DNA of 64,000 nt from Roseobacter fucihabitans (lineage in GTDB: Bacteria > Pseudomonadota > Alphaproteobacteria > Rhodobacterales > Rhodobacteraceae). A program made the translations under genes and the position numbers. Positions within the stretch are counted from its first letter, which is position 1; every line of letters starts with the position of its first letter. The stretch lies in contig NZ_CP143423.1 of the NCBI RefSeq assembly GCF_014337925.2, forward strand, positions 4,184,501-4,248,500, in the 5' to 3' direction. The notes beneath the pieces were generated by a model that saw nothing but the letters and a program-made list of their open reading frames with translations, ran no database searches and had not been told where the DNA came from. Below, in pieces: positions 1 through 64,000 of the stretch.

Positions 1-567
1 ACAGCAGCCACCGTTGTGGTGGATGAAAACCCCGCCCCGGTCGCGGCGGTCTTTGCCTTTGGCCCGGCCATGGGCCAGCTTGATTTCGAGCTGCGCGTAC
101 GGGTGAACCAATATTCCAACGTGCGCGTCATCGCCGAAACGCCCGACGGGCTGCATATGACCGGGCGCTTCGTCAAGGCGTCGGGGGGCTGTTCGGCACC
201 TGCCTCCAAGGACCCGGAGCTGGCACTGGCCGATATGGGCAAGATGAAGCTGCGCATGTTCGAGAGCACCGCGCAGATGTCCACCCCGCGGGCCGAGGCG
301 CAGATCATGATCCGTCACCCCAACTATTCCGGGCTACAGCGTGATCAGATCACGCAGCTTTTCATCCCCGCGCATTTTATCGACCATATTGAGGTCTGGC
401 AGGGTGCTGAGTTGCTTTTTACCATGGACGGCGGCATTTCGATCTCTGAAAATCCAGTGTTTCGTTTTGGTTATAACGACAATGGCGCGACGGCGCTGAC
501 CATCAAGGCGACGGATACCGACGGCAATACCTTCGAAAGCACCCTGCCCAAAGCCGTCAGCGGCTAG
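1..567 (+). CDS. Quinoprotein-associated SoxYZ-like carrier, 3' part
   Basis: The reading frame is open from base 1, so the true start lies outside the window; 188 residues are visible. The C-terminal half is SoxZ-like: VRVNQYSNVRVIAE, then MIRHPNYSGLQRD, a hydrophobic IPAHFI segment and a beta-rich end with GYNDNGATALTI. SoxYZ-like fusions of this kind accompany PQQ-dependent alcohol dehydrogenases, and this one sits at the edge of a PQQ cluster. A periplasmic accessory or sulfur-carrier-like role is inferred. The SoxY-like half carrying the C-terminal Cys cannot be checked. It converges with the minus-strand gene ending at 570, leaving only 2 bases between the stops. Confidence 0.8.
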   Translation, partial: TAATVVVDENPAPVAAVFAFGPAMGQLDFELRVRVNQYSNVRVIAETPDGLHMTGRFVKASGGCSAPASKDPELALADMGKMKLRMFESTAQMSTPRAEAQIMIRHPNYSGLQRDQITQLFIPAHFIDHIEVWQGAELLFTMDGGISISENPVFRFGYNDNGATALTIKATDTDGNTFESTLPKAVSG

Positions 568-569
568 GC

Positions 570-920
570 TCAGAAACAGACAATTTCGGCCTCTGCCTGG
601 GCGCGGCGCAGATCCGCGACGATGTTCTCTGCCATCGCCGAGCTTTGGAAGAACGCCATGCGTTCACCGCCGACCCGGCGCATGGACAGCACCGTTTCCG
701 CCTCCAGATAGTTCTCATAGGGCAGAATCGAGGCGATTTCATCAATCGAGCAGGCACAGCGGTCCAGCATTTCGCGGGTCTGCCCATTGGTGACCATACA
801 GGCGAAAACGTAATCCGCGCGCGCCGCAGTGGGGTAATCGTTCAACTGCTGGGCCACGGATTGCGCCGACAGGCTCGCGGGCAAAGCCATGATCAAAACC
901 GCAATAAACGCCCCTCTCAT
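570..920 (-). CDS. Small secreted protein, unknown function
   Basis: The 116-residue product has a clear signal peptide (MRGAFIAVLIMALPASLSAQ) and a mature part with three cysteines: ACMV, RCACS and the final VCF. No enzymatic motif is recognised. It overlaps the upstream secreted-protein gene by 4 bases (stop of one, ATG of the next), so the two are probably translated together. Its place between a SoxYZ-like carrier and the ErcS-type sensors suggests a periplasmic helper of a PQQ-dependent alcohol oxidation system; that is inference only. Confidence 0.7.
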   Translation of the reverse strand: MRGAFIAVLIMALPASLSAQSVAQQLNDYPTAARADYVFACMVTNGQTREMLDRCACSIDEIASILPYENYLEAETVLSMRRVGGERMAFFQSSAMAENIVADLRRAQAEAEIVCF

Positions 921-1576
921 GGCGTTTCATCCAACCGATCAAAGGCCAGTTCGGATCGGTAAACCGCGCCCCCCGAAGCTTCGGCAACCAGCTTCACATA
1001 CCAGCCCGGAACCTGCTCGGACATGGTCACGCGCAGTTCAAGATCGCCAAACCCCTGCATCCGGGCCTGGTTGGGATCATCCAGAAACGGGGTCATGACG
1101 ATGGTCTGTGTTGTGACGGTCTTGCCGGCAACTTCGGCCTCGCCCATTTGCATATCCGAACTTTGAACCAGCGATTCCTTGACGCGGTTGCGGATGTAAT
1201 ACGGGCTGCCCCCCGCGGCCGCGGCCATGTCGCGCACCACGGATTCATAGAAAAACATGATCATCGGATTGCCCACGCTGGCCGGAAATTGCCCCAGCGA
1301 GCGATGTTTCCCGTCCTGGCGAAACTCCAACAGGGCCAGCGGCGCGTCACCCTCTTTAAAGCTCAGCGCAATATCTCCGGTGTCGCGCTCTGCCATTTCC
1401 GGTTTCAGCGCATTGCTGACGTCGCGGTGATAGACCAGCTCCGCATCGCGGTCTATCTGATCCAGCGTGCCGTTGCGAAACAGCAGATCATAGGTTTCTG
1501 CGCCCTCCAGCGAACTCGCCCCCGCACTCCCTGCAAAAAGCGCAATCATCAATCCGATAACAGGTAGTCTGATCAT
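917..1576 (-). CDS. Secreted hypothetical protein of the quinoprotein cluster
   Basis: The start was set at the ATG preceded by GGGAGGATATAGTT, giving 219 residues; a start seven codons upstream lacks a Shine-Dalgarno. A signal peptide (MIRLPVIGLMIALFAGSAGA) leads to a soluble beta-rich domain without recognised catalytic residues. It is the first gene of a two-gene unit with the 116-residue secreted protein. A periplasmic lipid- or redox-related accessory role is possible but not shown by the sequence. Confidence 0.7.
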   Translation of the reverse strand: MIRLPVIGLMIALFAGSAGASSLEGAETYDLLFRNGTLDQIDRDAELVYHRDVSNALKPEMAERDTGDIALSFKEGDAPLALLEFRQDGKHRSLGQFPASVGNPMIMFFYESVVRDMAAAAGGSPYYIRNRVKESLVQSSDMQMGEAEVAGKTVTTQTIVMTPFLDDPNQARMQGFGDLELRVTMSEQVPGWYVKLVAEASGGAVYRSELAFDRLDETP

Positions 1577-1658
1577 AACTATATCCTCCCGGATCAACTG
1601 TGGGGCTGGGGTGGCGCAGTGTCACCGCCGACTTTTGTCTGTACTGCCGCGTGGGCCA

Positions 1659-3857
1659 TCATCCGCCCACCCGGATTTTCCAATCGATCAACGGGCGCAG
1701 CCGGGTCAGATCGGCAGGTTTGGTCAGTATCGACATGTCATTGTCCACACCCAGACGGCGCACCATCTCACTGCGATCCGCCGTGATCAGAATGGCGGGA
1801 ACCTGCGTCCCCGTCGCCGTGCGCACGGCCTGCGTGGCCTCAACACCCGTTTCACCGCCATCCAATTGGTAATCGGCCAGAATGATGTCCGGCGCCATCC
1901 CCATATCGGCAATATGCTGCATCGCTTCGCGCGTGGAGCGGGCGGGCAAAACACTGGCCCCCCAAAGCTCGAGCCGTTGCGTCGCCCCATAAAGAACATC
2001 CACATCATTTTCGATCACCAGAATGATATACTCCAGCGATCCCGTAAAACGATCCTCCACCGGACCCTGCGGCGCGGGGCTCGCCGTGGTGGCATCAACA
2101 ACATCCATCTCGATGCTGAACACCGACCCGTGCCCCGGTTTTGAACGCACCTGCAAACGATGATCCAACAACCGACACGCCCGGTCCACCACCGACAACC
2201 CAAGGCCGACCCCTGACCCAATCGGCACGTTATCCGCGCGGGTGAATTCATCAAAAATCCGCGACTGGTCCTTGGCCGCGATGCCGATGCCGGTGTCCCA
2301 GACCTCCAGCACCACGCGCGCGCCCTTTCGACGGCACCCCAGCAACACGCGACCGCCCGTATCGGTATATTGGATCGCATTGACCACCAGATTCTGGATC
2401 GAGCGCCAAAGATACACCGGGTCCGAGCGCACGATCAGCGAACAGGGCACCACATCCAGCGCCACGAATTTCTGTGCCGCCAAAAGGGCTTGATCCGCGC
2501 GCACCCCTTCCATCAAAGGCTTCAGGCTCACATCCGTCGCCGTCACCGCATCCGGGTCCGCACTTTCCAGACGCGAGATGTCCAAGAGCGAGTGCAACAG
2601 ATATTCCGCCGAGGCAAACGCCCCCTCCAGCCGCTTCACGATGGGGCGGAACCGGGTTTCGCGCGTGGTTTCCTCCAGCGATGAAATCAGCAGCTTGGCC
2701 GCGTTGATCGGTTGCAACAGATCATGGCTCGCCGCTGCCAGAAACCGCGTCTTGGATGACACGGCGGCCTCAGCGCGCTCCTTGGCGACGCGCAATTCCT
2801 CCTCCACGCGGGCCTTTTCGTCATATTGCTCGGTCAGGCTGGCATTGGCGCGGGTCAACTCCGCCGTACGCTCCATCACCCGATTTTCCAGCAATTCGGT
2901 GGAACGTGTCTCCAGCGTGACGTCCTTGAGTTCCACCAGAAACCCACCATCGGGCAGGGCGTTGGCCTGCACATCCAGCACCCGGTCCACGCCATGCGAC
3001 ACCCGCGTGGTCAGGGAGCCGTTCTTGCGCAACTCATCGCGCCAGCCGTCCACGCGCAGCCACGCATCATCCGCAATCAGAGCGCGCACGCGCATGAACT
3101 CGAGCAGTTCCTTGAGCGAAGTGCCCGGCTGCACCACGGTCAGCGGCACGCCGAGGATTTCGCGGAACCGGCCGTTCTGCATCATGACCTCGCCGCTGGC
3201 CGAAAAGGTGCAGACCCCCGCCGTCATGTTCTGAAACACCGCTTGCAAATAATCGGCCTGCCGGTCAATCAGATGCTCTTTTTCGCGCCGGTTATTGCGC
3301 ACAAGGGCGGTGATTTCCGTCAACAACAGCACGGTGTTTTCGGGCGATGTCTGCTGCGCACTCATCTGATACCAGCGATCGCGCGACACTTCGGCCACCA
3401 GCGACACCACCGATCCCGCGGTCCCGCCGTTTTCCAGCGCCCATTGCACATTAGGCAACTGCCGGTCGGTGGAGACCAGATGCGTGCTGTTCTGCATCAG
3501 GCTGAAATACTCCGCAAGCTGCAGACCCGGTTTGATCTGCTCTGAAATATCGGGCAGCAACCCTTTGAACAACCCGTTGCAGATGTTCAGGCTGCCGTCC
3601 GAAAACAGCGCCAACCCCTCTTCCATCGAGGCCAGAGCCTCCGCCAATGTCCGCCGCGTCCGCTCGCGTTCCAACCGCGCGCTTTCCAGCTCCAAAGTCT
3701 GCGCGGCCACCTTCTGTTGCAGGTCAATCGCGGATTGAAATGCGCGGTAGGCTGATGGCCCCACGTCCTTCTGACGGCTGGCGCGACGGATCAGCGCATC
3801 AATGATCTTGGCCTGTTTGGCAACCTGAACGGCGGGCGGGTCGTCGGGATCAATCAT
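1659..3857 (-). CDS. NahK/ErcS-type hybrid histidine kinase with receiver
   Basis: The chosen ATG lies 2 bases after the FIST gene stop and gives 732 residues; a longer frame would overlap FIST. Order: N-terminal coiled coil, PAS-like domains, a second coiled coil, HisKA with SHDLLQP (H378), HATPase with the N box NLVVNAIQYTD and G boxes WDTGIGIA and GSGVGLGLSV, then a C-terminal receiver with DIILADYQLDGG and TKPAD. The SHDLLQP variant is typical of NahK/ErcS kinases, which in pseudomonads control PQQ-dependent ethanol oxidation. It forms an operon with FIST and a LuxR regulator. The input signal is unknown; the FIST partner probably supplies it. Confidence 0.88.
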   Translation of the reverse strand: MIDPDDPPAVQVAKQAKIIDALIRRASRQKDVGPSAYRAFQSAIDLQQKVAAQTLELESARLERERTRRTLAEALASMEEGLALFSDGSLNICNGLFKGLLPDISEQIKPGLQLAEYFSLMQNSTHLVSTDRQLPNVQWALENGGTAGSVVSLVAEVSRDRWYQMSAQQTSPENTVLLLTEITALVRNNRREKEHLIDRQADYLQAVFQNMTAGVCTFSASGEVMMQNGRFREILGVPLTVVQPGTSLKELLEFMRVRALIADDAWLRVDGWRDELRKNGSLTTRVSHGVDRVLDVQANALPDGGFLVELKDVTLETRSTELLENRVMERTAELTRANASLTEQYDEKARVEEELRVAKERAEAAVSSKTRFLAAASHDLLQPINAAKLLISSLEETTRETRFRPIVKRLEGAFASAEYLLHSLLDISRLESADPDAVTATDVSLKPLMEGVRADQALLAAQKFVALDVVPCSLIVRSDPVYLWRSIQNLVVNAIQYTDTGGRVLLGCRRKGARVVLEVWDTGIGIAAKDQSRIFDEFTRADNVPIGSGVGLGLSVVDRACRLLDHRLQVRSKPGHGSVFSIEMDVVDATTASPAPQGPVEDRFTGSLEYIILVIENDVDVLYGATQRLELWGASVLPARSTREAMQHIADMGMAPDIILADYQLDGGETGVEATQAVRTATGTQVPAILITADRSEMVRRLGVDNDMSILTKPADLTRLRPLIDWKIRVGG

Positions 3858-3859
3858 GT

Positions 3860-5017
3860 TCAACACATGTTCCTTTGATCCGGTTCGAAAAACGCCACAC
3901 CCACCAGCGTCTGGTTCATATGCACGCCGCAATGCTGCTCGCCGTAGGTGTTAAACCCAAAGACCCGCGCCGTTTCCAGCACATCCGAGACCGCGCGCCC
4001 CAGCTGTTTCTGCTCGATCTCCAGCTTGCGCAGCACGCAATCGAACCCGAGGATGAAATCGGGACTGCGCCCCTTGTCATCGCGAATATCCAGCCCGTTT
4101 TCCAGCGTGCGGATGATCTCCTGCCCCTGCCCCAGCGTCATGATCAACCCGTCATCAATTGCGGCCATGAACGACAGCGCCCCGGTTTCATCCGCATCCG
4201 AAATCGCGCGCACATAATGGTTGTTCTTATATTCGATCAGCATGGGATTTTCGGCAAAAACCAACGGGGAGAGTTGATCGACCCGGCACCCCACGAGGCG
4301 GGCGTATTCCTGCGCGGCGGGCGCGCCGTTGATCTCGAATACCTTGCGTTCTTCGGGGTCGGCATCGGTGATGATGAACTTGCTGCCGGTGGGCAGGAAG
4401 TGATCGAACCCGATGCCCTGAAACGGCAAATCCGTTTCCAGCAGCAACAAAACAGCGGCATTTTGATAAGCCTGCCCCTTGTGCAGCACATAGGTGGTTT
4501 CAAACCGCAGCCCATCCCCTGCAGAGCCGCCAAAGATCGGCAAATCCGCCAGCACGGTTTCCAGCGTCGAGATCAGGATGTCTTCTTGCTTTGAGAGCCC
4601 ATCCGCAAAAATCAGCCCCAACCTGTGCCAGCCGGCGGTATGTTGGAATTTCTGCGCATGGCTTTGCGCTTTGGTGGCGATCATCGGTGCCGAGAGCGGC
4701 TTGAGCGGGTCGAGCAAAACAGAAGCGCAGCGAAAATGCGCCTTGGGAAAGGCCATCAGCAGCAACGCGTCAGTCTCATAGCCCTGCATCGTGATCTGCC
4801 CCGCCGTGGAACAGCCGAATACCGGCAGACCACCCAAAAGCTCATCCAGCGTCTGCGCCACAAGCGCCCCGTCCCAACCACCCGGCACGAAGGCCAGCAC
4901 AAAACAGGTATCCTCCAGATCAATATCGCGCGCCGCGTTGCGCGCGGCACTGGCTTCCCCCACGGCGCGGGATGCGCTGACGGCCACGCAGGTTGGATTG
5001 GAGCGCATATCGCGCAT
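3860..5017 (-). CDS. FIST-domain sensory protein
   Basis: The 385-residue soluble protein has the FIST_N/FIST_C layout: N-terminal LLGGLPVFGCSTAGQI, a middle PIFGGSAGDG, and a C-terminal part with GFNTYGEQHCG close to the end. The ATG at 5017 has GGAG eight bases upstream; a TTG two codons earlier is the alternative. FIST proteins bind small ligands and feed kinases or cyclases. Here the gene lies between a LuxR-type regulator and the hybrid kinase, with spacings of 2 bases on each side, so it is probably the ligand sensor of that pair. The ligand (perhaps an alcohol or oxidation product) is inferred from the PQQ setting. Confidence 0.87.
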   Translation of the reverse strand: MRDMRSNPTCVAVSASRAVGEASAARNAARDIDLEDTCFVLAFVPGGWDGALVAQTLDELLGGLPVFGCSTAGQITMQGYETDALLLMAFPKAHFRCASVLLDPLKPLSAPMIATKAQSHAQKFQHTAGWHRLGLIFADGLSKQEDILISTLETVLADLPIFGGSAGDGLRFETTYVLHKGQAYQNAAVLLLLETDLPFQGIGFDHFLPTGSKFIITDADPEERKVFEINGAPAAQEYARLVGCRVDQLSPLVFAENPMLIEYKNNHYVRAISDADETGALSFMAAIDDGLIMTLGQGQEIIRTLENGLDIRDDKGRSPDFILGFDCVLRKLEIEQKQLGRAVSDVLETARVFGFNTYGEQHCGVHMNQTLVGVAFFEPDQRNMC

Positions 5018-5019
5018 CT

Positions 5020-5730
5020 TCAATGCTCCAGAAAGGCCCGCGCTTCGGGTTCCGGTCCGCGCACCGCGCCCTCGACCATGACGACCGCCTGGGTGCGGTT
5101 GCGCACGCCAAGACGCCTGAGCAATGCGGTGATATGCGCCTTGACCGTGGCCTCTGCGAGCGAGAGCTCATAGGCGATCTGCTTGTTTGGTTTGCCACAA
5201 CAGATCAGGCGCATGATACGTTGTTGCTGCGGTGTGAGATCCGCCAGCTTGGGATGATCCATCGCCGCGGCCAGCGTATCATTTTCGCATGCATTGGGCT
5301 TTTGGAAATCCTTCGGCACATAGGTTCGCCCGGCAATGATCTCGGCCAGCACGCAGCGCAGCGCGCCCGCAGAGGTGTCCTTGGGCAGGAACCCCGACGC
5401 CCCTTCGCGCAACAAAGATTGCACCAGATCGAAAGAGGCCAGCGACGAAATCACCAGAATACGCGCTTCCGGCAGATGCTGTCGCAGACTGACGAACCCG
5501 GAAATGCCCGTCACATCGGGCAGCTTCAGATCGAACATCACAAGTTCGGGTTCAAATCCGGATGTCGCCGCGTCCAGCGCCTCGCCAAGATTGCACGCCT
5601 TGCGGATATCGCAATCGGAAAACACCAGATCCAGAGCGGATTCCAGCGCGTCACTATAGAGCGGATGATCGTCGACAATCAAAATGCGCGATATCGCATC
5701 CTGATCGATTGGCCCACGTACGTGTTCCAT
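5020..5730 (-). CDS. NarL/LuxR-family response regulator (ErbR/ExaE-like)
   Basis: The 236-residue protein starts at the ATG eight bases after GGGAGGA. It has a receiver domain (ILIVDDHPLYSDALE, phospho-acceptor Asp in VMFDLKLPDVTG, SSLASFD switch region, FLPKD lysine) and a C-terminal LuxR helix-turn-helix (LTPQQQRIMRLICCGKPNKQ, then AHITALLRRLGV). It is the first gene of the regulator-FIST-kinase operon. Its relatives activate PQQ-dependent ethanol oxidation genes in pseudomonads, so control of the neighbouring PQQ and quinoprotein genes is the likely role. Confidence 0.87.
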   Translation of the reverse strand: MEHVRGPIDQDAISRILIVDDHPLYSDALESALDLVFSDCDIRKACNLGEALDAATSGFEPELVMFDLKLPDVTGISGFVSLRQHLPEARILVISSLASFDLVQSLLREGASGFLPKDTSAGALRCVLAEIIAGRTYVPKDFQKPNACENDTLAAAMDHPKLADLTPQQQRIMRLICCGKPNKQIAYELSLAEATVKAHITALLRRLGVRNRTQAVVMVEGAVRGPEPEARAFLEH

Positions 5731-5886
5731 CACAAAGTCCTCCCAGCCTCTAATGGTACGCGTAAAAATCGAATTATCAACACCTTCTGAACCTGTGCGA
5801 CAATCAAACAGGACATCACCGACCGGACCCCGAGGCCCGCAAACCCATGCCGACGGGGTCGGGTATCGAGGTTTTGAGGCTTTGCG

Positions 5887-7077
5887 TCAGGACGCCTTGA
5901 GGAATTTTCGGGTGAATTCCCGCAAGGCCGGGAGGCTCTGTTTTCGCCCAAAAACGGCCTCGTCGAAGTGACGCAAAAGCTGGCGGCGCGGCTGTGACGC
6001 GCCCTCCCGGTTCAGGATCAACTGAGCCGTGCGGCGTAGCCCGGCAAGATCGCCGACACGCGCCGCGCGCTTCATCTGCCGTGCCAGCGGATCCAGCAGC
6101 GTGAACCGATGCGCCGCCTGCACACCCGTCATCCGCCAGCCGCGCAAGCCCAAAACCACGCCCGTCACACAGACCAGCCCGCCCAATACCAAAAACGGCC
6201 AGCCCGGCAATTGCGCCTCGACCAGCACCACAGGCATCGCCTCCGCGACCGGCCCTTCCGGCACCACCGTGCCATAAGCCACGCGTTGCGCCGAAATGGT
6301 CACGTTCCGGTCCACCCGGTTGACGGTGTCGAAATAGTCCAAACTCAGGGGCTCCACGATGGCTGAGGTGTCATTGCCCGGTCGGATCGTCCAGCGCCAA
6401 AAGGCAAAAGACACCGGCCCGCGCGGCGACAGTTCCACAAACCGCTTGTCGGGATGGGCAAAAATCATCGCCGAAGGCGACGTCAAGACCGGCATCGGCG
6501 GGATCATCTCGGGTGTCACACCAAGCGCCTCAATGCGCACCACCCGCAACACGCCTTCACCCGGAACAAGCTGGTCAGGCGCATTCGACCATTGATCGGA
6601 AATCTTGAGCGAGGTGACCGGGAACCACCAATCGCGCCCTTCCGGTGCCGGATCGACCGTGATCACCAGCGGCTCAGAGAACACGCGATGCTCAAACCAC
6701 TCATCCCGCTCATCCGTCAGGGTCAGCACATGGGCAAACGCCCCGATCTCGATCTCCCCCGCTTCATTGGGAAACACCGCCATGCGCCGGGTAAACGTCT
6801 TGACCTGCGCACCGTCCAGACGCTCATCCCGCCACAGATCATCGCCCAATTGCGTCCAGTTGAACCCTTCCAGGGGGGGCTGCTCCAGCGTTTCGCGCGT
6901 GATGTGACGGCGATAAATACCCTTGATCGTGATCAACACCATTTCGCGCGCCAACGGGGTGTGGGCGGTCGGCTCCACCACCACCTCCAAGGATAATTCC
7001 GACGGCAAAACGCTGCGCGATTGCGCCGCCAAAAGGCCCGGCCACAGCATCAGAAAAGCGCATAACACCCCCCTCAT
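5887..7077 (-). CDS. BatD/MxaA-like membrane protein
   Basis: This 396-residue protein has a signal peptide (MLWPGLLAAQS), a long periplasmic beta-rich region, one transmembrane segment (FLVLGGLVCVTGVVLGL) near residue 300, and a cytoplasmic C-terminal tail with LRHFDEAVFG. The layout matches BatD and, by position, MxaA. It is the last gene of the moxR operon, coupled to the TPR gene by a 4-base overlap. In methylotrophs the equivalent mxa genes are needed for calcium insertion into methanol dehydrogenase; by analogy this set may mature a PQQ alcohol dehydrogenase. Confidence 0.75.
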   Translation of the reverse strand: MRGVLCAFLMLWPGLLAAQSRSVLPSELSLEVVVEPTAHTPLAREMVLITIKGIYRRHITRETLEQPPLEGFNWTQLGDDLWRDERLDGAQVKTFTRRMAVFPNEAGEIEIGAFAHVLTLTDERDEWFEHRVFSEPLVITVDPAPEGRDWWFPVTSLKISDQWSNAPDQLVPGEGVLRVVRIEALGVTPEMIPPMPVLTSPSAMIFAHPDKRFVELSPRGPVSFAFWRWTIRPGNDTSAIVEPLSLDYFDTVNRVDRNVTISAQRVAYGTVVPEGPVAEAMPVVLVEAQLPGWPFLVLGGLVCVTGVVLGLRGWRMTGVQAAHRFTLLDPLARQMKRAARVGDLAGLRRTAQLILNREGASQPRRQLLRHFDEAVFGRKQSLPALREFTRKFLKAS

Positions 7078-7748
7078 CTCGGGTCCTCCGGCTCGGGCGG
7101 GGACAGGCCCAGCTTCCTGCGCCGCTTGTGCTCCTGCGCGATCCGCGCGGCCATATATTCGCCCGGCACATCCGCCAGCTGTTCCAGCCAGCGCTCATCG
7201 GCGCGCATGAATTTATCGTCAAAAATCCGCCGCACGCCCAAGGTTCCCCTACTCTCAAGCTGCGCCAGACCCAGCATGGTATTGGCGTTGGTCACGTCAC
7301 TTCCGGTCCCCGCGGCGCGCGCATTACCACGGGCCACGAAGCTTTCTTCGCTCGGTCCCTCTTTGCGCTTGGGAAACAGCGCAAGCGCATCCGGATCAAT
7401 GCCAAGCCCCGCGTAATAAGCTGAAACCACGTCGAAATTCGCCATGGCATCGGGATGCCCCCGCGCATGGGCAAGGTCAAACGCCTCAAGTGCTGCGGCA
7501 TAATTCCCGCCGTGGGTTTCGGCATTGCCCAGATTGTAAAACGACCCCGCCCGCGTGAATTCCGCCGCCGCCGCCTCGTAGCGTTCTGCCCGAAAAAGCG
7601 CGATCCCGCGCCATTCTGCGTCCTTCATCAAGGGGACCGCGAGACCGGGCAGACCGGCGGCCAGCAAGGCGCGCCCGAACGGTGCCGTGCCGCCCAGCAA
7701 AAGCGCCAGAACCAGCGCCAATACCGAGAGGGACGCCAGCACCCTCAT
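7074..7748 (-). CDS. TPR protein of the moxR/mxa-like operon (BatC/MxaK-like)
   Basis: The start is taken at the ATG overlapping the stop of the upstream VWA gene (ATGA), giving 224 residues; the frame remains open further upstream only as a shadow. An N-terminal hydrophobic segment (VLASLSVLALVLALLLGG) anchors a periplasmic TPR-like part: RAERYEAAAAEFTRAGSFY and GNAETHGGNYAAALEAFDLA. The C-terminus is charged (HKRRRKLG). Position between a VWA protein and a BatD-like protein matches BatC in aerotolerance operons and MxaK in methanol dehydrogenase clusters. A scaffold role with the VWA proteins is inferred. Confidence 0.75.
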   Translation of the reverse strand: MRVLASLSVLALVLALLLGGTAPFGRALLAAGLPGLAVPLMKDAEWRGIALFRAERYEAAAAEFTRAGSFYNLGNAETHGGNYAAALEAFDLAHARGHPDAMANFDVVSAYYAGLGIDPDALALFPKRKEGPSEESFVARGNARAAGTGSDVTNANTMLGLAQLESRGTLGVRRIFDDKFMRADERWLEQLADVPGEYMAARIAQEHKRRRKLGLSPPEPEDPR

Positions 7749-8644
7749 GTTGCGGGCCTGCGGAACAACAACAGCAGCGGCAAGAGCGCCAGCAGCAGCA
7801 AATAGCGCCCGATGTCCTTCCAGAACAGCAGCGGAAAATCCTGCGCCTCGAGCCGGGTGCGCGCGTCCTGTGACAGCCATTCCGACAGGGCCTCGGTCTG
7901 ATCCAGCGTGAAAACCCGGCCCTGCCCCGCCGCGGCATGGGTCGCGAAAGCCGCATCCGGCGCGTTCAGTGAGATGAGCGACAGGCGGGCACCCTGCGCC
8001 GCAATCCGCGCCGCGCTCTGTAAGGAAGCCGGGCCGAAACCCGCCCCATCACTCAACAGGATCACATCGCCCGCAATCACATCGGCCTGTACCAGCATCT
8101 CCGCCGCCCGCTCCAAGGCGCGTTCGGGGCGGGATCCCGGATCGGGCACTGTTTCGGCATCAATCAACGACAGAGTCTGGCCCAGTTGCACATGATCCAG
8201 CGTCATATCCGAGGCCACATAGGCGTCCCCGCCATAAACCAGCAGCCCGCCCGGACGCGTGCCGAGCGCGGCCAGCGCGAAACGCCCCGTGGCCAGCATT
8301 TGCGGCCAGCGGGTGTCTTCGGTTACACTGGCCGAGGCGTCGATCACAAAGAGCACACCGTCGAGATTGCGAAACGACAGCGTATCGCGCCGCTCCACCG
8401 CCGGCCCTGACAGCGCGAGTATGATCACAAAAAGCGCGCCCAGCAGAGCCACAAGCGGCGCGCGGGAGGTGGTTTTATCCACCCGGCCCAGCGCCTGCAT
8501 CGCGCGCATCAGGGCCGGATCGGTCGCCTTTTGCCAATCGCCAAGACCCCCGCCGCGCGTATAAAGCCAGACCCCGAAACCGGCCAAAAGCGGTAAGGCA
8601 AGCAGCCAGAGCGGGCGCAGCAAGGTGAGGTCAAACCCGCTCAT
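7745..8644 (-). CDS. VWA-domain membrane protein (BatB/MxaL-like)
   Basis: The 299-residue protein starts at an ATG overlapping the upstream VWA stop by 4 bases. Two transmembrane helices near the N-terminus (LLALPLLAGFGVWLY and LVALLGALFVIILALSG) precede a von Willebrand A domain with the MIDAS variant FVIDASASV and ILLSDGAG. A last hydrophobic stretch (YLLLLALLPLLLLF) ends the protein. Pairing with a second VWA protein, MoxR and DUF58 is the standard Bat/Mxa arrangement, in which MoxR ATPases act on VWA partners. Confidence 0.82.
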   Translation of the reverse strand: MSGFDLTLLRPLWLLALPLLAGFGVWLYTRGGGLGDWQKATDPALMRAMQALGRVDKTTSRAPLVALLGALFVIILALSGPAVERRDTLSFRNLDGVLFVIDASASVTEDTRWPQMLATGRFALAALGTRPGGLLVYGGDAYVASDMTLDHVQLGQTLSLIDAETVPDPGSRPERALERAAEMLVQADVIAGDVILLSDGAGFGPASLQSAARIAAQGARLSLISLNAPDAAFATHAAAGQGRVFTLDQTEALSEWLSQDARTRLEAQDFPLLFWKDIGRYLLLLALLPLLLLFRRPAT

Positions 8645-9603
8645 CCGCGCTCTCTCCATCCGAGCCACAGGCCTAGCAATCCCGCCAGCGTCGCGGGCCA
8701 GACCCAATAATCGCGGAACACTTCCGCCGCGAGGCCCTGGCTTTCGATCGCCTCCAACCGGTCGAGCGCGTCGGTGACCGCGACCAGATCATCCGTCGTT
8801 TTGACGCGGAAACTTTCCCCACCTGAAATCTGCGAAATCGCGCGCAGGGTGGCCGCATCGACCACGCCGCGTTCGCCTTCTGCCGCGCTATCGAGGTCCT
8901 TGGGACCCAGCGCAATCGTATGAACCCTCACGCCCAAATCGGCGGCCATTTCGGCCACCCCGCGCGGGTTTGTGGCCCCGGCATTATTCACGCCGTCCGA
9001 TAACAGGATCACGACGCGCGTGGTTGCGGCGCTGTTTTGCAGGCGTTTGAGGGCAAGGCCCAGCCCGTCGGATATATTCGTCGCGCGGCCCGAGATTCCG
9101 ATCTCTGCGCCCTCAATCGCGCGCGCGATGGCCTCGACGTCAAAGGAAAACGGGGCAGCGTAATAGGCTTCTGATCCGAACACAACCAGCGCCACACGGT
9201 CACCCCCGCGCCTGCGTGCAAAGGCGGCGCCGACGGTGGTGACGGCCTCGAGCCGGGTGATCTGGCGTCCATCAAGGTCGAAATCATCGCGCACCATTGA
9301 GCCCGACAAATCCAGCACAATCGCAAGGTCGCGTCCCGTGACCTTGAGCGCGGAGACCGGGGCCAGATCGCGCGGCCCAGAAGCGGCCAGCAGCACAAGC
9401 GCCCAGATCGACCAGAGCAGGACCTGGCGCATTTGCATTTTGCCCCCGCCCGCGCTGTGACGCCCTGCCGCGAGCAACGCGCCGCCAATGCGTTCCGGGA
9501 CCCGGATCGCACCGCCTGCCATCGCCTGCGGCCCCAGGAGACGCATGCCCAGCAAAGGCAGCGGCAACAGCAGGAGCAGCCAGGGGTCCGCAAGCTCAAA
9601 CAA
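8641..9603 (-). CDS. VWA-domain membrane protein (BatA/MxaC-like)
   Basis: A 320-residue VWA protein. The start is a TTG nine bases after GGGGGAGG and overlapping the DUF4381 stop by 8 bases; no ATG lies nearby. N-terminal hydrophobic segments (PWLLLLLPLPLLGMRLLG and VLLWSIWALVLLAASG) precede a VWA domain with an intact MIDAS motif (LDLSGSM) and ILLSDGVNNAG. A C-terminal hydrophobic helix (WPATLAGLLGLWLGW) follows. It belongs to the moxR operon and probably works with the next VWA protein in maturation of a periplasmic quinoprotein. Confidence 0.85.
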   Translation of the reverse strand: MFELADPWLLLLLPLPLLGMRLLGPQAMAGGAIRVPERIGGALLAAGRHSAGGGKMQMRQVLLWSIWALVLLAASGPRDLAPVSALKVTGRDLAIVLDLSGSMVRDDFDLDGRQITRLEAVTTVGAAFARRRGGDRVALVVFGSEAYYAAPFSFDVEAIARAIEGAEIGISGRATNISDGLGLALKRLQNSAATTRVVILLSDGVNNAGATNPRGVAEMAADLGVRVHTIALGPKDLDSAAEGERGVVDAATLRAISQISGGESFRVKTTDDLVAVTDALDRLEAIESQGLAAEVFRDYWVWPATLAGLLGLWLGWRERG

Positions 9604-9967
9604 ACCGCTTCACCTCCCCCTCCAGCGTCGCCAGATCGACGCCGCCGCCGGGGTGATAGATCTCGCCACGCAGCTCCGCGTATCGTATCGGGTCCTGTGC
9701 CCGCAACAGGTACAACAGCGCAACCCGGCGCTCGGGCGCGGGCAGCTCGGCGCATTCCGCGATCCGGGTTTTGAGCGACGCCACCGGTGCAGACACACGG
9801 CGCTGGCTGAGCAAGCGTAAGCCCGCCGCGATCAGCACCGCCAACAACCCGGCCACCCCGAACGTCACCGCCAGATCCGCGATCATCCCCCCGGCGGCCT
9901 CGCTGGGCAGGCGCATGTCGCGCAGGCTGGCCAGCATGGCCTCCTCGCTCATTGCCCTATCGCTCAT
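9596..9967 (-). CDS. DUF4381 family protein
   Basis: The 123-residue protein has one transmembrane segment (FGVAGLLAVLIAAGLRLL) near residues 35-52 and a cytoplasmic helical part with LPAPERRVALLYLLRAQ. Size, topology and its place between DUF58 and VWA genes fit DUF4381. The ATG overlaps the DUF58 stop by 4 bases and its own stop overlaps the next gene. The family is a constant member of MoxR-Bat operons, but its biochemical role is unknown. Confidence 0.8.
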   Translation of the reverse strand: MSDRAMSEEAMLASLRDMRLPSEAAGGMIADLAVTFGVAGLLAVLIAAGLRLLSQRRVSAPVASLKTRIAECAELPAPERRVALLYLLRAQDPIRYAELRGEIYHPGGGVDLATLEGEVKRFV

Positions 9968-10863
9968 GCCGCGCGCTCCGCCGGGAAACCCGCCACGATG
10001 CGGCGCGCCATATGCTCGACCTCCTCGCCCGCATCCAACAGCAGCGCCACACGCCCCGCGATCCGGGTTTCGGGAGGCGGCGTCTTACCACCAAGGCTGA
10101 CCCGCATGCGCCGCCCATCCGCCAGCCGGATCGGGTAACGCCCCGATGGCATGCGTAACATCTGCGCATCTGTGATCATCACCAGCCGTGGCACCCGTCG
10201 CCGCGCCAGCGCATCGAGGCGATCCGCAAATCCCGGCCCCGGCGCATCAAACCCCGATCCAATGATAAACTCGCCCCCCGCAGGCACCAACCGATCCGCC
10301 CTGAGCAGCGCGCTTTCCAAGGCTGGGTCAACGTCCTGCCCCGCAGCCATCGCGCGCAATCCGGCGCGATGCGCCTGCACCATACCACCGATCACATCGA
10401 GCATGCCGCGTGTGCGCCCGCGCGGTGGCACGATCACCGGCCCCCCCGCCGAAACGGTCAACAACCCCACACGCCCGCCGCTTTCCACCACGTTCCAGCC
10501 GATCAGCGCCAAGGCCTCGGCCACCGCGACGGATCGAAACGCACGCCGCATTCCCCAAAACATGCAGGGACGAAAATCTGCGATCAACAAGGTCACCCGG
10601 TCGCGCTCTTCCTGAAACTGGCGCACATGCAGCCGCCCGGTGCGCGCCGTCGTCCCGCGATCCAGATGGCGAATGTCATCGCCCGCCACATATTCACGCA
10701 TATCGGCGACCTCCAGGCCATGCCCCTTGCGACGCGTCGCAAAGCCGCCGGGCAAGGCCGCCAACACCGGGGGCATCTGCGCGCCAAGCGCCACGGCCCG
10801 CAAGGCAATCAACCCCTCCGAGGACAAGCAAACCCCCGGAGCTTCCAGTGCGCCACCGCTCAC
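9964..10863 (-). CDS. DUF58 protein (MxaS-like)
   Basis: The start is assigned to a GTG overlapping the moxR stop (GTGA), giving 299 residues; a longer frame runs into moxR. The DUF58 core is clear: GLEVADMREYVAGDDIRHLD near residues 50-70, the following RTGRLHVRQFQEERD, and a VWA-like C-terminal half with LLIADFRPCMFWG. DUF58 proteins are MoxR partners with an inactive VWA-like fold. The equivalent methanol dehydrogenase gene is mxaS. The lack of an N-terminal membrane anchor is normal for MxaS-type members. Confidence 0.85.
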   Translation of the reverse strand: MSGGALEAPGVCLSSEGLIALRAVALGAQMPPVLAALPGGFATRRKGHGLEVADMREYVAGDDIRHLDRGTTARTGRLHVRQFQEERDRVTLLIADFRPCMFWGMRRAFRSVAVAEALALIGWNVVESGGRVGLLTVSAGGPVIVPPRGRTRGMLDVIGGMVQAHRAGLRAMAAGQDVDPALESALLRADRLVPAGGEFIIGSGFDAPGPGFADRLDALARRRVPRLVMITDAQMLRMPSGRYPIRLADGRRMRVSLGGKTPPPETRIAGRVALLLDAGEEVEHMARRIVAGFPAERAA

Positions 10864-11816
10864 AAGGGCGGCGTGGCGTTCAACACATCCGCCACCACAT
10901 CGCGCGCGCACCGCCCTTCTGCCACAGCGCGCCAGCTCAACACCATGCGGTGCGCCAAAGCGTCCCCGGCGATCTCCGCCACATCCTCGGGTATCGCGTA
11001 ATCGCGCCCGTGCAAATAGGCCCGCGCCCGCGACGCCGCCGCCAATGCCAGCGATCCGCGCGGCGAAACCGCATGTTCGATATCGACCGACAATGGCCCC
11101 TCCCGCGTCGCCAAAACCAGCCGCACGATGTAATCGCGCAACTCCGGTGCCAGATGCACCGCCCGTACAGCCGCGCGCGCCTCTGCCAAATCCTGCAAGC
11201 TCATCGCCTGCCTTGGCGCGGCACCCCCTGGCACCTCCGCCTCCACCAGATCCAGAATGCGCCGCTCCGTCGCCAGATCCGGCAAGCCCAAAACGACATG
11301 CAATAAAAACCGATCCATCTGCGCCTCGGGCAATGGAAAGGTCCCGTCATGTTCAATAGGGTTCTGCGTGGCCACCACCAGAAACGGATCAGGCAGCGGA
11401 TGCGTGTCATTGCCCGCCGTCACCTGCCGTTCGGCCATCGCCTCCAGCAGCGCGGATTGCACCTTGGGCGGGGCGCGGTTAATCTCATCCACCAGCACCA
11501 GATTATGAAATACCGGGCCGGGCACGAATTCAAACGATCCATCCTGCGGGTTGTAAACCGGCGTTCCGGTCACATCGGACGGCATCAAATCGGGCGTACA
11601 CTGGATGCGGGCGAATGTGCTCTCCACGGCATCCGACAACCACTTGACCGCGCGCGTCTTGGCCAGCCCCGGCGGCCCTTCGACCAGCAAATGACCCCCG
11701 CTCAACAGCGCGATCAGCAACCGTTCGATCAATACGTCATGGCCAACAAGCCCATTGGCCAGATAGTTCGAAAGCGCCGATGCGCCCGCGCCTGCGGGGC
11801 CTGCTCCACTGTCCAT
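10860..11816 (-). CDS. MoxR-family AAA ATPase
   Basis: The 318-residue protein starts at an ATG preceded by GGGAGGAAAT. AAA+ motifs in order: Walker A variant EGPPGLAKTR, Walker B VLVDEINRAPPKVQ, sensor 1 VVATQNPIEHDG and a C-terminal lid with SPRGSLALAAASRA. It is the first gene of a seven-gene operon whose genes all overlap or abut. MoxR ATPases assist insertion of metals or cofactors; in methylotrophs MxaR belongs to the set required for active, Ca-loaded methanol dehydrogenase. A role in a PQQ dehydrogenase here is inferred from the surrounding PQQ genes. Confidence 0.9.
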   Translation of the reverse strand: MDSGAGPAGAGASALSNYLANGLVGHDVLIERLLIALLSGGHLLVEGPPGLAKTRAVKWLSDAVESTFARIQCTPDLMPSDVTGTPVYNPQDGSFEFVPGPVFHNLVLVDEINRAPPKVQSALLEAMAERQVTAGNDTHPLPDPFLVVATQNPIEHDGTFPLPEAQMDRFLLHVVLGLPDLATERRILDLVEAEVPGGAAPRQAMSLQDLAEARAAVRAVHLAPELRDYIVRLVLATREGPLSVDIEHAVSPRGSLALAAASRARAYLHGRDYAIPEDVAEIAGDALAHRMVLSWRAVAEGRCARDVVADVLNATPPL

Positions 11817-11969
11817 ATTTCCTCCCGGCGCGCAAATGCGCGTAGTGCACGCTAACGCCATAAGGCCCCTGCGCGAACCCAACCAAAAGTATTAAAGCGT
11901 TTCGGTATGGCCGATCACGACGTCGCACAGGACATGGGCGCGGCAAGGCTCCCCCCGCCGATACCGCGC

Positions 11970-12896
11970 TCAGGTCGGGGCGGGCAGACATCCCGGCTCA
12001 ACAATGGGCGCGAAGCGTGCATCCGCCATGGTCCGCGTCGCCTGCGCCAACAGCGCATCATATTCGGCCTCGATGTAGTCGATAAACCCCGGCTCGATGG
12101 TTTGATCCGCCGGGGATTGCGCGACGGCATGCATCATAAAAAGATCAAAAGCACAGAGCCCGCCCGGATTGGAGCGCAGGATTCCGCGCATGAAATCACG
12201 CGACTCCCATGGCAAACGATACAGGCTGAAGGGGGTTTCCTGCAATTTCGACTGGAATGCCGACCCCCGGTCAAACAGCAAAATATCCATCCCGAAGGTG
12301 AAAGACTGGAACAATTCCTCCACCAGAATCGATTTGTAAAACGCCTGCTCCAAAGGGCCAAGCCGGGCCTGCCGGGGTTGTTTCACCATGATATGCGTGC
12401 TCTGGCCGCGCCGCCCGAAAAACGTTTGCGCCATGGCGGGCGAGGTCACGGCGTATTGCCGCTTGATGGGCAATCCCAATTCATAGGTCCGGTTCATCCA
12501 GCCCAAATCCGCTGATAATGCCCGGTTGGGGGGATGCCCGGAATAAAGCCGCAAAATCACCGTGCGCCCGGTGCCGCAACGCGCCGCATCCCGCCCCGCA
12601 TAGCGCATGGTCAGCGGCTTGTCGAAAACATGCCCGGCCAGGGCGCGAAACGTATTGAGCGTTTCCAGCGTGGTGGCATGCGGCTTTTCGCCCACAACGC
12701 ACAGGCTCGCCCCCGCCAGATCACGCCCGTTGATATGCACCGGAATGGACATATCGCGCCCGACCATCGTGGTGCGCAGCTGATAATGCCACCCCTGCCG
12801 TGCCAGATCGACATAGGCGCTGCGATCCGCCAGTGCGGGCGTTGCCGGGGCCATGCTCAGAAACGCAAATGCCAGGGTTAAAATCAATCGATGCAT
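11970..12896 (-). CDS. Secreted protein of unknown function
   Basis: The start is the ATG nine bases after TTGGAGG, giving 308 residues with a signal peptide (LILTLAFAFLSMAPATPALA). The mature part has KSILVEELFQSFTFGMDILL, which recalls the conserved EE segment of DUF2927 proteins common in Rhodobacteraceae, but the match is weak. Cysteines are few and scattered. It stands alone, about 150 bases upstream of moxR on the same strand and divergent from the ABC transporter genes, so it may belong to the moxR transcript. No function is proposed. Confidence 0.65.
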   Translation of the reverse strand: MHRLILTLAFAFLSMAPATPALADRSAYVDLARQGWHYQLRTTMVGRDMSIPVHINGRDLAGASLCVVGEKPHATTLETLNTFRALAGHVFDKPLTMRYAGRDAARCGTGRTVILRLYSGHPPNRALSADLGWMNRTYELGLPIKRQYAVTSPAMAQTFFGRRGQSTHIMVKQPRQARLGPLEQAFYKSILVEELFQSFTFGMDILLFDRGSAFQSKLQETPFSLYRLPWESRDFMRGILRSNPGGLCAFDLFMMHAVAQSPADQTIEPGFIDYIEAEYDALLAQATRTMADARFAPIVEPGCLPAPT

Positions 12897-13260
12897 GCCA
12901 CCGTGCCTCCAATGTGTCCAAAGGTAGGGCGACATGGTGTTTTCGTCCATGATTTTGGCAGGCTCGGCGTTGGAAACCCGTTCACCTGATGGCATTGGAC
13001 GGGGCGTGTAGGGCGGTTCGGTTCGGTCCGGAAAAGCGGTTTTATCTGCTTTGGTTTGAACCTGCGTCAGTGGTTGGTCCGTCTTCCTGCGCGCGGTGGA
13101 ATTAACTGAACGGCACGCTGCCTTGCCCCCCTAAAGCCCCGACCAATGCGCCTCCCCCAGCAAGCACGCCTTGTCGCCCGCCCGTTTTCTATGCAAGCTG
13201 AGCCGCAGGCATGGGCCGGTCGAAAAAGACCATACGGCAACGGGATGAGGGGATGCACGC
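12897..13260. other. Divergent intergenic region, no gene seen
   Basis: These 364 bases separate the minus-strand secreted protein gene from the plus-strand ABC transporter genes. Open frames here are short shadows without start signals. It probably carries the two divergent promoters, but no confident -35/-10 pair or operator was found. Confidence 0.5.
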
Positions 13261-13980
13261 ATGACGAAGGGGTTGACCGTGCGCGGTCTCAGCTTTGAAT
13301 ACGGTGCGAAAAAGGCGCTTGATAACGTCTCGCTGGAGGTCCCTGCGGGTCGGTTTTGCGCGCTGCTCGGGCCGAATGGCGCGGGAAAATCGACGCTGGT
13401 CTCCTTGCTGACACGTCTGCTGGTCGCGCCCAAGGGTGAGATCGAAATCGCCGGGCAGGATCTGCGCGCCGCCCCGCGCCGCGCCCTGGCGCAGTTGGGT
13501 GTGGTGTTTCAACAACCCACGCTGGATCTGAGCCTGTCCGTGCGTCAGAACCTGATGTATTTCGCCGCCCTGCACGGGATTGCGCGCAGTGAAATACCGG
13601 GGCGCATTGATGCCGCTCTTGACCGGCTCGACATGCGCGCGCGCGCCGATGAAAAGGCCGCAGCACTCAATGGCGGGCACCGGCGGCGCATGGAACTGGC
13701 GCGCGCTTTGTTGCATGAGCCATCGGTTTTATTACTCGATGAACCCACCGTCGGCCTTGATGCCGCCGCACGCGCCGCCATCACCGCGCATGTACATGAC
13801 CTCGCGGACCGCGGCCTTTGCGTGCTCTGGACCACCCATCTGACGGATGAGGTGCGCGACGATGACGCGCTTTTGGTGCTGCACCGGGGGCGGATCATCC
13901 AATCGGGCGTGACCGGGGCAATCCGGGGCAATCAAACGTTATCGGACTGGTTTCTGGCGCAAACGGGGGCCCCGGCATGA
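13261..13980 (+). CDS. PQQ-linked ABC transporter, ATP-binding subunit
   Basis: A 239-residue ATPase with Walker A (GPNGAGKST), Q loop (VVFQQPTLDL), Walker B (VLLLDEPTVGLD) and H loop (WTTHLTDEV). The signature is LNGGHRRRMELARAL instead of LSGGQ, a substitution seen in the ATPase family that accompanies PQQ-dependent alcohol oxidation systems. It overlaps the permease by 4 bases. The substrate of this pair is unknown; a role in exporting a cofactor, substrate or toxic product is inferred. Confidence 0.88.
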   Translation: MTKGLTVRGLSFEYGAKKALDNVSLEVPAGRFCALLGPNGAGKSTLVSLLTRLLVAPKGEIEIAGQDLRAAPRRALAQLGVVFQQPTLDLSLSVRQNLMYFAALHGIARSEIPGRIDAALDRLDMRARADEKAAALNGGHRRRMELARALLHEPSVLLLDEPTVGLDAAARAAITAHVHDLADRGLCVLWTTHLTDEVRDDDALLVLHRGRIIQSGVTGAIRGNQTLSDWFLAQTGAPA

Positions 13981-14768
13981 GTGGCTATTGGGGCGTTACC
14001 CGCGCCATCATGGGCCGCGAGTTCCTGCGTTTCGTGCATCAACGCGAACGGTTTATCGCCGCCCTCGTGCGCCCGCTGGTATGGCTGTTGATCTTTGCCG
14101 CCGGGTTCCGCGCGGCCCTCGGCTTGTCGATCATCCCGCCCTATCAAACCTACATCACCTATGAGACCTATATCGTGCCCGGTCTCTGCGCCATGGTGCT
14201 GCTTTTCAACGGCATGCAAAGCTCGCTCAGCCTGGTTTATGACCGCGAAATGGGCTCGATGCGGCTGCTGCTGACAAGCCCCTTTCCGCGCTGGTGGCTG
14301 CTGTTTTGTCGCCTCTTTGGCGCCACCGCGATCTCGATTCTCCAGGTCTATGCCTTCCTCGGGATCGCCGCCGCTTTCGGGATCACCATGCCGCCCTTGG
14401 GCTACATCATGGTGCTGCCGGGCTTGATCCTCGGCGGGTTGATGCTGGGCGCGCTCGGCCTTGTGCTCTCCAGCTTCATCTCGCAACTGGAAAATTTCGC
14501 AGGGGTGATGAACTTCGTGATCTTCCCGATGTTCTTTCTGTCCTCCGCGCTCTATCCCTTGTGGAAAATGGGCGAAAGCTCACCGCTTTTGCGCGACATC
14601 TGCGCGCTCAACCCGTTCACCCATGTGGTGGAACTGATCCGCTTCCTGTTTTATTTGCAATTCAACCTCTCCGCGTTCCTCTGGGTCGTGGCCAGCACCA
14701 TCGCCCTCAGCCTGCTCGCGGTTTGGGGCTATGACCCGGCGCGCGGACTGATGAAACGCAAAGGGTGA
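13977..14768 (+). CDS. PQQ-linked ABC-2 type permease
   Basis: The 263-residue integral membrane protein has about six hydrophobic helices, for example PLVWLLIFAAGFRAALGL, LLFCRLFGATAISILQVYAF and VVASTIALSLLAVWGY, and the ABC-2 feature MFFLSSALYPLW. It is translationally coupled to the ATPase (ATGA overlap). Permeases of this type pair with the LNGGH-type ATPase in PQQ alcohol oxidation clusters. Transport direction is probably export, as for other ABC-2 systems. Confidence 0.86.
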   Translation: MSGYWGVTRAIMGREFLRFVHQRERFIAALVRPLVWLLIFAAGFRAALGLSIIPPYQTYITYETYIVPGLCAMVLLFNGMQSSLSLVYDREMGSMRLLLTSPFPRWWLLFCRLFGATAISILQVYAFLGIAAAFGITMPPLGYIMVLPGLILGGLMLGALGLVLSSFISQLENFAGVMNFVIFPMFFLSSALYPLWKMGESSPLLRDICALNPFTHVVELIRFLFYLQFNLSAFLWVVASTIALSLLAVWGYDPARGLMKRKG

Positions 14769-14777
14769 ACCATGGGA

Positions 14778-14981
14778 TCAGGCATCACGCTCGGCAAAAG
14801 ACACCGTCTGGCACCGCCAGGACTTGATCTCCTGATTGGGATGGCTTGCGGTCCATTTCGCCAATTCGGGCTGCGCGCCCATCAGGCATTGCATCGGGCT
14901 TACATCGGTAAAGATCAGACTGCGTTCCTGGCACTGATCCGGCGCTGTCGCGAGGCACGCGACAAACAAAAGTTCAATCAT
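14778..14981 (-). CDS. Small conserved-type protein, 67 residues
   Basis: The frame has GGAAAG upstream of its ATG and encodes a short hydrophobic start (MIELLFVACLATAP), four cysteines spread along the chain, and the phrase VSPMQCLMGAQPELAKW. Proteins of this pattern occur in many Rhodobacteraceae as tiny secreted or membrane-associated proteins of unknown function. It lies convergent to the ABC permease. No role can be assigned. Confidence 0.65.
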   Translation of the reverse strand: MIELLFVACLATAPDQCQERSLIFTDVSPMQCLMGAQPELAKWTASHPNQEIKSWRCQTVSFAERDA

Positions 14982-15124
14982 CTTTCAGGCTTTCCTGTTT
15001 TATACTGCTCGTTTTCACGCATAAATCCTACACACAGACCGGTGAATTTTACCTTAATTGACTGGATCACGCGTCAAATCCGTACCCGTCACCAAAAAAT
15101 CACACCACCTTGCAACGCCGCCGC

Positions 15125-16708
15125 ATGACCCGCACGTTCTCGCTCAAACTGCGCCTTGGCCTCGGGGCCGCGCTGCTCGGTGCCGGCACCTTGATCATCG
15201 CGATCGTCCTTTATCTCGGCCTCAATGAGGTGGCGGAACGCCTCGACACCACCCTCGCCTCGGAAAACCGCATGGCGCGCTATGCGAGCCTCTCGACGCA
15301 GGCCTCAACCTTCCTGGTGGTGGCCACGGAAACCTTGCAAACCCGCCAAAATGCCCCCTCGCGCATGGATCGCATCAGCCCGGTTGCGACCCAAATGCGC
15401 GCCAGCTTTGAACAATTGCACGGTGATGTGGAAACCGCCCTGCGCGCGGCGAATGCCCTCGGGCTTACGGATGAATCCCGCTTTGGCGCGCAATCGCTGG
15501 GTCTTGCGCGGATGGAGGCCACACTCGCCGCCACGCTGGACGGTCTCAATACCGACGCGGATGATCCTACCGACCTCAAACCCTATCTCGACAGCTTTGC
15601 CTCAAATTTCGACCAACTGCTGTCGCAGTCCGTGAACACCGAAGTGCGGTTCCGCAACAACATCCTGTCGGGCATCACCACCCTGCGCCAGCGGCTGATC
15701 GGGGTGGCGCTTTTGATCACGGCGCTGACGCTGGGGGCGGTGGCAGCGTTTTATTTCGGCCTGATCCGCCCGCAATTCCAACGGCTCGATGATTTGCGCG
15801 CCGCCGCCGATCAAATCGGGCGGGCGGATTTCTCGGTCGCCCTGACCGACCAGCGCCGCGATGAAATCGGGCAACTGGCCGTGGAAACCAACCGCATGGC
15901 CGCGGCGCTGTCGGCGCGCCAACATCACATCGAAACCGAATGGGCGCGCTTGAATGAAACCATCAACCAGCGCACCCAGGAATTGCAAACCGCTAATGCC
16001 GCCCTGGCCGAAACGGATGACAAACGCCGCCGTTTCTTTGCCGACATCAGCCATGAATTGCGCACGCCCCTGACCGTGATCCTGCTGGAGGCGCAAATCG
16101 GCAAACAGGGCAGCCCCGACCCCGCACAGGCTTTTGCCACCATCGAGACCCGCGCCGCCCGGCTCAACCGGCGCATTGACGATCTGTTGCGGCTGGCGCG
16201 TTCGGACACGGGCGAATTGGCGCTGGATCCCTGCGGCGTCACCCTGCCCGAATTGCTCGCGGATGTGGCCGCGGAAATCCAGGCGGAAATCGACAATGCG
16301 GGCATGGTGCTCGACATTGCGGACATGCCCGACATCACGCTGCAATGCGATCCCAATTGGGTGCGCCAAGTGATCGTGAGCCTGATCCGCAACGCCATCC
16401 GCCATGCCCGCGCGGGCCAGAACCTGCGCCTGCTGCCGCTGGTGGATGACACCACCGCCGGCGTCTCGCTCAGCGATAACGGCCCCGGCATCCCGCCACC
16501 GGATCAGGCGCGTCTTTTCCGGCGTTTCGCCCAAGGCCCATCCGCCACCGCGCATCAGGGCTTTGGCGTCGGGCTGGCGCTGGCGCGTTGGGTGATCGAG
16601 GCGCAGGGCGGTGACATCACCCTGACCAGCCCCCTGCCCCGCGCCCAGGCGATTGGCGATGCGCCGGGGACCAAAGTATCCCTTCGCCTGCCGCGCACAA
16701 AGCCGTAA
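15125..16708 (+). CDS. Sensor histidine kinase (QseC/EnvZ-like)
   Basis: The start was taken at the ATG; a TTG five codons upstream is possible. The 527 residues comprise TM1 (LGAALLGAGTLIIAIVLYLGL), a periplasmic helical region of about 150 residues, TM2 (GVALLITALTLGAVAAFYFG), HAMP, HisKA with DISHELRTPL (H310), and HATPase with SLIRNAIRHA, DNGPGIP and GFGVGLALARW. The cognate regulator follows 9 bases later. Position directly upstream of pqqA suggests control of PQQ or quinoprotein genes, which is inference. Confidence 0.87.
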   Translation: MTRTFSLKLRLGLGAALLGAGTLIIAIVLYLGLNEVAERLDTTLASENRMARYASLSTQASTFLVVATETLQTRQNAPSRMDRISPVATQMRASFEQLHGDVETALRAANALGLTDESRFGAQSLGLARMEATLAATLDGLNTDADDPTDLKPYLDSFASNFDQLLSQSVNTEVRFRNNILSGITTLRQRLIGVALLITALTLGAVAAFYFGLIRPQFQRLDDLRAAADQIGRADFSVALTDQRRDEIGQLAVETNRMAAALSARQHHIETEWARLNETINQRTQELQTANAALAETDDKRRRFFADISHELRTPLTVILLEAQIGKQGSPDPAQAFATIETRAARLNRRIDDLLRLARSDTGELALDPCGVTLPELLADVAAEIQAEIDNAGMVLDIADMPDITLQCDPNWVRQVIVSLIRNAIRHARAGQNLRLLPLVDDTTAGVSLSDNGPGIPPPDQARLFRRFAQGPSATAHQGFGVGLALARWVIEAQGGDITLTSPLPRAQAIGDAPGTKVSLRLPRTKP

Positions 16709-16717
16709 CCTGCGATT

Positions 16718-17398
16718 ATGAGCACGCTTCTCCTCATTGACGATGACCCTGAAATCACCTCCGCGCTGGCGCGTGGGCTGGCCTTGCACGGCTATGAGAC
16801 CGAGACCGAAAACCGCGCCGACCGGGCGTTGGCACGGTTACAAAGCGGTGCGCATGCCGGGGCCATCGTCGATGTGATGCTCGGCGCGGATAGCGGGATT
16901 GATCTGGTGCGCGCCGCCCGCACCAGCGGGGTCACGCTGCCCATCCTCATGCTCTCGGCGCTCTCGGAGGTCGAACACCGCGCTGCCGGGCTTGCCGCCG
17001 GGGCGGATGATTATGTGGTGAAGCCTTTCAATTTCGACGAATTGGTCGCCCGCCTTAAGGTACAGGAGCATCGCGTCAGCACCCTGCGCCCCGCCCCCGC
17101 GCGCCTGTCGCGCCACACCCGGACCCTGCAAAACGGCACCGCAGAGACCCATTTGACGGAGCGCGAATACGATCTTCTGGTGCTTTTGATGCAGCATGCA
17201 GAGGCCCCCCTGCCCCGTGCTGCGATATATGAGGCGCTTTGGGCGGGGGATGGATCGGGTCACGAAAATGTGGTTGATGTCTATATCGGGTATCTGCGCA
17301 AAAAGCTCGCGGCGTCCGATTTTGGCTTCGAAATCAAAACCTTGCGTAACAAGGGCTTTTGCCTCACCGGATTGCTGCCCGAAGAAGAAACTGCGTGA
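16718..17398 (+). CDS. OmpR-family response regulator
   Basis: This 226-residue regulator has an acidic pocket (LLIDDDPEIT), phospho-acceptor Asp in AIVDVMLGADSG, LSALSE, the lysine in DDYVVKPFNFDEL, and a C-terminal winged helix (LTEREYDLLVLLM, HENVVDVYIGYLRKKL). It follows the sensor kinase immediately and precedes pqqA by 104 bases. PQQ genes are therefore plausible targets, though no binding site was identified. Confidence 0.88.
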   Translation: MSTLLLIDDDPEITSALARGLALHGYETETENRADRALARLQSGAHAGAIVDVMLGADSGIDLVRAARTSGVTLPILMLSALSEVEHRAAGLAAGADDYVVKPFNFDELVARLKVQEHRVSTLRPAPARLSRHTRTLQNGTAETHLTEREYDLLVLLMQHAEAPLPRAAIYEALWAGDGSGHENVVDVYIGYLRKKLAASDFGFEIKTLRNKGFCLTGLLPEEETA

Positions 17399-17502
17399 TA
17401 CAGACCAAAGTCTAGGCGTTTCTTATAAATTAAGAGTCGCCCCAAAGGCGCACATCTGCCACGCTGACCTCCAGTGGAACCAATTTTCAGGAGGAAATAC
17501 CC

Positions 17503-17601
17503 ATGGCTTGGAGCAAACCCATCATCCGCGAAATCGAATGCGGCATGGAAATCAACATGTACGGACCAGACAGCGACGAAGAGCGCGAAGTTCTGTTCTG
17601 A
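17503..17601 (+). CDS. pqqA: PQQ precursor peptide PqqA
   Basis: A 32-residue peptide, too short for ordinary gene finding, with a strong Shine-Dalgarno (CAGGAGGAAATACCC) before ATG. It contains the required Glu and Tyr three residues apart in MEINMY (E16, Y20), the residues that PqqE cross-links to build PQQ. The sequence EINMY replaces the more usual EVTLY, and the C-terminus (EEREVLF) is unremarkable. It is the first gene of pqqABCDE. High expression of this peptide relative to the enzymes is expected. Confidence 0.95.
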   Translation: MAWSKPIIREIECGMEINMYGPDSDEEREVLF

Positions 17602-17624
17602 AATTCTGCGCGCGGGTGGTATAA

Positions 17625-18518
17625 ATGACTTTCCGCGCGCATATCCTTGGGGCGGCCGCTGGTGGCGGATTGCCGCAATGGAATTGTGGATGCGAAAATT
17701 GTGACCTGGCCCGCGCCGGTGACATCCCATCCCAAACCCAATCTTCTCTGGCTGTTACAGGGGACGGCAAGACATGGGCCGTTCTGAACGCCTCCCCCGA
17801 CATTCGTCAACAATTTGCCGCGACACCCGCGTTGCACCCCACCGATTTGCGCAAACTGTCCTTGGCGTCGGTTCTGGTGACGAACGGGGATATTGACCAC
17901 ATCGCAGGCCTGCTGGTGCTGCGCGAAATGCAGCCCTTTACGCTCTTTGCCACACCCGGCATTCACGATGTGCTCGCTCAAAACCCTATTTTCGACGCGC
18001 TCAACAGCGCCGTTGTCACCCGCCAGACCATCGCGCTGGAGGAACCCTTCACGCTGGCGCCGCAGCTGACCGCAACGCTGTTCCCGGTGCCCGGCAAAGT
18101 ACCGCTCTATCTGGAGGGCGAAGAGGTGCAAACCGATCTGATCGGTGATCAAACCGTCGGTGTGAAACTGGAAACAAGCGATAAAACAGCGTTTTACATC
18201 CCCGGCTGTGCCGCCATGACCGATGATCTGCGCGCCCGTCTAACCGGAGCGGATCTGCTGTTCTTTGACGGCACCCTGTGGCAAGATGATGAGATGATCC
18301 GCGCGCGTTTGGGCCAGAAAACCGGGGCGCGCATGGGGCATATGTCGATGAGCGGTCCAGCAGGGTCCATCGCCGCGTTCGCGGACATGGGCATCACGCA
18401 AAAACTGTTTGTGCATATGAATAACACCAACCCCGTCCTGCGCCCCGCTTCGGATGAAAAGGCCCAAGCCGAAGCCGCCGGGTGGATCGTTGGACAAGAT
18501 GGCATGGAGATCACGTAA
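17625..18518 (+). CDS. pqqB: PQQ biosynthesis protein PqqB
   Basis: The 297-residue metallo-beta-lactamase-fold protein has LGAAAGGGLPQWNCGC at the start, a two-Cys zinc-like site (NCGCENCDLA) and DIDHIAGLL. PqqB hydroxylates the cross-linked Glu-Tyr intermediate. It starts 23 bases after pqqA and abuts pqqC. Length and order match the family. Confidence 0.95.
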   Translation: MTFRAHILGAAAGGGLPQWNCGCENCDLARAGDIPSQTQSSLAVTGDGKTWAVLNASPDIRQQFAATPALHPTDLRKLSLASVLVTNGDIDHIAGLLVLREMQPFTLFATPGIHDVLAQNPIFDALNSAVVTRQTIALEEPFTLAPQLTATLFPVPGKVPLYLEGEEVQTDLIGDQTVGVKLETSDKTAFYIPGCAAMTDDLRARLTGADLLFFDGTLWQDDEMIRARLGQKTGARMGHMSMSGPAGSIAAFADMGITQKLFVHMNNTNPVLRPASDEKAQAEAAGWIVGQDGMEIT

Positions 18519-19268
18519 ATGACCCAGACCCGCGAAGATTTTGAGACCCGCCTGCGTCAGATCGGAGCCGAACGGTATCACGATTTGCACCCGTTTCATG
18601 ACTTGTTGCACGGTGGCAATTGCACACCCGATCAGGTCCGCGCCTGGGTGATCAACCGTTATTATTACCAACATAGCATCCCGATGAAGGACGCCGCCTT
18701 CATGTCGCGCGTCACCGATCCCGCCCTACGCCGGGCATGGCGTTCCCGTATCGAGGATCACGACGGTACGGACGATAATGAGGGGGGCATCAAGCGTTGG
18801 CTGCGTCTGGCGCGGGCCGTGGGGCTTGACCCCGACTATGTCGCCTCCTGCGAAGGCGTATTGCCGGCCACGAAATTCGCCGTTGATGCCTATGTGCGAT
18901 ACGTGCGCGAAAAAACCCTGCTGGAAGCCGTCAGCGCCTCCCTCACCGAACTCTTCGCCCCGAAAATCCATGCCAACCGAATCCAGGGCCTGCTTAAAAA
19001 CTACGCTTTCGCCGATGACAGTTCGCTCTCCTACTTCAAAAACCGCCTCAAAGAGGCCCCCAAGGACGTCGCATTCGGCCTCGCCTGGGTCCTGGACCAC
19101 GCCGACACGCGCGAAAAACAGGACGCCGCCGCCGCCGCCCTAACATTCAAAACCGATGTGCTCTGGTCCCAACTCGACGCGCTCCATTCCGCCTATGTCA
19201 CGCCTGCGCGCATCCCGCCCGGCGCATGGGTTCCCGGCGACGGCCTCGCGCTCCAAAAGGCGTCATAG
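18519..19268 (+). CDS. pqqC: PQQ synthase PqqC
   Basis: The 249-residue all-helical oxidase has the family pattern YHDLHPFHDLLHGG near residue 20, WVINRYYYQHSIPMKD, and the C-terminal SYFKNRL and LDALHSAYVTP segments. PqqC performs the final ring closure and eight-electron oxidation giving PQQ. Its ATG directly follows the pqqB stop. Confidence 0.95.
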   Translation: MTQTREDFETRLRQIGAERYHDLHPFHDLLHGGNCTPDQVRAWVINRYYYQHSIPMKDAAFMSRVTDPALRRAWRSRIEDHDGTDDNEGGIKRWLRLARAVGLDPDYVASCEGVLPATKFAVDAYVRYVREKTLLEAVSASLTELFAPKIHANRIQGLLKNYAFADDSSLSYFKNRLKEAPKDVAFGLAWVLDHADTREKQDAAAAALTFKTDVLWSQLDALHSAYVTPARIPPGAWVPGDGLALQKAS

Positions 19269-19270
19269 CC

Positions 19271-19546
19271 ATGCAAGCCACCGACACCCCCGCCCTGCCC
19301 CGCGGTGTCCGCCTGCACCATGACCGCGTGCGCGACACGTGGGTCCTGCTGGCGCCTGAACGCGCGGTGACGCTCGATATGGTCGGCCATGCCATCCTCA
19401 CCGAAATCGACGGCACGCGCACATTCGAGGACATCACGACAACCCTCGCGACACGCTACAACGCCCCCGTCGAACAAATCGTAAATGACAGCGCGGGCTT
19501 CCTTGACGCCCTACGCAATCGCCGCTTTCTGGACGTGACCCCGTGA
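19271..19546 (+). CDS. pqqD: PQQ peptide chaperone PqqD
   Basis: The 91-residue protein begins at the ATG 2 bases after the pqqC stop. It carries the usual PqqD features: LPRGVRLHHDRVRDTWVLLA, PERAVTLD and a C-terminal helix region ending FLDVTP. PqqD binds PqqA and presents it to PqqE. Its stop overlaps the GTG start of pqqE. Confidence 0.93.
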   Translation: MQATDTPALPRGVRLHHDRVRDTWVLLAPERAVTLDMVGHAILTEIDGTRTFEDITTTLATRYNAPVEQIVNDSAGFLDALRNRRFLDVTP

Positions 19547-20649
19547 GCACGCCCCCCCCCATCGCGATGCTGGCCGAACTCACGCACCGCTGCCCGCTGT
19601 CGTGCCCCTATTGCTCCAACCCCGTCGAAATGGCGCGCCAGGACCAGGAGTTGGACACCGCCACATGGGCGCGCGTCTTTCGCGAGGCCGCTGATCTGGG
19701 CGTGCTGCAACTGCATCTTTCGGGCGGCGAACCGGCCTCCCGGCGTGACCTCGTCGATCTGGTCATCGCCGCGCGCGACGCCGGGCTTTACACCAACCTC
19801 ATCACCTCCGGCATTGGCCTGACGCAAAAACGCCTTGCCGAACTCGACGCTGCGGGCCTTGATCACGTGCAACTCTCGCTGCAAGGCACCAACCCCGAAA
19901 TGGCCGATGAAATCGGTGGCTACAAGGGGGGCTTCAAACGCAAAATGCAGGTGGCCGAATGGATCGGCGACATCGGCTTCCCCCTCACGCTCAACGCCGT
20001 GCTGCACCGGCGCAACCTGCACCAACTGCCACGCGCGCTGGAAATGGCCCAGGAAATGGGTGCCCGCCGGATCGAGGTCGCCACCGTGCAATTCCACGGT
20101 TGGGCGCTGAAAAACCGCGACGCGCTGATGCCCACCCGCGATCAGGCCGTCGAGGCCACAAAGATCGTCACGCAAGCCCGCAAAGCCCTCAAAGGCCGCC
20201 TGGTCATCGACTATGTCCCGGCGGATTACCACGAAGACTATCCCAAACGCTGCATGGGCGGCTGGGGCACCTCTGGGCTCAACGTGATCCCCGATGGCCA
20301 GGTCCTGCCCTGCCACGCCGCGCAATCCATCCCGCATCTGACTTTCGACCGGGTACAGGACGCATCACTCCACGACATCTGGTACAAGGGCGCGGCCTTC
20401 AACGCTTACCGCGGCACCGACTGGATGGCGGATCCGTGCAAGACCTGCGAGCGCAAAACCATCGATTTCGGGGGCTGTCGTTGTCAGGCGATGGCGATTG
20501 TTGGGGATGCCTCCGCGACTGATCCGGTCTGCATCAAATCCCCGCACCACGGCGCGCTACAGGCACAGGCCGACACGCATGCCGCACAGGAGGATGCCCC
20601 CCTCACCTACCGCGTCGCCCCGCCCAAACAAAGCGAACCGGCGGAATAA
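19543..20649 (+). CDS. pqqE: PqqA peptide cyclase PqqE (radical SAM)
   Basis: The 368-residue enzyme starts at a GTG that overlaps pqqD by 4 bases. The radical-SAM cluster motif CPLSCPYC (CxxxCxxC) is near residue 17, followed by LSGGEP. The C-terminal SPASM-type domain has CMGGWG, LPCHAA and the Cys-rich CKTCERK and GGCRC. It forms the C-C bond between Glu and Tyr of PqqA. It ends the pqq operon; no pqqF is in the window. Confidence 0.95.
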   Translation: MSTPPPIAMLAELTHRCPLSCPYCSNPVEMARQDQELDTATWARVFREAADLGVLQLHLSGGEPASRRDLVDLVIAARDAGLYTNLITSGIGLTQKRLAELDAAGLDHVQLSLQGTNPEMADEIGGYKGGFKRKMQVAEWIGDIGFPLTLNAVLHRRNLHQLPRALEMAQEMGARRIEVATVQFHGWALKNRDALMPTRDQAVEATKIVTQARKALKGRLVIDYVPADYHEDYPKRCMGGWGTSGLNVIPDGQVLPCHAAQSIPHLTFDRVQDASLHDIWYKGAAFNAYRGTDWMADPCKTCERKTIDFGGCRCQAMAIVGDASATDPVCIKSPHHGALQAQADTHAAQEDAPLTYRVAPPKQSEPAE

Positions 20650-20994
20650 GCCGGGCTGCACCCGGTATCCGGGTTTGTCATCGCCCTAAAAGCGGCAACG
20701 ACCCAAAAATCACGGTGAGCATGCCCTTGTCGATAGTGATGCCCGCCGATGATCTCGCAGAACCCCACAGAGAGGCTCTATAAGGCGGCTTAGAGCCACT
20801 TACCGGCTTGCTGGCAGCCCCACCACCAAGCGAGCCCACAGCCCCACGATGAGGCGCGCCACAGCCAACCTGCAAAAGAGATCGACAGCCCAGAAGCGGA
20901 TGAGAATCCGGCCGATGTGAGTTACGCGACTCCTACCACTCACCCGTCAGGTTAACCCATTGATTATATTATAATTTTTTAGATCCAAAACATA
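20650..20994. other. Gene-free stretch between pqqE and parB
   Basis: This stretch lies between the convergent ends of pqqE and parB. Near its left end a hairpin (20660-20674, ACCCGG loop CCGGGT followed by TTTG) may terminate pqq transcription. The rest shows no convincing gene or repeat; the last 70 bases are AT-rich. It also marks the boundary between the metabolic region and the replication module. Confidence 0.5.
20660..20677 (+). terminator. Possible terminator after pqqE
   Basis: An inverted repeat ACCCGG-TAT-CCGGGT starts 11 bases after the pqqE stop and is followed by a short T-rich stretch (TTTG). The T tract is short, so termination efficiency is uncertain. Confidence 0.45.
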
Positions 20995-22092
20995 TTATTC
21001 CTTCTCAAACAGATAGCGCAGATGTTCCATCGCCCGCTCCACCAGCGCGCTATCCACCCCCTTGCCTCGAAGTCGGATGACATAGCCCTGCCCGTCATTG
21101 CCATATTGCAGCGTCACCCCGCTTGACAGATGCAGCGTGTCTTGCGCGGCCCATCCGATCTCCGCCGCCTTCTTCTTAGGCCGCCCGCCGCGGTTTTCAG
21201 TGGTAGCATTGATCTCGAAACGTTCCACCACCGGCAGCAAGCAGGCCCATTCCGATTCCGCACTGCCCGGCTGCACCTTGGCCAGCGCGTCGCGCAATTG
21301 CGTTTCCGCCCCGTTGCGCAGCGCCGTAGACAGGCGCAGGCCGTCGCGCTCTTTGAGGTTTTCGGGGAATTCCAGCATGTCGCCCAACTCCTCAAAGATC
21401 AGCGAGAAGGATCTGATCTTGGAGCGCTTGGCCTTGCTCGCCACGCTGAACAGGCCCGAAACCGCCTCCTCCGTACTGACAAATGCGCCCTGCTGCGCGG
21501 CCACCACCGCGATACGTCCGCGCTCGTAATGCGACAGGCTGGCGCGGACTTCGTTCTCCTCCACCATCGCCGCAAAACTACCCCCAAGCGCGTCCGGGTC
21601 GCGCACCAGCGCCTTGATGGTTTTGTATTTCTCATCGCCCGTGAGCCCATGGAGTTCACGCACCGCCCAAAGACGACGATAGCCGGAGATCAGCCCGAAC
21701 GGCTGATCGGCATCCGTCTGACGGAAAACCTCAATGGGCAGGCGCAGGCCATGTGCTGCGATCGAGGCCTTGAGCTCAGACATCTCTCCAGGGTCGATCA
21801 CGGTCCTGTCGCGCACCATCGCATCCGCCAGAATGTCATCCAGCGCGATATTTTCGATCAACCGCCCCTGCCCATTAGCCGCTTCATATGCCGCCGCCGC
21901 CGTCTGCGCACTGGCCTGTTGAGTCCGGGTATCTGCGTCCACGACCGGTTGGCTTTGCGCCGCCTCAGCAAACACCTGTGAAATTGGCGTTAACGCTGGG
22001 TTTGATGCGTTAAGGGTTTCGCGGCGAAACTCCTCTTCGATGCGGGTCAAATCATCCGCACTGGGGGCTGAAATCTTTCTACGCTTTGCCAT
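20995..22092 (-). CDS. parB: Plasmid partition protein ParB
   Basis: The start was placed at the ATG preceded by AGGAGGCAAAA and beginning MAKRRKISAPS, giving 365 residues. Features: basic N-terminus, ParB nuclease-like motifs (LRLPIEVFRQ, LISGYRRLWAV, MVEENEVRASLSHYERGR), a HTH region and a C-terminal dimerisation part ending YLFEKE. It should bind parS sites and act with ParA in segregation. The upstream parA frame has no stop and runs straight into this ATG, so a ParA-ParB fusion can also be translated. The internal Shine-Dalgarno argues for separate ParB as well. Confidence 0.85.
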   Translation of the reverse strand: MAKRRKISAPSADDLTRIEEEFRRETLNASNPALTPISQVFAEAAQSQPVVDADTRTQQASAQTAAAAYEAANGQGRLIENIALDDILADAMVRDRTVIDPGEMSELKASIAAHGLRLPIEVFRQTDADQPFGLISGYRRLWAVRELHGLTGDEKYKTIKALVRDPDALGGSFAAMVEENEVRASLSHYERGRIAVVAAQQGAFVSTEEAVSGLFSVASKAKRSKIRSFSLIFEELGDMLEFPENLKERDGLRLSTALRNGAETQLRDALAKVQPGSAESEWACLLPVVERFEINATTENRGGRPKKKAAEIGWAAQDTLHLSSGVTLQYGNDGQGYVIRLRGKGVDSALVERAMEHLRYLFEKE

Positions 22093-23463
22093 TTTTGCCT
22101 CCTGCTCATCGCGCCACCAGGCACCCACGATCAATTCCTTGACCTCCGCCCAGGTCCGGTCAAAGGTCTCCCGTCCCCGCACATAGGTGTCCCGGTTGAA
22201 GTCCCGATAGTCGGCTTCATAAATCCCGTTGACCTGCTCACCAGCCTGCCCGACCATGGCCGTGACGTCCTGCCGAAAGATCGTCATCAGATCGCCAAAA
22301 TATGCCTGGATCACGTTAGCAAGATCCGTTTGCTGGGCCGCATCGAAACGGGTAACGACAGTACGCACGGCATCCCATACAAACTTAACATCCTCCAGCC
22401 CGAGCTTGCGCCGCTGACTGTTCTCGCCCTCCTCGATACTGGCAAAAGTCGAGTAAAGCATATCGAAAAATCGACCCGTCGAATCGAACTCCAAAAAGGA
22501 CGCACCCAACGGCACAATTAGAATGTCGGCCGCTGCCAGAGCATTAATCGTGAGGTAGCCAAGGGCAGGGGGTGTATCGAAAAAAATGATGTCGTAGTCA
22601 TCCAAAATCCTATCATCCGCGAAACCACTCGTGAGAGCATCCCACAGGGGCCACGTCTTGCTCTGCATACGCCAAACAGGGACCTGAAACTCAGCCCAAT
22701 AGAGGTTCAACTGCGCCCCGATAAGGTCGATATTCGGCCAGTGCGTCCCTTGAATGAGGTTTCGCGGCGAAACCTCAAGTGCCTCTGCCAATGTCTCATC
22801 AAGCGCTATCTCGGGATCGCCCCGTGCCGTTCGAACCTTGTTTTCTGCAGTAAGATGCTTTGCAAAATCACGCGCAAGGATCGGAAAAGATGTCTCCCAT
22901 TCATCCTCAACCTGCCCCCCATAATGCGCGTCAAGGATCCCTGGCTGTCCAGATCTATCACCAAAACACGGTATCCATCCAAGGCCGCCGACATCGCGAG
23001 ATGCGCGCAGGTTGACGTCTTACCGACACCGCCTTTAAAATTCGCCACAGCCACGACCTTTGCATCAAGATCTTGCGGGCGGTAGAGGCTGTATTCGCGA
23101 TGGGCCGCCCCCTCTGTTGCGAAATGCTTCCGCAAAGCGATGATCTCATCGAGTGAAAACCACTTTGAATTGCCTTCCCCCACGCCCTGCGGCAACTTGG
23201 GTTGTGCTTTCAACACACGGCGAAAATGAGCGGGCGCAACGGGAATAAGATATCGCCAGATCTCCCAGGTCGAGAACTTGCGAAGCCGTTTCTTGCCATC
23301 AGGCGCATGGCCCCCCCTTGGCCAGTTCTTCTCTGCCTCTCGCAGCAAAAGCCGCGGCTTTTGCGAATCGCGCGGTGTGAATGGGCTCGCCCAAACGTTC
23401 GGCAGCCTTAGCCGGGTCAATACCCATATAAGGGGGAAGGGGTGGTTTATCGTTGGATGTCAT
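22093..23463 (-). pseudogene. parA: Partition ATPase ParA, two frameshifts, no stop before parB
   Basis: Three segments in different frames together give a full ParA. Segment 1 starts at ATG 23463 (MTSNDKPPLPPYMGIDP) and ends after EELAKG at a run of seven Gs (23311-23317 as Cs on the plus strand). Segment 2 has HAPDGKKRLRKFSTWEIWR and the deviant Walker A (ANFKGGVGKTSTC), ending at a run of six Gs (22915-22920). Segment 3 begins VEDEWETSFPIL and has FFDTPPALGYLTI. Removing one G from the first run and adding one to the second restores one frame. Both lesions are in homopolymers, so read error is possible. The last codons before ATG 22092 read GCA AAA with no stop. Confidence 0.8.
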
Positions 23464-23941
23464 AGAGTCTTGCCGATGTAAGTGTTTTTATGATGCATCG
23501 AATGAACTACCACACACGAAGGGTGGGAATGGAATCATTATGAGCCTGAATTATGGTAAACAACACCGGGTCTGTATAGTATTTTTCTATTCTTTAAGAG
23601 CTTTAACCCTGAAAAGAGACGGTATATCAAATAATTACCCGATCTCGGGTACATTCGTACGGGATGAAGGGCACCAGTTTACAGGGCCTCTAGCACCCAA
23701 ATCCGGGTCAAAGGGTACCAATTCGCGGTAAATAGACCCTAAAGCGCCCATTAGGGACACCTTTCTTCATTCCAAATATCCGATTGTCCCGTAAATGGGT
23801 GCCTTTATGCTCACCACTCCTGCTTTCTTACAGACGCGCTACAAGACCTACAGATACCTATTTTTTGATTTAGTGCGGGTACCCTTAGAGCTAAGGTACC
23901 ATCAAGAGCCCCTAGAGGTTCACCGCGAGAGGCTCAGAGCA
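23464..23941. other. Probable replication origin with iteron-like repeats
   Basis: This AT-richer stretch lies between divergent parA and repB. It holds three 16-base iteron-like sequences: AAGGGCACCAGTTTAC (23667-23682), AAGGGTACCAATTCGC (23711-23726) and, inverted, AAAGGCACCCATTTAC (23791-23806). The first two start exactly 44 bases apart. A near-perfect inverted repeat GTACCCTTAG/CTAAGGTAC lies at 23879-23899, shortly before the chosen repB start. Such repeats next to a Rep gene are typical of iteron plasmids. The repB frame is open through the last part, so a longer Rep from 23795 is possible. Confidence 0.6.
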
Positions 23942-25084
23942 ATGGATGACATCCCCCGAGAAAAACTGACAGGGTCCCTGCGTCGGGGGGCCGTCAAAAA
24001 ACATGTTGCGGCGATTCATGTCTCGGGCAAACTGACCTTGCTGCAACGCAAGCTCAGCAACGTGCTGCTGTTGAATGCGTATGACACGCTGACGCAGGCA
24101 CGCTCGTTTCAGATGGGTGCGCGCACGCTCTGCCTCATGGTCGGCTATAACTCTAAAGACTTTGAAACCCTGAAACAGTCGCTGCGCGGGTTGGCGGAAA
24201 CCGTCGCGGAATGGGATATGCTGGATTCCAGGGGCCAGCAGGAATGGGGCGTTTCCAGCCTGCTCAGCTATGCAAAACTCAAGGCGGGTGCCTGCGAATA
24301 TGCCTATTCCCCGGCCTTGGCGGAAAAGCCTGCCGACCCGAAGGTCTTTGCGTTGATCAACCTCAATATCCAGCGCCGTTTTACCTCCGGTCACGCGCTT
24401 GCGCTTTATGAAAACTGCTATCGATTTCACCGCACGGGCAACACCGGGTGGTGGCCGCTGGAAACTTTTCGCCGGCTGATGGGGGTGGATGACAGCAGCT
24501 ATTATGAAACCTACAAACACCTGAACGCCAAAATCATCAAACCCGCGGTGGCGGAGGTGAACCGCACCAGCAACATCGTGATCACGCCGGAGACGCGTAA
24601 GCGGGGCAGGGCGATCACGGATATTCATTTTGCGATCAAGCCGAACCCGCAACTGGCGATTCTCGATCTGGAAGATGGGGCGGGGCAGCGGCGCGCACCG
24701 GTCTATGACGGGCTGCGCGCGATGGGGGTCAGCGATCGGCTGGCGTGCCAATGGATGACGGAACATGGCGAAGATCTGATCGCGGGCAAGCTGGATTACG
24801 TCGCCTTGCAAGCGGATGTGAAAAGCCCTGCGCGCTATATTGCGGCGGCGTTGCGTGATGATTTCGGTGGGGTTGCCGAGGCGCGTGCGGCACCTGTGCC
24901 GGTGAGCGCGCGGGCGGCACGTCTGGGACGGGTGCAGGCCTTGGCCGCTGCGCGCACGCCCACGCAACGTGACGCCGACAAGCGCTTCTTTCTCAACAGC
25001 ATCACGGCGGCGCATACGCGGCTTAATTTTGAGCGCCAAGGCTGGATGTCGACACTGAACGCCAAGGAGATTGTCGCCTTCTGA
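23942..25084 (+). CDS. repB: RepB-type plasmid replication initiator
   Basis: The start at ATG 23942 (MDDIPREKLTGSLRRG) is preceded by GAGAGG and follows the repeat region; ATG 23795 or 23807 would add up to 49 residues encoded by repeat DNA. The 380-residue protein shows the two-winged-helix Rep layout: AVKKHVAAIHVSGKLTLLQR, LSNVLLLNAYDTL, the central RRFTSGHALALYENCYRF, a W-rich LETFRRLMGV, and IKPAVAEVNRTSNIVI. It matches the RepB-like solitary replicases of roseobacter plasmids. With parAB it defines an autonomous replicon. Confidence 0.82.
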   Translation: MDDIPREKLTGSLRRGAVKKHVAAIHVSGKLTLLQRKLSNVLLLNAYDTLTQARSFQMGARTLCLMVGYNSKDFETLKQSLRGLAETVAEWDMLDSRGQQEWGVSSLLSYAKLKAGACEYAYSPALAEKPADPKVFALINLNIQRRFTSGHALALYENCYRFHRTGNTGWWPLETFRRLMGVDDSSYYETYKHLNAKIIKPAVAEVNRTSNIVITPETRKRGRAITDIHFAIKPNPQLAILDLEDGAGQRRAPVYDGLRAMGVSDRLACQWMTEHGEDLIAGKLDYVALQADVKSPARYIAAALRDDFGGVAEARAAPVPVSARAARLGRVQALAAARTPTQRDADKRFFLNSITAAHTRLNFERQGWMSTLNAKEIVAF

Positions 25085-25831
25085 GAGGAGATTTACCCCG
25101 GCGCCTTTGAGGGGTTGTAGCGGGGTCTTCGGGTCGATCCAGGGCTTCCCAGGATCGGACACGGGTCGAACCCCCAAGGCGGGGCGGTTTTGGAAAAAAA
25201 TGCCACCCAAAGCGTCGCGTCGTTTAAGCTTACCATGATCAACAGGCGTGGCCTTCGGATCGCCGCATGATTTTGCAAAAGGACAATCACTTGTTGGCGA
25301 TCTTGACCTCAGCGCAAGACGGTTGGGTGTTTTCGCCGGTTCCACGCGCCCGAAGGCGCAGGTTTCAGGGCAGCCGTGGAGCGGTGTTCGGTTTGGTATC
25401 GGGGTTTTGAATGATTCTACCGACCAATATTCTGCGTAAATCTACCTATTGACGTGATTTAGTGAGGTCGCCTGACACCGGCTGTACGGGCGCGGCCGCC
25501 TTCGAAGGAGGTCATCGGATGGGTCCGATTTTCGTCCCTGTTCCGGCGTCGCAGCGCCTGCCAGAACCAGCGACCATTCGTCCATCATATTGTTAGTAAG
25601 TGATAATGATAACAATAAATTATCGACATCCATTTGTGAGAGAGTTTCGGCGGATTTCGAGCCGATTTAGGGCGCAATTATAAGCCCCCTCAAAATCGCC
25701 TCGACCAAGATCCATCGGCTGAAACACGCGGATTCTTAACAATTGGTTAACGACATTGTTGACTGGTTCAACACAAATGGATCACACTGTCGTCATTAGT
25801 TACGTTTTTTTATTTAATAAGGAGTATTATC
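25085..25831. other. Long gene-free region upstream of the RTX gene
   Basis: These 747 bases contain no convincing gene. Features seen: a perfect CtrA-type box at 25736-25750, an A/T-rich patch around 25595-25625, and a T-rich leader directly before the RTX Shine-Dalgarno (AAGGAG). The left half may be remnant DNA between repB and the RTX gene. Confidence 0.5.
25736..25750. promoter_or_regulatory. CtrA-type binding site
   Basis: The sequence TTAACAATTGGTTAA is a perfect TTAA-N7-TTAA match to the full CtrA consensus. It lies 82 bases upstream of the RTX start codon in an otherwise empty region. In roseobacters the CtrA phosphorelay controls motility and secreted products, so control of the RTX gene is plausible. 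Confidence 0.55.
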
Positions 25832-28828
25832 ATGGCGACGCCAACAGAGTGGCTGAACGAATTTCAAGTGAACACCGGTTCCGCAGCAACCAGTTCCCAG
25901 TCAGATCCCAAAATCATCGGCTTGAACAACGGCTATTTCGTTGTGGCATGGACCGAAGCAACAGCCGGCACAATCGGTACGACGGCCGGGACCGATATCA
26001 TTGCCAAGATATTTGACGCAGAAGGAAATGTCGTCCGCAATTCCTTCCAGCTGAATCAGGTTTACACCCCAGACGACGAAAGAGATTTCGATCTGGTTGC
26101 GACGCATGACGGCTTTGCGATGGCCTATCTGGATGATGATATTGCGAACGTGAACCAGACTGACATCCGGTACGAGCGTTATGATTTTGACGGGGATCTG
26201 GTGGATTCCCGCAGCATCGCGACAGAAAACGTTGCGGCGGATTTCCTGCGCAACCCGCAGATTGCCGCCAACCTGATCGCGGGCAACGACGATATTTTTA
26301 TCGCCTATGATGACGACGTGGGTACCGACACCGACATCAGCGCACGGATTATCGATCAGGCAGGCACGATTGGTGCGGAGTTCGGCGCGGCACAGAACAG
26401 CAATGACTTCGATCGGTTGGGCGATGTGGTTGTATTGAGCAACGGCAATTTCGTCACCGTCTATGAAGAGGATGACAGTGGTACGACCAGCCTGGAATTC
26501 ACGATCCGGGATCAGACCGGCACCGCGATTGGCGGTGCCCGTGCACTTGCAGCTGAGGGCAGCGATCTGAATGCAGCATCGCTGGAAGGCGGTGGGTTCG
26601 TGGCTGTCTATGTTTTGAACAGTGATATTGTTGCCAGAACCTTCAACAATACGGGTACACAGCAAAGCGTGACCAACGTCGCCACCGGCATCAACATTCA
26701 GAACGAACCTGTTGTCACCGCACTGCAAGACGGCGATTTTGTCGTCGCCTGGGACGATGACACCACCGGCAATCTGTTTGCGCGACGCTTCAATGCGGAT
26801 GGCACAACGGATGGTTTCACCTTTACGGTCGAAAACGTTGGCACCACCAATATCGACATCAGCACCACAGGTGACGGGCGTATTTTGTTCGCCTGGCAGG
26901 AGCAGGGTGGCGAGATCATGGCCTCGGTCTGGGATCCGCGCCCATCGGTCATCGACCCCGATGATTATGACGGCGCGCGCGTGCATGTGCTTGATTCCGA
27001 CGTAATCACCACCGGTTTGGGCGGGTCGACCGTTCTGGCGGGTTCCGGGTCCAAGACCGTGTTTGGTCAGGGCGGTAACGACATCATCAATGCCTCGAGC
27101 GGCGGAGGTGAATATTTCGGCGGTGGCGGCAATGACACGATCTTTGCAAGCAACACGGCCAACGAAACGCTCGATGGTGGCACAGGGATCGACACGCTGA
27201 ACACCACACTCTTCAACGGGACCTACTCGGTGAACATGGTGACGGGTGTGACCAACTTCGCGCCGGAATCCTTCATCAATTTCGAAAACATCACGATGGG
27301 GAACGGCAATAACACCGTGGTGGGCACCTCGGGTGCCAACATCATCATCACGGGTACGGGTGACGACACGATCAGTGCGGGAGCCGGCAACGATACGATC
27401 AATACCGGCGCGGGCAATGATACGGTCAACGCAAGCTCGGGTAATGACACGATTTTCCTCGGCAGCGGTAATGATACTGCCACGTCCTCGGGCACTGACA
27501 CGATATTTGGCCAGGGGGGCAATGACCTCATTTTCGCCGGTCTCGGTTTGCCTGAAACACTTGACGGTGGGACTGGCATTGACACGCTGAACACGACTTT
27601 GTTCAACGGGAGCTATGTTGTTGATCTTGCGACGGGTTTGACCAATTTTGCGGGTGAGCTCTTTACCAACTTCGAGAACATCACCGCGGGCAACGGCAAT
27701 GACCAGCTCTTCGGGTTCGAGGTCGATAACATCATGATCGGCGGCGGCGGTAACGACCGCATCCTTGCATTCCGCGGCAATGACACGATCGAGGGCGGTC
27801 TGGGTGATGACACGCTGAACGGCGGCGAGGGCAACGACAATATCTCCGGCGGTGACGGGGCGGATCTGGTCTTTGGCCAGGACGGCAACGACGTCATCTC
27901 GGGGGGTGACGGCAACGATCAGCTCTTTGGCGAGGCCGGTAACGACAATATTTCCGGCGGTCTGGGCGATGATACCATCGGTGCGGCCGACGGCAGCGAC
28001 ACCATCAACGCGGGGGGCGGCAATGACACGGCCTTTGGCGGCGAGGGCAATGATACCGTGCGCGGTGGGACGGGCAACGACCGGCTCTTTGGCAGCGGCG
28101 GGTCGGATTTCATCGACGGCGAGGACGGCAATGATGAGCTCTTCGGCGAGACCGGCAGCGACACGCTTCTGGGCGGTGCGGGCGATGACGACATGAACGG
28201 CGGCGGCGGCAACGACTTCATGAACGGCGAGTCCGGCAACGACCGGATGTTCGGCGGCTCGAATGAGGATACGATGTTCGGCGGCACCGGCAATGACCTG
28301 TTGAATGGCCAGACCCAGGACGACGACCTCTTTGGTCAATCGGGCAACGACCAGCTGTTCGGCGGTGACGGGTTCGATTTGCTGGACGGCGGCTCGGGCA
28401 ATGACGTGTTGTTTGGCGGCAACCAGGGCGATACGCTGGTTGGGGGCCTGGGCGTGGATACGCTGAATGGCGGCAGCGGGTTTGACACCTTCGACTTCAA
28501 TTCGGTGGCTGAATCGGCTTTCGGATCGGCGGATACCATCGCCGGGTTCGACGGTGCTGGCGGCTTTGGCGGCGATATCATCGACGTCTCGAGCATCGAT
28601 GCCAACACGGGGATTGCGGGCAATCAGGCCTTCACCTTCCTGGGGGCTGTCTCAAGCGCTGTGGGCCTCGGTTTTGGTGCCGGTGCGCTTTGGGTGCAGG
28701 AGTTTGGCGGTCAGACGCGGCTTTATGCCAACGTCAACAACGACGCCATCATCGATCTTGAGGTGCGCATCAATGACGGTGCAGGCACCACGGCCTTTGA
28801 TTACACGGCCAGCGACTTTTTTGCCTGA
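25832..28828 (+). CDS. Secreted RTX (hemolysin-type Ca-binding) protein
   Basis: This 998-residue acidic protein has AAGGAG before its ATG. Residues about 1-380 contain repeated beta-propeller-like units (GFVAVYVLNSD, GDFVVAWDDDTTGN, GRILFAWQEQGGE). Residues about 400-890 carry dozens of GGxGxDxUx nonapeptides such as GGEGNDNIS and GGAGDDDMN, interrupted by two near-identical blocks starting TLDGGTGIDTLNTTLFNG. The C-terminal part (FDFNSVAESAF, then VSSIDAN) is a serralysin-type end and the last residues are DFFA, a normal type I secretion signal. No catalytic motif was found; no hlyB/hlyD lies nearby. A surface or biofilm protein is likelier than a toxin. Confidence 0.88.
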   Translation: MATPTEWLNEFQVNTGSAATSSQSDPKIIGLNNGYFVVAWTEATAGTIGTTAGTDIIAKIFDAEGNVVRNSFQLNQVYTPDDERDFDLVATHDGFAMAYLDDDIANVNQTDIRYERYDFDGDLVDSRSIATENVAADFLRNPQIAANLIAGNDDIFIAYDDDVGTDTDISARIIDQAGTIGAEFGAAQNSNDFDRLGDVVVLSNGNFVTVYEEDDSGTTSLEFTIRDQTGTAIGGARALAAEGSDLNAASLEGGGFVAVYVLNSDIVARTFNNTGTQQSVTNVATGINIQNEPVVTALQDGDFVVAWDDDTTGNLFARRFNADGTTDGFTFTVENVGTTNIDISTTGDGRILFAWQEQGGEIMASVWDPRPSVIDPDDYDGARVHVLDSDVITTGLGGSTVLAGSGSKTVFGQGGNDIINASSGGGEYFGGGGNDTIFASNTANETLDGGTGIDTLNTTLFNGTYSVNMVTGVTNFAPESFINFENITMGNGNNTVVGTSGANIIITGTGDDTISAGAGNDTINTGAGNDTVNASSGNDTIFLGSGNDTATSSGTDTIFGQGGNDLIFAGLGLPETLDGGTGIDTLNTTLFNGSYVVDLATGLTNFAGELFTNFENITAGNGNDQLFGFEVDNIMIGGGGNDRILAFRGNDTIEGGLGDDTLNGGEGNDNISGGDGADLVFGQDGNDVISGGDGNDQLFGEAGNDNISGGLGDDTIGAADGSDTINAGGGNDTAFGGEGNDTVRGGTGNDRLFGSGGSDFIDGEDGNDELFGETGSDTLLGGAGDDDMNGGGGNDFMNGESGNDRMFGGSNEDTMFGGTGNDLLNGQTQDDDLFGQSGNDQLFGGDGFDLLDGGSGNDVLFGGNQGDTLVGGLGVDTLNGGSGFDTFDFNSVAESAFGSADTIAGFDGAGGFGGDIIDVSSIDANTGIAGNQAFTFLGAVSSAVGLGFGAGALWVQEFGGQTRLYANVNNDAIIDLEVRINDGAGTTAFDYTASDFFA

Positions 28829-29181
28829 GGCGTCCGGAAAATTCTGTCCCGCGCGGTTGCGAACGCGCCGCGCGGGCTCTCACAAAACAAACCCGCCCCG
28901 ATTACATCGGGGCGGGTTTTTTCATCGCGGTTTCGCAAAAACCTGCAAGCGCGTTACCCGGCCTGCACGCAAAGGTTCCAACGGGGGGGGGTCGTCATCG
29001 CGGCGCGCCTGCCGGGCTTTGTAACCCAAGAGGTAACGCCAAGAACAGCGGCTGAAATCCGCGCGATTTGTCTCATCTTTCGCTCTTTATAAGAGAGTTC
29101 GGTTTATCCGCCGGGCGTGGTGTCAGGTCGCGTTAGCGCAATTTTTGCCTGCGCGCGATTTGGGAGAACGGTGCAATCGGT
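28829..29181. other. Intergenic region after the RTX gene
   Basis: This region lies between the RTX gene and the convergent DUF2478 gene. It contains the strong RTX terminator at 28888-28923, a run of nine Gs near 28983, and nothing else recognisable. Confidence 0.5.
28888..28923 (+). terminator. Rho-independent terminator of the RTX gene
   Basis: A perfect inverted repeat, ACCCGCCCCGAT / ATCGGGGCGGGT with a 3-base loop, is followed by six Ts and preceded by A residues, so it could work in both directions. It lies about 60 bases after the RTX stop. Confidence 0.88.
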
Positions 29182-29709
29182 TCATGCCGCATGCCGCGCC
29201 CGCTGAACGGCTCGGAACCAGTTCAGGATGGCATCTTGATCCATCGGCAGTTCACAACCAGCACCGGCACTGAAGGCTGACCATGCCTGAACATAGGTCG
29301 GTCGCACAGGTACATCCAGCGCGATGGCCTGCACCATCAGATCGCGAAACCCGCGCCCTTCGCTTTCCCCGCGCCCGAACCGGTTGAGGATCAGCAGGTC
29401 GGCACCCTGTCGGAGTTCCTGCTCGATAAAGGCAGAGCATTCAGCAAGCGCACCAGGATGCAAACGGCAACCGCGTGATCCCGTGCCTAGAGGTTGCGAA
29501 ATACGGAAGGTGCGGCCCGAGCCGAACGTGCTCAGATCCATATCGGCACAATGACATTCACCACCCATAGCACCGCGGGTTTGCATCGCCCCGCGCAGTT
29601 TCAGGCCGCGCGCAGTCAGCACCTTGGCAATACCATCCAGAAAGGTGTCGATATCGTCTTGATCAAAACGGATGGCTGCAAGGGGAGAGAGGCTCATTCT
29701 ATGTCTCAT
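29182..29709 (-). CDS. DUF2478 protein of the TMAO/DMSO reductase locus
   Basis: The start overlapping the moeA stop (ATGA) gives 175 residues; MSLSPL four codons later is the alternative. Visible features: a central SRGCRLHPGALAECS, LLILNRFGRGESEGRGFRDL and a C-terminal WSAFSAGAGCELP with DQDAILNWFRAV. DUF2478 proteins resemble nucleoside-triphosphatases and are encoded with molybdenum enzymes. It probably serves the molybdenum cofactor or the reductase made next door; its exact role is unknown. Confidence 0.72.
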   Translation of the reverse strand: MRHRMSLSPLAAIRFDQDDIDTFLDGIAKVLTARGLKLRGAMQTRGAMGGECHCADMDLSTFGSGRTFRISQPLGTGSRGCRLHPGALAECSAFIEQELRQGADLLILNRFGRGESEGRGFRDLMVQAIALDVPVRPTYVQAWSAFSAGAGCELPMDQDAILNWFRAVQRARHAA

Positions 29710-30956
29710 GTGTGGCAAAAGGGGCGCCAAAGAAGGGATGCGCCGGGTTTGATTTGGTCGATTTCGGCGGGAACAATCGCCAGCCCGTCGGCATGGCTCA
29801 GCGGTAAAAGCGTAGCTGATACGCTCTGGCCCAGGCGCTGTAGTACCGGCAGGCCGGTGTCATCATGACCGGCAAGGTGAACGGGAAAGACCTCGGCCCG
29901 ACCCGCCTTGCGGGTCCAGCTGAAACCCGCGACCGGGGCAACGGGGGCCAGGTCAACGCCCAGCATGCGCGTGATTTGTGGCAATACAAACATATGGAAC
30001 CCCACATGCACAGCAAAGGGATTGCCCGGAAGGCCGGTAAAAGCGGCCGCGCCCAGCGTGCCAAACATCACCGGCTTTCCAGGTTTCAACGCAACGCGCC
30101 ACCCCTCGACGGTGCCACCAGCGGCGACAAGTGCATCGCGGATATGATCCTTACCGCCCAGCGAAATCGCACCGGAAGACAAGATCAGATCATAGCGCGT
30201 GCCAAGCGCGTTCAGCGCTGCGGCAGTGGCACGAGTATCATCGGGCAGGATACCCAGATCGGTGACCTCTGCGCCCGCTTGGCGTGCCAATGCCAGCAGC
30301 ATGGGGCGGTTGGCGTCGGGGATTTGGTGCGGCGCACGAGGGTCCGCGCAGAGCTCATCTCCAGTGGAAAACACCGCAACGCGGGGGCGGCGGATAACGT
30401 CAACCTGTGTCACGCCATTGGCGGCCACGAGGCCGATATGATGGGCTGCAATATGCGTACCCGCAGCGATCAACAGCCGACCGGCGGCCTGGTCACTGCC
30501 CGTACGGCGAATGTTATCGCCTTGGCAAGGAATACGCTCAAAATGTATTTTTTGGATTTTATCGACGCAGGCCTCAATCATGACGACCGCGTCAGCGCCC
30601 GCAGGTATCGGTGCGCCTGTGAAAATGCGCAGCGCAGTGCCGACCGGCAAGGCACGCGGGCCATCGCCTGCCGCGACGGTGCCTGCAATTGGCAAACAGC
30701 CACCCCCCTCAAGGTCGGCGCAGCGCAGCGCAAAACTATCCAGCGCCGCATTGTCGAAAAAGGGCATCGCTTCGGGCGCGTATATAGGGAGCGCAGTGGT
30801 TTAGCCAAGCGCGTCATTCAATGAGACGGGGCGCGTTTTCCGGATCGGCGTGACCGATGCCAAAGCGCGGTTCCGGGCCTGCTCGAGGCTCATCATATCG
30901 GCGGTGGGCAAATGGCTGTCACAGCCACACCCCCCTGAAACAGGCGCAATAAACAT
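29706..30956 (-). pseudogene. moeA: Molybdopterin molybdenumtransferase MoeA with in-frame stop
   Basis: A strong start (AAGGAGGCGGCAG then ATG at 30956) opens a frame encoding MFIAPVSGGCGCDSHLPT and an N-terminal MoeA domain up to VSLNDALG, where TAA occurs at codon 52 (30803-30801). The same frame continues with APEAMPFFDNAALDSFAL and the rest of a normal MoeA: FTGAPIPAGADAVVMIE, VFSTGDEL, SSGAISLGGKDHI, LKPGKPVMFG, TGLPGNPFAVH. The next ATG (30767) gives 353 residues but lacks the first helix region of domain I. A C-to-T change of CAA (Gln) would explain the stop. MoeA inserts Mo into molybdopterin, which TorA needs. Confidence 0.8.
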
Positions 30957-30989
30957 CTGCCGCCTCCTTGAAAACAGGGGAAGTCTGAT

Positions 30990-31016
30990 CAGGAGGCCGG
31001 ATGTTCCGGCCCCCTG
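30990..31016 (-). terminator. Hairpin between torA and moeA
   Basis: An inverted repeat CAGGAGGCCGGA-TGT-TCCGGCCCCCTG has a 12-bp stem with one mismatch. It follows the torA stop by about 20 bases in the direction of transcription. No T tract follows on the minus strand, so it may be an RNA-stabilising or attenuating hairpin rather than a full terminator. Confidence 0.55.
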
Positions 31017-31034
31017 TACCTCAGGTATTTACGC

Positions 31035-33707
31035 CTATCTTAGAGCGTCAGAGGCGTTCTTCATGAGATAGTCCATAACCAAGGCAGCCTCATCTTCCTC
31101 AAGACCAGCACGCGGGAACATCGAAGGCGCGATGCCTTTCCATTGCTGCTGCGTAAAGTGGGTCACTTCGCGCGGCGCGTGGCAGACAGTACAGCGCTCA
31201 AAGAAAATCTTTTCGCCCGGTTCCATATCGGCATAAAGACTTTCGGTCAGCTCATAGAGACGACCGAACCCCAGCTTGTCCTCATCGATTTCCGCAAACG
31301 CGTAGTCTTCCAGGATCGGTGGCTTGTCATAGGCCATGTTCGGACCTTCAGGGTCCTCGCATTTGCGCATCGAGCAGAGTGTGGTGTTGGCAGTGGTCGC
31401 CTGTGCCACGCCCGAGGAGCGTTGTGTGGAGGTCAGGAAATTCACCAGGCCCGAGTTGCAGCGGCCTTTGCTGTCCAGCGACGGCCAGGCCCCCTCGTAG
31501 ATCGAAACAACACCCGGCATGATGTCATCGCTGACAACCGCACCGGCAATCACTGTGCCCCGGTCGTTGTAAAGTTCAACCAGATCACCATCTTCGATGT
31601 TACGATCCGCAGCATCCTGTGTGTTGATCCGAACCGGCTCGCGCCCCTGAACCTTGTAAAGGTTGCGCAGATTTTCAGACTGGTCCATCTGGCTGTGCAG
31701 GCGGAACCATGGGTGGGGCGATACGACGTGCAACTGACCCTCTTTGGCATTGCCGAGGTATTCATGCTTTTCCAGCCACATCGGCATACCCGGACAGTCG
31801 TCAATTTCCAGCTTGGCGAAATCGTCACAGAACATCTCGATCTTGCCGGACGTGGTATGCAGCGGGCTGCCTTCGGGATCGTTGAAGAATGCGCTGTGGC
31901 GTGTCCACTTGCGGGCCTCGTCAGGCACTTCCTGACGTGCAAAACCCTTTTCCCAGAACGCCTCGAAAGGGGTGTGCTTTGACGCGCTGGATTTTTCATA
32001 GGCCAGCTTGATGTGATACATCTTGTCTTCGCCTTCGGTGAACTGCGTCCACAGGTCCAGCTTATCGGCCAACCCCTCAAAGATCTCGAAGTCCGGCAGG
32101 CTGTCACCCACGGGTTCGATCGCCTTTTTCATCGCATAGACCTTATCGTTGGAGTAGGTCCCACCCGATGATATATCGTCCTGTTCCAGCGTGGATGCCG
32201 CGGGTAGAACGATATCGGCCCAACGGGTCGCCGCTGTCCACCAGACATCGACACTGACCACGGTTTCGACTTTTTCCAGCGCCTTGATCAGCCGGTTGGT
32301 ATCCTGCTGGTGGCTCATGAAGTTGTTGCCCGCGTTAAAGACGACCTTCACGTCCGGATAGGTGTGGGTATTGCCGTTGTAGAAAACCTCCTTGCCGGGA
32401 TTTTCCAGCATGTCGGTAATCCGGCTGGCCGGACAGATGGTTTTAACAAAGTTCCGCCCTTGCGACATACCGGCAGGGTTGGATTTGCCAGAGGCGGGCA
32501 TGCCGCCGTTCCCATAATGCCAGCTGAACCCAACGCCTTGGCCGGGTTTGCCAATCTTACCGGTCAGGGCTGCAAAGTTGATGATCGCCCAATGGGTCAT
32601 TTCGCCGTGCTGGGCACGTTGCAGCGCCCAGGCACCGGCAATCTCCGTGCGGGAGGTGGCCAGCAGCTCTGCGAGGTCGCGGATTTCCTCTGGGGCGATG
32701 CCGGTGATCTCAGACGCCCATTCCGGGGTCTTTTCAACACCGTCGGTTTCACCCTGAAGATAGGCAATCCATTTCTCGGCCCCGGTGGTGTATTTGTCCA
32801 TATAGGCGCGGTCTTCGAGACCTTTGGCCAGAACGTGGTTGGCCATGGCGCAGAACAGCGCAACGTCGGTATTGGGAACGATTTTGACCCATTCAGCATC
32901 AAGATATTCATCGGATGCGGTTTTCTGGGGGTTGATCGAGATGAATTTCACCCCTGCATCGCGGATGGATTCCCAATGCGCATACATGCCATGATCCGCG
33001 ACGCGATATTCGACGCGGTTGTTCTTGATCGGATCACAACCGACCAGCACGAACACTTCGGTGTTGTCGCGGATGGTTTCCCATGCGGATTGTGTGGAAT
33101 AGACTTCCATATCCCCAATGATATGCGGCAGCGTCACCTGGCTTGCACCGGCGGACCAATCCCCAGAGGTAATGGTGCAGCCGCCCATAAGGTTGAGCAG
33201 CCGGCCCTGAAGGACGTTCGGACGGAAAGTGCCGGCATTGGACCAGCCACCATAGGACGAACTGAAGATCGCTTCATTTCCGTGATTTGTGGCTGTATCC
33301 AGCAACGCCTTGGCGGTCAGGCTCCATGCGGTGTCCCAATCAACCTTGACGTATTCTTCCTTGCCCCGCAATTCGGGTTTGATGTCACCTGTTTCCCAGC
33401 CATCAAGATAGGATTTGCGGATCATCGGATAGTTGATGCGGGACTTGTCGTAGGTGCGGTCCAACACACCACGGGTGAGCATTTCGGTAGGGCGGGCATC
33501 AATATCCATGATATGATTGACGCCGACAAGCTTACCGTCGCGCACGACCGCTTGGAACGGCCCATAATGCGTTGCGTGAAAAACGCGGTCCTTGAAAGAG
33601 TTGGGATCAAGGGCGGCAAGGGCGGTTGTGCCCATCAGGCTGGTTGCGCTGAATGCAGCTGCACCACCTTGCAAAAACATGCGACGTGTTGGTTGAGTGA
33701 ATGACAT
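31035..33707 (-). CDS. torA: TorA/DMSO-family reductase with C-terminal haem c motif
   Basis: The ATG at 33707 follows AGGAGATCAGC. The 890-residue protein has a Tat signal (RRMFLQGG), the family core with GGW (W155) and the molybdenum ligand Ser in GDWSAG (S185), and later bis-MGD binding segments (GQGVGFSWHYGNGG, TSGKIEMFCDDF). After the normal end of the family it carries about 60 extra residues with CTVCH (839-843) and a later Met in PSMFP (M863), as in the last domain of TorC-type cytochromes. It should reduce TMAO or DMSO in the periplasm. No torC or torD lies beside it, so the fused haem may be the electron entry site. Confidence 0.87.
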   Translation of the reverse strand: MSFTQPTRRMFLQGGAAAFSATSLMGTTALAALDPNSFKDRVFHATHYGPFQAVVRDGKLVGVNHIMDIDARPTEMLTRGVLDRTYDKSRINYPMIRKSYLDGWETGDIKPELRGKEEYVKVDWDTAWSLTAKALLDTATNHGNEAIFSSSYGGWSNAGTFRPNVLQGRLLNLMGGCTITSGDWSAGASQVTLPHIIGDMEVYSTQSAWETIRDNTEVFVLVGCDPIKNNRVEYRVADHGMYAHWESIRDAGVKFISINPQKTASDEYLDAEWVKIVPNTDVALFCAMANHVLAKGLEDRAYMDKYTTGAEKWIAYLQGETDGVEKTPEWASEITGIAPEEIRDLAELLATSRTEIAGAWALQRAQHGEMTHWAIINFAALTGKIGKPGQGVGFSWHYGNGGMPASGKSNPAGMSQGRNFVKTICPASRITDMLENPGKEVFYNGNTHTYPDVKVVFNAGNNFMSHQQDTNRLIKALEKVETVVSVDVWWTAATRWADIVLPAASTLEQDDISSGGTYSNDKVYAMKKAIEPVGDSLPDFEIFEGLADKLDLWTQFTEGEDKMYHIKLAYEKSSASKHTPFEAFWEKGFARQEVPDEARKWTRHSAFFNDPEGSPLHTTSGKIEMFCDDFAKLEIDDCPGMPMWLEKHEYLGNAKEGQLHVVSPHPWFRLHSQMDQSENLRNLYKVQGREPVRINTQDAADRNIEDGDLVELYNDRGTVIAGAVVSDDIMPGVVSIYEGAWPSLDSKGRCNSGLVNFLTSTQRSSGVAQATTANTTLCSMRKCEDPEGPNMAYDKPPILEDYAFAEIDEDKLGFGRLYELTESLYADMEPGEKIFFERCTVCHAPREVTHFTQQQWKGIAPSMFPRAGLEEDEAALVMDYLMKNASDALR

Positions 33708-33823
33708 GCTGATCTCCTATGGCTGACTATCTGGACACAACATTAAATGAGGCCCGCGCGGCAGGCCTTGATCAAAAACAAGGAGGGTTGTTCGAAGATG
33801 TAAAGAATTGTAACAATGATTGC

Positions 33824-34528
33824 ATGGCGCAACACATCCTGATCGTCGAAGATGACCGCACAACGCGTATGCGTCTCGCGGCCCATTTGCGCAAACAAGG
33901 GTATCGCGTCAGCGAAGCCGAGAATGCCGAAACGATGGAACAGACCCTCAGCGAAGATCCGGCTGAGCTTTTGCTGGTGGACATCAACCTTGACGGCAAA
34001 GACGGGCTGACCATCACCCGCGAACAACGCAGCATGTCGCGGGTCGGGATCATCTTGTTAACGGCGCGGGATGACCAGGTGGATAAGATCGTAGGTTTGG
34101 AAATGGGGGCGGACGATTATGTGACCAAGCCCTTCGATAAGCGCGAGCTGGCCGCAAGGGTGAAGAACCTTCTGGCCCGCATTGCTGATATCGGGCAGGC
34201 CCCGCAAGGCCCGGCCCCGGTGGAGGATTTCGGTCCGTGGTGCTTTGATCGCATCCGGCGGCGGCTGGTCTCAGTGGCCCGAACCGAAACGCTGACCCGG
34301 CAGGAATTCGACGTCATGGCCGCACTTGCGGATCACCCCGGCCAAACGCTGAGCCGCGCGCGCCTTACCGAAATGATGGGTCGCAAGGCGATGCGGTCAA
34401 ATGACCGGATGATTGATGTGGTGGTGGGGCGTTTGCGCAAGAAGCTGGAGAATGATCCTGCCAGCCCGGAATGGATTTTGACCGAACACGGCAAAGGATA
34501 TCATTTCGTTGACCCGAATTCTGTCTAA
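33824..34528 (+). CDS. torR: TorR/DorR-type response regulator
   Basis: The 234-residue OmpR-family regulator starts at MAQHILIVEDD; a longer frame from 33719 adds unrelated residues. The receiver has the Asp in LLVDINLDGKDG, LTARDDQ and DDYVTKPFDKREL; the winged helix has LTRQEFDVMAALADHP and RMIDVVVGRLRKKL. It is divergent from torA and convergent with torS (4-base stop overlap), as in tor/dor loci. The start has no clear Shine-Dalgarno; an AAGGAGG lies 37 bases upstream, before an ATG-TAA start-stop pair. The protein is intact although its kinase is not. Confidence 0.83.
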   Translation: MAQHILIVEDDRTTRMRLAAHLRKQGYRVSEAENAETMEQTLSEDPAELLLVDINLDGKDGLTITREQRSMSRVGIILLTARDDQVDKIVGLEMGADDYVTKPFDKRELAARVKNLLARIADIGQAPQGPAPVEDFGPWCFDRIRRRLVSVARTETLTRQEFDVMAALADHPGQTLSRARLTEMMGRKAMRSNDRMIDVVVGRLRKKLENDPASPEWILTEHGKGYHFVDPNSV

Positions 34529-35850
34529 AGCCCTGCCTTAACGAGCGCAGCCTCAAGAAGGTCTGCGGCTTCCACCGCCAATGTCTGAAGGTCTTTGAGC
34601 AAGCCGTCATGCGCGCCGTTTCCCGTCTCTTCGATCCGGGCCAAGGCGGCGCAGAGCTGTTCCAGCCGGAAATTCGACGCGGCGCCTTTCAACTTATGCG
34701 CAGCCTTGCGTCGGGTCTGGGCAGGTGCCGGTAGGATCGTTTCAACGGCACGAGGCAGGTCGTCAAGGAACTCCCGCACGATCAGCGTGGTGGTCTGTGG
34801 CCCGAGGTCGGCAATATCCTCGCGCAGGCTGTCCAGAACTGTGGTGCAATCGGAAGGTGTCGGGGCAGCGGTGCCCGCGCTCAGAACCTCCGTCAATGCC
34901 CGTGGTGAAATCGGTTTCGACAGGATACGCGCAACGCCAAGTTGCTTGCGATTTTCGACCGTGTCATCGATCAGATGCGCCGTCAGGGCAACCAATATGG
35001 GGGCGTCCTCACTTTTGGCCATCTGCGCTGCGACCGCCTCGCCGCGCATATCGGGTAAGTCGAGGTCAATCAGCACCAAATCAAACCGCCGCTGCGCCGC
35101 TGCTTTCAATCCGGCGGTGCCCGTATCCGCTTCGCTGACGCGGCACCCCAGCCGCTCCAGATACCCGCGCGCCACCATGAGGTTCACAGCATGATCATCG
35201 ATCACCAATACCTCGCGGCCCAGATCGGCTTGCGGCGCGCGCTCCTCATCTTGCGCGGCAAGCTCCGGATCACCCAGCGCCAGCGGCACCGTCAGCGTAA
35301 AGCGGCTGCCCACGCCAGCCTGGCTTTCAACGCTCAGCGCACCGCCGAGGGCTTCGGTCAGGGTGCGCGAAATGGCAAGGCCAAGCCCGAGCCCCTCAAT
35401 CCCCGCGCGTTTGGCGGACTCAGCGCGCATATAGGCATCAAATGCATGGGCAATGGCCTCGCGGGTCATACCCACGCCCGTGTCGGCCACAGTGAAACTA
35501 AGCACGGGACGACCGGATTGTGCGTCAATGGCGTGATCGACGCTGAGAGTGATTGTCCCGCGTTTGGTGTATTTTACCGCGTTGGAAATCAGGTTGCCGA
35601 CAATCTGGCGGATTTTGACGACGTCTCCCAACAAGGTCATGGGTGCGGGTTCGGACAGGTCCACAACCACCTCCAACCCTTTCTGCACGCCAAGCGATTG
35701 CAATTGGTGCCCCATCTGACCGACCAGATCGCGCAGCCGAAAGTGCACCGGATTGCCGCGGTTGGCGCTGTCTTCACTGCTTGCGAAGGTGAGGATGTCG
35801 TTGGTGATATCAAGCAGGTCCCGCGCTGACTCCAACGCGGTGCGGGTCCG
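34525..35850 (-). pseudogene. torS: TorS sensor kinase, 5' end deleted
   Basis: What remains starts after the phospho-acceptor His: ESARDLLDITNDILTFAS, HATPase (NLISNAVKYT, DTGVGMT, EGLGLGLAIS), receiver (VLVIDDHAVNLMVARG, Asp in LVLIDLDLPDMRG, LSKPISP) and Hpt (KAAHKLKGAASNF). The sensor domain, transmembrane helices, HAMP and the H box are missing, so autophosphorylation is impossible. Homology stops near 35850, where plus-strand torT sequence begins. The minus-strand frame stays open to 35955, but that part is antisense torT. The fragment could still act as a phosphorelay receiver/Hpt if expressed. Confidence 0.83.
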
Positions 35851-36179
35851 TTTTTTGCACTCCCTATCTGATCGGAAGTGCCCCCGCCGTTGAAGCAGCG
35901 ATTGGCTTAATTGCCACCCGTCCAGACGCCGCGCAGCCTCTTCTCGTGGCGACATATGTCAGCCACAGTATCAAGCGCGGCTTGATGAATGGCCGCGTTT
36001 TGGCTGCGTCCTTTGACAATCCGATGTTGCAGGCGCGGATGGCGATCCGCCAGGCTGCATCAGCAAGCCCAATATCCGCACAGCCCGTCGGCCCCGAAAT
36101 TGTGCTTTTGACAAAAGGCGATGACAATCTACGCGATATTCGGATGTCACCTGCCGACTATTTTCCGGCCCTTCAATAG
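35851..36179 (+). pseudogene. torT: TorT periplasmic binding protein, 3' fragment
   Basis: The plus-strand frame reads YLIGSAPAVEAAIGLIATRP, then VATYVSHSIKRGLMNGRVLA, FDNPMLQARMAI and VGPEIVLL before its stop at 36179. This is the C-terminal third of a TorT-type periplasmic TMAO sensor. No start codon, signal peptide or first lobe is present. It abuts the 5' end of the torS remnant on the opposite strand, showing that one deletion removed the divergent torS/torT promoter and both N-terminal regions. Confidence 0.78.
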
Positions 36180-36317
36180 AACGCATTCGAAATCGCCGCG
36201 CGCAAACCGTTGATTTGCAAACGTTCGATTTACCGCAATCAGAATAAAAAAATAAACCTTTTTAAAATACTTTCTGAGGTAATCCGGATCCGATTAGTGA
36301 TGATGGAGCGACTCGCA

Positions 36318-38909
36318 ATGGAAAATCAGAATACACTTCAGCAAACGACAAATCGATTTGCTCTATCCAATATCAACACCAAACCCAAAGTATTGCTCAG
36401 TGTTGCTGTGCCCTTGGTCATGGCGCTTGTTATTGGTGCGGTCGCCTTGGTGAACCTCGCACGTTTGGATCGAACCCAAGGCTGGGTGGACCATACGCAG
36501 CGTGTTTTAAAATCGGCTACAGTGATTGTTGGCTACGCGCTGGACATGGAAACAGGCCTGCGCGGCTATCTGCTCGCCGGTGAGGAGCAGTTCCTTGATC
36601 CCTACAGGAATGGAGAAACGGCGGCTTTTTCCGATCTCGCCAAACTGCGCGAAACCGTAAGTGACAACCCGCCACAGGTCGCACGCCTGCAAGAGGCCGA
36701 GGATATCCTGCGCGATTGGCAGATTAAGGTGGCGGAGCCCGAAATCGAACTGCGCCGTGTCATCGGGGACGCGCCAACAATGAACGATATGGCTGCCGTA
36801 GTCCAACAAGGGCGTGGGAAGGCCTATTTTGACAAGTTCCGTGGTCTTGTTGCGACCTTCATTCAAAATGAACAAACGCTTCTCGAAGAACGCAAGGAAC
36901 GCTTCTCCGTGCTTTTGTCGAACGGGGTCGCAACGGATGCGGCAATCCGGGATGCGTTGAATTGGGTTCAGCAAACCAACGCCGTGATCATCACTGCAAA
37001 GGATATTCTGGCGTCGGCAGTAGATATGGAGACCGGTATGCGCGGGTTTCTTGTTGCAGGGGATGAGGTCTTCCTTGAGCCCTACAACGCTGGCACTGCG
37101 GCATTTCAACAGCTTATTGCTGATTTGAGTGAGACAGTAAGCGACAACCCTCCTCAGGTGGCGGTCCTGGCAGAGGCCAAAACGGTCATTGATGAATGGC
37201 TTGCGGAAGTCGTCGCGCCAATGCTTGAATTACGCCGTCAGATTGGCGATGCGAAGACAATGGATGACGTCTCGGATCTGGTCCGCGAGTCTCGTGGAAA
37301 AGAGTATTTTGACGGCTTCCGTCAGCTGATGTCGGATTTCTCTGCGGAGGAGGATGCCCTGAACGTGATTCGACGGGCTGAGAACGTGCAAACGCAAGCC
37401 CTAACTGTGACCTCTATTGTCGCTGTTTTAATCGCCGCACTCGTGATCGGATCTGCTGTCGCTTGGTTTGTAGGTTCAAGCATTGGCAACGCCATCAGTG
37501 GGTTGACCAGCCTGATGAAACGATTGGCGGACGGTGACAATAACGTCGAAATCTCCGGTCAAAACCGCGGCGATGAAGTTGGTGAGATGGCGCGGGCGAC
37601 GGAGGTGTTCAAGCAGAACGCTCTGAAAGTTGCGGCGCTCAACGAAGAGCGCGCGGCGGACGGCAAACGCATGGCCGAAATGGCTGCGGAACGCGAAAAG
37701 ACTGCTCAGCGCGAGATTGAAATCGCAAAGGAGAAAGAAGAGACGGATCGCAAGGCATCGGCGGAACGAGAAGAGATGATTGCTCAGGTTGGCACATCCT
37801 TCGGAAAAGTGTTCGAAGCGGCGATTGTTGGCGAATTTACACAGCGTGTCGAGGCGAAGTTTTCCGATCAGATGTTCAACGAGCTCGCCCAAAACATCAA
37901 TCAATTGCTCGATGTTGTAGATCAGGGCCTGTCCGATACTGGCAAGGTGTTGGAGCGCGTTGCGGCTGGGGATCTATCGAAGCCGATGGAAGGTGAGTTT
38001 CACGGTGCCTTCAGCCGTCTTCAAACCGATGCCAATAGCATGATGGAAGCTCTTAAGTCTTTGATTGGTGAAATTTCGGCAAGTGGTTTCACACTATCCT
38101 CGTCTTCTGCGGAAATGCGGGACACGGCCACGAATTTGTCGCGTCAGGCTGAACAAAACGCGGCATCGCTTGAAGAGACGTCGGCGGCGCTCGAAGAGCT
38201 GACAGCAAGCATTAAGCACGTGAGTGCAAATGTTGAAGATGCAAGCAATAATGCCCGTCTGGCACGCGATACCGCGCAATCGAGTGAACAGGTCGCTGCC
38301 GATGCAGCCGCCTCGATGGAACGCATTGCGGAGGCTTCAAAAGAAATTGCCCGAGTGGTTGGTGTGATCAATGACATTGCCTTCCAGATAAATTTGCTCG
38401 CTCTGAATGCGGGTGTTGAGGCTGCAAGAGCTGGTGACGCCGGGCGTGGCTTCTCAGTGGTCGCGTCGGAAGTGCGTCAACTGGCGCAACGCGCAAGCGA
38501 AGCCGCAAAAGAGATTGATACCGTTATCACAAAGAGTGATGATGCTGTGTCTGAAGGCGTCACAAAAGTTACCAATGCGCGTTCATCTCTTGAAGAAATT
38601 GCTGAGAGCGTCGTCAAGATTTCGGCTGGAGTTGATGAGGTTTCTTCTGCCATAAAGGAGCAAGCCAGTGGCATTAGTGAAATTACGTCTGCTGTTGGCC
38701 AAATCGACCAGAACACTCAGAAACAAGCTGCTTCCTTCGAAGAAGTTACCGCAGCCAGCAGCTTGCTAGCAAGTGAGGCTGAAAGCTTGAAGCAATCTAC
38801 CGACCGTTTTCGCACAGGAAATAGCAAGGAAATCGTGTCCAGTAACCCACCATCCCTCGAAGTGCGCGAACGGCTTACAGAGCTAAAAGCGGTTGGCGGA
38901 GGCGGTTAG
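36318..38909 (+). CDS. Methyl-accepting chemotaxis protein with two CHASE3 domains
   Basis: The ATG with GGAG nine bases upstream gives 863 residues. TM1 ([20 protein letters not shown]) is followed by two copies of a CHASE3 unit: [20 protein letters not shown] and [20 protein letters not shown], each followed by [10 protein letters not shown] and a helix with a GK.YFD.FR motif. TM2, HAMP, a long coiled coil, a second HAMP-like segment and the signalling hairpin ([20 protein letters not shown]) follow. The C-terminus (LKAVGGGG) lacks a CheR-docking pentapeptide. The receptor appears intact, although the cheW and cheY genes nearby are broken. Confidence 0.88.
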
Positions 38910-39183
38910 AAAGACCGCTGACCCCAACAGTGAGTTTGTCTTCATGAAGAGCAATTTAGACCTGCCGTACCTGCTTTCGTTTGTTGTGAGGTCGGTATCG
39001 CAAGGGTCGTCGTGACGGTTGCTCACGTCATGGTCTCCAAGCTCATTGATGCGGCCTTCCGTTCAAAAGCGACAGAGATTTTCTATGCCGGTGCTGACTA
39101 TCGCTGTCGTGGATTATAAAACCCGTGTGTGGATGTTCCTTTCAATGCAAGACGTTTTTCAGATTGTTTGGAACAAGTGATCA

Positions 39184-39465
39184 GTGAAGTCGTGTGGCCT
39201 TTCTCCCTTTGCCGAAGTGTCGCGCAGTTCCGGTGCAGCCAGCGTCGAAAATCTGCTCAGAACGGTGTCACGCTTGGAAACTGTTTGTGCAGTCGGCTTG
39301 GATCAGACGATCCTGGCGGATGTGCATCCTGATATTATTGAACGGTTTTGGTTGTGGGCGGGCACAGAGGATGCGTGGGGCATGCGACGACATCCGGATG
39401 AGACGCGATATGCGTTGCTATGCTGTTTTCTTATTCCCCGCGCAGCAGAGTTGAGCGCGCGAGGC
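39184..39465 (+). pseudogene. Transposase remnant, probably Tn3 family
   Basis: A frame beginning at GTG 39184 reads ASVENLLRTVSRLETVCAVG, LADVHPDIIERFWLWA and MRRHPDETRYALLCCFLIPR before running into receptor sequence. The pattern (RLE..xxGL, HPD..., RRHP..RYALL..FL) resembles an internal segment of Tn3-type transposases. It is far too short to be active and no inverted repeats were found. The identification rests on pattern memory and is moderate. Confidence 0.45.
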
Positions 39466-39473
39466 CGCAAACG

Positions 39474-40647
39474 CTGCAGGATTTCCAGAAGGACATGGAA
39501 CGCGTTCTGGCCGAAGCCGCCTCGGGGAACTTTTCCAACCGGATGTCGGAAGATATGGAAGACGCCAGCCTTGCCGAATTGGCGCGCGTGATCAACAAGC
39601 TTCAGCAAGCCACAGAGTCCAATATCACGGATATTGTCGCCAGCATCGGCGAATTGGCGCACGGCAATCTCGGAGTGCGGATCGAAGAGGAGCGCCAGGG
39701 GGGCTTTCCAGCGCATGCAACAGGACTTCAACGGCGCGCTAACGACATTGTCCCAAACAATGGCGCAGATCATGCAAAGTGGTTTCTGCGACGTCTGCAG
39801 AGTTGGAGACATCTTCAGTTGGCATGGCAAAACGTGGCGAAGACAGCGCCGCAGCAGTCGAACAGACTTCGGCAGCCGCTGAACAGATTACGGCCAGCAT
39901 CCGTCAGGTCGTTGCCAATGCAAAGAGCGCAAATGAAACCACCCGTAAAGTACGCGAAAGCGCCGACAAGACACGCGAAGTATCCAACAAGACTTAGATT
40001 CAATCAACGCAATGACAGAAGCCTCCGCCCAGATCAACCATGTGGTAAAGGTGATCAAAGACATCGCGTTCCAGATCAATCTTCTGGCTCTCAATGCAGG
40101 GGTAGAAGCAGCGTGGGCCGGTGAAGCCGGCAGAGGCATTTCGGTAGTCGCCTCTGAGGTGCGCGCTCTTGCGCAACGTTCCCAGGAAGCTGTGCAGGAA
40201 ATCCGTCAGGTTATTGATCAGAACAACCAGAGTGTCGAGGCTGGTGTTGAGCAGATTGGATTGTCCCGAGAAGCACTCGAAGGCCTCATCGCCGAGGTTG
40301 AGGTCGCTTCAGGACAAATCTCCGATATCGCGACGGCAGCCGAACAGCAATCGGTCGAGATTGACGAGGTCAATACGGCTATCAGATCCATCGATTCAAC
40401 GTCTCAAACAAATGCTGCGACGCTTGAAGAAATGACAGCTTCCACCGTGGTATTGAACGAAGATGCAAAAACCTTGGCTGAAGCACTCAGCCAGTTTTAT
40501 GGTGTCGCCCAGGGAGAGAAGGCAGCAGCCCCGTCAAAGACGGTCTTGCTTGATCGCGGAAATCGAGACAGTTCTGCAGCGCAGTTGAAGAAAGCTGTTT
40601 CTGCCGGTGGTGGTGGGACGGTCGACGAAGGCTGGGCAGAATTCTGA
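39474..40647 (+). pseudogene. Methyl-accepting chemotaxis protein, multiply frameshifted
   Basis: Four pieces in different frames line up with the intact receptor at 50938-53367: LQDFQKDMERVLAEAASGNF to LGVRIEEERQG, then RMQQDFNGALTTLSQTMAQI, then SAELETSSVGMAKRGEDSAA to TREVSNKT followed by TAG, and finally (40012-40647) [20 protein letters not shown] to the end. Frame changes occur near 39705, 39780 and 39994. The N-terminal sensor and membrane parts are missing, replaced by the transposase remnant. The C-terminus keeps a GWAEF docking pentapeptide. The last piece could give a soluble signalling fragment if expressed. Confidence 0.82.
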
Positions 40648-40700
40648 TCAAATAAGATGCGTGGGTGAGCCTTCTTCCAAGGTGTACTTAAAACTGGTTT

Positions 40701-41174
40701 TTGAAGGTGGCTGATAAACGTGATGACTGGAACAGTAGAGCCGCAGGGGTAGAACTCTTGACCTCCCGGGTGGGAGTAGAAGACTATACGCTTGATATCT
40801 CGACAAAACGGAAAGTCTGGGGATGGGCCACACCCTCTCCTGACTTGGTAGTTAGCTTGATTAACATTCGAGGCGCCGTCCTGCCCCTAGTTGATTTCGC
40901 CGGACGTTTGGAGCTGCCGGTGCCGGACGCATGTGATCGTAGTGTCACATTTGTCGTTGAGGTCGCGTAACCGCAGGTAGAACCGATCGTCGATGCGGTT
41001 TCAGAAATTATCCTGCCCTCCGCGGATGACATGCAGCCGCCTGAGATAGCCTTCAGAACATATCAGGCCTACGTTCAATCCTTGACAATTTTTGGCGACA
41101 GAATGGTGCGTAGTCTTGACTTGTCATTTTTGTTTCCCGCCTTGGCTGAACCAGCACCACGGTTGGCTATATGA
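40701..41174 (+). pseudogene. cheW: CheW coupling protein with in-frame stop
   Basis: The frame encodes a CheW-like start (VEDYTLDISTKRKVWGWATP, INIRGAVLPLVDFAGRL, VTFVVEVA), reaches TAA at 40968, and continues in the same frame with PIVDAVSEIILPSADDMQPP, LTIFGDRMVRSLDL and a stop at 41174. Total 157 sense codons with one internal stop is normal CheW length. It follows the broken receptor gene by 53 bases, as in a chemotaxis operon. A single nonsense change separates it from a working gene. Confidence 0.78.
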
Positions 41175-41634
41175 TGAGATGCTAAAATACGCTCGACCGC
41201 TAGTACGCCCTTTGACCTATAGCCCATTGTCGACTTTTGTGGTCGACGATCACGGCTTTGCGTAAAGTACTAAAGATGTTCATTCTTGCCGGTTTTTCGG
41301 ATATCCACCCATTCAGTATGAACAAAAGAGTTGCCGGGGATGCAGCGGCTATGACCTTGCTGCGACAACGTTTCCCGACTTCTTGCGTGTTTTGACGAGA
41401 GATAAGGATTGGCTCGTATTGGCACTTACGGTGTTCAGTTGTGGTGCGCTGCTCAAGTGCGGGCACGCCATTATAGCTGGTCGATCAACCTGACGAGGTG
41501 GGTCAACAGTCTTTGCATCGATTTGCACTGTTGCAGTCACCGCTGACGTCGAGTTACAGGTTTGATCTTAAGCATATCTTTGGAGATCACTGATATCTAT
41601 CTCATAGTGTTTGGTGAGTAGAAAGTCGTGAACA
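41175..41634 (+). pseudogene. Decayed CheY-like receiver remnant
   Basis: This stretch has no intact gene, but plus-strand frames contain FVVDDHGFA (41236-41262), then in another frame KMFILAGFSDIHPFS, then DFLRVLTRDKDWLVLALTVF. These resemble the acidic pocket, helix 1/strand 2 and strand 4 of a CheY receiver. Several stops and shifts interrupt them. The position after cheW supports a chemotaxis operon remnant; the similarity is weak. Confidence 0.4.
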
Positions 41635-42456
41635 GTGAACCCCAGCCTCAATGCCAAAAACAACAAGCTTGGCTGCCAGCATTGCTCTTCGAGGGTAGGT
41701 TCCGCGTTCAAGGAAGAGATCACCATGGCGTTTCAGCCGATATTTGATCTTCAAACCGGCGCTGTGTTTGCCCAGGAAGCGTTAGTGCGCGGCAAGGATG
41801 GAAGGGGGGCAGGTGAAATCTTTTCCCACGTCACTGACCACAACCGCTACCAGTTTGATCAAAGATGCCGCACGACCGCAATTGAAGTCGCGACGGAGGC
41901 GGGATTGCAGGGTGCGCTATCTATTAATTTCATGCCGAATGCTGTTTATGAGCCGCGCCACTGTATTACTCACACGCTTTGGGCCGCAGACAAATGCAAC
42001 TTTGACATCGGCAACCTCATTTTTGAATTCACGGAATGCGAGCCGATGCGCGACATTCAGCATATCAAGAACATCGTTGCCACTTACAAACAATTCGGTT
42101 TCCGTACGGCGATAGATGATTTTGGGGCTGGATATGCTGGGCTGACTTTGCTGGCCGATGTCATTCCCGATCTGATCAAGCTTGATCGAGGCCTCGTCAC
42201 AAACATCGACAAAGATCCGGGTCGCCAATCAATTGTGGCCAGCATAACTGCCCTTTGCGGCGATCTCGGGATCGAGGTTATTGCAGAGGGTATCGAAACC
42301 GCTGATGAATTTGCGCAGCTTCGCGACCTCGGCATCCAGTATATTCAGGGTTATTATCTGGCAAGGCCCCAGTTTGAACAGCTGCAGACGGAACCGAATA
42401 TTCCTTTCCTGGCACTCAAAGCGGAAACAGATCCGACGCATGAGATTTTGCGATAA
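41635..42456 (+). CDS. EAL-domain cyclic-di-GMP phosphodiesterase
   Basis: The 273-residue protein starts at GTG 41635. It has a short N-terminus with LGCQHCSS and then an EAL domain: FAQEALVRGKDG, LSINFMPNAV, LIFEFTECEP, TAIDDFGAGYAGL, LIKLDRGLV, EVIAEGIET and QGYYLARP. The EAL signature, the DD pair and the catalytic acidic residues are present, so hydrolysis of c-di-GMP is expected. Stand-alone EAL proteins with a CxxC start are common in roseobacters. It lies just downstream of the decayed chemotaxis genes and may have belonged to them. Confidence 0.85.
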   Translation: MNPSLNAKNNKLGCQHCSSRVGSAFKEEITMAFQPIFDLQTGAVFAQEALVRGKDGRGAGEIFSHVTDHNRYQFDQRCRTTAIEVATEAGLQGALSINFMPNAVYEPRHCITHTLWAADKCNFDIGNLIFEFTECEPMRDIQHIKNIVATYKQFGFRTAIDDFGAGYAGLTLLADVIPDLIKLDRGLVTNIDKDPGRQSIVASITALCGDLGIEVIAEGIETADEFAQLRDLGIQYIQGYYLARPQFEQLQTEPNIPFLALKAETDPTHEILR

Positions 42457-42874
42457 CGCAAGCGGTGAAGAACGGGCTTTCCACTTGCAGACATGCACAC
42501 CCGAACGCCTCAAAGTAGAGAGGGTAAGCGTCCCGACGTTTTCTGATCTTCAAGCGAGCATCCGTTTCCGTCAGAGTATATGCTGCCTCCCACGGCCGGT
42601 TTAGCCTGAAACTGTAGATGTTCCCGTTCCGGTCGCGCAAGCCGGACGATAACGCTACTTTTACGCGGTGAACCCGAACCGTTATTTCATCATCGCGATG
42701 ACTAGGGTTTCCACGGAACGTTTTTTCGGCGTCTGGTTGCTCCTGCGAAAGGGTTGATGAAAATCATCGTCAAAACGTCGTAATCTCCGCGCAGCAGGAT
42801 GCGGAACGGTGGTATTTTGCACACCCACGGTCAAAGGGATAGCGCGATACGGCCTTGGAACAAAATGCGATAAC
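42457..42874. other. Gene-free stretch after the EAL gene
   Basis: The 418 bases between the EAL gene and the convergent idnO gene hold only short open frames without starts or family resemblance. No terminator with a T tract was recognised. Confidence 0.45.
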
Positions 42875-43633
42875 CTAGAGGGATGCGGTGATACCACCAT
42901 CAACAAATACTGTCGTTCCATTCACAAAAGACGAGGCGGCCGAGGCGAGAAAGATGCAGGTCCCGACCAGCTCATTCACGTTACCCCAACGACCAGCAGG
43001 CGTGCGCTTCTCTAGCCAGGCCGAAAATTCCGGGTCCGCCACGAGGGCCGCATTCAGGGGCGTATCAAAATACCCAGGTGCCAAACCATTGCATTGCAAC
43101 CCATATTTGGCCCAATCGGTCGCCATGCCTTTGGTCAGATTTGCAACCGCCCCCTTGGTCATGGTGTAGGGCGCGATGCCAGGGCGCGCCAAAGCCGTTT
43201 GTACGGAGGCGATATTGATAATCTTGCCCTGCCCGCGTTTGATCATATGGCGCGCGCAGGCCTGGCCGACATGAAAAACACTCGCGATATTGGTCTGCAT
43301 CAGCCGCTCGAAAGCGTCGGCCGGGAAATCTTCGAGCGGGGTGCGGTGCTGCATGCCTGCGTTGTTCACCAGAATGTCGATGGCCCCTGTCTCAGCCTCA
43401 AACCCATCCACGGCCGCGCGCACGGCGTCATGATCCGTGGCGTCGAAAGGCAATACATGTGTCGTGCCCTCAAATTGGGCCTGCGCCGCATTAAGCTTGG
43501 CCGTATCGCGCCCGTTCAACACGATCTCGGCACCGGCCGCCTGCAAACCCTTGGCCAGGGCAAAGCCGATCCCTTGCGAAGATCCCGTGATTAGGGCGCG
43601 ACGCCCGTTCAGATCGAAAAGGCTCAGGCTCAT
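42875..43633 (-). CDS. idnO: Gluconate 5-dehydrogenase-like SDR
   Basis: The 252-residue short-chain dehydrogenase has the cofactor motif TGSSQGIGFALA, NNAGMQHRTP, catalytic Ser in NIASVQTALARPG, and YTMTKGA (Tyr-x3-Lys). The MQHRTP phrase and length match gluconate 5-dehydrogenase (IdnO), which interconverts 5-ketogluconate and gluconate. It is divergent from idnD with a GntR/IdnR-like operator between them, so both genes are probably induced by gluconate or idonate. Confidence 0.83.
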   Translation of the reverse strand: MSLSLFDLNGRRALITGSSQGIGFALAKGLQAAGAEIVLNGRDTAKLNAAQAQFEGTTHVLPFDATDHDAVRAAVDGFEAETGAIDILVNNAGMQHRTPLEDFPADAFERLMQTNIASVFHVGQACARHMIKRGQGKIINIASVQTALARPGIAPYTMTKGAVANLTKGMATDWAKYGLQCNGLAPGYFDTPLNAALVADPEFSAWLEKRTPAGRWGNVNELVGTCIFLASAASSFVNGTTVFVDGGITASL

Positions 43634-43675
43634 GGGATCTCTCTTTGCGCTCGACGTTAATTTTAATGAAGTTTA

Positions 43676-43689
43676 TGTTAACGATAACA
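43676..43689. promoter_or_regulatory. GntR/IdnR-like operator between idnO and idnD
   Basis: The palindrome TGTTAACGATAACA (half-sites TGTTA and TAACA with a 4-base centre) fits the ATGTTA-N4-TAACAT box of LacI-family gluconate/idonate regulators. It lies 43 bases from the idnO start and 74 from the idnD start. No LacI-family gene is in the window, so the regulator must be elsewhere. Confidence 0.65.
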
Positions 43690-43763
43690 AGCCTTGTCAA
43701 GCGAAGCGGTCTTGCCGAAGCGATGCCGCCGATACAAATCAAAAGCCCCGAAGAGGATCCAAA

Positions 43764-44795
43764 ATGAAATCCCTCGTTATTCATGCGCCCCTTGATTTAC
43801 GGATCGAGGATGCAAATGTGACCGATCCCGGCCCTGGCGAGGTCCAGATCGCGATTGCGGCAGGAGGCATATGCGGCTCTGATCTGCATTACTATCAGCA
43901 CGGTGGTATCGGCACGATCCGCCTGAGAGAGCCCATGATCCTGGGGCATGAGGTGTCGGGGCATATCACCGCCCTCGGAGACGGTGTCACAAACCTCAAA
44001 CTCGGGCAGCTTGTCGCTGTATCGCCCTCTCGGCCCTGTCACGCTTGCGTTTATTGCCATGAGGGCAAGCTCAACCACTGCCTGAACATGCGGTTTTACG
44101 GCTCCGCGATGCCTTTTCCGCACATTCAGGGGGCGTTTCGCGAAATGCTGGTGGCGGATCAGACGCAATGCGCGCCCGCGGACGGTTTGACGCCGGGGGA
44201 GGCCGCGATGGCCGAACCGCTTGCGGTTTGCCTGCACGGCGTACATCAGGCGGGCGATATTTTGGGTAAACGGGTACTGGTGACGGGCTGCGGGCCGATC
44301 GGGCTTTTGTGCATTCTGGCGGCGCGACGGGCCGGAGCGGCGGAAATCGTAGCGACTGATCTGACCGATTTTACCTTGCAGATGGCACGCGAAAACGGTG
44401 CCGATAGGGTGATCAATGCGCGCGAAGACCCGGAAGGGCTCAAGCCCTATGAGACCGGGAAGGGTACATTTGACGTGTTGTTTGAATGCACGGGCGCGGC
44501 CCCTGCCCTCGCGGCGGGCATCGCGGCCCTGCGCCCGCGCGGCATCATCGTGCAACTGGGCCTTGGCGGCGATATGCAACTCCCGGTACAGGCAATCACG
44601 GCCAAGGAATTGCAATTGCGGGGATCTTTCCGGTTCCACGAGGAATTCTTCACTGGGATCGCATTGATGCGCAAAGGCCTGATCGACGTCAAACCGCTGA
44701 TCACGCATACGCTTGATCTGAAGGATGCCGTTAAGGCGTTTGAGGTGGCCGCGGATCGCACACAGGCAATGAAAGCACAGATCGCGTTTTCCTAA
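43764..44795 (+). CDS. idnD: L-idonate 5-dehydrogenase (zinc MDR family)
   Basis: The 343-residue medium-chain dehydrogenase has the catalytic zinc ligands in GGICGSDLHYY and GHEVSGHI, the structural zinc cysteines in PCHACVYCHEGKLNHC, and the cofactor motif VTGCGPIGLLCI. Its ATG follows GAGGATCCAAA. It matches L-idonate 5-dehydrogenase, oxidising L-idonate to 5-ketogluconate, the substrate of the divergent IdnO. The SMP-30 gene follows in the same direction. Confidence 0.84.
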   Translation: MKSLVIHAPLDLRIEDANVTDPGPGEVQIAIAAGGICGSDLHYYQHGGIGTIRLREPMILGHEVSGHITALGDGVTNLKLGQLVAVSPSRPCHACVYCHEGKLNHCLNMRFYGSAMPFPHIQGAFREMLVADQTQCAPADGLTPGEAAMAEPLAVCLHGVHQAGDILGKRVLVTGCGPIGLLCILAARRAGAAEIVATDLTDFTLQMARENGADRVINAREDPEGLKPYETGKGTFDVLFECTGAAPALAAGIAALRPRGIIVQLGLGGDMQLPVQAITAKELQLRGSFRFHEEFFTGIALMRKGLIDVKPLITHTLDLKDAVKAFEVAADRTQAMKAQIAFS

Positions 44796-44864
44796 GACCC
44801 TTTGGGTTTTGAAATTTCGGTGCCCTGGCACCGGGATGTGGTGGATAAAATAGGAGAGGTTTCA

Positions 44865-45761
44865 GTGTCGTTCTTTGAGGTACACGACCCGGTTTTCGGG
44901 CAATATGTGATGGGCAATGCGCCGGTGAAACAGCTGGCGACAGGTTTTGACTGGGTCGAGGGGCCGGTGTGGTTCGGCGATGCGGGGTGTCTGTTGTTTT
45001 CCGACATCCCCAACAACAGGATCCTGCGCTGGACACCCGAGGTTGGCGTCACGACCTATCGCGCGCCGTCCAACTACGCTAACGGCCACACCCGCGATCT
45101 TCAGGGACGTTTGATCTCCTGCGAACACGGGCTGCGCCGTGTCACGCGCACCGAATTGGACGGCACGATCACGGTGATTGCGGACCGCTATGACGGTAAG
45201 CCGTTGAATTCGCCCAATGATACTGTAGTCAAATCCGACGGCTCCATCTGGTTCAGCGACCCGCATTACGGGATCATGACCAATTATGAAGGGTTTGCCT
45301 CGGAGCAGGAAAACGCCTGCGTTATCTACCGCGTCGATCCATCCACAGGTGTGATTGCGGTCGTGGTCGATGATATGAATTGCCCCAATGGGCTGGCCTT
45401 CTCCCCGGATGAAACGCGGCTCTATGTGGCCGATACGGGCCGTATGTTCACCGATGACGCGCAACATATCCGGGTTTACGATGTGTCGGGTGACACGGTT
45501 CAAAACGGGCGACTTTTTCACACCATCGATCCCGGCATTGCCGACGGCATCCGCGTGGATACGGATGGCAACCTGTGGTCCTCGGCGGGTGATGGGGTGC
45601 ATTGCATTGCGCCGGACGGGCGGCTTTTGGGCAAGGTTCTGGTGCCGGAACTGGTCTCCAACATCTGCTTTGGCGGGCGCTCAAAACACCAGTTGTTCAT
45701 CACGGCAACGACCAGTGTTTATCGCGTGACGCTGAACCGGACTGGCGTGCAATTCCCATGA
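44865..45761 (+). CDS. SMP-30/gluconolactonase-family lactonase
   Basis: A GTG preceded by AGGAGAGG gives 298 residues; a longer frame from 44802 has no ribosome site. The six-bladed propeller family is evident: FDWVEGPVWFGDAG with the metal-binding Glu, NNRILRW, LNSPNDTVV with the metal-binding Asn, NGLAFSPDETRLYVADT and a late VDTDGNLW. It should hydrolyse a sugar lactone to its aldonate, feeding the idonate/gluconate enzymes next to it. It overlaps the truncated gnd by 4 bases. Confidence 0.85.
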   Translation: MSFFEVHDPVFGQYVMGNAPVKQLATGFDWVEGPVWFGDAGCLLFSDIPNNRILRWTPEVGVTTYRAPSNYANGHTRDLQGRLISCEHGLRRVTRTELDGTITVIADRYDGKPLNSPNDTVVKSDGSIWFSDPHYGIMTNYEGFASEQENACVIYRVDPSTGVIAVVVDDMNCPNGLAFSPDETRLYVADTGRMFTDDAQHIRVYDVSGDTVQNGRLFHTIDPGIADGIRVDTDGNLWSSAGDGVHCIAPDGRLLGKVLVPELVSNICFGGRSKHQLFITATTSVYRVTLNRTGVQFP

Positions 45762-45949
45762 ACAGCGCGATTGGCCTGATCGGGCTTGGCACCATGGGCG
45801 CGGCATTGGCGTTCAACATTGCCGAGAAAGATTTTGACATTGCCGTCTGGAACCGCACGACGCAGGTTGCGCGCGATTTTTCTGGCCTGCAGGGGTTCGC
45901 GCGGATGGACGATGCAAGCCAAGATCAACACGGTCCCTGGGCAAGCTAA
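45758..45949 (+). pseudogene. gnd: 6-phosphogluconate dehydrogenase, N-terminal stub
   Basis: The ATG overlaps the SMP-30 stop. The first residues (IGLIGLGTMGAALAFNIAE) are a typical Gnd Rossmann start followed by DIAVWNRTT, but similarity stops around codon 50 and the frame ends at 63 residues, where a full enzyme has about 470. The pqiA operon begins 50 bases later. A deletion or insertion removed the rest, so the gluconate branch ends without this enzyme here. Confidence 0.75.
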
Positions 45950-45998
45950 GAACGCGATATTTGCTTTTTCTGGTGGGGAAGCGCATTAAATCAAAGGT

Positions 45999-46631
45999 AT
46001 GAGCGTGAATATTCAACCCCGCGACGATCTGATCGTCTGTCCGCATTGCGATGCGGCCTATACGCTTGCGCGCCCAAGCAATGGGCAACGCGCAGTTTGT
46101 CATCGCTGTCATACCGTTTTGATCATGCCACGGCACAAGGCGGGGTTGCAGATCATTGCTCTTTCGATTGCCATCGTGATCCTTATCACGGCGGCGGCGG
46201 TCTTTCCGTTTTTGTCGATCTCTGCGGGTGGCGCGCATAATTCGGTTTCGGTCATCGACTCAGCATTGGCGTTCAGCGATGGCCCCTTGGTGGTGCTGGC
46301 CCTTGCCACCGCAGCCTTGATCATCTTTATCCCGCTGGCACGCGTGCTGCTGTCGCTTTACGTATTGGTTCCAATCGTCATGGACAAACCCCCCGCCCGC
46401 AAGGCGGCCTTTGCCTTTCGTCTGGCCGAGGCGCTGCGTCCCTGGTCAATGGCGGAAATATTTGCGATCGGCTGTGCGGTGGCGCTGGTCAAGATCCACG
46501 CACTTGCAGACGTCAGCCTGGGTCCGGCATTCTGGTTGTTCACCATGCTGGTGCTGCTCGTTGTGGTGCAGGATAATTTCTTATGCAGGTGGTCGGTATG
46601 GAACGCGCTGAGCAACCCAAAGAAACGATAA
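45999..46631 (+). CDS. pqiA: PqiA-like membrane protein, first half-type
   Basis: The 210-residue protein has an N-terminal zinc-ribbon-like pair (CPHCDAAY and CHRCHTVL) and about four transmembrane helices (IIALSIAIVILITAAAVFPF, VVLALATAALIIFIPLARVL, FWLFTMLVLLVVVQD), with the PqiA phrase RPWSMAEIFAIG. E. coli PqiA carries two such units in one chain; here they are two genes. It belongs to the pqiA-pqiA-pqiB-pqiC operon for lipid transport across the envelope. Confidence 0.82.
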   Translation: MSVNIQPRDDLIVCPHCDAAYTLARPSNGQRAVCHRCHTVLIMPRHKAGLQIIALSIAIVILITAAAVFPFLSISAGGAHNSVSVIDSALAFSDGPLVVLALATAALIIFIPLARVLLSLYVLVPIVMDKPPARKAAFAFRLAEALRPWSMAEIFAIGCAVALVKIHALADVSLGPAFWLFTMLVLLVVVQDNFLCRWSVWNALSNPKKR

Positions 46632-47245
46632 CCGCCAAAGATCTTGGTGTTGTCGCCTGTACGCGCTGCATGCAGGTCTGGCCGCAGGAAGTCAGGGTTT
46701 GCGCGCGCTGCGGGCACCGCCTGGTACTGCGCGACCACAAAAGCCAGCAAAAGGTCTGGGCGCTGTGGCTTGTGGGTCTGATCTGCTACATCCCGGCGAA
46801 CCTCTATCCCATGCTACAGACACGCACGCTTTTCAGCGTCGATAACTCCACCATTGTCGGCGGGGCCATCGAGTTGATCGAATATGACAGCTACGGGGTC
46901 GCCATCATCATCCTGATCGCCAGCGTCATGATCCCCGTGGCCAAATTCCTGGCCATCGCGTTCTTATCGATATCGATCACACGGCCGACTACAATGTCAA
47001 AAAACCAGCGCCAATTGCTCTATGAGGTCGTCGAATACATCGGGCGATGGTCGATGATTGACATCTTTGTGGTTGCGATCCTGTCGTCTCTGGTGCAACT
47101 CAATGTGCTTGTGGCGATCAACCCCGGTCCGGCCAGTTTGTTTTTTGCCCTGTCGGTGATTTTCACCATGCTATCGGCGCAGGCCTTTGACAGCCGCTTG
47201 ATCTGGGATGCGCAGCACAACGGAAAAGGACAACCGAAAGAATGA
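46598..47245 (+). CDS. pqiA: PqiA-like membrane protein, second half-type
   Basis: The start at ATG 46598 overlaps the first pqiA-like gene by 34 bases; ATG 46583 is an alternative. The 215-residue protein has a zinc-ribbon (CTRCMQVW, CARCGH) and membrane helices (VWALWLVGLICYIPANLYPM, IIILIASVMIPVAKFLAIAF) with GRWSMIDIFVVA, the second copy of the PqiA motif. Its stop overlaps the pqiB start. Confidence 0.82.
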   Translation: MERAEQPKETITAKDLGVVACTRCMQVWPQEVRVCARCGHRLVLRDHKSQQKVWALWLVGLICYIPANLYPMLQTRTLFSVDNSTIVGGAIELIEYDSYGVAIIILIASVMIPVAKFLAIAFLSISITRPTTMSKNQRQLLYEVVEYIGRWSMIDIFVVAILSSLVQLNVLVAINPGPASLFFALSVIFTMLSAQAFDSRLIWDAQHNGKGQPKE

Positions 47246-49326
47246 CGCAGACTCCTGATCCTGTTCCGATTGATCCGGCGCGCGAGAGCTTTCTGGGGCG
47301 CGCTTCGATTGTCTGGGTGATCCCGTTTATTGCACTGGTGACCTCACTGCTGGTTGCCTGGCAATCCTACAGCGATCGTGGCCCGCTGATTTCCATTGAA
47401 TTTGAGAACGGCACCGGCATTATTGTGGATCAGACGGAGGTACGGTTTCGCGACATCAAGGTGGGCGTTGTCGAAGGCATCGGGTTTTCCGAAGGACTTG
47501 AGAGTGTTGTGGCACAGGTGCGGCTGGAAAAGGAAGTGGCACCTTTTGTAGATGCCGGCGCGTCATTCTGGGTTGTACGCCCAGAGCTTTCGGTGCGCGG
47601 TATTTCGGGTTTGGACACGGTCATCAGCGGAATTTTCATCGAAGGATCATGGGACGATCAGGTGGGGGCCGCGCGCGAGACATTCAAAGGACTGGAAACG
47701 CCCCCACTGTTTCGTCCGGGCAAGGAAGGCTTGCAAATCGCGCTGCGCACGCGGCCCGGCGGTACCCTCACGGACAACAGCCCGATCTTGTTTCGCGGCA
47801 TTGAGATTGGCCGGGTTGGCACGGCGCGGATTTCGCGCGAAGGCAGCTTCGCCATCGCAGAAGCCATCATCTATGACCCTTACGGGCGGTTGATCACAAC
47901 GGCTACACGGTTCTGGGACACCTCCGGCTTCAGCGTCTCCATCGGGCCCGCAGGCGCGGAGGTGGACTTTTCCTCCCTGGCCACATTGGTGGGCGGAGGT
48001 TTGACCTTTGACACATTTGTATCGGGCGGCGCGCGCGTAACGGATGGCACGGTTTTTGAGGTTTTTGCCGATGGGACAACGGCCAGAAACAGCGTTTTCA
48101 ACGCCTCCGAAGTCGAGTTGATCGAACTGCGTATCATTTTTGATGATAACATCTCCGGCCTGGCTTTGGGCGCCCCGGTTGAGTTGAGCGGGTTGCGCAT
48201 TGGTTCGGTACAAAGCCTGTCAGGGATCGTGGATACCGACACATTTGGTGACAACCGGGTACGGCTTGACGTTGTCATCGGCATCCAACCTGCCCTGCTC
48301 GGCTTACAGGGCGCTGTGGATTCTGAGGCGGCGCTGAATTTCATCGGCGCGCGGGTGCGCGAGGGTCTGCGCGCCCGTCTTGCCTCGGCCAGCCTCCTGA
48401 CTGGCGGGTTGAAGGTCGAACTGGTCGAAGTTGACGGCGCCTCCCCCGCCGACATCGTGCTGGTCGAGGGTGAAATTGCCACCATCCCGGCGACAGCGAG
48501 CGAAATATCAGATGCGGCGGCAACCGTTGAGGGCGTTTTCACCCGGATCAACCGCCTGCCCATCGAAGAGCTGCTCAACAGCGCCATCGGCTTCATGCAA
48601 AGCGCGCAGGCCTTCGTGATGAGCGAGGATCTGCGCGAAATGCCCGAAGACCTGCGCGGCCTTCTGGGAGATGTGCGGGGGCTGGTGACGTCGCAGGAAG
48701 TCCGCGATATTCCGATTTCGGTGAATGCAGCCCTGGCGCGGGTCGAAACCCTTTTGGGGCAAATCGAAACCGAACAGGCCGTTAACCGGATCGTTGAAAC
48801 CATCGAGGCGGCAAAATCTGCCGCAACCTCGGTCAGCGCCTCTGTGGCGGGTGTGCCTGAATTGATCGAAAACCTCAGCGGTGTCGCGGCCAAGGCAGAA
48901 GCCATGCCGTTGGAAGAATTGACGGTGCAATTGACCGACCTGTTGGCGTCTGCGGACGCGATATTGGGAACGCCAGCGGCGCAGGAATTGCCCGCCTCGC
49001 TTGGGGCCGCGCTCACTGAATTGAACGCGACGCTCAGCGAGCTGCGCGCGGGAGGGGCTGTGGGCAATGTTAACGCGACGCTGCAATCCACGCGCGAAGC
49101 GGCGGACGCCGTGGCGCTGTCCAGCAAGGATCTGCCCGGATTGGTGGAGCGGATCACCGAGGTCTTCGACCAAGCCAGCCGAACCATCGAGGGCTACAAT
49201 CAGGGTGAAGTTATCAGCCGCGATGCGCAGGCTGCCTTGCGTGACATTTCACAGGCTGCGGATGCGCTGACCGCTCTGGCGCGTTTGCTGGAACGAAATC
49301 CCAGCGCATTGATCAGGGGGCGATAG
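47242..49326 (+). CDS. pqiB: PqiB-like MCE-domain protein
   Basis: The 694-residue protein has one N-terminal transmembrane helix (VWVIPFIALVTSLLVAW) and three MCE domains at about residues 44-140, 157-255 and 286-400. A long helical C-terminal part (400-694) then runs as alternating Leu/Glu/Ala coiled coil. PqiB forms a hexameric tube spanning the periplasm for lipid transfer. The helical tail is longer than in E. coli PqiB (total about 546). Confidence 0.86.
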   Translation: MTQTPDPVPIDPARESFLGRASIVWVIPFIALVTSLLVAWQSYSDRGPLISIEFENGTGIIVDQTEVRFRDIKVGVVEGIGFSEGLESVVAQVRLEKEVAPFVDAGASFWVVRPELSVRGISGLDTVISGIFIEGSWDDQVGAARETFKGLETPPLFRPGKEGLQIALRTRPGGTLTDNSPILFRGIEIGRVGTARISREGSFAIAEAIIYDPYGRLITTATRFWDTSGFSVSIGPAGAEVDFSSLATLVGGGLTFDTFVSGGARVTDGTVFEVFADGTTARNSVFNASEVELIELRIIFDDNISGLALGAPVELSGLRIGSVQSLSGIVDTDTFGDNRVRLDVVIGIQPALLGLQGAVDSEAALNFIGARVREGLRARLASASLLTGGLKVELVEVDGASPADIVLVEGEIATIPATASEISDAAATVEGVFTRINRLPIEELLNSAIGFMQSAQAFVMSEDLREMPEDLRGLLGDVRGLVTSQEVRDIPISVNAALARVETLLGQIETEQAVNRIVETIEAAKSAATSVSASVAGVPELIENLSGVAAKAEAMPLEELTVQLTDLLASADAILGTPAAQELPASLGAALTELNATLSELRAGGAVGNVNATLQSTREAADAVALSSKDLPGLVERITEVFDQASRTIEGYNQGEVISRDAQAALRDISQAADALTALARLLERNPSALIRGR

Positions 49327-49328
49327 CC

Positions 49329-49892
49329 ATGAGTTTCTTTAGACCATTCTGGATGATCCTGGGCGCCGCGCTGCTCGCAGGCTGTGCGAGTTCGCCGGAT
49401 CGCTATGTCGTGCCCACCTCAGAGGTTGCCCAGCAACAGCGCATCGCTTACCGCTCGGTCGAAATCCGCAAGGTTTCCCTGCCCGCCTATGCGGCCTCGG
49501 ATGAGATCGCGCAGCTTGGACCGGATGGAAAGCTGACAAGTGTCGGGGGTGTTTTATGGGCGGACACGCCGGAGCGTGCCATTTCGCTGGAACTGTCGCG
49601 CAATCTGACCCGGCTGACCGGCGCGCGGGTCGCTGCCGAGCCCTGGCCGTTTGAAACCTTTGCCGATGCGCGTCTAGAGGTGCGTTTCGAGAGCCTCATT
49701 GCGCAGGAAGACGGCCAATTCCGCGCGAACGGCCAGTATTTTGTAGCCGCCGAAAACGGACGGGAGCGTGCGGGCCTGTTCGATCTGATGGTCGCCTTTG
49801 ATCCCGCTGAAGGACCGCAGGCCGTTGCCGCCGCGCGAGGTCAGATCATTCTGGATCTCGCGCGCTTCATTGCCCGCAATGGATTGCGCTGA
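49329..49892 (+). CDS. pqiC: PqiC-like outer-membrane lipoprotein
   Basis: The 187-residue protein has a lipoprotein signal with lipobox LLAGC (Cys about residue 19), followed by a compact ABC-transport-auxiliary-type domain: SVEIRKVSLPAYAASDEIAQ, GVLWADTPERAISLELSRNL and a C-terminal helix. It starts 2 bases after pqiB. PqiC docks the PqiB tube at the outer membrane. Confidence 0.84.
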   Translation: MSFFRPFWMILGAALLAGCASSPDRYVVPTSEVAQQQRIAYRSVEIRKVSLPAYAASDEIAQLGPDGKLTSVGGVLWADTPERAISLELSRNLTRLTGARVAAEPWPFETFADARLEVRFESLIAQEDGQFRANGQYFVAAENGRERAGLFDLMVAFDPAEGPQAVAAARGQIILDLARFIARNGLR

Positions 49893-50031
49893 GCGTCAAA
49901 CCTAACCAAGCCTTTCACCGAAGGACGCGGGCAGCATTGACACTCACCCGGCGAATTTTCTCCAGCTGACACTGGAGATGTGGCGATTTTATGCCACTCT
50001 TTTGATGGCATTTACCGCGCCAAACGAGATG

Positions 50032-50880
50032 CACTATGGGACGGTAGTGTCGCAAACTTTTGGAGCCCTGTTGCACTTCTCGGCAGTGACGTTCATTGGG
50101 CAGCCTTTCGACATCTCATTCAAGGTTTAAACGATTGATCAGTTTCAAAGGCGCGCATTTTCCGAAATCGGTGATCCTATACGCGGTCTATTTCTACGTT
50201 CGGTTTGCGGTATCGTATCGGGATCTCGAAGAAATCATGAACGAGTGCGGCGTCGATGTTGATCATGCAACGCTTAATCGATGGGTCGAGAAATATTCTG
50301 TCGCCGTTGCCGGTGAGGCGCGTTGTCAGAAGGCGTCGACCGGTCGATCTTGGCGGATGGACGAAACCTATATCAAGGTCAAAGGCCAGTGGACATATCT
50401 CTATCGAGCGATAGACAAATACGGCAATACCCTTGATTTCATGCTGTCCGAGCGACGTGATGAGGCGGCAGCAACCGCATTCTTCGCCAAGGTGATCGCC
50501 AGTAACGGCTGGCCGGACAAGGTTTTTATCGACAAGAGCGGATCAAACGCGGTCGGTCTGTTCAACATGAATTGCCTGCTGGTGATGCATAACTGGTGTT
50601 GGCTGATCGAGATTCTGCAGGTGAAATATCTCAATAATATTATCGAACAGGACCACCGTTTCATAAAAAAGATCACCCGCCCTATGCAGACCTTCAAATC
50701 GTTCAATTCAGCCGCGTCCACTCTGGCGGGCATCGAAGTCGCCCACATGATCCGCAAAGGACAATTCGACCGACCAGGGTTGTCCGGCTTCGAACAGTTT
50801 GCCGAGCTCGCTGGATAATTGTATCCTAGCGAGGCCCCATCTCGCCTCACGACAAAGTTTGCGACACAACCCTCATAGTG
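50032..50880 (+). mobile_element. IS6-family insertion sequence
   Basis: About 850 bases bounded by inverted repeats: GGTAGTGTCGCAAACTTT at 50043-50060 and the complement AAAGTTTGCGACACAACC at 50854-50871 (one mismatch). Outside these, CACTATG (50032) and CATAGTG (50880) are also inverted, so the terminal repeat may be about 27 bases with a gap. One transposase fills the element. No convincing 8-base target duplication was found. It sits between the pqi operon and a receptor gene. Confidence 0.75.
50096..50818 (+). CDS. IS6-family transposase
   Basis: The 240-residue frame (TTG start as drawn; the true start may be slightly downstream) shows the IS6 layout: FKGAHFPKSVILYAVYFYVR, the helix-turn-helix around CGVDVDHATLNRW, and the DDE residues in MDETYIKVKGQW, VFIDKSGSN and NNIIEQDHRFIKK, ending STLAGIEVAHMIRKGQF. 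The segment between the second D and E (GLFNMNCLLVMHNWCWLIEI) is unlike typical members but keeps the spacing. The protein appears intact. Confidence 0.85.
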   Translation: MGSLSTSHSRFKRLISFKGAHFPKSVILYAVYFYVRFAVSYRDLEEIMNECGVDVDHATLNRWVEKYSVAVAGEARCQKASTGRSWRMDETYIKVKGQWTYLYRAIDKYGNTLDFMLSERRDEAAATAFFAKVIASNGWPDKVFIDKSGSNAVGLFNMNCLLVMHNWCWLIEILQVKYLNNIIEQDHRFIKKITRPMQTFKSFNSAASTLAGIEVAHMIRKGQFDRPGLSGFEQFAELAG

Positions 50881-50937
50881 GGTCTTTCATTTTAATGGGC
50901 GCGTAAGAAGAATCTTAGCACGGGTCTCCAGGGCGGG

Positions 50938-53367
50938 TTAAAACTCGCCCCACCCGTCATCTTGAGCTGTTCGGCCGCCTCCGGCGACCGCGGCAACTTT
51001 TGATGGTTTGATGTAGGGCTCTTCTGGCTTCCTTTCTAACGAAACAACCTTAGTTTCTTTGAAAATTTCGTCGTCCAAAGATACACCGCGGAAACCACGT
51101 AACGTGTTGGCGAGTGTCTCCGCTTCCCCGCTCAAAGCAACCGAGGAGGCGGTCATTTCCTCAAGTGTAGCTGCGTTGGACTGGGAAGAGGAATCAATGG
51201 ATTGGATTGCGGAATTTACTTCTTTGATGCCCATCGACTGCTGTTCAACAGCCGATGTGATCTCGGAGATCTGACTCGATGCCAGTTCCACTTCGGAAAC
51301 GATGGATTCAACAGCTGTACGAGACAACCCAACTTGTCGAACACTTTCTTCAACCGTCTTGCTGTTTTGTTCGATGACGTGACTAATTTCCTGAACAGCT
51401 TCCTGAGAGCGCTGTGCAAGTGCGCGCACTTCAGAGGCTACTACAGAAAATCCTCGTCCTGCCTCGCCAGCCCGAGCCGCTTCAACGCCCGCATTGAGAG
51501 CGAGAAGGTTGATTTGAAAGGCAATGTCCTCAATGACTTTTACGACTCGATTGATCTGTTCAGATGCTTCTGACATTGCCGTGATAGATTCCTCCGTATC
51601 GTTAGAAACTTGCTGGGCGCTGCTGGCGTTTTCTTTCACGCGTTGGGTTGCTTCGTTGGCAGTTTTTGCGTTCGCAACAACCTGCTTAACACTTGCAAAC
51701 AGTTCCTCAACAGCTGCGGAGGTCTCTTCAATTGCCGCGGCACTGTCCTCTGCACGCTTGGCCATCCCGAGCGCGGCTGTTTCCAATTCAGAGGACCCGG
51801 ATGAAACACTGAAACCACTTTTGGTAATTTGCCCCATAGAAGAGGAAAGTTTAAGTAGTGCTCCGTTGAAATCTTCCTTCATCTTCAGAAACACACCCTG
51901 TCGATCACCTTCGATACGAACCCCCAAATTGCCGTCTGCTAGCTCTCCAATACTCTGCACGACATCGTCGATATTGCTTTCCGTCACTTCCAGCAGTCGG
52001 TTGATTACTTCAGCCAATACGACCAGATTTTCATCCTTCATGTCTTCAGCCATACGATTGGACAAATCACCTGAAGCCGCCTGACCAATGACATGTTCCA
52101 TGTCTTTTTGGAAATTCTCCAGCGCCTTCATGCGCGCGCGCTCCAGCTCTGCGACCTCTTCGCGTTCTTTGGCGGCTTGCGCTTCACTTGCGGCACGGGC
52201 CTCGCGATCTTTCTCAGCGGCCAGTCTTTCTTTCTCTAACTCCTCAACATCCGCCATTTGCGCCGTTAGGTCACGCGCCTTGCGAGCATTTTCAAGGAAA
52301 ACAACCATCGCGTTGTTCATTTTACCCAACTCGTGAGTTTTGTCGGTGGGTTCAATCTCAATATCCAGATTGCCCTCGGACACTTCGGTCATAATAGTAA
52401 TCATTCTTGCCAGACCGGCGGCGATAAGACGACCCACCACAAAGGCAACGATGACACCAACGATTGTGCCGATAGCGACCAAAGCCAAAACCATCGTGAT
52501 GGATCGTTTGGCCACCTCTGCACCGGCTGGTCCGAGCGTGTTTTGACGATCCACGATGGCGTCCACCGCTGTCGCCACCGCAGCGAGAGCGGCAGGACCT
52601 GCTTGATCCATCTGGCCATAAAGACTGTTGCGCTGATTGATCGTCGCGGCTACTTCCTGCTCAAGCTCAGCAAAATGTTCGAGATCTGCAATTGTTGATA
52701 TCGTCAATTCGCGTCGGCGCGGATTCTCCAGTTCTGACAATAACTGTGTGAGAGCGTCACTGGCTTTGGTCAAATGTTCCTTTGATTGATTGGCATCAGC
52801 GTCACTATTGGTCACAAGGAAACGTTCAAAATAGAGGCGTCCAAGTATCAGATCGGTGGAGGCCACCCCGGCGATATGGCTCGCTGCAGGATCATTGTCA
52901 GCGTAGGCACTCAGCATGACTTCGGACAATTGTTCGCGGGCCTTTTTGCCAACGACGGCCGCTTCGGCGACAATTGAGTTACGCTGATCCTGCAAAGCGC
53001 TGGCCTGTGTCATGGATGTTGCGTAGGTTTCCAGTAACTCAGGTAAGTCAGCAAGAGCTTCCTGTTCAGGGTATCCTTCGAGCGCAGCCACCATGTCCGA
53101 TTCCAGCTCGAAGATTTCGGCTACGTTGCTTGCAACCTCTGCCGCCTGGGCCTTGTCACCGCTTGCACGGTATTTCAGGGCAGCAATGCGAGCCTCAAAA
53201 AGGTCTTCGGCAACATCCGTTGCGATCAAAGTGGTTTTTGCTGTCCCTCGATAATCTACAAAGGTATCAGCCAGTTTGCTTGTCTGCAACGAAGCAACTC
53301 CGCCGACAAATAGGATGAGGCAGATCATTGCGCCCATTCCCAGATAGATACGCATTACAACTGACAT
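50938..53367 (-). CDS. Methyl-accepting chemotaxis protein with CheR-docking pentapeptide
   Basis: The ATG follows AAGGAATCGGAATCGCC. The 809 residues include TM1 ([17 protein letters not shown]), a helical periplasmic sensor of about 260 residues, TM2 ([17 protein letters not shown]), HAMP, a coiled coil rich in [17 protein letters not shown], a second HAMP-like part ([15 protein letters not shown]) and the signalling domain ([20 protein letters not shown]). The last residues are DDGWGEF, a W-x-x-F pentapeptide of the type that binds CheR/CheB. It is the intact paralogue of the broken receptor at 39474-40647. Confidence 0.88.
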
Positions 53368-53923
53368 GGCGATTCCGATTCCTTTTTGATTCTTCGCCTA
53401 AAAAGTAAGCAGAAAAGAGTTACCAACCTCTTTCAATTGGCCATTTCCATAAGATTTTAGATGCATACTCTAATTAGAACTCGAACATTCAGTTCATTTT
53501 TTGACTGCTTTCCAGTGGCTTGCAAGGATACCCACAGCGCCAAAAGGCTTCGTCGAACTATTGGCTATGCGTTTCGCCTAAAACTGCGGCTCTTAAGTTT
53601 GCCATTGAGCTGATCCAGCAAGGGGCGGGCCACTACATTCACCTCATCAAGGCCAAAGAAACGTTGGTTGCGTACTATCGGTACAGGTGGCCGGATCACC
53701 ACAGAATACGCAGGTGATGGACGAATCGCACTGCAAAGCCAGATAGCGGTACATCGGCATTGCCAGAAAATTTCTTTAGATCGGCATCAATAATGAAATT
53801 AAACTTCTGATTTTATTATATATAATATATTGTCCTACATTATATTGATTATGTCATACAATATATTGATTATGTCATACAATATATGTAACGTGAGGTA
53901 CGTCACTTTAAAAAGGTCCAAAC
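53368..53923. other. AT-rich intergenic region upstream of the sugar operon
   Basis: The 556 bases between the divergent receptor gene and the GntR gene contain no convincing gene. The right part (53800-53890) is strongly AT-rich and carries three phased operator-like sites. The left part holds only short open frames. Confidence 0.55.
53830..53882. promoter_or_regulatory. Three phased operator sites for the FadR-type regulator
   Basis: TTGTCCTACAT lies at 53830-53840, and ATGTCATACAA (complement TTGTATGACAT) at 53851-53861 and 53872-53882. All fit TTGT-N3-ACAT, close to the FadR-subfamily GntR consensus TNGTNNNACNA, and their centres are exactly 21 bases apart, two helical turns. The last two lie in a 21-base direct repeat. 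They sit 42-94 bases before the regulator start and probably control the whole operon. Confidence 0.65.
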
Positions 53924-54679
53924 TTGCCCGAATTATTTCCCAAAAAGCCTGGCATTACATCCAGCCCGACAATTGACCCTCTGGTCCACCTCAATGCTGA
54001 TGGGCAGAAGCGGGATGTGCTTGACGCGCTATCGCTCATGATCGAGCGGGCCGGTCTGGGTATCGGTGACCGGCTCCCGCCCGAAGTCGAGATTGCAAAG
54101 AAACTGAATGTGGGCCGCTCGAAGGTGCGCGAAGCCCTGATCGCCTGGCAGAATATGGGCATTGTCACTCGTAACAAAAAAGCCGGGACGCGGCTTGCTG
54201 CCGAAGTGTCATCAAAATCCCTTCATATGCCGGTGACGCTGAAGCTGGAGGCCGAAAGCCTGCTGCGAACCCATGCCGTGCGCCGTCCGCTCGAGATTGA
54301 AGCGGTGCGCCTTGCGGCGCGGCACGTTACGGCGCAGCAATCAAAGATCATCTTAGCCAGAAGTGCAGAACTAATGGCGGTGTATGAGGCTGGCGAAAAC
54401 TGGCGTGCTGCGGACCACCGCTTTCATAAAGCAATTCATGATGCTTGTGGAAATCCACTATTCGAACAATTGATCCGACAAATCCAGGATGGCTTTAACG
54501 CCATCTACGAAGCACCTTTCGGTCAGCCACATCTTGGGCAGGCAACCATCCCACTACATCCCGGTATTGCAGATGCCATTGCTGATGGTGACGAAAAACA
54601 AGCGGTGGCGATCATGGGAACGATTATGGACATAGTTGAAACCGAAGTTCGCCATATGATGGGGGATCAGAATGTCTGA
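53924..54679 (+). CDS. FadR-subfamily GntR transcriptional regulator
   Basis: An in-frame TAA 15 bases upstream leaves TTG 53924 as the first possible start (AAAGGT before it); 251 residues. The winged helix has GDRLPPEVEIAKKLNVGRSK and VREALIAWQNMGIV; the FCD domain has LEIEAVRLAARHVTA, RAADHRFHKAIHDACGNPLF and the late His of LHPGIADAI, which fits FCD metal-binding positions. It overlaps the PLP gene by 8 bases. It is likely a ligand-released repressor of its own operon, with the three upstream sites as operators. Confidence 0.86.
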   Translation: MPELFPKKPGITSSPTIDPLVHLNADGQKRDVLDALSLMIERAGLGIGDRLPPEVEIAKKLNVGRSKVREALIAWQNMGIVTRNKKAGTRLAAEVSSKSLHMPVTLKLEAESLLRTHAVRRPLEIEAVRLAARHVTAQQSKIILARSAELMAVYEAGENWRAADHRFHKAIHDACGNPLFEQLIRQIQDGFNAIYEAPFGQPHLGQATIPLHPGIADAIADGDEKQAVAIMGTIMDIVETEVRHMMGDQNV

Positions 54680-55823
54680 GTCTCAACGCATCGCGACACT
54701 TTTGGCCAATGTCTTTGACGACGCGGACGGCTCGATGACGCCGCCGATCGTCCAAACGTCGCTGTTTTCTTTTGACAGCTATCAGGCTTTTGAAGACCGC
54801 ATGGCAGGTCGCACCAATCAGCCGATTTATACGCGGGTGCAAAACCCCACTGTGGCGGCGTTCGAGAGCTTGATGGCGAAAGCCGAGAGGGGCGAGGCGG
54901 CGGTCGCGCTCGCATCGGGCATCGCGGCAATTTCGTCCACCTTGCTGGCATTCGTGAGACCCGGATCCAAAATCGCCTGCGTGGAACATGTATACCCCGA
55001 CACTTACAAATTCATGGAACGTATCCTGCGCCCATTTGGCGTCGAGATCAGCTATCATACGGCCGCTGCATTCGAAGATGATGAAAACTTGCTTGATGGT
55101 GTCGATCTGGCCTTTCTGGAAAGTCCAAGTTCGGTTGTCTTCACTCCCCTGAATTTGCCCCGAGTGACCGAACTCGCCAAACGGCATGGTGCGCTCACAA
55201 TGATAGATAATTCCTGGGCCAGCCCCGTCTTTCAGCGCCCGCTGACCCTTGGTGTCGATATCGTCATCCACTCGGCCTCGAAATACATTTCGGGCCATTC
55301 AGATACAGTTGCAGGCGTTGTGGTGTCCTCCCTGGATCACATCGCCCGCATCCGCGATTTAACCCTGCCGCTTCTGGGTGCTAAGCTTGCACCTTTTGAA
55401 GCCTTCTTGCTGACCCGTGGTTTAAGGACGCTGAGCGCGCGGATGATGCAACATCAGGCGACGGCAAACCTGTTTGTTGATCGGTTGGCAACCGTTCCGC
55501 AGGTGCGCAAGATCAACAGCCCCGGCGCAAACGAAGTACCCGGCCTGACGGGAAGGTCGGGACTCATGTCCATCGAATTCGATAATACGGTCGATATTCC
55601 AAAATTCTCCGATGCTCTGCAATATTTCCGGCTGGGCGTAAGCTGGGGCGGGTTTGAAAGCTTGATATTGCCAGCCCGCGTGGGCCTCGCGCAAGCGGGC
55701 GCGCAGAACTCGATGCAGAAATTTGGCGTCTCCCCCAATCTGGTTCGGCTGAACCTTGGATTGGAAGACGCAGAAGACCTTTGGGCCGATTTTGTACAGG
55801 CCCTGAGCCAAAGCGCAGCCTGA
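54672..55823 (+). CDS. Cys/Met-metabolism PLP-dependent enzyme
   Basis: The 383-residue fold-type I enzyme has the phosphate-binding YTRVQNPT, ALASGIAAISST, and the PLP lysine in IHSASKYISGHSD. These match cystathionine gamma-synthase/beta-lyase relatives; the active site seems complete. Such enzymes do beta- or gamma-elimination or replacement, often at C-S bonds. Its place as the second gene of a sugar uptake operon is unusual, and the natural substrate is unknown. It may process a sulfur- or amino-acid-linked part of the imported compound, which is inference. Confidence 0.85.
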   Translation: MSESQRIATLLANVFDDADGSMTPPIVQTSLFSFDSYQAFEDRMAGRTNQPIYTRVQNPTVAAFESLMAKAERGEAAVALASGIAAISSTLLAFVRPGSKIACVEHVYPDTYKFMERILRPFGVEISYHTAAAFEDDENLLDGVDLAFLESPSSVVFTPLNLPRVTELAKRHGALTMIDNSWASPVFQRPLTLGVDIVIHSASKYISGHSDTVAGVVVSSLDHIARIRDLTLPLLGAKLAPFEAFLLTRGLRTLSARMMQHQATANLFVDRLATVPQVRKINSPGANEVPGLTGRSGLMSIEFDNTVDIPKFSDALQYFRLGVSWGGFESLILPARVGLAQAGAQNSMQKFGVSPNLVRLNLGLEDAEDLWADFVQALSQSAA

Positions 55824-55867
55824 CAGGCAAAAGACGCAGAATTTAACCAACAAGGAAGGAACATCAA

Positions 55868-57127
55868 ATGAAACATCTGCTCTCTGGTTTAACAACCATC
55901 GCTCTCTTGATGGGAAGCGGTGCCTACGCCGAAAGAACGCTGAAGCTTGTCGAAGTGATCACAAGCCCGGAACGAACTGAAGTGCTGCAAGGCATCGTAG
56001 ATGATTTCGAAGCAAACAATGCGGATGTCAAAGTCGAGATTGTCAGCCTCCCTTGGGGGCAGGCGTTTGAAAAACTGGCCACAATGGTTGCGGGCGGGGA
56101 CGTGCCCGACGTGGTCGAAATGCCCGACACATGGCAGGCGCTTTATGCAGGTTCAGACCAGCTTGTCAGCCTCGGCGACCATGTGGCTGAGTGGGAACAC
56201 GGCGCGACGCTGACCGAAAAAACAGTCGCGATGGGAAGCCAGGCCGGCGATCTCTATATGATCCCCTACGGCTTTTATCTGCGAGCGATGTTCTACAACA
56301 AAAAACTGCTTGCACAAGCCGGTGTTGAAAACCCGCCCACCACAATGGCAGAGTTTAAAGCCGCATCAGCAGCGGTGTCCGAGCTTGAAGGCAAGTCCGG
56401 CTATTGCCTGCGTGGTGGCCCCGGCGGCACAAACGGATGGATCATGTTTTCGGCCGCGATGAACGGTACAAACGAGTTCTTCACGCAAGATGGTCAAAGC
56501 CGGATCAACGAACCCGGATCCGTCGAAGGTATCCAGTTCATGATCGATATGTATCAGGACGGCAACGCACCAAGAGACAGCGTTAATTGGGGTTTCAACG
56601 AAATCGTAGCTGGCTTTTATTCCGGCACCTGCGCTTTTCTTGATCAAGATCCCGATGCGTTGATCGCGATTTCAGAACGGATGCCGGCCGAGGATTTCGC
56701 AGTGATCCCAATGCCCGTTGGCCCGTCCGGCAAAGCATTCCCCACCATTGGCTTTGCAGGCTGGTCAATCTTTAAATCGACCGAGCACGAGGACGCGGCG
56801 TTCGATCTGGTTGCAGCACTTTCCGCACCGGAGGCGAATGCGACATGGGCAAAGCGTGTCGGTGTCATTCCGATCCACAAAGGTGCTGATCAGGATCCGT
56901 TCTTTCAGACCGAGCAGTTCAAAGGCTGGTTCGACACTCTTAACGGTGAGCAATACGTGCCGACCACCATGCCGACCTACCTTGAACAATGGGGCTACTT
57001 CGGCAGCACCGTGGTCCTGGAAACAAGCCAGGAAGCTCTGTTGGGTCAGCGCAGCGCGCAAGATCTTGCGGACGAATGGGCCGAACTTCTGACCGCAGAA
57101 TACGCCAAGTGGCAGGCAAATCAGTGA
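55868..57127 (+). CDS. Sugar ABC transporter substrate-binding protein
   Basis: The ATG follows AAGGAAGGAACATCAA. The 419-residue protein has a signal peptide (LTTIALLMGSGAYA), and family 1 features: DVKVEIVSLPWGQAFEKLAT, VAGGDVPDVVEMPDTW, YMIPYGFYLRAMFYNKKL, and GFAGWSIFKSTEHEDAAFDL. It should capture a mono- or oligosaccharide in the periplasm for the permeases downstream. The specificity is not readable from sequence. Its stop overlaps the first permease start. Confidence 0.9.
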   Translation: MKHLLSGLTTIALLMGSGAYAERTLKLVEVITSPERTEVLQGIVDDFEANNADVKVEIVSLPWGQAFEKLATMVAGGDVPDVVEMPDTWQALYAGSDQLVSLGDHVAEWEHGATLTEKTVAMGSQAGDLYMIPYGFYLRAMFYNKKLLAQAGVENPPTTMAEFKAASAAVSELEGKSGYCLRGGPGGTNGWIMFSAAMNGTNEFFTQDGQSRINEPGSVEGIQFMIDMYQDGNAPRDSVNWGFNEIVAGFYSGTCAFLDQDPDALIAISERMPAEDFAVIPMPVGPSGKAFPTIGFAGWSIFKSTEHEDAAFDLVAALSAPEANATWAKRVGVIPIHKGADQDPFFQTEQFKGWFDTLNGEQYVPTTMPTYLEQWGYFGSTVVLETSQEALLGQRSAQDLADEWAELLTAEYAKWQANQ

Positions 57128-58059
57128 TAGTCCGCACCCGAAAAACCGTCATGCCCGGGGAAACCCGGGCGCGACGCTCGCTGTACTGGCAGTACATGGT
57201 GGAGCCATTCCTTTACCTGTCGCCCGCAATCGTCCTCATCGCGACAGTGATGTTAATTCCGCTGACTATCGGCATTTCCTATTCCTTTCAGTCCATTGAG
57301 CTTCTGAACCCGTTCAACACCGGTTGGGTCGGCTTCGAGAATTATCAGCAGCTCTGGTCTGACCGCAAATTCTGGATCGCCCTGGAGAACACATTCTGGT
57401 GGACATTCTGGTCGATCAGTTTCCAGTTTCTCCTCGGCCTCGGCCTGGCGCTTTTGCTCAACACGGAATTCTTCGGCAAGAAGCTGTTCCAGGCGCTGGT
57501 GTTCCTACCCTGGGCCGTGCCGACATTCCTGTCTGCGTTGACCTGGGCCTGGTTGTTTAACCCGGTGATCGGCCCCTTGCCACATTGGATGGCCAGCCTT
57601 GGAATTTTATCAGAACCCTACAACATTATGGGCGATCCTGAACTGGCGATGTGGGGGCCGATTGTTGCCAACATCTGGTTCGGCGTGCCTTTCTTTGCCA
57701 TTACCTTGCTCGCCGCGCTGCAATCCATTCCCGGTGAGCTTTATGAAGCCGCCGAAATTGACGGTGCATCAAGCTGGCAGATATTCACCAAGATTACTCT
57801 GCCGTTTCTGGCCCCCATGATCGCAATCACGGTGATGCTGCGCACCATCTGGATCGCGAACTTCGCCGATCTGATCTATGTGATGACGGGAGGCGGACCT
57901 GCGAATTCGACGCAGATCGTAAGCTCCTACATCTTTACAACCGCTTTCCGCAAACTCGACTTCGGCTACGCCTCCGCCATTGCTGTGGCGCTTTTAGGCA
58001 TCCTGATGATCTACGCCGTGGTCCTGCTCTGGCTTCGCAAGAAGCTGGTCAAGATCTAA
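57124..58059 (+). CDS. Sugar ABC permease 1 (MalF/UgpA-like)
   Basis: A GTG overlapping the binding-protein stop (GTGA) gives 311 residues; ATG 57151 is an alternative. About six helices are visible (FLYLSPAIVLIATVMLIPLT, ALVFLPWAVPTFLSALTWAW, AIAVALLGILMIYAVVLLWL) with the EAA loop ELYEAAEIDGASSWQIFTKI. It pairs with the permease at 58425 but is separated from it by an unknown small gene. Confidence 0.9.
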   Translation: MIVRTRKTVMPGETRARRSLYWQYMVEPFLYLSPAIVLIATVMLIPLTIGISYSFQSIELLNPFNTGWVGFENYQQLWSDRKFWIALENTFWWTFWSISFQFLLGLGLALLLNTEFFGKKLFQALVFLPWAVPTFLSALTWAWLFNPVIGPLPHWMASLGILSEPYNIMGDPELAMWGPIVANIWFGVPFFAITLLAALQSIPGELYEAAEIDGASSWQIFTKITLPFLAPMIAITVMLRTIWIANFADLIYVMTGGGPANSTQIVSSYIFTTAFRKLDFGYASAIAVALLGILMIYAVVLLWLRKKLVKI

Positions 58060-58071
58060 GGAGAACTCCTG

Positions 58072-58437
58072 ATGTCTGTTCTGCCCAAAATGCCCAAATC
58101 CACCAGAAGCAACACGAGCGGTCGCGGCTCCAATGAGCGGTCCCGGGCAGATATCCTGATACTTCTGGGACCAGAACAGGGCGTAAATCTCGAACTTCCA
58201 GAGCTCGAAAAGTTTTTGTCCTGCAGTATCCAGGTTTCTGGATTTATCGATCCGACGCAGGCCGAGCGCTTGCGCGAAGAGGATGGGTTTCCAATCTTCT
58301 CATGCATCCGCGATGCACTCAGAGCCTTTCCTGAGTCGCTTCTCATCTATGACAATGCGTTTTTGAAAATGGCGGACAGCCCGGATGATAATCTGATTAT
58401 GACAGCAGGCGAGGGAGAAGAGACATGGCAAGAATAG
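58072..58437 (+). CDS. Unknown 121-residue protein between two permease genes
   Basis: A strong Shine-Dalgarno (AAGGAGAACTCCTG) precedes the ATG, and the end overlaps the next permease start by 13 bases. The soluble protein has a basic, Ser-rich N-terminus (PKSTRSNTSGRGSNERS) followed by a compact alpha/beta part: RADILILLGPEQGVNLELPE, LEKFLSCSIQVSGFID, AERLREEDGFPIFSCI, ALRAFPESLLIYDNAFLKM. No family was recognised. No signal peptide or membrane helix is present, so it is cytoplasmic. Placement suggests a transporter regulator or a sugar-handling subunit. Confidence 0.72.
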   Translation: MSVLPKMPKSTRSNTSGRGSNERSRADILILLGPEQGVNLELPELEKFLSCSIQVSGFIDPTQAERLREEDGFPIFSCIRDALRAFPESLLIYDNAFLKMADSPDDNLIMTAGEGEETWQE

Positions 58438-59267
58438 CAAAGCGTTCCCCGCTCCTTCTGGTCGCTAAATACGCCGCACTCCTTGGTTATCTGACCTTCG
58501 CGCTCTTTCCGCTCTACTGGCTGTTGAAAATCTCCGTGACGCCGGATCAGTTGATTTTTGTCGAAGCAACAAACCTCTGGCCGTCGGCTCTGACGTTCGA
58601 CAACTTTCGCTCGGTACTGTTTCAAACCGATTTTCTGGCCTACTTTGGCAATTCTCTCTATGTCTCGCTGGGAACGGCTGCGGTCACGACGGTTGTTGCT
58701 GCCGGGGCCGGTTATGCGTTCTCCCGGTTCGAGTTTGGCGGCAAGAAGATCCTCATTGCCGTCATGCTGATCACCCAGATGTTTCCGCTGCTGATGATCA
58801 TCGCACCGATCTACAAGATCGTGGCGTCACTGGGTCTGCTCAATTCGCTGACATCGCTGATTGTCGTCTATACCGCGTTCAACATCCCTTTCGCCACCTT
58901 CCTGATGCAGTCGTTCTTTGACGGCATCCCCCGCGATCTGGAAGAAGCCGCGATGATGGATGGCTGTACGCGCTTTCAAGCGCTGCGCAAGGTGGTCTTT
59001 CCGCTCACCCTGCCGGGGTTGGGTGCGACACTCGGCTTCGTGTTCACCGCGGCCTGGTCGGAACTACTGTTTGCATTAATGCTGATTTCCAAGAACGAGG
59101 CGATGACCTTCCCCGTCGGCCTGTTGACCTTCGTGTCGAAGTTTTCAGTGGACTGGGGGCAGATGATGGCGGCTGGCGTCCTCGCGCTGATCCCCAGCTG
59201 CCTCTTTTTCATCTTCATTCAACGATATCTCGTGCAGGGCCTGACGTCCGGCGCGGTCAAAGGATAA
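58425..59267 (+). CDS. Sugar ABC permease 2 (MalG/UgpE-like)
   Basis: The 280-residue membrane protein has six helices (LLVAKYAALLGYLTFALFPL, ILIAVMLITQMFPLLMIIAP, MAAGVLALIPSCLFFIFIQR) and the EAA loop DLEEAAMMDGCTRFQALRKV. It is the second permease of the CUT1-type importer. Spacing to the ATPase gene is 13 bases. Confidence 0.9.
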   Translation: MARIAKRSPLLLVAKYAALLGYLTFALFPLYWLLKISVTPDQLIFVEATNLWPSALTFDNFRSVLFQTDFLAYFGNSLYVSLGTAAVTTVVAAGAGYAFSRFEFGGKKILIAVMLITQMFPLLMIIAPIYKIVASLGLLNSLTSLIVVYTAFNIPFATFLMQSFFDGIPRDLEEAAMMDGCTRFQALRKVVFPLTLPGLGATLGFVFTAAWSELLFALMLISKNEAMTFPVGLLTFVSKFSVDWGQMMAAGVLALIPSCLFFIFIQRYLVQGLTSGAVKG

Positions 59268-59280
59268 AGGAGCCACGCAC

Positions 59281-60357
59281 ATGGCACGTATTGAACTCAA
59301 AGACGTGGTGAAACGCTATGGTTCCGTTGAGGTGCTGCGCGACATCAACCTCGACATTCAGGATGGTGAATTTATCGTTCTTGTCGGCCCGTCCGGCTGC
59401 GGCAAGTCAACGCTGTTGCGGATGATTGCGGGGTTGGAGCCGATCTCCGCTGGTGATTTCCTGATCGACGGCGAGCGGATGAACGACGTGCGTCCCCGTG
59501 ATCGTGACATCGCCATGGTGTTTCAGTCCTATGCGCTTTACCCGCATATGGATGTGGCCCGGAACATGGGCTTTTCGATGGAAATCCGCAAAGATCCGGT
59601 GAACGAACGCGCCAGCCGCGTCAAGCAAGCCGCTGAAACGCTGGGTCTGACGGCGCTCACAGAGCGGCTGCCCAAGGCGCTGTCGGGCGGGCAACGCCAA
59701 CGTGTTGCAATGGGCCGCGCGATCATCCGCGATCCACGCGCGTTCCTGTTTGATGAACCGCTCTCAAACCTTGACGCGTCACTTCGCGTTGAAATGCGGC
59801 TTGAGATTGCACGGCTCCACCAAAAGCTGCGGTCCACAATGATTTACGTCACTCATGATCAGGTCGAGGCGCTCACTTTGGCCGACAGGATCGTTGTTCT
59901 GAACGGGGGCGATGTTCAGCAGATCGGCAGCCCGCTTGATCTTTACGAGCGGCCCGCAAACAAATTTGTCGCCCGTTTTATCGGGTCCCCCACGATGAAC
60001 ATCGTCCCGGTGCAAGGTGAACGCGGCAGCGTGATCCTTGCGAACGGTGCCCATCTGGCATTGCCGCATCTGCCGGATACGCTGGATGCCGTGGAGCTTG
60101 GTATCCGTCCAGAGCACATAGATGTTGTCGATGATGGCGATGTCTCTGGTGTCATCGACGTGGTGGAACATCTCGGGTCAGACACGAATATTTACGTCAA
60201 TGTGGAGGGCCTTGGCCCTCTTATGGTCCGCAAGCACGGCAATGTCCCGGTACGCGCGGGCGAACGCATTGGCCTGCGTATTCAGCCCCACAACGTCCAT
60301 CTTTTCGCGTCGGACGGAACCGCCTTGCGGCGCGTCACGACAGATATCGCGGCCTGA
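59281..60357 (+). CDS. Sugar ABC transporter ATPase (MalK/UgpC-like)
   Basis: The 358-residue ATPase has Walker A (GPSGCGKST), signature (LSGGQRQRVAMGRA), Walker B (FLFDEPLSNLD), H loop (VTHDQVEAL) and a C-terminal TOBE-type region (GIRPEHIDV, LRIQPHNVHLF). It completes a CUT1-type sugar importer. It precedes the TPP enzyme by a single base, marking a continuous operon. Confidence 0.91.
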   Translation: MARIELKDVVKRYGSVEVLRDINLDIQDGEFIVLVGPSGCGKSTLLRMIAGLEPISAGDFLIDGERMNDVRPRDRDIAMVFQSYALYPHMDVARNMGFSMEIRKDPVNERASRVKQAAETLGLTALTERLPKALSGGQRQRVAMGRAIIRDPRAFLFDEPLSNLDASLRVEMRLEIARLHQKLRSTMIYVTHDQVEALTLADRIVVLNGGDVQQIGSPLDLYERPANKFVARFIGSPTMNIVPVQGERGSVILANGAHLALPHLPDTLDAVELGIRPEHIDVVDDGDVSGVIDVVEHLGSDTNIYVNVEGLGPLMVRKHGNVPVRAGERIGLRIQPHNVHLFASDGTALRRVTTDIAA

Positions 60358-60358
60358 C

Positions 60359-62746
60359 ATGAGCAATACATCTGACATCCGCCGCGCACTTGAGGCTAAG
60401 ACGCTTTGGCTATCTTCGTGGATGATCCATCATGCGAATAATATCCGTGCCAAGGGGCGGATAAAGGTTGGCGGGCATCAGGCCTCAAGCGCGTCGATGA
60501 ACGCCATCCTGAACGCGCTTTACTTTGACGTGTTGCGGCCAGAAGACCGTGTGGCGGTGAAACCCCATGCCAGCCCGGTGTTCCACGCGATCCAGTATCT
60601 GCTTGGAAACCAGTCCCGCCAGCAATTGCAGGATTTCCGCGCCTTTGGGGGTGCCCAACCCTATCCGTCGCGCACCAAGGATCACGACGATGTGGATTTT
60701 TCCACCGGGTCCGTCGGAATGGGGGTCGCGATGACGGCCTTTGCCAGCATGACGCAAGACTATTTGGCGGCGCATGGCTGGCTGGATCGCCCCAAGGGTC
60801 GGATGATCGCGTTGGTCGGTGACGCGGAACTGGACGAAGGCAATATCTATGAGGCACTGCTGGAAGGTGCAAAGTATGATTTGCGCAACTGCTGGTGGAT
60901 TATTGATTATAATCGCCAGTCCCTTGATGGCGTCGTCACCGAAGGCCTCAACGCCCGGTTCCGCGATATTTTTGTCGCTTGCGGCTGGGAGGTTGTTGAA
61001 CTCAAATATGGGCTTTTGATGCAAGACGCCTTTAAAAAACCAGGTGGCGCGCAACTCAAGAAGTGGATCGACGGCTGCGACAATGGTCTCTACTCGGCCT
61101 TGACCTTCAAAGGCGGCGCGGCGTGGCGCGCGCGGCTGGAGGCCGACTTTGCCGGGGATAACGAGGCGCTCGCATTGGTGGCGGATCATGACGAGGCGGC
61201 TCTTTCCCAATTGATGGGTAACCTGGCGGGTCATGATGCAGCGCTGATGGCCGCAACGATGAAGGCCATCGACCACGATCGGCCCGTCTGCTTCATCTGC
61301 TACACCGTCAAAGGCCATGGCTTGCCGTTGGCCGGACATAAAGACAACCATGCAGGCATCATGACGACACCGCAGATAGAAGGATTGCGCGACGACATGG
61401 GGATCGAAGCCGGCGCGGAGTGGGAACCCTTCGCAGGGCTGCACATACCTGAAAAGGACATTCAGGCGTTTCTTGATGATGTTCCGTTCAATGCGCGGGG
61501 TCGTCGTCGTTACAACGCTACTGTCGTGCCGACCACTGAAGTCGTCACGCCAAGATTCAAACCGATGACGTCGACACAGGAGGCTTTTGGGCAAATCCTT
61601 GCCGCGATTGCCACGGATGCACCGGAGCTTGCAGAGCGGATCGTGACAACATCCCCCGATGTGTCAGTGTCCACCAACCTTGGTCCGTGGATCAACAAAA
61701 CCGGGCTCTTTGCCAAGTCAGGCCAAGCAGATGTATTCCGCGATCATGCAATCCCGTCCACCCAGAAATGGCAACGGCATAAGGCGGGTCGCCATATCGA
61801 ACTTGGCATTGCCGAAAACAATCTGTTTACGTTTCTTGGAGCGCTGGGTCTTTCCCACTCTCTTTTCGGGCAACGGCTATTGCCTGTTGGGACTGTCTAC
61901 GATCCGTTTATCTGCCGGGGCCTCGATGCGCTCAACTATGCGTGTTATCAGGACACACGCTTCATGTTTGCGGCGACACCGTCCGGAGTATCGCTTTCCC
62001 ACGAAGGTGGCGCGCATCAGTCGATTTCAACGCCGCTGATTGGCATGGCGCAAGACGGATTGGCGACCTTTGAACCTGCCTATGCGGATGAACTTGAAGT
62101 TATCATGCGGTGGGGCTTTGATTACATGCAGCGTGACGGGGCCAACCAGCAGGCCGAAGAAACCTGGTTGCGAGATGAAAAAGGTGGATCGCTCTATCTG
62201 CGGCTATCCACCCTCCCGCAGGAACAACTTCAGCGTGACATGACAGCGACGTTAGCGACTGAAATTGTCTCTGGCGGCTATTGGTTGCGCCCACCGACCG
62301 CTTCAACCACGGTTGTGCTGGCCTATTGCGGTGCTCTGGCACCCGAGGCCATCAATGCGGCGGGCCTCTTGGCTGAAGATATGCGAGACGTGGCCGTGCT
62401 GGCGGTGACATCAGCAGATCGGCTCAACGCCGGATGGCAGGCAGCGGAAAGGGCAAGGCAACGCGGGGATGTCACCGCTTTGTCCCATGTTGAAAAACTT
62501 CTTGGCGCAGTGCCGCGTGATGCGGGCCTGGTTTCAGTGATAGATGGTCATCCCGCGACACTGAGTTGGCTGGGCGGTGTCTTTGGGCACCGCACCAAAT
62601 CGCTGGGGGTCGAGCATTTCGGCCAAGCAGGGATGATAGAGGACATGTATCATCTGCACGGGCTGGATGCGAATGCGATCATGCATGCAGCAAGAGCATT
62701 GATGCCGGGTCGTGGTGCGCGATATCTTGCGCCTCTGGCAGGCTGA
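60359..62746 (+). CDS. Transketolase/PDH-E1-like TPP enzyme
   Basis: The ATG lies one base after the ATPase stop; 795 residues. The layout follows homodimeric PDH E1 (AceE) and transketolase: VGGHQASSASMNAI, a TPP motif GDAELDEG (154-161) with N185 in DYNRQSLDG, and the second-half motifs ELGIAENNLFTFLGALGLS, SLSHEGGAHQSIS and FEPAYADELEVIM. The third residue of the TPP motif is Ala rather than Gly. No E2 or E3 gene is present, so a ketol-transferring or cleaving role on a sugar seems likelier than pyruvate dehydrogenation. The substrate is unknown. Confidence 0.82.
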   Translation: MSNTSDIRRALEAKTLWLSSWMIHHANNIRAKGRIKVGGHQASSASMNAILNALYFDVLRPEDRVAVKPHASPVFHAIQYLLGNQSRQQLQDFRAFGGAQPYPSRTKDHDDVDFSTGSVGMGVAMTAFASMTQDYLAAHGWLDRPKGRMIALVGDAELDEGNIYEALLEGAKYDLRNCWWIIDYNRQSLDGVVTEGLNARFRDIFVACGWEVVELKYGLLMQDAFKKPGGAQLKKWIDGCDNGLYSALTFKGGAAWRARLEADFAGDNEALALVADHDEAALSQLMGNLAGHDAALMAATMKAIDHDRPVCFICYTVKGHGLPLAGHKDNHAGIMTTPQIEGLRDDMGIEAGAEWEPFAGLHIPEKDIQAFLDDVPFNARGRRRYNATVVPTTEVVTPRFKPMTSTQEAFGQILAAIATDAPELAERIVTTSPDVSVSTNLGPWINKTGLFAKSGQADVFRDHAIPSTQKWQRHKAGRHIELGIAENNLFTFLGALGLSHSLFGQRLLPVGTVYDPFICRGLDALNYACYQDTRFMFAATPSGVSLSHEGGAHQSISTPLIGMAQDGLATFEPAYADELEVIMRWGFDYMQRDGANQQAEETWLRDEKGGSLYLRLSTLPQEQLQRDMTATLATEIVSGGYWLRPPTASTTVVLAYCGALAPEAINAAGLLAEDMRDVAVLAVTSADRLNAGWQAAERARQRGDVTALSHVEKLLGAVPRDAGLVSVIDGHPATLSWLGGVFGHRTKSLGVEHFGQAGMIEDMYHLHGLDANAIMHAARALMPGRGARYLAPLAG

Positions 62747-62764
62747 AATCGGAAAGGCTGTGAA

Positions 62765-64000
62765 ATGAATGAACAACACCCGCCGGGGCCCGCAGAGGCG
62801 CCGGGGTTCTGGCTCGACACTCCTGAACATCGACAGTGGCTCATGTCTGAAGCTGAGCGGCAATGGACCTTTTTCGCGGCCAGCCTACGGGACGGTCCCG
62901 GGTTTTTCTCATTGGACACTGCCGGCAATCCGCTGTCGGATGACACGCAAGAACTGCACAGCACAACACGACTTATTCACGCCTTTGCGCTTGGCCAAAT
63001 CTCGGGACATGCCGGGGCGGATCGAATCGTTGAACATGGCATGGCCTACCTCCGGGACCATCACCACGACGCGGAGCATGGTGGCTATTTATGGGCCCTG
63101 AGAGGCGATGCCATCGTTGATGATCGCAAACTCGCGTATGGACATGTCTTCGTTCTCTTGGCTGGCGCAAGTGCGAAAATGGCCGGACACCCAGATGCAG
63201 ATGCATTGATTACGGATGTGAGCGACATTCTCGACAAACACTATTGGGAGGAAGACGCGGGCCTGTTTGCAGATGAATGGAACAGAGACTGGACGCCGTT
63301 TTCCACATATCGCGGGATGAATGCGAATATGCACGCAGTCGAAGCTTTGCTGACTGCATATGAGGCAACCGGACAGGATGTGTTTCTCAGCCGCGCGGGT
63401 CGCATCCTCGAATTTTTCACCGCCCGCATCGCACCAGCAGAAAACTGGCGTCTGCCTGAGCATTATTCGCAAGATTGGGAAATTGACCGTTCCTATGCGG
63501 GCAATCCCATGTTTCGCCCTGCCGGAACAACACCGGGTCATTCTTTCGAACTGGGGCGACTGTTGTTGCAATTTTGGGATCTTTCGGGACGTCAGGACCG
63601 AAATATGCCCGTGACTGCGCGACACCTGATCGAACGAGCGTTGAAAGATGCCTGGTGTGCTCACGGCGGCCTTGCCTACACGCTTGAATTCGGAGGAAAA
63701 GTGTCGGCATCTACTCGATTTTGGTGGCCCGTAACCGAAGCGATTGGCGCGGTTGCAGCGCTGATTAAGTTGGATCGGCAGGCCAGCGATGAGCAATGGT
63801 ATCGGAAGCTTTGGACTTTTGCCGATACCCATTTCATCGATCATATCCGCGGCGGTTGGTTTCCAGAGATTGACAACGCCGGGCAAGTCACCAGCACGAT
63901 CTTTAAGGGGAAACCCGACATCTATCACTCTGTGCAGGCATGCCTATTCCCGCTCACAAATGGGCTGTCGGGGCATATTGATGATTTGAAACATAGTGAA
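62765..64000 (+). CDS. AGE/YihS-superfamily aldose-ketose isomerase, 3' cut by edge
   Basis: The frame is open from ATG 62765 to the window end (412 codons, close to full family length). Barrel motifs: LHSTTRLIHAFALG, YRGMNANMHAVEALL, GTTPGHSFELGRLLL with His259, WWPVTEAIGA and GKPDIYHSVQACL with His388. These two His fit the catalytic pair of mannose/sulfoquinovose isomerases. GKPDIYH has Pro where I recall a Gln in sulfoquinovose isomerase, so a mannose-type or other aldose is as likely. It would turn the imported aldose into a ketose for the upstream TPP enzyme. Confidence 0.84.
   Translation, partial: MNEQHPPGPAEAPGFWLDTPEHRQWLMSEAERQWTFFAASLRDGPGFFSLDTAGNPLSDDTQELHSTTRLIHAFALGQISGHAGADRIVEHGMAYLRDHHHDAEHGGYLWALRGDAIVDDRKLAYGHVFVLLAGASAKMAGHPDADALITDVSDILDKHYWEEDAGLFADEWNRDWTPFSTYRGMNANMHAVEALLTAYEATGQDVFLSRAGRILEFFTARIAPAENWRLPEHYSQDWEIDRSYAGNPMFRPAGTTPGHSFELGRLLLQFWDLSGRQDRNMPVTARHLIERALKDAWCAHGGLAYTLEFGGKVSASTRFWWPVTEAIGAVAALIKLDRQASDEQWYRKLWTFADTHFIDHIRGGWFPEIDNAGQVTSTIFKGKPDIYHSVQACLFPLTNGLSGHIDDLKHSE

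Follow-up and report, generated by a model that had tools for sequence, protein, structure and literature searches.

The mde operon of Pseudomonas putida, reported by Inoue in 1997, is said to encode an Lrp-type regulator (MdeR), a methionine gamma-lyase (MdeA) and the E1 component of a 2-oxobutyrate dehydrogenase (MdeB). The operon of Roseobacter fucihabitans analysed here resembles it in that an AceE-like TPP enzyme accompanies a Cys/Met-family PLP lyase, but this lyase is not of the methionine gamma-lyase type, and the operon encodes a sugar importer, a GntR regulator and an AGE-family isomerase. A second described system, the sulfo-transketolase route, employs SqvD (PF02952) together with SqwGH, which is closely homologous to the pentose-phosphate transketolase, according to an excerpt of PMC9594981. 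That route shares with the operon an isomerisation without phosphorylation and a TPP enzyme, whereas the operon isomerase is YihS/AGE-like and its TPP protein AceE-like, families that differ from those named in the excerpt. Mannoside operons carrying GH38 or mannosylglycerate-hydrolase-like genes (loci L279 and L284) likewise combine an importer, a mannose-freeing enzyme and an AGE isomerase. In R. fucihabitans, by contrast, a PLP lyase is proposed to take the place of the glycoside hydrolase as freeing enzyme, and a putative 2-oxo-acid enzyme is added.

The window, the whole 64,000-nucleotide stretch of R. fucihabitans DNA that was analysed, contains the operon up to 18 bases before its end. 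The operon is complete, and its tightly packed genes are all intact and on one strand (Table 1), as a preliminary description of regulator, PLP enzyme, CUT1 importer, TPP enzyme and isomerase had it. Because an insertion-sequence (IS) transposase gene on the opposite strand comes directly after it, the operon, read to its end, contains no gene for an E2, an E3, a sugar kinase or an aldolase. The preliminary description had stated the same absence for the operon, and it holds beyond position 64000: the operon stops at 64018 with the transposase next, which rules out an ordinary PDH component with E2 and E3 genes past the edge. Three E2 matches lie elsewhere in the genome. Identical IS copies flank the operon, and IS genes also flank its counterpart in Tritonibacter. 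Searches of Pfam and NCBIfam at E <= 0.001 returned nothing for the 121-residue ORF. A 365-base stretch parts the permease genes here and is missing from the relatives that were compared, in which the two genes overlap or are separated by 79 bases or fewer; the ORF is probably not part of the system.

Table 1. Features of the R. fucihabitans operon, in window coordinates.
Feature	Position	Strand	Remarks
Three palindromic operator-like repeats, WTGTCNKACAW	53830, 53851, 53872 (53830-53882)	+	21 bases apart
FadR-type GntR regulator (GntR + FCD)	53924-54679	+	
PLP enzyme, Cys/Met metabolism family, subfamily PRK05968	54672-55823	+	NF004627, 539 bits (cut-off 508)
CUT1 sugar ABC substrate-binding protein (SBP)	55868-57127	+	
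CUT1 permease 1	57151-58059	+	
Small ORF, 121 aa	58072-58437	+	Between permease genes; without Pfam/NCBIfam match
CUT1 permease 2	58425-59267	+	
UgpC/MalK-type ATPase	59281-60357	+	NF008653, 467 bits (cut-off 432)
AceE/transketolase-like TPP enzyme, 795 aa	60359-62746	+	
AGE-family isomerase	62765-64018	+	Window edge at 64000; stop codon read on overlapping stretch

It is tentatively proposed, as a plausible reading, that the operon degrades an amino acid conjugated to a sugar, an alpha-mannosyl amino acid being the likeliest, with O-mannosyl-threonine the best fit and O-mannosyl-serine the next. The CUT1 importer would take up the conjugate, and the conjugate or one of its products may release the FadR-type regulator, which is predicted to sit on tandem TGTCNKACA sites. 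Judging from its residues and partners, the PLP enzyme would catalyse a beta-elimination at the amino acid that frees the sugar and ammonia and leaves a 2-oxo acid, which would be 2-oxobutyrate if the amino acid is threonine and pyruvate if it is serine. From the neighbourhoods of its relatives, the AGE isomerase may convert mannose to fructose, and a kinase encoded elsewhere would feed the fructose into glycolysis; the genome has PfkB-type matches, none of them above the fructokinase cut-off. The AceE-like TPP enzyme would decarboxylate the 2-oxo acid to propionyl or acetyl units, as the link of its family to methionine gamma-lyase suggests. The substrate and all of these enzyme activities are predictions. 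A literature search found nothing on bacterial use of free mannosyl-threonine.

The PLP enzyme passes the cut-off of PRK05968, a subfamily of unnamed function, and the Ala/Glu racemase model follows at 303 bits. In whole sequence and fold it is nearest methionine gamma-lyase (MGL), and it scores below every MGL cut-off shown (279 of 549.7 bits for the equivalog TIGR01328) and below that of the cystathionine beta-lyase model TIGR01324 (225 of 365.9 bits). The cystathionine beta-lyase core and the SWGG motif (MetC Trp340) are present as Y53, R55, Y108, D179, K204, W325 and R359. Escherichia coli MetC, a cystathionine beta-lyase, agrees with the PLP enzyme in its catalytic residues and at Trp182, Ser210, Trp325 and Gly327. 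Unlike MetC, the PLP enzyme has Asp110 for Pro113, Val323 for Tyr338, and Lys238, and its operon setting also differs. Asp110 is found in all 113 distinct cassette-type enzymes compared, versus Cys in all 38 MGLs (from 144 and 40 found, respectively, identical or interrupted sequences having been dropped). The active-site pair Cys116/Lys240 of MGL is absent from the PLP enzyme; the column of K237 in MGL L075, which we take to be Lys240 of P. putida, holds Pro, Ser, Thr, Ala or Gln in cassette-type enzymes.

The PLP enzyme is proposed to be a glycosyl-amino-acid beta-lyase. The fuller proposal, in which the PLP enzyme of these spread cassettes eliminates, and does not hydrolyse, sugars from serine or threonine, with the acid Asp110 aiding departure of the sugar, is doubtful. 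A gamma-elimination would instead act on a sugar O- or S-linked to homoserine or homocysteine, such as S-glycosyl-homocysteine, and yield a sugar or thio-sugar, ammonia and 2-oxobutyrate. Such a reaction would suit an enzyme whose nearest solved relatives are MGLs, which shares Val323 with them in place of the MetC tyrosine, and whose TPP partner family is common to MGL; it is nevertheless unlikely, as the enzyme has lost the specificity residues of MGL (Asp110 stands in for Cys, Lys238 for Val and Trp325 for Leu, and the lysine is not kept) and agrees with MetC at four positions, and as in the S-linked case the AGE isomerase must take a thio-sugar.

Chance does not account for the operon gene order, which is repeated on a Tritonibacter plasmid and, with a full-length AGE gene, in five of the 80 genome loci (L058, L059, L062, L056 with a stop codon inside its TPP frame, and L063 on a contig that begins within the PLP gene). 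Locus L086 is arranged likewise but has just a quarter of the AGE gene; genes of high-GC loci were called by codon usage. The SBP gene lies directly 3′ of the PLP gene in 71 of the 80 PLP loci, and a PLP gene stands beside every one of the 26 SBP orthologues in 331 related genomes, window included. The genes for regulator, PLP enzyme and importer together make up a cassette of wide distribution, which occurs in marine roseobacters, rhizobia, Pantoea, Erwinia and Rahnella. No description of its function was found in the literature. A locus tag whose numbering is near that of the Rhizobium etli cassette, and which may or may not belong to it, is mentioned by two papers; in an excerpt of one of them it appears in a protein table.

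Full-length, one-piece relatives of the TPP enzyme occur in 22 of 26 cassette genomes and in 80 of the 305 other genomes (p 4.8e-9 by Fisher test; 1.3e-8 without the window), with G052, G064, G132 and G305, which have partial or split matches only, scored as lacking it. Similarly, AGE matches with E <= 1e-100 (at least 44% identical) are found in 17 of 26 versus 58 of 305 genomes (p 1.3e-6). Cassette genomes are enriched for both enzymes. In this order-level sample, no TPP relative was found in cassette genomes G157, G268, G285 and G312, and no AGE match at that threshold in nine cassette genomes; G312 lacks both. Among the closer loci (PLP identity at least 60%), a TPP gene is present in 10 of 37 and a full-length AGE gene in 10 of 37, with a quarter-length AGE in two more (L078 and L086). 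Within the stretches fetched for the 43 more distant cassettes (PLP identity below 60%), one has a TPP gene and none an AGE gene. A Mameliella cassette is followed instead by a galactonate dehydratase and an aldolase, and in L096, L109 and L115 a PF03553 transporter gene follows the PLP gene. No common third partner gene lies 3′ of the cassette among the annotated neighbours, which are part of all neighbours. What is conserved as a core is the PLP enzyme with the importer, whereas TPP enzyme and isomerase may be present or absent, which reverses an earlier view of the lyase as the addition.

These patterns also bear on a reading in which the PLP enzyme is a racemase or an ordinary C–S lyase, the importer serves an unrelated solute, and the TPP and AGE genes are passengers of transposition. 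The rank of the racemase model, the flanking IS elements here and in Tritonibacter, the lack of both these genes in most of the distant cassettes and the PF03553 neighbours would all accord with it. The strong statistical linkage of TPP and AGE genes in several arrangements and the close tie of the PLP gene to a sugar-type importer argue against it, and it is considered quite improbable.

The best model of the AGE isomerase is the D-mannose isomerase (ManI) NF051846, at 313 of the 600 bits of the equivalog cut-off. Compared with YihS, whose active-site residue roles are assumed here, it matches R55, Y111, N172, H176, H248, E251, W316, E320, K378 and H383 and differs at W51, Q362, K373, W375 and Q379, with R238 falling in a gap. 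YihS Gln362 and Gln379, which presumably bind the sulfonate, align to Pro367 and Pro384, and both prolines are kept in the 26 AGE rows listed (three of them the window itself, and some repeating one genome). The isomerase is probably a mannose isomerase because its relatives have genes for fructose-forming enzymes next to them, or for a GH38 alpha-mannosidase (L279) or a mannosylglycerate/glucosylglycerate-hydrolase-like protein (L284); L282 adjoins sorbitol- and mannitol-type dehydrogenases and L291 a PfkB fructokinase-like gene. The fructokinase-like and glucosylglycerate-hydrolase-like neighbours score under their equivalog cut-offs, and the AGE genes of L053, L301 and L303 gave no sugar clue. 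On the type of sugar, a single Maritalea locus (L050) carries a mannoside cassette in which a GH38 mannosidase and a ROK kinase replace the PLP gene, with regulator (47%), importer (SBP 69%) and operator-like site homologous to those of the operon. No further PLP-less cassette was found in the genomes searched. The earlier idea of a substituted-sugar catabolic operon with a mannose-type aldose-ketose isomerase and a lyase is supported.

The TPP protein scores 169 bits on the aceE model versus 107 on the transketolase model, and its best Pfam match is Transketolase_N. The cut-offs of both AceE-type equivalogs lie far above its scores (169 of 860 bits for aceE; 150 of 1408 for the MdeB-type TIGR03186), and the latter score rules out a canonical MdeB. 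The alignment with AceE starts at its residue 72 (numbering that includes Met), so that, unlike MdeB, the enzyme lacks the first about 71 residues of AceE, presumably the E2-binding part. AceE H106, H142, E571, Y599 and H640 are kept in all 84 family sequences, and E401, H407 and E522 align to other residues in all 84. MGL and/or Lrp genes lie within 3.5 kb of 30 of 40 further homologues sampled from the family, and MGL genes within that distance of 22 of the same 40. Because of this association, the enzyme is suggested to act on 2-oxobutyrate or another 2-oxo acid and not as a sugar transketolase, and the TPP cleavage of a sugar proposed at the outset is not supported. Under that earlier model, an imported sugar would be isomerised to a ketose, sulfonated or not phosphorylated, that undergoes transketolase-type TPP cleavage, and the lyase would work on a side group. 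Such a scheme would agree with the Transketolase_N match, the import and AGE steps and the lack of a kinase in the operon, but is very improbable given the higher AceE score, the MGL and Lrp neighbours, the two prolines in AGE and, as far as the PMC9594981 excerpt goes, the reliance of the sulfo-transketolase route on other families. No match to PF02952, the family of SqvD, occurs among the nine operon-region proteins; the sulfoquinovose route, to which the preliminary description had likened the operon, is set aside on the grounds of enzyme families and AGE residues.

The TPP family is present at full length in 102 of 341 related genomes, and plasmid records label it transketolase, hypothetical or DXP-synthase-like. 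In a tree of 84 of the 102 sequences plus the window (identical sequences and L001, L009, L012 and L148, which are window or overlapping copies, omitted; 33 rows without label; L049 a long branch), cassette-linked copies outside the operon clade need four gains or losses, three of them forced by starred branches. This fits a cassette–TPP link that arose more than once.

Three repeats precede the regulator, a number that 7 of 100 shuffled versions of the window also reach; what speaks for a predicted operator role is how they are spaced and that they are conserved in relatives. Within the 400 bases in front of the regulator gene (in front of the PLP gene at loci where a regulator was not identified), the site is present in 31 of the 37 closer loci and at least twice in 27, against a background of 8 sites in the other 695,095 bases; two of the 43 more distant loci have one. 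It also precedes the Maritalea mannosidase cassette. The perfect palindrome gave 0 sites across the genome. A genome search with WWTGTCNTACAWW returned the three operon sites and three elsewhere, and no wider regulon is read from it because the reversed control reached five.

If the mannosyl–amino acid reading is true, a widespread cassette would gain a candidate substrate class, with PLP elimination substituting for a glycosidase, and the TPP 'transketolase' family would gain a functional lead. Should the PLP enzyme indeed eliminate sugars from serine or threonine, this would be a second route for breaking the linkage between an O-glycan and its protein remnant, one that the cassettes have carried through Alphaproteobacteria and plant-associated Enterobacterales.

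The operon proposed in the preliminary description is real: in the window (contig 1, 4184501–4248500, of a 4.85-Mb genome), gene calls together with domain and family models recover every gene it named, all intact. It had pointed to the sequence beyond 64000 as a check. There, the AGE isomerase gene reaches its stop at 64018, past the window edge, and is followed by an insertion sequence (IS). This right IS copy is an inverted, 829-base, 100% identical copy of one on the left (transposase, 240 aa), and the operon, together with the chemotaxis-receptor gene in front of it, is therefore IS-bracketed; no target duplication was seen at the bracketed segment. IS genes also flank both sides of the operon on a Tritonibacter plasmid. 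The stretch that separates the two permease genes is absent from the relatives compared.

Coordinates of features in the window and in related loci (L-numbers; L009 overlaps the window)
Feature	Coordinates	Remarks
Left IS copy	window 50043–50871	829 bases
Right IS copy	L009 10848–11676 (window-equivalent 64348–65176)	829 bases; inverted
Chemotaxis-receptor-like gene flanking operon	window 50938–53367	within IS-bracketed segment
Chemotaxis-receptor-like gene flanking operon	L009 11730–14243	just past right IS copy
Stretch between permease genes	window 58060–58424	365 bases; 121-aa ORF without family match
Very long ORF, beginning	L009 15811–19998	3′ of operon; many GGxGxD-type repeats
Defluviimonas locus	L077 7433–11134	no ABC importer; GCS2-like and amidase genes directly before PLP gene
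Defluviimonas locus	L078 7434–11134	no ABC importer
Maritalea plasmid locus	L050 9069–18498	related regulator, operator-like site, importer, GH38 mannosidase, ROK kinase, cupin
Pacificibacter marinus TPP gene	L056 15331–17718	interrupted by in-frame stop

The regulator, PLP enzyme and CUT1 importer form a conserved cassette. Eight aligned PLP proteins were used to scan the genome_contigs collection, and among the best 80 of 579 relatives, which were kept, the SBP gene lies directly 3′ of the PLP gene in 71 loci and a GntR gene lies 5′ in 70. Of the nine loci without an SBP gene, L099 is truncated by a contig end, L096, L109 and L115 carry a PF03553 transporter gene, and L084, L085 and L087 have other neighbours. 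L077 has its GCS2-like and amidase genes in front and AGE behind; L078 has front genes of like size and a quarter of AGE behind. The same cassette occurs in annotated plasmids of R. etli (p42e), R. johnstonii (pRL11), Shinella, Mameliella and Pantoea dispersa. An SBP orthologue (E ≤ 1e-140) was found in 26 of 331 related genomes, and the PLP gene adjoins it in 26/26 (L199, L201 and the window among them). A class-wide sample gave an SBP orthologue in 6 of 385 genomes, with the PLP gene beside it in all six. Two of the 80 loci, titled Exiguobacterium and Mycobacterium (L072, L108), carry cassettes that look proteobacterial, and are possibly misnamed records.

Tandem palindromes (WTGTCNKACAW) are found 5′ of the regulator. 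Among the closer loci (PLP identity 60% or more; n = 37), 31 have at least one site ≤400 bases upstream, 27 of them at least two, while the remaining 695,095 bases hold only eight sites. The six closer loci lacking a site are L063 (cut at its start), L077, L078, L084, L085 and L089; 2 of the 43 more distant loci (under 60%) have one site. The window has three sites with a spacing of 21 bases; since 7 of 100 shuffles also reach that number per 64 kb, it is position and conservation that carry the argument. The Maritalea relative has one operator-like site and no PLP gene; its regulator is related, its site is of the same type, and its importer serves an alpha-mannosidase.

Among the family models shown, the PLP enzyme passes only PRK05968, whose function is unnamed. 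The best fold matches to its predicted structure (pLDDT 81.6) are methionine gamma-lyases. Comparison of 113 distinct cassette-type PLP enzymes with 38 methionine gamma-lyases showed that core residues Y53, R55, Y108, D179, K204 and R359 are kept, that the gamma-lyase Cys is replaced by Asp110 in 113/113, and that its Val is replaced by Lys238 in 112/113 (Arg in one). Residues Trp182, Ser210, Trp325 and Gly327 (each 113/113) are as in E. coli MetC and unlike methionine gamma-lyase, whereas Val323 is as in methionine gamma-lyase. Given this mixture, the substrate pocket is thus that of neither enzyme, and its residues lean towards the beta-lyase side. Since closer cassettes (marine) and more distant ones (mostly from soil and plants) keep the same residues, they probably share one chemistry.

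The TPP protein scores 169 bits against the AceE model and 107 bits against transketolase; none of the equivalog cut-offs tested on it was passed. Residues matching AceE H106, H142, E571, Y599 and H640 are kept in 84/84 relatives. In the same alignment, the residues aligned with E401, H407 and E522 differ, and nothing corresponds to AceE residues 1–71. Full-length relatives were found in 22/26 cassette genomes and 80/305 others (p 4.8e-9; 1.3e-8 without the window); the TPP and SBP searches covered 341 and 331 genomes, and counting all 80 against the 305 errs on the side of caution. These relatives occupy 106 places in 102 genomes, of which 30 were examined with 1.5-kb flanks and 40 of the other 76 with flanks of 3.5 kb, two of them truncated at contig ends. 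In those 40, one of which (L185) adjoins a cassette, a methionine gamma-lyase lies nearby in 22, an Lrp gene in 29, and one or both in 30. Both are also near the TPP gene in genome G004, separate from the 40. At 23 loci outside the operon clade (L019–L041; L022 adjoins a cassette), a 33–36% PLP relative adjoins in 12. Two PLP neighbours of TPP genes, in L075 and L046, were tested and pass the methionine gamma-lyase models. The TPP enzyme is of a type found alongside 2-oxobutyrate production.

In the tree, the operon's TPP copies group in a single clade (support 100). Cassette-linked copies elsewhere in the tree number seven and call for four label changes; starred branches force three, and any of the changes may be a gain or a loss. 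Of these seven, L153 (G126) and L233 (G235) follow the importer immediately, L075 and L076 (Roseibium) sit next to the cassette with a methionine gamma-lyase in between, L241 converges with the cassette, and L071 and L128 are no more than about 3 kb away. In G004, G182 and G297, a methionine gamma-lyase/TPP pair is found at a distance of ~8 kb from the cassette.

The closest solved relatives of the AGE isomerase are YihS chains. YihS R55, Y111, N172, H176, H248, E251 and H383 have counterparts, and R238 falls in an alignment gap. Gln362 and Gln379, which read the sulfonate, are Pro in 26/26 AGE rows listed, of which L001, L009 and L012 are the window and some genomes are repeated. AGE matches (E ≤ 1e-100) occur in 17/26 cassette genomes compared with 58/305 others (p 1.3e-6). 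Seventeen AGE neighbourhoods were examined, among them L278, a PLP–AGE case. A GH38 alpha-mannosidase lies directly 5′ of AGE in L279; a mannosylglycerate-hydrolase-like gene (Pfam MGH1-like, under the glucosylglycerate-hydrolase cut-off) adjoins UgpC and AGE in L284, with a shorter homologue in L285. Sorbitol- and mannitol-type dehydrogenases are near AGE in L282 and L283, and a PfkB gene under the fructokinase cut-off in L291; one plasmid has importer and AGE only. Annotation of the others is partial or without clear sign. Conversion of mannose to fructose fits the informative cases, and the preliminary guess of a mannose/sulfoquinovose-type isomerase was a good one.

Together, the importer with its mannosidase-serving Maritalea relative, the mannose-type isomerase and the 2-oxobutyrate-type TPP enzyme would point to a sugar–amino acid conjugate as the PLP substrate. 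The PLP enzyme would split it into sugar and 2-oxo acid, beta-elimination giving 2-oxobutyrate from a threonine derivative and pyruvate from serine. O-mannosyl-threonine, known from protein O-mannosylation, would be a natural candidate, and the L077 amidase might be a source of the free conjugate. On the AceE-like score and the methionine gamma-lyase neighbours, such a lyase pathway should replace the transketolase logic first proposed, which had been likened to the sulfo-transketolase route (described in PMC9594981). A literature search on mannosyl- or glycosyl-amino acids and lyases, at the level of search results, found no bacterial catabolic pathway; the operon's parts belong to known families, and what looks new is how they are combined and the reaction proposed for them.

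The companion genes vary between branches. Closer cassettes have the TPP gene in 10/37 and full-length AGE in 10/37; more distant ones have them in 1/43 and 0/43, and G312 has neither. The Mameliella cassette is followed by galactonate dehydratase and aldolase genes and, further on, by a canonical AceE/MdeB-type gene with E2. Different branches of the cassette may therefore handle different sugars, and the core reaction may extend beyond mannose.
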